From a virus: a stretch of 22,152 nt of DNA. The position numbers were made by a program, and so were the translations under genes. The DNA is taken from positions 1 through 22,152 of the IMG/VR virus record IMGVR_UViG_3300027743_000094; one strand, given 5' to 3'. The notes beneath the pieces are model-generated. The model had not been told where the DNA came from. It was given only the letters and a program-made list of their open reading frames with translations, and made no database searches. Numbering within the stretch: position 1 is the stretch's first letter; each line of letters opens with the position of its first letter. This document shows, one piece after another, positions 1 through 22,152 of this stretch.

Positions 1-456
1 TATAGAGCTTCTTTCCAAAGCCGGGAGGATAGTCACATCCTCCGTGTGGCTGCTTTGCTATCTGTTAGTGACGGCACTTGGGAAATACAAGCTAATCACG
101 TTGTCACTGCGATTAAAGTTATTACAGATACTCGTGAAGATGGTGCCTCGATATTTGAAGGCACGGGTGCCAACAGCAAAATTGTCTTGGGAGTTGACGC
201 CATACGAGACAAGTTGCTTGCGGCAGGGATCGGAGGCATCAAGCACAGCGAACTCACCAAGCATGTGCAAAGATTTATGGACGCAGAACATGCGAGAACC
301 GCCCTCGACGTAATGCACGAGCTAGAGTTGGTTCAGAAGTTTGAAGATGTCAACGTGGGTAGAGGCAGACCCACTACTATATGGAGAGCCAAGCAGGGAC
401 TAATCTCTAGCAAGGCTCTCGACAGCATACTAGGCAGTATCAATCCTGCTTCTTGA
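1..456 (+). CDS. C-terminal part of a probable replication helicase/primase (5' end outside window)
   Basis: The reading frame is open from base 1 to the TGA at 454-456, giving 151 visible residues, so the gene starts left of the window. A GTG at 46 exists, but the frame continues upstream of it. The visible start (SREDSHILRVAALLSV, then a helix running to ITDTRE) resembles the helical end of DUF3987/RepA-type phage helicase-primases, where an Arg-containing helix is followed by a leucine/alanine helix. Residues from about 66 to 130 look like a winged helix: a KHSELTKHV helix, a RTALDVMHELELV recognition-like helix, and a GRGRPTTIWRA beta wing. Such domains end many plasmid and phage replication ATPases. 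It is the only plus-strand gene here and faces the late operon head-on, which fits an early/replication arm. The family assignment is inference from a short fragment; a transcription factor with a wHTH tail is an alternative. Confidence 0.6.
   Translation, partial: YRASFQSREDSHILRVAALLSVSDGTWEIQANHVVTAIKVITDTREDGASIFEGTGANSKIVLGVDAIRDKLLAAGIGGIKHSELTKHVQRFMDAEHARTALDVMHELELVQKFEDVNVGRGRPTTIWRAKQGLISSKALDSILGSINPAS
384..420. repeat. Composite inverted repeat near the convergent gene ends
   Basis: GAGAGCC (384-390) and GGCTCTC (414-420) are perfect 7-bp inverted arms. Between them AGGGA and TCTCT can form a second, inner 5-bp stem with one G-U wobble closing a CTAA loop on the plus strand. It lies about 20 bp from the stop codon of the minus-strand operon and inside the plus-strand gene. 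Neither strand has a T-run after it, so it is not a classical intrinsic terminator. It could be an RNA fold, a processing site, or chance. Confidence 0.3.
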
Positions 457-3400
457 CGTACGGCTCCATCCACTCTTCAGGGTTGTAATCCTCGAATGAG
501 AAGTCGCGTCCCAGGATCTTACTCAAGTGTTCTTCATGCCTCCGCACAAGCCTCAGCATATCCATACGCTGATACTTAACATCATCAGTCAAGTCGTTAA
601 GCAGTGCGTTCTTCTCTGCTTGCGTCTTGTCTGTTGCAGCCTTAATAGTCTCAGCTTGTGCAGAGATTTGCTTGATCTTTACCTTCTTAGCGTTAAGCTC
701 GTTTGTAACCTGTTGTGCAGACGTACCGATCCTAGCGGCCATAGTACCATCAAGGTCGCCGCGTGATGCTATACCGCTAGGGTCAAGTTCTCGTGCAACA
801 CCAGCACTACGGTGCGAAGTTGAGGCTCCACTGAACGTATCAGTACGCATATCCTTCGTGTAGACACTGAGTGCGTTCTCAATACCCTTCTCACGATCCT
901 TAAGCAGTGCGTAGTTAGTATCAGCAGCAGTCTTGGCTTGTACGCGATCGCCAAATAGGGGCTTGAATATACCAGCACCCTTCTGCGCTCCCTCTTTCCA
1001 CTGATCGCCAACAATATCCCAAATACGTTTACGATCTTCAGGCTTCTCGCTGTTCAGTGTCCTGTAAGCATCATCACCGATGTCCATAAGACCTGCACCA
1101 GCAGACCCAAACAGTGTACGAACCATCGTATCATGTGTTGCAGACATCAAGCTGCCTGGACGATCTGTTTCAGGATCAAACCCACTAATCCCCTGTGTCT
1201 TTGGTCCTACCATTTCACCTGTGAGTGCAGACATCGAAGGATCAACGCCTTGTGATGCTAACACACCAGCAGCTAGCGGTATACTACTGTAATCAGGCTT
1301 CCAATTCCAGTCTACAGAACCATCAGGCTTATAGTTCATCCCCATTGCTGCCAATGAGGTTGGTAAGTTGGCTCTTATAGCTTCATTGATCCTTAGCTCT
1401 GAGTCCTTAGTGGACACTTCATCCCTAGCTGGACCCTCACCTTCAATCATACGCTTCATAGAACCAATGAAGTCGTCGTCCCACTCACCGCTGTTCATCC
1501 CACTGATCTGATCGGTGATTGGCATGACTGTAGCCAGCAACAGCCGTTGCAACTGATCTAGAGGTAACTCAGCACCACCAAACAGAGAGAGCTTACTAGC
1601 CTTCTGCTGTGAGTTCTTAGCGTTGTGTGCGTCTCGAGCGTCTTGATCGTAGTACTGAGACAAGTAGAACATAGCAGCAGCAGTGCCACCTGTCTGCGTC
1701 ATGTTACGAAGGAAGTTGATTGGATCTTCGCGTGCTCGCTTACCCACCTGTGCCATTGTAGACAGTGAGATAGGCCCAAACAAGTTAGCACTAGTCAGTA
1801 CTTCCGCAGCCTTACCGCTACCGTGTATCGCGGGATCAGACGACAGCCTCCGCATATCAGAGATAAACTCGTCTAGGTCTTTAACCTTACCTTTGTTAGC
1901 ACGGACAGCAGAGTAGCGAGCACCATTGTGCATTGCCTCTAGCAACCCTGTGTACTGACGCATGATAGGCAGTGTCTTAGCCTGTATCCAACGGTTCTTA
2001 GACTTGAGCAACGCACCACGCATTAAGTCGATGCCACCCTTCTCACCAAATGACCTATCAATATCATCAATGACGCGTTGTGCTTGGTTACGTGCGTACT
2101 CAGGTACTGCTCCTTGCATACCTTCCATCACATGAGTAGGATCAGCAGCACCCCAAGCTGCTTTAGAAGTGATCCCCATCTGATCCATATCTGCAAGAGT
2201 ACTGTTCTTGTACATTCCTTCTAGCATCTGAGTGAAAGCTTCTGCTCCCTTACCCCCAGAGATACTGTTGATACCATCACGAAGCCAGGAGTTGTCTGCG
2301 ATCATACGCATACGCATCTTGGTAGCCATTTCACGCAAGATCATATCACCAGCAGCACGAACACCACCAACGTGACCACCAACAAACATACGATTGAGTG
2401 CACCTACGCCGTGCGACTTACCAGCAAGCGTAGAAGCAGCCATGCTATCCATGATTGGAGCAGCAGCAAAGCTAAACAGATTGCGTAGTGTACCAAGTGA
2501 GCCAGTGGTCATGTTCTGATACAGTTGTCGTGCTTCCTCTAGCCCCCTGATAGCGTTACGAGGACTGAAGTTAAGCGACTTAGCCAACTGACTGTCTAAG
2601 ATGTCATACTTCTCGATACCTGTAGGTGTGAATACCTCATGTACATTCTCTCCAGAAGCTCCAGCCTTTAGCTTACGTACGACGAGATCACCCTTGGAGT
2701 TACGCAATCCAGACTGTGCCATTTGTTCTAGATAGTCACGCCTAAACTCGTTAGTCTCAGCCTTACGAATGGTGTCGCTGAAGTCCTCAAACAGCTTAGA
2801 CATAGGATTGACTACACCCTGATGTCCTGGAACACCTGTGTGCGTCTCTGTGGCACGAGCTGCTTGTTCAGTCTTGTTAGCAGAGTAGCGACTACTGAAT
2901 GGAGAGTACTCAGCCTCCTGCTTTAGATTGCTTTGCAGTGGTACATAGTTAGGACGGAGTTTACGCATTTCAGCGTACTCAGCAGGAGACATAAGCCCCC
3001 TCTGTACCTCATACTGTAGCTTCTCGTCGTAGAACTTCTGCACCTGAGTGAAGTACTTACCCAACTTAGGATCAGCCTTCACGTTGTCTACTAGCATTTG
3101 CAGTTGGGCTGCTGTAACAGGGGCACCGCCAATCTCTTTGAACAGTGATGCACGATCACCAGTGTTCTTGAAGTCGTCAAGCGACGAAGCACTGACAAGT
3201 GCACTACCAAGACGCTGTTGTTCTTCTGGTGACAACTCCTTAGCATACTGGCGTGACCATGCAGCCAGCTTCTCTGTTTTCATTTCAGTCCCAGGAAGGC
3301 GTCCTGTAGTCACCCAATCATTGAAGCGTGCTTGAATAGAAGAGTTAGTGAGTCTATCCAACTTGAAGCCGAGCTTCTTAGCATGGTTCCTACCAAAAGC

Positions 3401-4585
3401 ACGGTCAGCTAACGCAACGATAGGTCTTGTAGCTTCAAACACACTACCAATCTTCTTGTCAACAGCACCTATGTCACTAGTCTCAAACTCAGTACCAATG
3501 AACTTAGGCTCTTGTCCTGTAGATGTAAGCTCGACATCCTCAAGTGGTTGCTTAGGAGGTTTGCCAGCTTCGGTGTCGATCGGTGCGTGTTCACCGTACT
3601 CAGAAGGATCTTTGAACTTACCGAAGTTGTTAGGATCATTGATTGCAGCCTCACGTGCAGCAACGTGCGGAGCGACTACATTCTTACCAAACTTACCACC
3701 AGCATAGAGAGCAGCTAATGTTCCAGCGACAAGAGTACCTGCACTCTTAGTCTTGTCCCAGAACATATCATCGCGGGCAGACTCCATCTGTGCTTCAGTG
3801 GTAGGTGTATTCGCTTGCCAATCCAACACATCTTCGTCTGTAGCTTCACCGTTCTCGTAAGCATCCTGCATCATCACTGCATCAAGTTCTGCTACTTGAG
3901 TGGCTTCCTTCTCTGTCATTGGTTCTTCTGAACCAGTAACAGCACGAACAGCTTTAGGGATCATACCCTTGTATTCGTGTCCCTCTTCATCCAACTGTTG
4001 ACGATCCTTAAGAACATCACCAGCACCTAAGCCAAGGACGTTAAGCGGTACAGCTGTTTTCAATCCCGTCTGTCGGAATGGTGTAAGGACTTCAGCAGCA
4101 GCTTTGACAGGCTTCCTGATAATCCCAGGAGCCTTGTTAAGCTTACTTAGTGCTTTAGCTACCTTGCCTGCCTTACCAGCACCAGATGCCCAACCTACCG
4201 GACCTTTGATGAATGACAGAGGACCGTAGCGAGCAATGTATTCTGCTGTGTTGCGTGGAGTACCAGCACCTAGTAGTTCGTCACCCTTCTTCTCTGCTGT
4301 TATAGATTGCGTATAAGCATCATTCAACAACCGCTCAACAGCGTTGTCACCCTTGAAAGGTTTACCGCCCTTTCCCTCTAGGTTCTTTTGACCAGACCCT
4401 GTGAAGCTCTTAATGGTTCCAGGGATAGAGGTGACATTAGGAATAAGTGCAGGGATATAAGGCACCCAACTGTCTTTGTTTGCTGCGTTTGCAAGAGTAC
4501 CTTCGTACAGCCCAGAGATAAGCTGCCTTCCAGTACGTCCCCACTCGAAAGCACCGTAGCTGTCTTTCTTCTTCTTAGCAGCCAT
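440..4585 (-). CDS. Giant internal virion (ejection) protein, 1381 aa, LPD38-like
   Basis: This is the last and largest gene of the late operon, in the position T7 gp16-type ejection proteins occupy. The N-terminus is lysine-rich (AAKKKKD). A hydrophobic Gly/Ala stretch at about 281-297 could cross or insert into a membrane. Residues 415-550 form a helical region ending RKLRPNYVPL. Residues about 690-980 (NMTTGSLGTLRNLF, then LLEAMHNGARYSAV, then TSANLFGPISL) have the order of hydrophobic and aromatic blocks I associate with the large polyvalent protein domain LPD38. The C-terminal 400 residues are helical and charged. I see no peptidase, lysozyme or nuclease signature. The ATG overlaps the upstream stop as TAATG and has a purine-rich site (AAGGCAGGG) before it. 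The likely role is packaging inside the head or core and release into the cell envelope with the DNA. The 3' end overlaps the opposing gene by 17 bp. Confidence 0.75.
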   Translation of the reverse strand: MAAKKKKDSYGAFEWGRTGRQLISGLYEGTLANAANKDSWVPYIPALIPNVTSIPGTIKSFTGSGQKNLEGKGGKPFKGDNAVERLLNDAYTQSITAEKKGDELLGAGTPRNTAEYIARYGPLSFIKGPVGWASGAGKAGKVAKALSKLNKAPGIIRKPVKAAAEVLTPFRQTGLKTAVPLNVLGLGAGDVLKDRQQLDEEGHEYKGMIPKAVRAVTGSEEPMTEKEATQVAELDAVMMQDAYENGEATDEDVLDWQANTPTTEAQMESARDDMFWDKTKSAGTLVAGTLAALYAGGKFGKNVVAPHVAAREAAINDPNNFGKFKDPSEYGEHAPIDTEAGKPPKQPLEDVELTSTGQEPKFIGTEFETSDIGAVDKKIGSVFEATRPIVALADRAFGRNHAKKLGFKLDRLTNSSIQARFNDWVTTGRLPGTEMKTEKLAAWSRQYAKELSPEEQQRLGSALVSASSLDDFKNTGDRASLFKEIGGAPVTAAQLQMLVDNVKADPKLGKYFTQVQKFYDEKLQYEVQRGLMSPAEYAEMRKLRPNYVPLQSNLKQEAEYSPFSSRYSANKTEQAARATETHTGVPGHQGVVNPMSKLFEDFSDTIRKAETNEFRRDYLEQMAQSGLRNSKGDLVVRKLKAGASGENVHEVFTPTGIEKYDILDSQLAKSLNFSPRNAIRGLEEARQLYQNMTTGSLGTLRNLFSFAAAPIMDSMAASTLAGKSHGVGALNRMFVGGHVGGVRAAGDMILREMATKMRMRMIADNSWLRDGINSISGGKGAEAFTQMLEGMYKNSTLADMDQMGITSKAAWGAADPTHVMEGMQGAVPEYARNQAQRVIDDIDRSFGEKGGIDLMRGALLKSKNRWIQAKTLPIMRQYTGLLEAMHNGARYSAVRANKGKVKDLDEFISDMRRLSSDPAIHGSGKAAEVLTSANLFGPISLSTMAQVGKRAREDPINFLRNMTQTGGTAAAMFYLSQYYDQDARDAHNAKNSQQKASKLSLFGGAELPLDQLQRLLLATVMPITDQISGMNSGEWDDDFIGSMKRMIEGEGPARDEVSTKDSELRINEAIRANLPTSLAAMGMNYKPDGSVDWNWKPDYSSIPLAAGVLASQGVDPSMSALTGEMVGPKTQGISGFDPETDRPGSLMSATHDTMVRTLFGSAGAGLMDIGDDAYRTLNSEKPEDRKRIWDIVGDQWKEGAQKGAGIFKPLFGDRVQAKTAADTNYALLKDREKGIENALSVYTKDMRTDTFSGASTSHRSAGVARELDPSGIASRGDLDGTMAARIGTSAQQVTNELNAKKVKIKQISAQAETIKAATDKTQAEKNALLNDLTDDVKYQRMDMLRLVRRHEEHLSKILGRDFSFEDYNPEEWMEPYVKKQD

Positions 4586-6015
4586 TATCCCTGCCTTCGT
4601 CCGTTGATGTAGTTAACAGTGCGACCATTCTTTAGGGTCACTGTAACACCACCATTCTGGTTTCTCTTTGCATCAGCAACTTGTGGAAGAGATTTCCACT
4701 TGGCTATACGCTGATCGTCTAGACCGGGTTGAGTACGTGCAGCATCAAAAGCTTTTCCGTCGTTAACCCTAGCAGCGTACTCGTTGTTCTCTTTAGTGTT
4801 CCACCTACCTCCACTTTTAGGGCCACCATTGTAACCACGTACAGGATCTTCACCGCGATCAATGCTTTCTTTCAAGTGTAGTGCTGCAATCTCAGCAGCT
4901 TGTGTCGGTCCTGCGTAAGCATCAATGTGGTACTTGTCACCGAACAGCTTACGAGTAGAAGGTAGGATCTGATATACAGTTCTAGCACCTGTTGGTGACA
5001 CTGCGTTAGCATTACTGCGTTCACCGTACACACGGATACGCTTCATCAAACCAGCAGGAAGGTTGTACTTCCTCTCTAGTCTGTTCTCGATAGCGTCATA
5101 ACCTACGTCACGGTAATCAGAGAGATCACCACGAACAACAGTGGCTGAATTAGCTGATGCACCGCCACCCTGTGCACCAGCATTAGGGCTTACTGAAGGA
5201 GAGGGACTATCGCCTTTTACTGCAACCCCACCACTACGGAAGCGTTGTTTAGCTGCTTCAACTCGTTCAGGGTTCTTACCAGTGATCTCGTAGAGCACTT
5301 GGTCGCCAGTCTCATTGAGTACAGCTTTGATCTGCACTTCATCCTGAGCAAACTCAGCCTTGGTCTGTTCAACTAACAACTCACGTTGTAGTCTTTGTGC
5401 AGCAGTCTCACCCAACCCTACCTCAGCTTCTACAGAAGGTAGCGCAGCCATTTCCATCGGTAGCGGATTACCGTAAGGATCACCGAAGGAGTGCTCTAGT
5501 GCTTCCTTAGTGGGTCTTACACCAGCAGTGGTTAGACTGTTTACAGCGTTGCCCTTCTTCTGCCAAGCATCAGCAGTCATTGCATCAGCACCGAGAGCAG
5601 CACCAAGGTTTAGCTGTGGTTGGTTATAGGCAATACGACTCTCACCCGTTACAGGATCAACCTCTACATCTGCGTAGTTAGGCATACCGCGGTCAACGCC
5701 TTCAAGCCGCTTGTCAAAGACATCACCTTCTCTCTCAGCAAGAAGATCACGCTTCTGTGCATCAATCTGTAGATCCTGAGCACGACCAAGCATACGCTGA
5801 TAGCTTGCAGCTTCTGCATCAGCGTTCATGCGTAGTGCAGCAGCATTACCAGCAGCTAGTGCAGCACTGTCAGTAGGACCACTAGCGCCAGCAGTTGCTT
5901 GCAGATACCCTGAATACCCAGGAGCAAACACTCCGTACTGTGCAGCCTCTGGAACAGGTATCGGTGTAGAGACACGCTTGCGACGTACTCTTTGTAGTAG
6001 ACTTTCTTCAGCCAT
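4585..6015 (-). CDS. Virion protein with C-terminal lytic transglycosylase (SLT-like) domain, 476 aa
   Basis: Residues 1-260 are an Ala/Gln-rich helical arm like other ejection proteins, followed by a Ser/Pro/Gly linker (about 265-292). Residues about 300-417 match a soluble lytic transglycosylase fold: a start helix (YDAIENRLERKYNLP), the catalytic-loop region GERSNANAVSPTGA (331-344), a QILPST block (349-354), and the late YNGGP motif (395-399). The family normally has Glu-Ser-x at the active site; here E332 is followed by Arg and the loop looks one residue shorter, so activity is likely but not certain. The role would be local cleavage of peptidoglycan during genome entry. A small basic tail (KNGRTVNYINGRRQG) ends the protein. 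It starts 2 bp after the stop of the upstream gene and ends in a TAATG overlap with the giant ejection protein gene, suggesting coupled synthesis of partners. Confidence 0.8.
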   Translation of the reverse strand: MAEESLLQRVRRKRVSTPIPVPEAAQYGVFAPGYSGYLQATAGASGPTDSAALAAGNAAALRMNADAEAASYQRMLGRAQDLQIDAQKRDLLAEREGDVFDKRLEGVDRGMPNYADVEVDPVTGESRIAYNQPQLNLGAALGADAMTADAWQKKGNAVNSLTTAGVRPTKEALEHSFGDPYGNPLPMEMAALPSVEAEVGLGETAAQRLQRELLVEQTKAEFAQDEVQIKAVLNETGDQVLYEITGKNPERVEAAKQRFRSGGVAVKGDSPSPSVSPNAGAQGGGASANSATVVRGDLSDYRDVGYDAIENRLERKYNLPAGLMKRIRVYGERSNANAVSPTGARTVYQILPSTRKLFGDKYHIDAYAGPTQAAEIAALHLKESIDRGEDPVRGYNGGPKSGGRWNTKENNEYAARVNDGKAFDAARTQPGLDDQRIAKWKSLPQVADAKRNQNGGVTVTLKNGRTVNYINGRRQG

Positions 6016-6017
6016 TG

Positions 6018-6989
6018 TTAAAATCCCGGCATAAACTTCTTGACAGCAGCATCTTCAGCGTTACTGTAACCAGTGAGCAGGTTCTGCAACGGTGACTTGA
6101 CACGTGATCCAACGAAGGCATTGTAAGCACCAGTCTGTCCACGTTGTGCGTTAGCAAGGACACCACCAGCATTGGTTGCAGCATTTGTACCAAGGTCTAG
6201 CTTGGCAAGATCAAACTCTTGCTGCTTGTTAAGGTTCTCTCTACCCAACTGTTCGTACGCAGACGGTGCAAACTGTGCATCATAGAAACCTCGAGCTTCA
6301 TCCCCGTACTGTCCATACACACCGTAGTTCTGTTGTGTACGTCCTTGGTTTATCCCTTCCGCAAACTCCAATGCTTCGAGGCCAGGCGTACCCATACCTG
6401 CTTGTGCACGAACCCTATCACGCGCAAGGCTGCTAAGAGCATCACCAACTGCACTAGAGCCAGTCCTGAGTTGCATCGTCCTCGCAGCGCGTTCAGCATC
6501 ATCGTATCCTGCATTGAGTTGGCCTGTCCGACTGGTCAATAGTTGGCCCGCTACATCGCGTGGGTCAACCATCCCAACACCGCGACGGGCTGCATCAATG
6601 TCGAGAAGAGATCTATCTCTCCGATTGCTGCTCTCTTGACGCATACGCTCATAGTCGGTAAGACCACTTCTACGTATCTGTTGGTCTAGAGTGTTGCGAG
6701 CAAGTTCTTCTTGATAAGAAGCATCCTGAATGTCACCCTGCTCTTTACCTAGTGCGTACTCATACCGCCCCGTAACAGGATTGTAGCGAGTGTAACCACC
6801 ACTAGGATCGTAGATGTCAGAGTTAGTAGCAGCAGCCTGTTTAGCAAGCTGTTGCAGGTAGTCAGCAATACCACCCTGCTTCTCAGTCAGTGCTTGTTGA
6901 GCTTTGTACTCTTTCTTAGCATACTTGTTGGCTTTCTTGTCACCCTTGTGACCAGCCCACAGTGCACCAAGGTCAGCTAACAGTGCCAT
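6018..6989 (-). CDS. Putative internal virion/ejection protein, 323 aa
   Basis: The protein is almost wholly helical and rich in Ala, Gln, Arg and Tyr, without recognisable catalytic motifs. The N-terminal 30 residues are basic (GHKGDKKANKYAKKEYKAQQ). Two Gly/Tyr-rich turns (SGGYTRYNPVTGRYEY near 63-78 and YGVYGQYGDEARGFY near 223-237) punctuate long helices. This composition is typical of podovirus ejection proteins (T7 gp14/gp15-like in role), and it sits directly before the transglycosylase gene. The ATG lies in a TAATG overlap with the upstream gene and is preceded by a very good ribosome site (AAGGAG, 7 nt before ATG), so the start is secure. Function is inferred from composition and position only; a tail-hub component is the main alternative. 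Confidence 0.6.
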   Translation of the reverse strand: MALLADLGALWAGHKGDKKANKYAKKEYKAQQALTEKQGGIADYLQQLAKQAAATNSDIYDPSGGYTRYNPVTGRYEYALGKEQGDIQDASYQEELARNTLDQQIRRSGLTDYERMRQESSNRRDRSLLDIDAARRGVGMVDPRDVAGQLLTSRTGQLNAGYDDAERAARTMQLRTGSSAVGDALSSLARDRVRAQAGMGTPGLEALEFAEGINQGRTQQNYGVYGQYGDEARGFYDAQFAPSAYEQLGRENLNKQQEFDLAKLDLGTNAATNAGGVLANAQRGQTGAYNAFVGSRVKSPLQNLLTGYSNAEDAAVKKFMPGF

Positions 6990-7906
6990 TAGAACGCTCC
7001 TTGAGAGCCAAGCCCTCTGCTCTGTGTGTTAAGCCTTCTGCGTTCAGCGAGTGCAGTAGCAACGTCTGCATCACGTAGATTGAGTGCTCCCTGAGCAGTA
7101 CCAACCTTGCCACCGATCTTACCGAAGTCAAAGAAGTTGCGTCCACCTAACCCACCGCGTAGTGTTCCCTCCGCGTTTGCCTTCGTGCGGGTAAGGTAGT
7201 CATTCCGCTCTGCGATGTACGGATCAAGTGAGAAGGCACTGCTGCCAGTAGGAAATGACTGGTAAGCATTGAAAGCACGGTCGTCAATCTCATTAAGTCC
7301 ACCGCGCCACTGATCCACATAACCGCTACCAAGGGCACCAAGTTCGGATCTCGCGGCTGCTTCTGCTGTTCCAAGTGCAGACTGTCCTGCGTTGTATCCG
7401 ACATCATTGTAAATCCCTCTAGCTTTACCGCGATCTAGCTGTAGCTGCGCTTCTGTCTTTTGCTCACCAAGGATGTTGTTGATAGCATCATCCAGGATTG
7501 TACTAGGTAGTGCAGCTTGATCTGCACCAACACCAAACTGCTTCTCGAAGTCAGCCATAAAGGCGTTCTGCTTGGCAGCGTTCTCAGCTTTCACAACATT
7601 TGTTGCGATGTCGTCACTGTAGATCGAGTAAGGATCTTTAGCGAGTGACGCCTGACTTGTCATTTGGTCATACTGTGCAGCAATGGCTTGCATGTACAAC
7701 GAAGGGTCTAATCCCTGTGCACGGATGTTCAACTCAGCACGCTGCATCGCTGCTTGTTTAGCAAGTGCTAACTTGGCAGGATCAATAGGCTCCACTGCTG
7801 GTGGCAACGGTGGTGCAGCGGGAGTAGGTGCAGCCGCTGCTGGCTCAGGGGGATTGAACAACCCTTGTTCTAGGTAGTGCTGTACAGCATCATAGTAACT
7901 AGCCAT
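6989..7906 (-). CDS. Putative internal virion/ejection protein, 305 aa
   Basis: The N-terminus (MASYYDAVQHYLEQGLFNPP) is followed by a Pro/Ala-rich linker at about 18-40, then long Ala/Gln-rich helices. The C-terminal third is Gly-rich (GGLGGRNFFDFGKIGGKVG, about 248-266) and ends in an Arg-rich helix. No enzymatic motif is visible. Its place between a tail-fibre gene and a second helical virion protein, in the same operon as a transglycosylase, suggests an ejection protein, the first of four consecutive ones. It overlaps both neighbours by one base (TAATG at each junction). A GGGA purine block about 8 nt before the ATG is the only ribosome-site candidate. Family membership is not recognised; the call rests on position and composition. 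Confidence 0.55.
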   Translation of the reverse strand: MASYYDAVQHYLEQGLFNPPEPAAAAPTPAAPPLPPAVEPIDPAKLALAKQAAMQRAELNIRAQGLDPSLYMQAIAAQYDQMTSQASLAKDPYSIYSDDIATNVVKAENAAKQNAFMADFEKQFGVGADQAALPSTILDDAINNILGEQKTEAQLQLDRGKARGIYNDVGYNAGQSALGTAEAAARSELGALGSGYVDQWRGGLNEIDDRAFNAYQSFPTGSSAFSLDPYIAERNDYLTRTKANAEGTLRGGLGGRNFFDFGKIGGKVGTAQGALNLRDADVATALAERRRLNTQSRGLGSQGAF

Positions 7907-9372
7907 TATAGTTTCCCTATCGCTATCCAGTTGTAAGTACCAGACGGTGTAGTGGTGTTGACAATACCGATACCAGTTGTCGTAGCAGCACCGTACGAGT
8001 GAACTTCACCAGTAGAACCTGTGTCATTAGCACCGCCTGAAACCACACAGATCGGTGCAACAGTATAAGCTACAGGGAAAGAGAGAGTGCCATTAGAGTT
8101 ACCACCAAGAGATCCCGTACCACCCTGTATCATCAACGTAGTACCGTCAGGTAGCTTGAAGCGTACATTGAGAGTACCACCACCGAAGGTAGCTGATGTT
8201 AGTCCTACTGCATCAATGTAATCTGCACCAGCAAGCGCATTCGCTAGTGTGAGAAAGCCACGACCAAATGGTGTGGTTGTCAGTGCTGCAATAGCTGTTA
8301 GATCATCGTCGAGGGGCTGTGCTGATGTACCAGAAATCCCTAGATTAGCCCTAGCACCAGCAGCGTCGGTTGCACCTGTGCCACCGTTAGCAATAGCTAG
8401 TGGAGTGCCTACCCAATTCACATTGTTGATCGAGTTGAGAGTAGAGAGGGTGCCAAGACCAAGCGCAGTACGTGCATTAGGTGCAGTAGAAGCACCAGTA
8501 CCACCATTAGCAATCGGCGTAACACCAGTGAGAGACGTAGCGTTCACAGCACCAGTGATTGTACCAGTGACAGCTAGATTGCCTGGGATTGTAACCAACC
8601 CTGATGTCAGGTTGATAGTGATACCGTTAGCTGCACCACTAGAACCTAGTCGTACTACGTTAGCTGCACTCTCGAGGATTACAAAGTCATTAGCCCCGGT
8701 CATGTTCATGCCGAAGCGACCAACAGGCAGGTACATACCTACGTTGTCGAGTGTCATTGCATCAGCACCAGCACGACCAAAAGATAGAACATCTGTTGGG
8801 TGATTGTACTTGATGTAACCTGCTAAGTTATTCTCTGGATCACCAAACCCAAGCATCCCTGCCTTACTGTTAGGCGTTAGGATGTTGATGCCAGCATTGT
8901 CGCTGTGCGAGATCGTGAGATCATTAGCATTAGCGTTTGGTACAGCACCACTCGGTCCTGCAATGATGTTGATCTGTGAGAACTTCTTAAGTGGTGCAAC
9001 CGTGTTGAACACACTACCGTCAAAGATAGCCTTAACAGGCTCACCTGCAAGGAAGTCACCTGCTGCAACAGGATTGCCCAGAATGAGCAGTGGCTTTGCA
9101 CCTTGCTCATCTACATCAATCGTCACTGCACCAGTTGGTGACAAGTTAGGGATGAACACAAGAGTCAGACCATTAATTAGTGGTCTGTTAGGCTCATAAT
9201 TCAGTGTAATAGCATTAGCAGTACCACCGACAGTTGGCAGTGGCACATCACCGTACGAAGCCTGGAACATGCTGTCTAGCAGTGTCCAGTTGTACCACTC
9301 GTCGTCATGCCAGTTGTCCGAGTTGAAGTCGATCAACTTGAAGCCACTGTAGGTGTAGCCATAAATGCTCAT
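7906..9372 (-). CDS. Tail fibre protein, 488 aa
   Basis: This is a probable trimeric fibre that contacts the host surface. The N-terminal about 130 residues (NDFNSDNW-like acidic/aromatic start, then GGTANAITLNYEPNRPL and GAVTIDVDEQGAKPL) resemble the anchor modules that attach fibres to the tail hub. The middle is beta-rich (about 135-270). Two phage-tail repeats follow, IANGGTGASTAPNARTALG (287-305) and IANGGTGATDAAGARANLG (327-345), 40 residues apart. The end (SFPVAYTVAPICVVSGG, closing YNWIAIGKL) is like the gp53-like or related C-terminal receptor-binding folds, which often end in an AIG motif. It overlaps the hub gene upstream as ATGA and the first ejection gene downstream as TAATG. Its place next to the hub suggests this is the main short-tail fibre, separate from the larger fibre at 19745-21982. 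Confidence 0.85.
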   Translation of the reverse strand: MSIYGYTYSGFKLIDFNSDNWHDDEWYNWTLLDSMFQASYGDVPLPTVGGTANAITLNYEPNRPLINGLTLVFIPNLSPTGAVTIDVDEQGAKPLLILGNPVAAGDFLAGEPVKAIFDGSVFNTVAPLKKFSQINIIAGPSGAVPNANANDLTISHSDNAGINILTPNSKAGMLGFGDPENNLAGYIKYNHPTDVLSFGRAGADAMTLDNVGMYLPVGRFGMNMTGANDFVILESAANVVRLGSSGAANGITINLTSGLVTIPGNLAVTGTITGAVNATSLTGVTPIANGGTGASTAPNARTALGLGTLSTLNSINNVNWVGTPLAIANGGTGATDAAGARANLGISGTSAQPLDDDLTAIAALTTTPFGRGFLTLANALAGADYIDAVGLTSATFGGGTLNVRFKLPDGTTLMIQGGTGSLGGNSNGTLSFPVAYTVAPICVVSGGANDTGSTGEVHSYGAATTTGIGIVNTTTPSGTYNWIAIGKL

Positions 9373-11024
9373 CTGTTGATCCCCCCAAGGAGATAGTGCA
9401 GGGAGATCGACACAAAGCTTAATCCTGCGTCGCTCAATCCACTGAACCTAAGTTTCGCTATCTGGAACTTGCAAGGCCAAACGTAGTGCCACTTACGAGC
9501 AGTGTTCCGTCCACCGCCGTAAGGTTGTGGTCCTTCACCGAAGTGTCCTTGCCCACCACCACTAAACTCTGTAGTGAGTGCAGGAGCGTCTACTCCTTTG
9601 TTGGTGTAGAAGTTGTCAACGTACATTCTACAATCAAACTCACTGAGTCCTCTTGTGTCGAACGAGATATGCTTGCTTGTTTTGCTCTTTGTGCGCTGTC
9701 CGAAATCAAGCCAAGGCAGTTCCCAATCGAATGGTATGGGCTGTCCGTTGTCAGTATAGATAGGATCATCGTCACTTCCTAGCACCCAAATGTCGGCGTT
9801 CTTATCCCCAAAGAATACTCTTCCAGTGAGACTGCGTACCCCGCAGGTAAAGTTCCAGTTGCCAAACAAAGACCAGCACTCTTGTCGCAGAGCTGGCCTG
9901 TAATTGTATACAAAAGCTTTGGTTTCTGTTGTATCAGCAACTGTCTCTGCATTAGGGACGAATAGCATGAACTGTCCAGCAGACCTGTTGTACACTGAGA
10001 ATACATGGTTCTCCATCGCCTCAAATGAGAGTGGCTTTAGCGCCTTCTTAATCTCGGGGTCAACGAGGTACGACAACCTCTCTGGCTTGAAGCTAGTTGA
10101 TAGAGCAGTACGCTTGATGCTTGGTACTCCTTCAAGATCCATGAATAGACCATCATCACCGTAAGCAACGCCGCTCCTGTGGCTAATACTACCATAACCT
10201 GTCACTCCATCTTCAAAGTTGGGTGTGTGATTACCGTTCTCGTCGTACTCACCAAGGAAGCCAAACAGCAATCCTTCTGCGAACATCACTATAAGCTTAC
10301 CCCTGAAGCCAAGGAGTCCACGTATAGTTGTAGCGCCAGGTAGGATAGAGCCAACATCAAGACGAGTACCATCATTCGGCTCAGGGTCGCCATACCATGT
10401 TCCATGTGCATCTTTTGCACTAATATGAATACGATCAGGTTCTAGTGGATCGCCAGCCATAACTAGATAGCGGGAAATAGCAGTGACGTACTTGCAAATG
10501 GGGACATTGAGATTAGTTGTGGTGGCCGCGTCTTGCAGATATTCAACAGAAAACTGGTTTCCAACGTCGAGGGGTTTGTCTTGTCCGTTGCAGATGATAA
10601 GATGATCGTTGAACTCTGCGAAGGAAACGAAGTCAACAGGCGCAGTCCAGCCCGTCGGTGCACCGGGGAGCAATGCTGCTGTCGCTTGGTCCCAGATGAT
10701 CCCAACTGCTCCGTTACCCGTGACACGACAGATCTCTCCATTGCTGAATACCACTACGAGTGCTGCATTAAAGTAGTAAGCGTCCACTGCGTACGCATCT
10801 GAGGACAGCTTCTCTCTGCACTTAGCAAACAGTCTGTACCCTTGTCGTACTGCTACACTACCATCGTTGTCTGCCGCTACATTGTACGCAATGCGAGCAA
10901 ACTGATGTCCTAGGTTCATATCATCGTCTAGAACATTCCACCCACCAGCAAACTCCCGCAACGTAGTCTGTTGCAGGTTCTGCATGATCTTGAAGTTCTT
11001 GGGTATGATCTGTTCTAGTCTCAT
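9369..11024 (-). CDS. Tail hub/nozzle beta-propeller-like protein (T7 gp12 / P22 gp10 type), 551 aa
   Basis: The sequence is dominated by short beta strands with repeated aromatic and Gly-Asp turns (for example LVVVFSNGEICRV, DHLIICNGQDKPLD, KLIVMFAEGLLFGF, GRVFFGDKNADIWVL), as in tail tubular protein B of T7 and the DNA-stabilisation protein of P22-like phages. The early block LREFAGGWNVLDDDMNL followed by VRQGYRLF is the usual start of this family, placing the fold right at the N-terminus. Length suits a compact member. It would form the nozzle below the adaptor ring and hold DNA in the head. It follows the adaptor gene with one base between. The listed ATG at 11024 has only a weak ribosome site; an internal ATG at residue 14, just before the conserved block, is an alternative start. 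The end overlaps the fibre gene as ATGA. Confidence 0.8.
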   Translation of the reverse strand: MRLEQIIPKNFKIMQNLQQTTLREFAGGWNVLDDDMNLGHQFARIAYNVAADNDGSVAVRQGYRLFAKCREKLSSDAYAVDAYYFNAALVVVFSNGEICRVTGNGAVGIIWDQATAALLPGAPTGWTAPVDFVSFAEFNDHLIICNGQDKPLDVGNQFSVEYLQDAATTTNLNVPICKYVTAISRYLVMAGDPLEPDRIHISAKDAHGTWYGDPEPNDGTRLDVGSILPGATTIRGLLGFRGKLIVMFAEGLLFGFLGEYDENGNHTPNFEDGVTGYGSISHRSGVAYGDDGLFMDLEGVPSIKRTALSTSFKPERLSYLVDPEIKKALKPLSFEAMENHVFSVYNRSAGQFMLFVPNAETVADTTETKAFVYNYRPALRQECWSLFGNWNFTCGVRSLTGRVFFGDKNADIWVLGSDDDPIYTDNGQPIPFDWELPWLDFGQRTKSKTSKHISFDTRGLSEFDCRMYVDNFYTNKGVDAPALTTEFSGGGQGHFGEGPQPYGGGRNTARKWHYVWPCKFQIAKLRFSGLSDAGLSFVSISLHYLLGGINR

Positions 11025-11025
11025 A

Positions 11026-11670
11026 TCAATACCACTGTGAAGGGATTTGTTCAGAACGAGGGTTCAGCAGCACTACGTTGTCAAACTCTGCATCTTCGAG
11101 AGCTTTCATGCGTGCATCAAACAACCCCTGCATCTTAGCAGCAGCACCAGCATTACTTGCATCATCAACTAGGTAATCCCAGGAGGCAAAGTAACACAGT
11201 GCCATGTAGTCGAAGGGTACAACATCAGTGTGCACAAACTCTTTAGCGGGGCGCTCTCTGCCAACTACAACTAAATCGTCGGTGGCTGTGAGAGGATACG
11301 CCGTGAATAACGTTGTGTCTCCCGAAGGTTCAACAAATCTTGTCGCTGTTCCATTAGGTAGGTCCAGCAAGTTGTAACTGAGGGGCATGGTGGGGATTGG
11401 GTGTTGACTGTTCTTTCTGAACACATCGCTTACATCCTTCCACTCTTTAATCAGACTGAACGGAACCAAGGGTTTCCCCGTGATCCCGTCCAATGTCCTT
11501 ACCTCGCGTCGAATGAATTGGGGCCACCATTTCGCTGTGAAGCAATGGTCAAAAGCATGTTGCAGCTTCTGCATTATGATGTCTTGAGCATACACTTGCG
11601 TGTTAACACCCGCAGCTTGGTAGAGCATACGTTCAGTATCAACAGTTAAGGCTTGCAAAGTCTTGTACAT
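11026..11670 (-). CDS. Head-to-tail adaptor (T7 gp11-like tail tubular protein A), 214 aa
   Basis: The protein begins with an alpha-helical half (LQALTVDTERMLYQAAG, then IIMQKLQHAFDHCFTAKWWPQF) and has a beta insertion in the middle (TATRFVEPSGDTTLFTAYPLT, then DDLVVVGRERP), followed by helices (VPFDYMALCYFASWDYLVDDASNAGAAAKMQGLFDARM). This order matches gp11-type adaptors that form a ring under the portal. Length and position directly before the hub gene agree. The ATG is supported by an AAGGGG site 6 nt upstream. It is the first gene after the largest intergenic gap of the window, so its translation is probably not coupled to the capsid genes. Confidence 0.8.
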   Translation of the reverse strand: MYKTLQALTVDTERMLYQAAGVNTQVYAQDIIMQKLQHAFDHCFTAKWWPQFIRREVRTLDGITGKPLVPFSLIKEWKDVSDVFRKNSQHPIPTMPLSYNLLDLPNGTATRFVEPSGDTTLFTAYPLTATDDLVVVGRERPAKEFVHTDVVPFDYMALCYFASWDYLVDDASNAGAAAKMQGLFDARMKALEDAEFDNVVLLNPRSEQIPSQWY

Positions 11671-11735
11671 AACGACCCCTTATCAAGTGGGGAGCAACAT
11701 CGACGCGAGGACGAACACGTTACGCTACTCCCCCA

Positions 11736-11755
11736 CCGCTAGTTTGCACTAACGG
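11736..11755 (-). other. Hairpin with GCAA (GNRA-type) tetraloop after the capsid gene block
   Basis: Read on the minus strand this 20-nt element is an 8-bp stem (CCGTTAGT against ACTAGCGG, one G-U pair) closed by GCAA, a stable GNRA tetraloop. It begins two bases after the TAA of the 210-aa head-protein gene and is followed by GTGGGGG-like sequence with no T-run. It lies in the 86-bp gap at 11671-11756, the only sizeable one in the operon. It may act as a partial terminator, a 3' mRNA stabiliser or a processing site separating capsid from tail genes. Confidence 0.5.
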
Positions 11756-11756
11756 G

Positions 11757-12389
11757 TTAGGCCGCTTGGATACCGTGCAATCCACCATTGCCATTAGCAT
11801 TGAGGATGTTGTACGGCTGAAACTTAGCCATGATCCGGTTGCTTCCGTTAAGAGCACCAGTCGGGGCATAAGTCCCACGAGGGTCGCCTGTCGTAGAAGT
11901 CTGTGGGTCCACAAGTGAACCAGCGACGAACGTTCCTACAGCACTTTCAGCACCATTGAGTGTTTCCTCAAGCACGTTAGACATGCGATAAGGAAGTCCC
12001 AGGAGTGGTCCCCAACCAACGCTAACAGCGCCAGTGAAAGGATCAATTCCGTCGATCCACTTAAAGGCTTTCTTGCCCGCAGCAGATGCAGCAATGCTCT
12101 CAGTCTGTCCTTGACCGAGGTAATCTTTGCCTCTGACAATAACAGTACCGCCAGCACCGTTAGTGACATTACGTCCATACGGTGCATCAGCAGTGTCATT
12201 GCCAAACGTAGTTAGAGGGGTGCCAGCTACGCCCGCAACAGCGTTGAGAATGTTAGTTGCGTTCGCAGCGATCGGTGTTAGAAAGTCCACAACGTATGCA
12301 GCGCCATGAATGACATCTGCTGCATATCCCATTGCAGGAACATAGGCACTATACCTACGGTTGCGGAACGATGCTACTCTCTGTACCAT
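11757..12389 (-). CDS. Head-associated (decoration/minor capsid) protein, 210 aa
   Basis: The chain is Gly/Ala/Thr-rich and mostly beta. The central block DAPYGRNVTNGAGGTVIVRG and KDYLGQGQTESIA (about 68-98) resembles a virion module common in phage head genes, where APRNV is followed by a valine-rich strand and a GxDYLGQ/TEsI turn; I assign it by recall, not by search. The N-terminus is basic (VQRVASFRNRRYSAY). No signal peptide or membrane segment is seen. It sits two genes after the coat protein and would fit a cement/decoration or head-completion protein. The ATG directly follows the TAG of the upstream gene (TAGATG), with AAGGAG 7 nt before, so the start is firm and expression is probably high. 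A hairpin follows its stop. The exact structural role is not known. Confidence 0.6.
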   Translation of the reverse strand: MVQRVASFRNRRYSAYVPAMGYAADVIHGAAYVVDFLTPIAANATNILNAVAGVAGTPLTTFGNDTADAPYGRNVTNGAGGTVIVRGKDYLGQGQTESIAASAAGKKAFKWIDGIDPFTGAVSVGWGPLLGLPYRMSNVLEETLNGAESAVGTFVAGSLVDPQTSTTGDPRGTYAPTGALNGSNRIMAKFQPYNILNANGNGGLHGIQAA

Positions 12390-12761
12390 CTATTCGCTCC
12401 TTACCTTTGTTTTCGCTGGACGGTGTTCCGCTTCTGGATCATCCTCAATGATAGCAATGTCAGTTGCATCACCTTGAGGGTTGTTAGCGAAGTCATAAGG
12501 ATCACCGCCAGCGTCAATCAGATCACCTGTTTCCATATCAACCATTCGAGGCTTCAGATGGTATCCCATCCTCTTCAACTCCTCAAATGATGTTACACGA
12601 ATGCTGTGACCCTGCGGAAAGTAGACCATGTAGCAATCACGATCTTCTGTGACCACTTCCTGCTGCAATGAATTAGTTTCCTTATCCATCCAACACTTGT
12701 TGTAGGTTACAGGTTCTTTCCGAGGGCCACGTACAGCGTATCGGGCGCGTATTTTCGGCAT
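12390..12761 (-). CDS. Small conserved virion-operon protein of unknown function, 123 aa
   Basis: The frame is open to 12842, but the start chosen is the ATG at 12761 (MPKIRARYAVRG), because GGAGGA lies 6 nt before it and the longer form would run 61 bp into the coat gene with no good site. The N-terminal third is basic, then comes a mixed alpha/beta region (DRDCYMVYFPQGHSIRVTS, then FEELKRMGYHLKPRMVDM), and the C-terminus is very acidic (DIAIIEDDPEAEH) before a basic end. No family is recognised. Its position immediately behind the coat gene and before the head-associated gene suggests a role in the capsid or in assembly, but nothing in the sequence proves it. It is separated from the coat stop by 20 bp and abuts the next start. 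Confidence 0.65.
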   Translation of the reverse strand: MPKIRARYAVRGPRKEPVTYNKCWMDKETNSLQQEVVTEDRDCYMVYFPQGHSIRVTSFEELKRMGYHLKPRMVDMETGDLIDAGGDPYDFANNPQGDATDIAIIEDDPEAEHRPAKTKVRSE

Positions 12762-12767
12762 TGTTCG

Positions 12768-12773
12768 TCCTCC
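12768..12773 (-). promoter_or_regulatory. Ribosome binding site (GGAGGA) deciding the 12761 start
   Basis: On the minus strand GGAGGA precedes the ATG at 12761 by 6 nt and lies in the 20-bp gap after the coat gene stop. The surrounding 12 nt GGACGAACAATG recur before the scaffold gene start. Confidence 0.75.
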
Positions 12774-12781
12774 AATGCGGT

Positions 12782-13729
12782 TTAGTTGATTAGAACGCCG
12801 TGTGTGCGGTATGCTTTCCACAGCGTGAACTGCCCCTGCCACACAACTCTTGAGCCGTGTGCATCCGTATCCCAGGGCGAGGAGAGAGACTTGACCTTCA
12901 TGTTAACATGCTTGAGAATTGTGGTTCTCAAGTACTTAGAGTTGATGAAGTAAGCCTTGTTGACTGGACAATCTTCGTCATACAGAATTGGAATGTTCTG
13001 GTGACTGATGCCAGTGAAGCCGAGATCCATCATGCGCTTACCATTGCTGGTATCGCTAAGATTGAACACAACTTTCTCTCTAACGGCTGCACGATACAGA
13101 CGGTAGATGTTGCGTCCTACCAAGATGAGGTCTGGCTTCTCACTCTTCAGCGTAAGATCAAGGAGGATGTCGTCGAACGCTTCCTCGATGTTCGATGCGT
13201 TGAGAGTGCCCGCAAAGTTGTACGCAGATGTGCGCCATTGCGGTTCTGTTGCACGGTTGATACCACCGAGTACTCCGGTCGTCGGATCATCAGGGATCAG
13301 CGACTGCAAGCCAAGTGGATCAGTACCACCGCCAGCAGCGTAGAGATATTCGCTGAACTTTTCCTTGATGCTCTCTTCCAGAACGTCCATCTTAGCTTTC
13401 ATAAGCTTAAAGATAGCCGCTTCACCACGGTTCTCATCTTCTTCCTGATCGGAAATGATGACGGTGCCAGCCACACGTGACCAGTAATACCGTGCCGTAG
13501 TGAACTCGTTGGTCTGTGCCACAGGTAGCTGATCGTAGTATTCGTACGACGCTACGTTAGGGTTGCGACCAGTAGTGAGAGGATTGGTGATGTCGTAACC
13601 ACCATCCTCGTAATCGACGCGGTCGTTAGCGAAAGCCCACGCCATTAACGCATTGCTGCGTACTGACGCCATGATGAGCTTCCGCCTTGACTTAGTGAGC
13701 GTCGAGTTCAAGACAGTTGCTAATGCCAC
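12782..13729 (-). CDS. Major capsid protein, 315 aa (HK97-fold type inferred)
   Basis: This is the coat protein that builds the icosahedral shell. It is in the expected place after a scaffold gene and has a coat-like size. Residues 112-130 form a long spine-like helix (KMDVLEESIKEKFSEYLY), followed by a signature loop PLGLQSLIPDDPTTG and GGINRATEPQWR (138-166), which I know from many tailed-phage coat proteins. The block KPDLILVGRNIYRLYRAAV (198-216) is the usual helix at the P-domain, and the end (WDTDAHGSRVVWQGQFTLW) is beta, as in the A-domain. The start is a GTG at 13727-13729, with AGGAG 6 nt upstream overlapping the scaffold stop. An ATG at residue 20 has a poorer site. No protease gene or delta-domain is seen, so maturation by cleavage is not indicated. 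Confidence 0.85.
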   Translation of the reverse strand: MALATVLNSTLTKSRRKLIMASVRSNALMAWAFANDRVDYEDGGYDITNPLTTGRNPNVASYEYYDQLPVAQTNEFTTARYYWSRVAGTVIISDQEEDENRGEAAIFKLMKAKMDVLEESIKEKFSEYLYAAGGGTDPLGLQSLIPDDPTTGVLGGINRATEPQWRTSAYNFAGTLNASNIEEAFDDILLDLTLKSEKPDLILVGRNIYRLYRAAVREKVVFNLSDTSNGKRMMDLGFTGISHQNIPILYDEDCPVNKAYFINSKYLRTTILKHVNMKVKSLSSPWDTDAHGSRVVWQGQFTLWKAYRTHGVLIN

Positions 13730-13735
13730 TTCTTT

Positions 13736-13740
13736 CTCCT
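13736..13740 (-). promoter_or_regulatory. Ribosome binding site (AGGAG) supporting the GTG start of the coat gene
   Basis: AGGAG stands 6 nt before the GTG at 13729 and shares bases with the TAG that ends the scaffold gene, so scaffold termination and coat initiation are tightly linked. Confidence 0.7.
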
Positions 13741-14716
13741 AGACGTTGAGGCCACTTTCTCTCATTGCCGCTCTAACAATGTCTCCAGTGTCCATATCAT
13801 CTGATGCGAGGGAGGAAACTTCAGCAGAGCTAATTGGAGCGTTCGCGGCGTTGTTACCGGGAGGTAGTGGAGCTTGCTGATGTTGCCCTGGAGTTGCGCC
13901 TACTCCTAGATTTTGGTCTAGAGTAAGGGACCAGTCATAACCCTTGTCTAAGAAGGCGTCTTTGACTTGGTAATACGCGTCCTCTAAGTTGAGGCCGGGG
14001 TGATCTCGCAAGACCCTCGCTAGTAGCGCATCATGCGGTCGAGCATCTGGATGTCTGCCAAAGAACGAATTGGCTTCTTCAGCCGCTTCATTCATTATTT
14101 CATCGTCACTCTGATACTCTATGTTGTCTTGTTTCGGTAAGCGTTCGTCGATCATGCGCTGTATTGCAGCCATATCGACACCGCTCCCGATGTCGTCTAC
14201 ACTATAGCCTTGCGCCGCCGCTTCTGCAAGCAATTTCTTCAGTGTTCCTTGGGGGTCTCTTTGAAGATCCACAATGATACGCGCTCCGAGAGCCAACTGT
14301 TGAGGCTCAATACCATGCAAAGCATGTACAGATGCACGTACATTCTGGAGTTCTTCTGTTACTTGCTGGAGTTGCGTTCTTGTACCCTCCAATTCACGCT
14401 CGCGGGTAGCCAACTGTTGTCGAGCGATTTCACGTTGTTCATAGAACCGACGCTCTGGACCACTCTTAACAATAGTCCCATCACCAAGCTTTAGATCCTT
14501 GGGACCATGAGCTTGCTGTGCTGGCGGCGTTCCTTCTTGCTTAGGCTTTGGTTGTGTACCACCGTCGCTATCACCGCGTGTGCGATCTTGTGGCTGCTGC
14601 TCCGTACCTGTTTGTTCGCCTTCCGTTGACGGAGTTTCAGTTGGTTTACCATCTTGAGCCTCAATCGCTACGTCGATGTTCTTTTCGATGTTGTCTTGTA
14701 CTTCGTCCATATTCAT
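13739..14716 (-). CDS. Capsid scaffolding protein, 325 aa
   Basis: The protein is strongly acidic and Gln/Glu-rich. Residues 1-70 are disordered and polar (TEGEQTGTEQQPQD, then PKPKQEGTPPAQQ); residues about 88-132 form a clear coiled coil (EQREIARQQLATRERELEG followed by LQQVTEELQNV). A middle domain with paired acidic helices follows, then a Pro/Asn linker at about 280-300, and a short amphipathic end (DIVRAAMRESGLNV) that may bind coat subunits. This plan and its place between portal and coat genes fit a scaffold that directs procapsid assembly and is later lost. The frame extends to 14752, but the ATG at 14716 has AAGGA at 6 nt and avoids overlap with the portal, so I use it. An ATG two codons further in is equally possible. 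The spacing to the portal stop is 16 bp. Confidence 0.8.
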   Translation of the reverse strand: MNMDEVQDNIEKNIDVAIEAQDGKPTETPSTEGEQTGTEQQPQDRTRGDSDGGTQPKPKQEGTPPAQQAHGPKDLKLGDGTIVKSGPERRFYEQREIARQQLATRERELEGTRTQLQQVTEELQNVRASVHALHGIEPQQLALGARIIVDLQRDPQGTLKKLLAEAAAQGYSVDDIGSGVDMAAIQRMIDERLPKQDNIEYQSDDEIMNEAAEEANSFFGRHPDARPHDALLARVLRDHPGLNLEDAYYQVKDAFLDKGYDWSLTLDQNLGVGATPGQHQQAPLPPGNNAANAPISSAEVSSLASDDMDTGDIVRAAMRESGLNV

Positions 14717-14722
14717 TGTTCG

Positions 14723-14727
14723 TCCTT
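14723..14727 (-). promoter_or_regulatory. Ribosome binding site (AAGGA) deciding the scaffold start
   Basis: AAGGA lies 6 nt before the ATG at 14716 within GAAGGACGAACAATG; the last 12 nt of this are identical to those before the gene starting at 12761. Confidence 0.7.
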
Positions 14728-14732
14728 CACTC

Positions 14733-16916
14733 TTACGAGGGTTGTAATCCACCTATTTGTGCCTCGATCTGTTGTAATGCTTCGCTAGGAGGCACACCAG
14801 CTTGCACCATTTCTTGAAGCTTCGCTTGTGCTTGTGGCGGTAGCTTCGCAATCTTCATCTTCAACTGTTGTAGCATTGCTTCATCTGTTAACGGAGGTCC
14901 AGGTTTAGGAGGTTGCCCCGGTGCACCCCCCGGTCCCCCTTCCGCACCGGGACCACCGCCAGCTTTCTGAAGTCCCTGCATCATGGTATCCATGACACGA
15001 TCCCAATCTTCATCAGCGACGGTGAACTCATCGAACGCGCGCTCAAACATCTTAAGCATGAGTATAACAACAGCAGGAGAAGCAGAAGCGAATTGCCCCA
15101 TTACCTGTCCCATTTCAATAGCCTGTTGCTTCTTCTCTCTGCTATTAGGTTTCGCGCTAGAACCGCTCTCAACCCGAACGGTAAACTCCTTTTCAAACTC
15201 CCTAGGAGAATTAACCTTCTGCCACCCTTTCGCAAGCTTTGCTCCTATAAATGGCATGACATCTTCTGCATCCCATGCAGTTGCACACAGCAAACAAATG
15301 TTCCAACTGACATCAGCAATGAAGTCCTCAATCAGATCAACTCTTTCCTCAACACGGATGTCTGTGTTCTTGTTATAGGTTTCCACTGCCTTGTTAGTGG
15401 TGTTCGTCTTAAACTGAGCACCTCGTTGGGCTTCATTGATACCAGTAATCCTGTTGATAGCTTGGAACTTGCTATCGGGGGAGAAGAACTCAGGAATGTT
15501 GAGTCCAGGAGGAATGAAACTAAAGATGTGATCTTGTAGCTTTGTGCCTTCCGGTAGGTCAATGCCTCGTGCAGTACCATCGTCACCCTTTAGTACCTTC
15601 TCTACATCATCCTGATCTATAGCGTTCTTGTTGTACAGCACATTGCGTCGTGCCCACTGCCTCCCTCGACGCACTTCATCTGCAATCTCATTGATTGCGT
15701 CTTGCTGATCCAAGTAGTACGTGACTTCACCCTTCGGTGCATGACTGTTCGTACTCTCATGGAACCACAGACGGAAGTATGGGAAGAACCTAGGGAGGCG
15801 GAGCGGATCATCCCATACCCACAACGGCCATTTCCAGCAGTTGTCAGCGTACATAAGCACGCGCCGTGTTGACTTGTCCCAGACGTACCACACCTTAGTG
15901 TACTTCGCCTTGTCGAACGCTACTGAGTTGTCGTATCCGTAGCTTTGCGCGTTGGCGTCCTCACTAGTCGAGAATAGGGAAAAGGTGTTAACCTGTTCTT
16001 CAACGTCAGAAGTGTTTCCCCTACTACCGGAGTCAAGAACGTGTGTTGGCGTGTATACCGACCGCGTTTCTTCGCCATGTCTACTCCCATATACTGCGTT
16101 GATGTAACTCGTTGGTAGATAGTCCCACTCCATCATCCACATAGCATCACTGCTATCAGGTTCAGTAGAGCTAGGATCAACTACAAGCCTGTTAGGTAAC
16201 AGGTTCTTCATAAACGGACCACTAGGATTGAGAAGTGATACCTTCTCTTCTAGTGCTGCAAGCTGTCCCTCTAATTCAAGCACCTTCTTCTTATCTGTAG
16301 CAGTCTGCAACTCTTCTGAGATCCTTTGCAGGTCTGCGATCGCAGCTTCGTTACCATCCTGCTTCTCAGTGAAACCAATCTTAACAAAGCCAGCGTTAGT
16401 CAAGAGCGTGGTAAGGACCGTCCGGCGCAGCTTCGGTTTTGCATTAAGACCGGGAAGCGATCTCTTCGCAAGTAGGGTGTTGATGAGTCTCTCAATACCC
16501 TTAGCTCGTTCAAGGTTAGCATCCACATCTGTAGTGATAGTGATGGTTGGGTTCTTTGCATACAGCATAGGAACCATGATAGAACAGTTCGAGAAAACAA
16601 TGTTCTCAGTTTCCCTCCACTCACCACTAAGTCTGTTTCCAGGCCGATTACCTGCACGTTCCTCCGCTTGATTGCGGTGAATGGTTTGATCGTTATCGTA
16701 GTACCTGATCGCTTCATTCCAAGCATCCTCAGAAGGATTGCGGTTGCGTAGTCCCTGATCTTTACGGCTGCTCCACAGTAGTCCTACTGCTTGAGACACA
16801 GGGATCTTACTGTCACCAACCATTTGGTAGATTGGTTCCTTAGTAACCTTCTTCTTACTACGTCCAACGCCAGCCTTCTCTAGCTGCTTCTCGATGGGAT
16901 CATATTCATCGGCCAT
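14733..16916 (-). CDS. Portal protein, 727 aa (large, P22-like class)
   Basis: It forms the dodecameric ring at one capsid vertex through which DNA enters and leaves. The length (727 aa) and order resemble the long portals of P22-like podoviruses: N-terminal helices with an RNRNPSEDAWNEAIRYYD start (58-74), a block NIVFSNCSIMVPMLYAKNP (105-123), a clip/wing region with a coiled-coil insert (about 187-230), NRLVVDPSSTEPDSSDAMW (242-260), an RRGRQWARRNVLYN helix (416-429), then stem helices. Residues about 652-676 are a Gly/Pro linker followed by helices (LTDEAMLQQLKMKIAKL) reaching the end, which may form a barrel-like tail. The frame extends to 16952, but I choose MADEYDP at 16916 because the extra residues would only read through terminase sequence. 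The ribosome site is weak, and the 11-bp overlap with terL suggests coupling. Confidence 0.85.
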   Translation of the reverse strand: MADEYDPIEKQLEKAGVGRSKKKVTKEPIYQMVGDSKIPVSQAVGLLWSSRKDQGLRNRNPSEDAWNEAIRYYDNDQTIHRNQAEERAGNRPGNRLSGEWRETENIVFSNCSIMVPMLYAKNPTITITTDVDANLERAKGIERLINTLLAKRSLPGLNAKPKLRRTVLTTLLTNAGFVKIGFTEKQDGNEAAIADLQRISEELQTATDKKKVLELEGQLAALEEKVSLLNPSGPFMKNLLPNRLVVDPSSTEPDSSDAMWMMEWDYLPTSYINAVYGSRHGEETRSVYTPTHVLDSGSRGNTSDVEEQVNTFSLFSTSEDANAQSYGYDNSVAFDKAKYTKVWYVWDKSTRRVLMYADNCWKWPLWVWDDPLRLPRFFPYFRLWFHESTNSHAPKGEVTYYLDQQDAINEIADEVRRGRQWARRNVLYNKNAIDQDDVEKVLKGDDGTARGIDLPEGTKLQDHIFSFIPPGLNIPEFFSPDSKFQAINRITGINEAQRGAQFKTNTTNKAVETYNKNTDIRVEERVDLIEDFIADVSWNICLLCATAWDAEDVMPFIGAKLAKGWQKVNSPREFEKEFTVRVESGSSAKPNSREKKQQAIEMGQVMGQFASASPAVVILMLKMFERAFDEFTVADEDWDRVMDTMMQGLQKAGGGPGAEGGPGGAPGQPPKPGPPLTDEAMLQQLKMKIAKLPPQAQAKLQEMVQAGVPPSEALQQIEAQIGGLQPS

Positions 16917-18435
16917 AACGGTGCTTTCTCTTATCAGGGGCCGTATTGTCATTCACTTCACACCAACGCATGTAGCTTGGCTTGACATTGAACACACGAC
17001 GGTCGAACAACGCGATACGCGGTCGGTTAGTGAAGAAGTACTTAGTCATATCCATCGCGTGATCGTTGCGATCATTGGGGACATCCTGTAACTCCCCTGC
17101 GGTGTCCTTCTTCCAGTAGTAATCAACGATCTCTCTGTCCCACCAATCAAGCTGATTGCTAACAAAGAAGCGTGGTGATCCTAACTCCCCTGTCATGGGA
17201 TGCGGGTGTCGTGCATCAACCTCTAGATAGCTTTGTACCTTTGCTAATCCCGACACGATATTGTTGTTCGCACGAGTACATGTTACTTGGTGTTCCCTAA
17301 GCAACCCGGCAACTGTAACACCGACAGTTTGAGAGCTACCTGGACCTCTTCTAAAGATAGCAGGGTCAGCGTATATAGGTCTGAAGCTTGCGTCATAGCC
17401 AATCTCTCGTGCAAGCTCCTTTCTGTGCTCTTTAATGCGGGTAGCGATTTTCTCTGGAGATAGTTCTGCTTCATAGAAACCCTCCATCAAAAAGGCATTG
17501 CCGTAGCTGTCGCTAAAGCCAATACCGTAACAAGCAGGAACCGCAAGGCCATGATCGTAAGCCTCAATGATTTCGGGTCTAAGACCTTCTCTAACTTGCC
17601 TAGCAAAGTAATCAATGATCTGATCTTTAGGAAGTAGATGGACCATCTGATTATACTGCGGATAAACCAGACCCTCAAAAGCACCCCACCCTCCCATCAG
17701 GTAGCGTTCGCGCATCTGTCCTTTGTAGGCGCTCTCTAGACCTTGAATGTAATCTGGAGGTAGGTTTTCTTTGTTCGTGTAAGTAGATCCTTCAAACAAC
17801 TCAATGATTGGTTCGTGTGTCGTAGCATCAACCAACAAGTCAGGATTGTACAGTCCAACTCTCCAGTCTAGTACTGGCTTTACAAGCTTCCTGTATACCC
17901 AATTCCTAGTGGGATTGCACAGCACAAGCATCCACCGTGGTCCTGTGCGCGGCATAGTGATGTCGTCACCGTCATAGACAGCGTTACCACGCAGACGACC
18001 AAGTAGATCGAGAAAGTCCTTCTCACTGATCTCAGGATCTTCTATCTGATCTACAACAATCCAGTCGTAAGTTGCAGACAGCAGGTTAGAGGATGATCCC
18101 TCACCACTCTTACCATGCTGCTGCACGTACCGGAAGTTGACAACCGTTCCATTCTCGAGTTCTATAAGGTTCTCAACTGACAGTGCACGACGCTTGATCC
18201 AACTGTCAGGACACCAGTTTAGAAACTCTTTACGGATAGTGTCATTGAGCTTAGGATAAGTGCTCCGTGCAATCAAACCATTAGACCCAGGATACGCTTT
18301 AGCTAACTTAAGAGCCTTGATAACAGCAGCCGTAGTCTTACCGTTAGCAAACCCTCCACCAAAGACTTGTATCTTGGCACGAGAGTTCTGAAACTGATCC
18401 TGTAGAGATCCTCTGATTTGTTTGTACTGAAGCAC
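16906..18435 (-). CDS. terL: Terminase large subunit, 509 aa
   Basis: This is the packaging motor: it uses ATP to drive DNA into the procapsid and cuts concatemers. Walker A is GGGFANGKTT (26-35), Walker B is IVVDQIED (126-133, D129, with E132 a candidate catalytic acid), and LVLCNPT (170-176) is the coupling motif. The RNase-H-like nuclease half has AYDHG (D294), IYADP (D357) and NDHAMD (D458), the expected acidic trio. Length is normal for podovirus large terminases. The start is a GTG (18433-18435), supported by AGGAG 5 nt upstream; it begins right after the stop of the 104-aa gene. It overlaps the portal start by 11 bp. No small subunit is directly adjacent; a candidate is the partial gene at the right edge. 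Confidence 0.95.
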   Translation of the reverse strand: MLQYKQIRGSLQDQFQNSRAKIQVFGGGFANGKTTAAVIKALKLAKAYPGSNGLIARSTYPKLNDTIRKEFLNWCPDSWIKRRALSVENLIELENGTVVNFRYVQQHGKSGEGSSSNLLSATYDWIVVDQIEDPEISEKDFLDLLGRLRGNAVYDGDDITMPRTGPRWMLVLCNPTRNWVYRKLVKPVLDWRVGLYNPDLLVDATTHEPIIELFEGSTYTNKENLPPDYIQGLESAYKGQMRERYLMGGWGAFEGLVYPQYNQMVHLLPKDQIIDYFARQVREGLRPEIIEAYDHGLAVPACYGIGFSDSYGNAFLMEGFYEAELSPEKIATRIKEHRKELAREIGYDASFRPIYADPAIFRRGPGSSQTVGVTVAGLLREHQVTCTRANNNIVSGLAKVQSYLEVDARHPHPMTGELGSPRFFVSNQLDWWDREIVDYYWKKDTAGELQDVPNDRNDHAMDMTKYFFTNRPRIALFDRRVFNVKPSYMRWCEVNDNTAPDKRKHRYGR

Positions 18436-18437
18436 AA

Positions 18438-18752
18438 TTACTCCTCAACTACAGTGAACGCTTGTCCAGTGGTAGCACCAAACAGTGACATTGCACCAGT
18501 CATTTCGTCTTGCTTGCGGTTGCCAGCAGCGATAAGACTACTACCGTTCAATCCCGCAGGACCAGCAACACCAAGAGGGTTAACCCAAATGTCACCAGCA
18601 CTGTTGTTAATGATAGTGATCTCTCGACGACTAGGATTGTTCGGTGCAACGGTCTGTGCAACACCGCCAGTAGTTACAGTACCATTGGTAGCAACGGGAG
18701 CCATTAGATCAACTCCGAAACCATTGCCACTGAGATCAGGATAGTGCTTCAT
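18438..18752 (-). CDS. Small beta-rich virion protein, 104 aa, function unknown
   Basis: The sequence is Gly/Ala/Asn/Thr-rich and ends in alternating strands: RREITIINNSAGDIWVNP, then a glycine loop (GVAGPAGLNGSSLIAAGNRK), then TGAMSLFGATTGQAFTVVE. It looks like a one-domain beta-sandwich of the kind found among phage accessory virion proteins; the closing GATTGQAFTV motif recurs in many phage genes of unknown function as far as I recall. There is no signal peptide, enzyme motif or membrane segment. The ATG has AGGA about 8 nt upstream and follows the 54-aa gene by 9 bp. Its stop lies 2 bp before the terL start. A cement, head-fibre or tail-associated role is possible but unproven. Confidence 0.65.
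   Translation of the reverse strand: MKHYPDLSGNGFGVDLMAPVATNGTVTTGGVAQTVAPNNPSRREITIINNSAGDIWVNPLGVAGPAGLNGSSLIAAGNRKQDEMTGAMSLFGATTGQAFTVVEE
18441..18445 (-). promoter_or_regulatory. Ribosome binding site (AGGAG) supporting the GTG start of terL
   Basis: AGGAG lies 5 nt before the GTG at 18435 and is part of the last coding codons of the 104-aa gene, linking the two translations. Confidence 0.7.
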
Positions 18753-18761
18753 CTTAGTTTC

Positions 18762-18926
18762 CTAACTGTTTGTCTCAATCTGCTTATCAATGCAGACCAT
18801 TGCTTGTTGTGCGAACGACTTGGCATCAGCAACGTATGGCTGTGTTTTGTCAGCATCAGGCAAATCACCAAAGTCATCAAAAGCTTGTAGCAATTTGTTC
18901 CTAACTTGAGCAAGTGTCTTTGGCAT
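18762..18926 (-). CDS. Mini-protein of 54 aa, unknown function
   Basis: A short complete gene, ATG at 18926 to TAG at 18762-18764, that standard length cut-offs miss. It fills the only gap between the 269-aa and 104-aa genes, is in the operon direction, and has a consensus AGGAGG with a 5-nt spacer whose bases overlap the upstream stop codon. The product starts MPKTLAQVRNKLLQAFDDFG, has an acidic/polar middle (DLPDADKTQPYVADAKSF), and a second helix (AQQAMVCIDKQIETNS) with one cysteine: two amphipathic helices joined by a loop. No family is recognised. The size and spot near terL would suit an assembly co-factor, but that is a guess. Confidence 0.75.
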   Translation of the reverse strand: MPKTLAQVRNKLLQAFDDFGDLPDADKTQPYVADAKSFAQQAMVCIDKQIETNS

Positions 18927-18931
18927 TCAAT

Positions 18932-18937
18932 CCTCCT
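18932..18937 (-). promoter_or_regulatory. Consensus ribosome binding site (AGGAGG) of the 54-aa gene
   Basis: AGGAGG stands 5 nt before the ATG at 18926 and shares bases with the TAG (18936-18938) ending the 269-aa gene. It is one of the best sites in the window and the strongest evidence that the mini-gene is real. Confidence 0.8.
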
Positions 18938-19745
18938 ATGCTAATGTCCAAGCTGAACCATTCCAGAACTTAAGTGGTTTCTCTACCCATGCAGACCCAT
19001 TCCACACCTTCACTGGCTTGTCTTGGAACGATCCACCTACATAAGCCTTAATCTTACCACCTGGAATTACCTGTTCAATGGTTCCAATCGTTATTGCTAC
19101 CCAATCTTCGATAGCACGTGTCCACACTCCAGGATTTTCATTGCCAACAGGGAATGCAGCAGCACTTCTATGAGCAGTACCAAGTGCACAACCATTCGCT
19201 GCATTGCCAGCACTAGTCTGTGACAACAGTGTATAACCAGAAGGTTGAGCAGTTGAAGCTACAGTACCACTATCACCTGCAAATGCAGTAACAAAACGAA
19301 TGTCCCTCACACCCAATGCGTTGTCAATCGCTGGAGGATCTGGATTAGTACTGTTACCTGACGCAGCAGTCACTTGTGCTAGAATGTTGTTGAGGATAAC
19401 ACGATAGCCAGCTGTGATTGGATTAACTGTCGCTTGAAAAGCATATGTATTCTCAGCAACACTGTAGTTAAGAGTAAGACCTGGGACTGTGTTAGCAGTT
19501 GTAACTGTGAAGGTGAAGAGAGCTAGAGTACAAGCAGTAGTTGAACTCCACTGCCCAAACTTCTGCCAGCCAGCAGCACTTGATGCTGCATCTAGCGTAA
19601 TAGAAGGATTACCATCAGCAGTAACCCAAATCATAATCAGTGAACCAATAGGCGCACTCGTCTGCGTAATAGTAAAAGCTTGTGTAGTTACAGCAGCACC
19701 ACCGGAGCCTCCAGCCGCGTAATGAGTGATGCCAGGAACAGCCAT
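18936..19745 (-). CDS. Adhesin-like virion protein, 269 aa, with C-terminal WNGSAW repeats
   Basis: The first about 225 residues form a Thr/Ala/Ser-rich beta domain (TTQAFTITQTSAPIGSLIMI, then SSTTACTLALFTFTVTTAN) with an ending DWVAITIGTIEQV, resembling the exposed jelly-roll-like modules of phage tail and receptor-binding proteins. A Gly hinge leads to two tandem units, KPVKVWNGSAWVE (243-255) and KPLKFWNGSAWTLA (256-269), a C-terminal pattern I know from minor tail proteins. There is no signal peptide or catalytic motif. It follows the 745-aa fibre with a TAATG overlap, so the two are probably made together and may form one adsorption structure. Receptor binding is inferred, not shown. A head-fibre role is the alternative. 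Confidence 0.65.
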   Translation of the reverse strand: MAVPGITHYAAGGSGGAAVTTQAFTITQTSAPIGSLIMIWVTADGNPSITLDAASSAAGWQKFGQWSSTTACTLALFTFTVTTANTVPGLTLNYSVAENTYAFQATVNPITAGYRVILNNILAQVTAASGNSTNPDPPAIDNALGVRDIRFVTAFAGDSGTVASTAQPSGYTLLSQTSAGNAANGCALGTAHRSAAAFPVGNENPGVWTRAIEDWVAITIGTIEQVIPGGKIKAYVGGSFQDKPVKVWNGSAWVEKPLKFWNGSAWTLA

Positions 19746-21982
19746 TAGTTAGTGTCCACCCATAGATCATTGACAGCAGGTGATCCCGGCGCGGATGTTC
19801 CTACCGCGATGTTACGTGCAGCAGCAGTGCCGAGTGCAGAAGTGTTAGCCTTCAACTGCATCTGATCGTACACTGCGTTCTTTGTTGGAGCCTGGAAATT
19901 ACCATCCCACCCTGCACCATAAGCATCATCTGGAACAACAACCCAACCAAGGAATGTTGTACCAGCAGGACCAAGGGTTGCTCGTGCACCAGCTGCATAC
20001 TCCAATACAAGTCCTGCGCCACCTAAGTCACCACCACCACGAACATGAAGCTCACCAAATCCTGTAAGGTTTTGATTGTCGATGTAAGCAACATTAGTTG
20101 AGGCACTCATTGCCATACGAATGCCGTAGCCTGTGGAGTTACGCAGGTATAACACTGAACCATCAAAAAATGATGTTCCATCGTAGCCCATAGAGAGGCT
20201 ACCCTTAAGATTTAGTCCACTCGTGTCGAGCATCATTTGTATGGCACTACTGTCAGTAGTTCTCCACATCATGTACGAACAGTTCTGAAACATCCACGGA
20301 CCAGTTGAGGCAATCTTTCCTGCGGTGGTTGTGCCGTCGCTAAAGTGCAGCCCCATTGCACCTGTCAGCACTCCGCCCGTCAGCGGCAGGTAATTCGCTA
20401 GTTGCGAAACGGTGGCGAGGGTTGAACCGCCGCTTGTGATTGCGCCTGTTGCAGCGATAGTGCCCGTGACTTTCAGCCCCGCCGCTGTAATCCTTGCGCG
20501 TTCAACTTCGGACTGTATGCTAAGAATAACAACGTGACCGTCTGTCGCATCGTAAAGACCTTTGACAGAACCAAGCTGAGTAGTAGCACCCCAAAACCGT
20601 AGGTTGCCGCCGTTATATCCAACTGAGGTTGTGCCAAGGGTTAGAAGATTTACCGCATCGGTAGCGAGCATGAATGACGCATTACCAGTACCAACAAAGT
20701 TACCAGTAGCACCTTGCACAGTCATTACTGTAGCACCACCACTGACTAGAACATCACCGTAGTCAGCATCTGGTAGACCACCACTACCACCACTACCAAT
20801 GGGAACACCATTGATCCTGTAAGTTTTACCTGCTGCAAGGTTGATACCGGAAGAGTCAATAGTAGCAATCTGTGTAGCACCAGCCTTCAAATATATATTT
20901 GGTACTCCAGTGATGGTCATACCAAGAGTGTGATTTGTTAAGATCTGTCCATCTAGAAACTCATTAAGACCAGCAGAGTCATAGGTTAGAAAGTGTTGAG
21001 CAATGTTACCATTGTTCGTTCGACAGTAAATGTGACAATCAGCAGCAACACCATACTGTCTACCAAGGAATGTAGCGGGAGAACCATAGAAAGTACCGTC
21101 TACAGTAAGGGTATTTGGAACGTGTAGTCCAGTAGGACTAAGATCCATTAACGGAGTTACACTATTGGCTCTTCTCCAATTCCAATAATCACCGTCATGG
21201 TAAAGTTGACCACCACTTGCAAACGTCCAGCCAACAACTGTTGCGCCGTTGCTATAGTTAAGAGTTGTTACGGTGGTAGAGCCAGCAACATTCAAATTGC
21301 CAGTTACTGCACCGCCAGACAACGGGAGATAGTTAGCAAGCTGACTAACAGTTGCTAGTGCTGATCCTCCTGAAGTGATCGCGCCAACGACCTCTAGGGT
21401 GCCGCCGCAAAAGACAGGCCCGCCTGTAGGATTAAGCCGAAGGTCCGCGCCCGTGTAACCTTTAATCGAGTCGATCGCTCCGCCATAAGCTCCGTCGTAA
21501 TAGTAACCCATCTTGAGACGCCAACCAGGATTGTTGCCATCTTCTCCAAGTTGGATTTGATTAACGGTAGTCGGGCTTGCAGCCATAGCTGGAGAAAAGA
21601 ACCCGGTCGCGGATACGGTGCCAGTGACAGCTTGATTGCCAGTGAATGCATTACCACCAGCGAGATTAGCTTTACCATTCAGTGCTGCAAAGAGTGCTTC
21701 TTCTAGATTACCGATGTCTATATTGATAGCATCTATATCACTAGTGTATGCAACCTCATCACCACCGGGAGTGTAACCATCACCAACACGCAAGCGTTGT
21801 GAAGTGTGTGCATACGCAAGTTCAGCCTCTGCTAGAATGAAAGCATCTAGCGGTGTGGGATCATCTGCGATTGGTACACGGTTGTCAGACGGCCACACGT
21901 TAAGAGCAACACCCTTACCGTTGCCACTTTCATCTACAACGTCGGTGACACCATCATACGGTAGTCCAGGAATATCGGTCAT
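19745..21982 (-). CDS. Large tail fibre / receptor-binding protein, 745 aa
   Basis: A beta-rich fibre. Residues about 45-80 (ILAEAELAYA, then RLRVGDGYTPGG) match the start motif of major-tropism-determinant-type N-terminal modules, where a GDG-x-TPGG turn is diagnostic. Short alpha/beta repeats and Gly-rich joints follow. A 31-residue module occurs at 200-230 and again at 513-543 (25 of 31 residues alike; core TVSQLANYLPL). Residues 694-707 (GNFQAPTKNAVYDQ) are the common near-C-terminal fibre motif, and the end (SAPGSPAVNDLWVDT) is also typical. No intramolecular chaperone domain is seen. The ATG at 21982 overlaps the upstream stop as ATGA. Base composition changes inside the gene: G+C-rich around 20340-20500 and 21370-21500 against A+T-richer flanks, suggesting mosaic assembly. 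Confidence 0.8.
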   Translation of the reverse strand: MTDIPGLPYDGVTDVVDESGNGKGVALNVWPSDNRVPIADDPTPLDAFILAEAELAYAHTSQRLRVGDGYTPGGDEVAYTSDIDAINIDIGNLEEALFAALNGKANLAGGNAFTGNQAVTGTVSATGFFSPAMAASPTTVNQIQLGEDGNNPGWRLKMGYYYDGAYGGAIDSIKGYTGADLRLNPTGGPVFCGGTLEVVGAITSGGSALATVSQLANYLPLSGGAVTGNLNVAGSTTVTTLNYSNGATVVGWTFASGGQLYHDGDYWNWRRANSVTPLMDLSPTGLHVPNTLTVDGTFYGSPATFLGRQYGVAADCHIYCRTNNGNIAQHFLTYDSAGLNEFLDGQILTNHTLGMTITGVPNIYLKAGATQIATIDSSGINLAAGKTYRINGVPIGSGGSGGLPDADYGDVLVSGGATVMTVQGATGNFVGTGNASFMLATDAVNLLTLGTTSVGYNGGNLRFWGATTQLGSVKGLYDATDGHVVILSIQSEVERARITAAGLKVTGTIAATGAITSGGSTLATVSQLANYLPLTGGVLTGAMGLHFSDGTTTAGKIASTGPWMFQNCSYMMWRTTDSSAIQMMLDTSGLNLKGSLSMGYDGTSFFDGSVLYLRNSTGYGIRMAMSASTNVAYIDNQNLTGFGELHVRGGGDLGGAGLVLEYAAGARATLGPAGTTFLGWVVVPDDAYGAGWDGNFQAPTKNAVYDQMQLKANTSALGTAAARNIAVGTSAPGSPAVNDLWVDTN
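20354..20446 (-). repeat. Fibre module copy 2 (codons 513-543)
   Basis: It encodes the same SGGS-x-LATVSQLANYLPL core as the copy at 21293-21385, but most synonymous positions differ and it is visibly richer in G+C. Confidence 0.75.
21293..21385 (-). repeat. Fibre module copy 1 (codons 200-230)
   Basis: First copy of the 31-residue module shared with 20354-20446. The two proteins match at 25 of 31 residues by my alignment, while the DNA is clearly diverged. Confidence 0.75.
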
Positions 21983-22152
21983 TGTGTGACTTCCTCTGGA
22001 GTAATGTCGATGAAGGGTACGTCCTCGTTGGCCTTCTTCTCTATGTATACAATGTTGAGTGCATCTTCCATCTTGTGTCGATGCTCTACAACATCAGCGG
22101 GGCGATGTCCTGCACGATCAAGTACATCCTTAGATGCGGTGAACGCTAGTAC
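21979..22152 (-). CDS. C-terminal fragment of an unidentified gene, possibly terminase small subunit (5' end outside window)
   Basis: On the minus strand a frame is open from the right edge for 57 codons to a TGA at 21979-21981, which overlaps the ATG of the 745-aa fibre gene (ATGA). The visible residues start VLAFTASKDVLDRAGHRPAD and end VPFIDITPEEVTQ. The helix SKDVLDRAGHRP followed by a charged helix (VVEHRHKMEDALNIVYIEKK) resembles the tails of phage small terminase subunits, where AA-x-DxLDRAG-x-KP is common. That would fit a gene at the head of a packaging operon. The overlap and lack of stops support it being a real gene; the function call is tentative. Confidence 0.55.
   Translation of the reverse strand, partial: VLAFTASKDVLDRAGHRPADVVEHRHKMEDALNIVYIEKKANEDVPFIDITPEEVTQ

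Follow-up and report, generated by a model that had tools for sequence, protein, structure and literature searches.

A standing slot for exchangeable genes of predicted receptor-binding type between terS and terL in an uncultured podovirus-type phage lineage

Modular receptor-binding loci are a known kind of phage gene arrangement. The closest described systems are those of K1-5/SP6, G7C and KP32/KP34, modelled in PMC6872550; in phages of the K1-5, G7C and KP32 type, short conserved N-terminal peptides are common to the receptor-binding proteins (PMC6872550). The locus described here resembles these systems in several respects: it encodes more than one predicted receptor-binding protein whose body is exchangeable, its proteins have a conserved anchor domain and conserved short peptides near the N-terminus, and its host-specificity modules break an otherwise collinear series of structural genes. 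It differs in that the cassette lies between the terminase genes terS and terL, and in that the peptide, D-x-SGNG, extends to small beta proteins and, C-terminally, to a protein that is not a fibre. Our literature searches, covering largely freely accessible papers, returned nothing pertinent on fibres between terminase genes or on the motif, and the D-x-SGNG tag is a new observation of this work.

The stretch of DNA that we analysed, hereafter the window, is a whole IMG/VR record and consists of a linear fragment of 22,152 bp. Its late genes all lie on the minus strand, with the open reading frames of the initial annotation confirmed in place. In reading direction they run from the C-terminus of terS through fib745, adh269, mini54, beta104, terL, the portal gene and a scaffold-like gene to the major capsid gene, three small genes, hub551, fib488, p305, p323, p476 (which has an SLT transglycosylase domain) and p1381. 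TerL (16906..18435, minus strand) was identified by Pfam Terminase_6N and Terminase_3 and by PHROG 2 terL, and is 89-95% identical to its counterparts in close relatives; the portal (14733..16952, minus) and major capsid (12782..13729, minus) genes were assigned from PHROG and Pfam. Relatives were gathered with TerL as the query. Among isolates none has a closely related TerL, the best reaching about 26% identity, and the lineage is known here from its genes alone. A search for prophages or hosts gave a single clear relative (L142), on a contig labelled as an uncultured bacterium.

The gene at the right edge of the window (21979..22152, minus) is cut by the contig end, leaving its C-terminal 57 amino acids. 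In six relatives that span the locus (L002, L003, L004, L006, L008 and L009, with L003 and L004 near-identical to each other) complete genes of 200-213 aa share 95-100% identity with this fragment over their C-terminal 55 or so residues. The full-length L002 gene in turn matches PHROG 2538, terminase small subunit (E=5.3e-6), and the 57-aa fragment alone reaches the PHROG terS profile with E=0.008. Homology thus identifies the edge gene as terS, as the initial annotation had suspected. A terS match occurs once per genome in five of five near-complete relatives (G004, G005, G008, G009 and G010); given this single match and the identity of the edge gene, the contrary arrangement foreseen at that stage, an edge gene of another kind with terS encoded elsewhere, is not what the lineage has.

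The order terS, fibre, one to three further genes and terL is kept in the window and in all six of these relatives, which agrees with the earlier suggestion of a receptor-binding-type cassette between the terminase subunits. What changes is the content. Outside the cassette, DNA identity between the window and its relatives is about 77-90% on both sides, and the products of neighbouring genes, portal and capsid among them, share 85-97% identity. Homology, at about 78-90% on the fibre side, stops at about codon 80-119 of the fibre gene, past a conserved anchor, and is mostly absent or reduced to short pieces inside the block. It returns at codon 3 of terL in five relatives (L132 together with L002, L003, L008 and L009), and already inside beta104 in two others (L006 and L007). 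Because homology is lost inside the block and conserved on its flanks, the block (18429..21626, between fibre codon 119 or so and the start of terL) is a local hypervariable cassette, about 3.2 kb long in the window. The initial annotation had proposed that it was acquired as a unit: modular exchange is evident, and the exchanged unit begins after the anchor, not at the start of the fibre gene, and ends at terL. In base composition the block does not differ from the rest of the window, which offers no argument for a recent foreign origin.

More distant relatives carry other genes at the same place. The interval contains a GDSL/SGNH hydrolase (E=6e-13) plus a small tagged protein in L013, a family 5 (GH5) cellulase (E=4e-22) in L016, and LamG/CBM-type tail proteins (phrog_5939, up to E=6e-56) in L017 and L070; in others it is nearly empty. 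Binding or cutting surface polysaccharides is the function to be expected of such hydrolase, cellulase and LamG/CBM occupants. Among the listed matches of the motif scan described below, the gap between terS and terL measured at most 529 bp in 38 loci and 756-5567 bp in 27, a total of 65 in which some contigs may be near-duplicates. With position fixed throughout the lineage and content variable, the comparisons indicate a standing slot, not a one-off insertion.

The largest gene of the cassette in the window encodes fib745, a tail-fibre-like protein of 745 aa (19745..21982, minus) whose N-terminus resembles the fibres found in the same slot in relatives. Its anchor, residues 1-120 (21623..21982, minus), is where DNA collinearity ends. 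At the protein level, relatives are 57-77% identical to fib745 from residue 1 to residues 90-143 and diverge over the remainder, and the anchor region is present in one copy in six of six related records. Domain matches of fib745 itself are confined to C-terminal phrog_22680 and a sub-threshold Mtd_N segment. Its L003 homolog contains three phage tail repeats (PTR, E=5e-35) and, at the C-terminus, an S74 chaperone domain (E=6e-13), and matches many PHROG tail fibres. The features expected of a tail-fibre receptor-binding protein are divided between the two, with a conserved N-terminal anchor and an exchangeable distal part in fib745 and fibre domains in its L003 homolog. On this basis fib745 is predicted to be a fibre of the receptor-binding type, present in the virion and binding a receptor. 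A sequence search of solved structures with fib745, adh269, beta104 and terS gave nothing significant.

Two proteins of the window carry the D-x-SGNG tag: fib745, as DESGNG at residues 17-22 (21917..21934, minus), and beta104, as DLSGNG at residues 6-11 (18720..18737, minus). When all six frames of three related genomes were searched (G002, G004 and G005), exactly three proteins in each contained the motif, namely the fibre (at residue 17 or 19), the small protein immediately before terL (at residue 6) and a protein of 112-136 aa upstream of terS, which ends in the tag (..FAFPKDLSGNGGPAFTRS); in the window this third protein would fall past the right edge. D.SGNG matched 34 times in 778 complete ORFs, always close to a terminus, compared with 0.3 times in shuffled proteins, and a position-specific matrix scored 8 or more in 35 of 106 ORFs of the terS-terL interval and in 3 of 563 elsewhere, counts that are not independent because the tagged proteins are partly homologous. 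The three outside scorers (in L018, L007 and L014) immediately precede terL, on contigs that lack terS or contain only part of it. A degenerate DNA pattern encoding D-x-[ST]GNGGGGK/R, run against 2.9 million viral contigs, recovered at least 73 new loci on its own. The motif lay at the C-terminus of an ORF of 98-261 aa in 73 of the 73 listed, and this TerL followed downstream on the same strand in 65 of them. Trained on the old loci and run on the listed new ones, the matrix found 28 of 125 slot ORFs and none of 402 others. The codons of the tag vary synonymously, which points to a peptide-level signal with selection acting on the peptide; a DNA-level reading of the tag, as a promoter or recombination site, was rejected for the same reason.

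We consider it fairly likely that the terS-terL stretch serves a podovirus-type lineage as a standing slot in which receptor-binding genes are interchanged, and that fib745 and beta104 attach through the shared D-x-SGNG. The occupants of the slot in this phage would be fib745 as a long fibre of the tail type, adh269 as a putative tip adhesin or chaperone, one small stray ORF, and beta104 as a small beta protein. Relatives would share the anchor, formed by the first 120 or so residues of fib745, and would exchange the shaft along with almost all that follows it before terL; such exchange would alter host or surface specificity and leave the packaging genes and the virion core untouched. The tag by which fib745 and beta104 may dock on the virion is also C-terminal on the conserved protein whose gene lies upstream of terS. 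In distant relatives the tag is missing from the majority of large slot proteins, and it cannot therefore be the sole anchor.

Among the alternatives, the one that survives best is a branched tail-fibre system of the K1-5/G7C/KP32 type, in which one fibre or adapter bears a docking domain and the others dock on it by short N-terminal peptides. In keeping with this, fib745, beta104 and other small slot proteins have one N-terminal peptide in common, so that the short peptide on several proteins that characterizes branched receptor-binding proteins is present as D-x-SGNG, on proteins whose virion location is predicted. However, Pfam scans of fib745, fib488 and hub551 report no T4gp10-like docking domain (the published work used HHpred), and the tag also stands at the C-terminus of a non-fibre protein. 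A branched system of this type is possible, but we think it rather improbable.

The nature of beta104 bears on whether the cassette belongs to the tail at all. This 104-aa protein (18438..18752, minus) has homologs at the same place that are 64-70% identical on the contigs of L006 and L007 (L108 and L109, respectively) and more distant elsewhere. Its AF2 model (pLDDT 75) shows a small all-beta domain and a flexible, tagged N-terminus that is mostly of low confidence, with residues 1-5 and 11-14 below 50; a fold search gave weak PDB matches only (PM2 spike P1, spore appendages and cupins) together with unnamed phage proteins. Some decoration proteins have such a shape, in which a small all-beta domain bears a flexible arm at the N-terminus. 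In Sinorhizobium phage phiM5 (MF074189), gp13 is related to the beta104 domain and is followed by an SGNH hydrolase (gene 14), both being annotated as detected in the particle proteome. The pair recalls the L013 slot, with its small tagged protein and SGNH hydrolase, and differs from it in coming directly after the major capsid gene and in a beta protein that lacks the tag. The capsid-proximal position of this virion protein and the predicted shape of beta104 would both suit an arrangement in which the block encodes capsid fibres and decoration proteins instead of tail parts, the tag being a capsid-binding peptide. Against this, the homologous fibre of L003 has tail repeats, an S74 chaperone and PHROG tail-fibre matches, and other slot occupants match PHROG tail proteins, leaving a location on the head unlikely.

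We regard it as similarly unlikely that D-x-SGNG is simply a turn common in beta-rich phage proteins, without any role in docking. Such a turn would explain the pre-terL proteins of 87-99 aa, in which the motif is internal (residues 20-29). It would not account for the upstream protein, which in every listed new contig has the tag at its very C-terminal end, nor for the placement of the tag at residues 5-8 in many small proteins. Furthermore, homologs of the beta104 domain in phages outside the lineage lack the tag, which indicates that it is portable between unrelated proteins of the lineage.

The initial annotation had also described the fibre as Mtd-like, a likeness to the major tropism determinant (Mtd) of Bordetella phage that holds for about 25 residues near the N-terminus (48-71; Pfam Mtd_N, E=0.005, 17.2 bits against a cut-off of 26.3); a tropism cassette of the Mtd/DGR type, diversified by reverse transcriptase, is very improbable and was rejected, because RVT_1 is absent from all 18 related records, near-complete ones included (the window itself being only a fragment), and relatives differ by whole blocks replaced with new sequence instead of by point changes confined to a short variable repeat, with no sign of mutagenic retrohoming.

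Returning to the reading of a standing slot with tag-mediated attachment, a broader form of it can be put forward more tentatively, as an idea with somewhat less than an even chance of being right. Throughout this widespread uncultured lineage, a portable D-x-SGNG(GGG) at either end of a protein might act as a common plug, all plugs fitting the same site on the virion. New receptor-binding or polysaccharide-degrading genes would then have the terS-terL interval as their docking slot. The plug would sit at the C-terminus of a conserved late protein, and at the N-terminus of exchangeable fibres and unrelated small beta proteins. A possible functional parallel to the conserved protein is T7 gp7.3, a small virion protein whose C-terminal segment has been resolved at the adaptor-nozzle junction in the tail channel (PMC11784390). 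Like the upstream tagged protein, gp7.3 has a glycine-rich C-terminus (..SSGGGINI); no sequence homology between the two was found or is claimed, and the comparison is an analogy only.

The slot gives host-range exchange a fixed genomic address with sharp borders in an abundant phage group without cultured members, and receptor-binding genes should as a result be retrievable from metagenomes by position alone. The shared tag suggests how a virion may recruit unrelated proteins, and brings the mechanism of attachment within reach of experiments on small recombinant proteins, for which no isolate is needed.

Between fib745 and beta104 lie two further genes. The first, adh269 (18936..19745, minus), encodes a 269-aa protein that has C-terminal W-N-G-S-A-W repeats and shares 36% identity with the protein encoded at the corresponding position in L002. 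As a whole-protein query it found no relatives in viral contigs; its C-terminal repeats did find some. In five unrelated viral contigs (L145, L146, L148, L158 and L163) a W-N-G-S-A-W-type protein directly follows one with the end typical of fib745 (..LWVDTN; in fib745 itself ..SPAVNDLWVDTN), an end present in only 13 of 1186 ORFs of the loci examined, which suggests that fib745 and adh269 are a recurring gene pair. Tip adhesins such as T2 gp38 offer one possible role for adh269, a chaperone another. The AF2 model of adh269 (pLDDT 36) was not used. The W-repeat C-terminus is itself widespread.

The second fibre that the initial annotation had placed beside the hub is indeed there: fib488 (7906..9372, minus; Gp53-like_C, E=5e-8) adjoins hub551 (9369..11024, minus) and is 58-68% identical over its length in relatives. 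It may represent a second, more slowly changing adsorption element, in which case one virion would bear two adsorption devices. The remaining gene of the cassette, mini54 (18762..18926, minus), is an ORF of 54 aa; the early region of the relative G004 contains an ORF 45% identical to it (E=2e-11).

The 54-aa ORF of the cassette lying between terS and terL (18762-18926) is 45% identical to a product of the near-complete relative G004 (L092:2239-2454). In G004 this relative sits in the early region and adjoins the primase/helicase gene, so a small gene has moved to another place. The window itself retains, at 1-456 on the plus strand, the C-terminus of a DUF3987-type primase/helicase gene that is convergent with the late genes and has a full-length relative in a second near-complete genome, G005. 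G005 also encodes a DNA polymerase I-type protein (L096:12781-15285), in which an N-terminal uracil-DNA glycosylase domain is fused to exonuclease and polymerase domains.

Upstream of terS lies a conserved small late protein (L002:457-912, L066:2053-2544 and equivalents), whose C-terminus, ..YPxDxSGNGGGGK, bears the D-x-SGNG tag also found on proteins of the terS-terL interval. Proteins with this ending occur in more than 70 viral contigs among the matches listed, and for the two members tested neither Pfam nor PHROG returned a family that passed the threshold. Ahead of terS, close relatives also encode two proline-rich, probably disordered proteins of approximately 400-554 and 173-212 aa (L002:1020-3210 and equivalents); a PHROG search with one of the two returned no match.

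A gene between terS and terL in one uncultured phage encodes a family 5 cellulase (L016:6517-7533). In some relatives (L018, L022, L047 and L052), a charged, non-fibre-like ORF of 417-729 aa is instead located between terL and portal. In otherwise unrelated phages (L145, L146, L148, L155, L158 and L163), a protein with a ..SPAxxDLWVDTN-type C-terminus is followed directly by a K-V-W-N-G-S-A-W-repeat protein.
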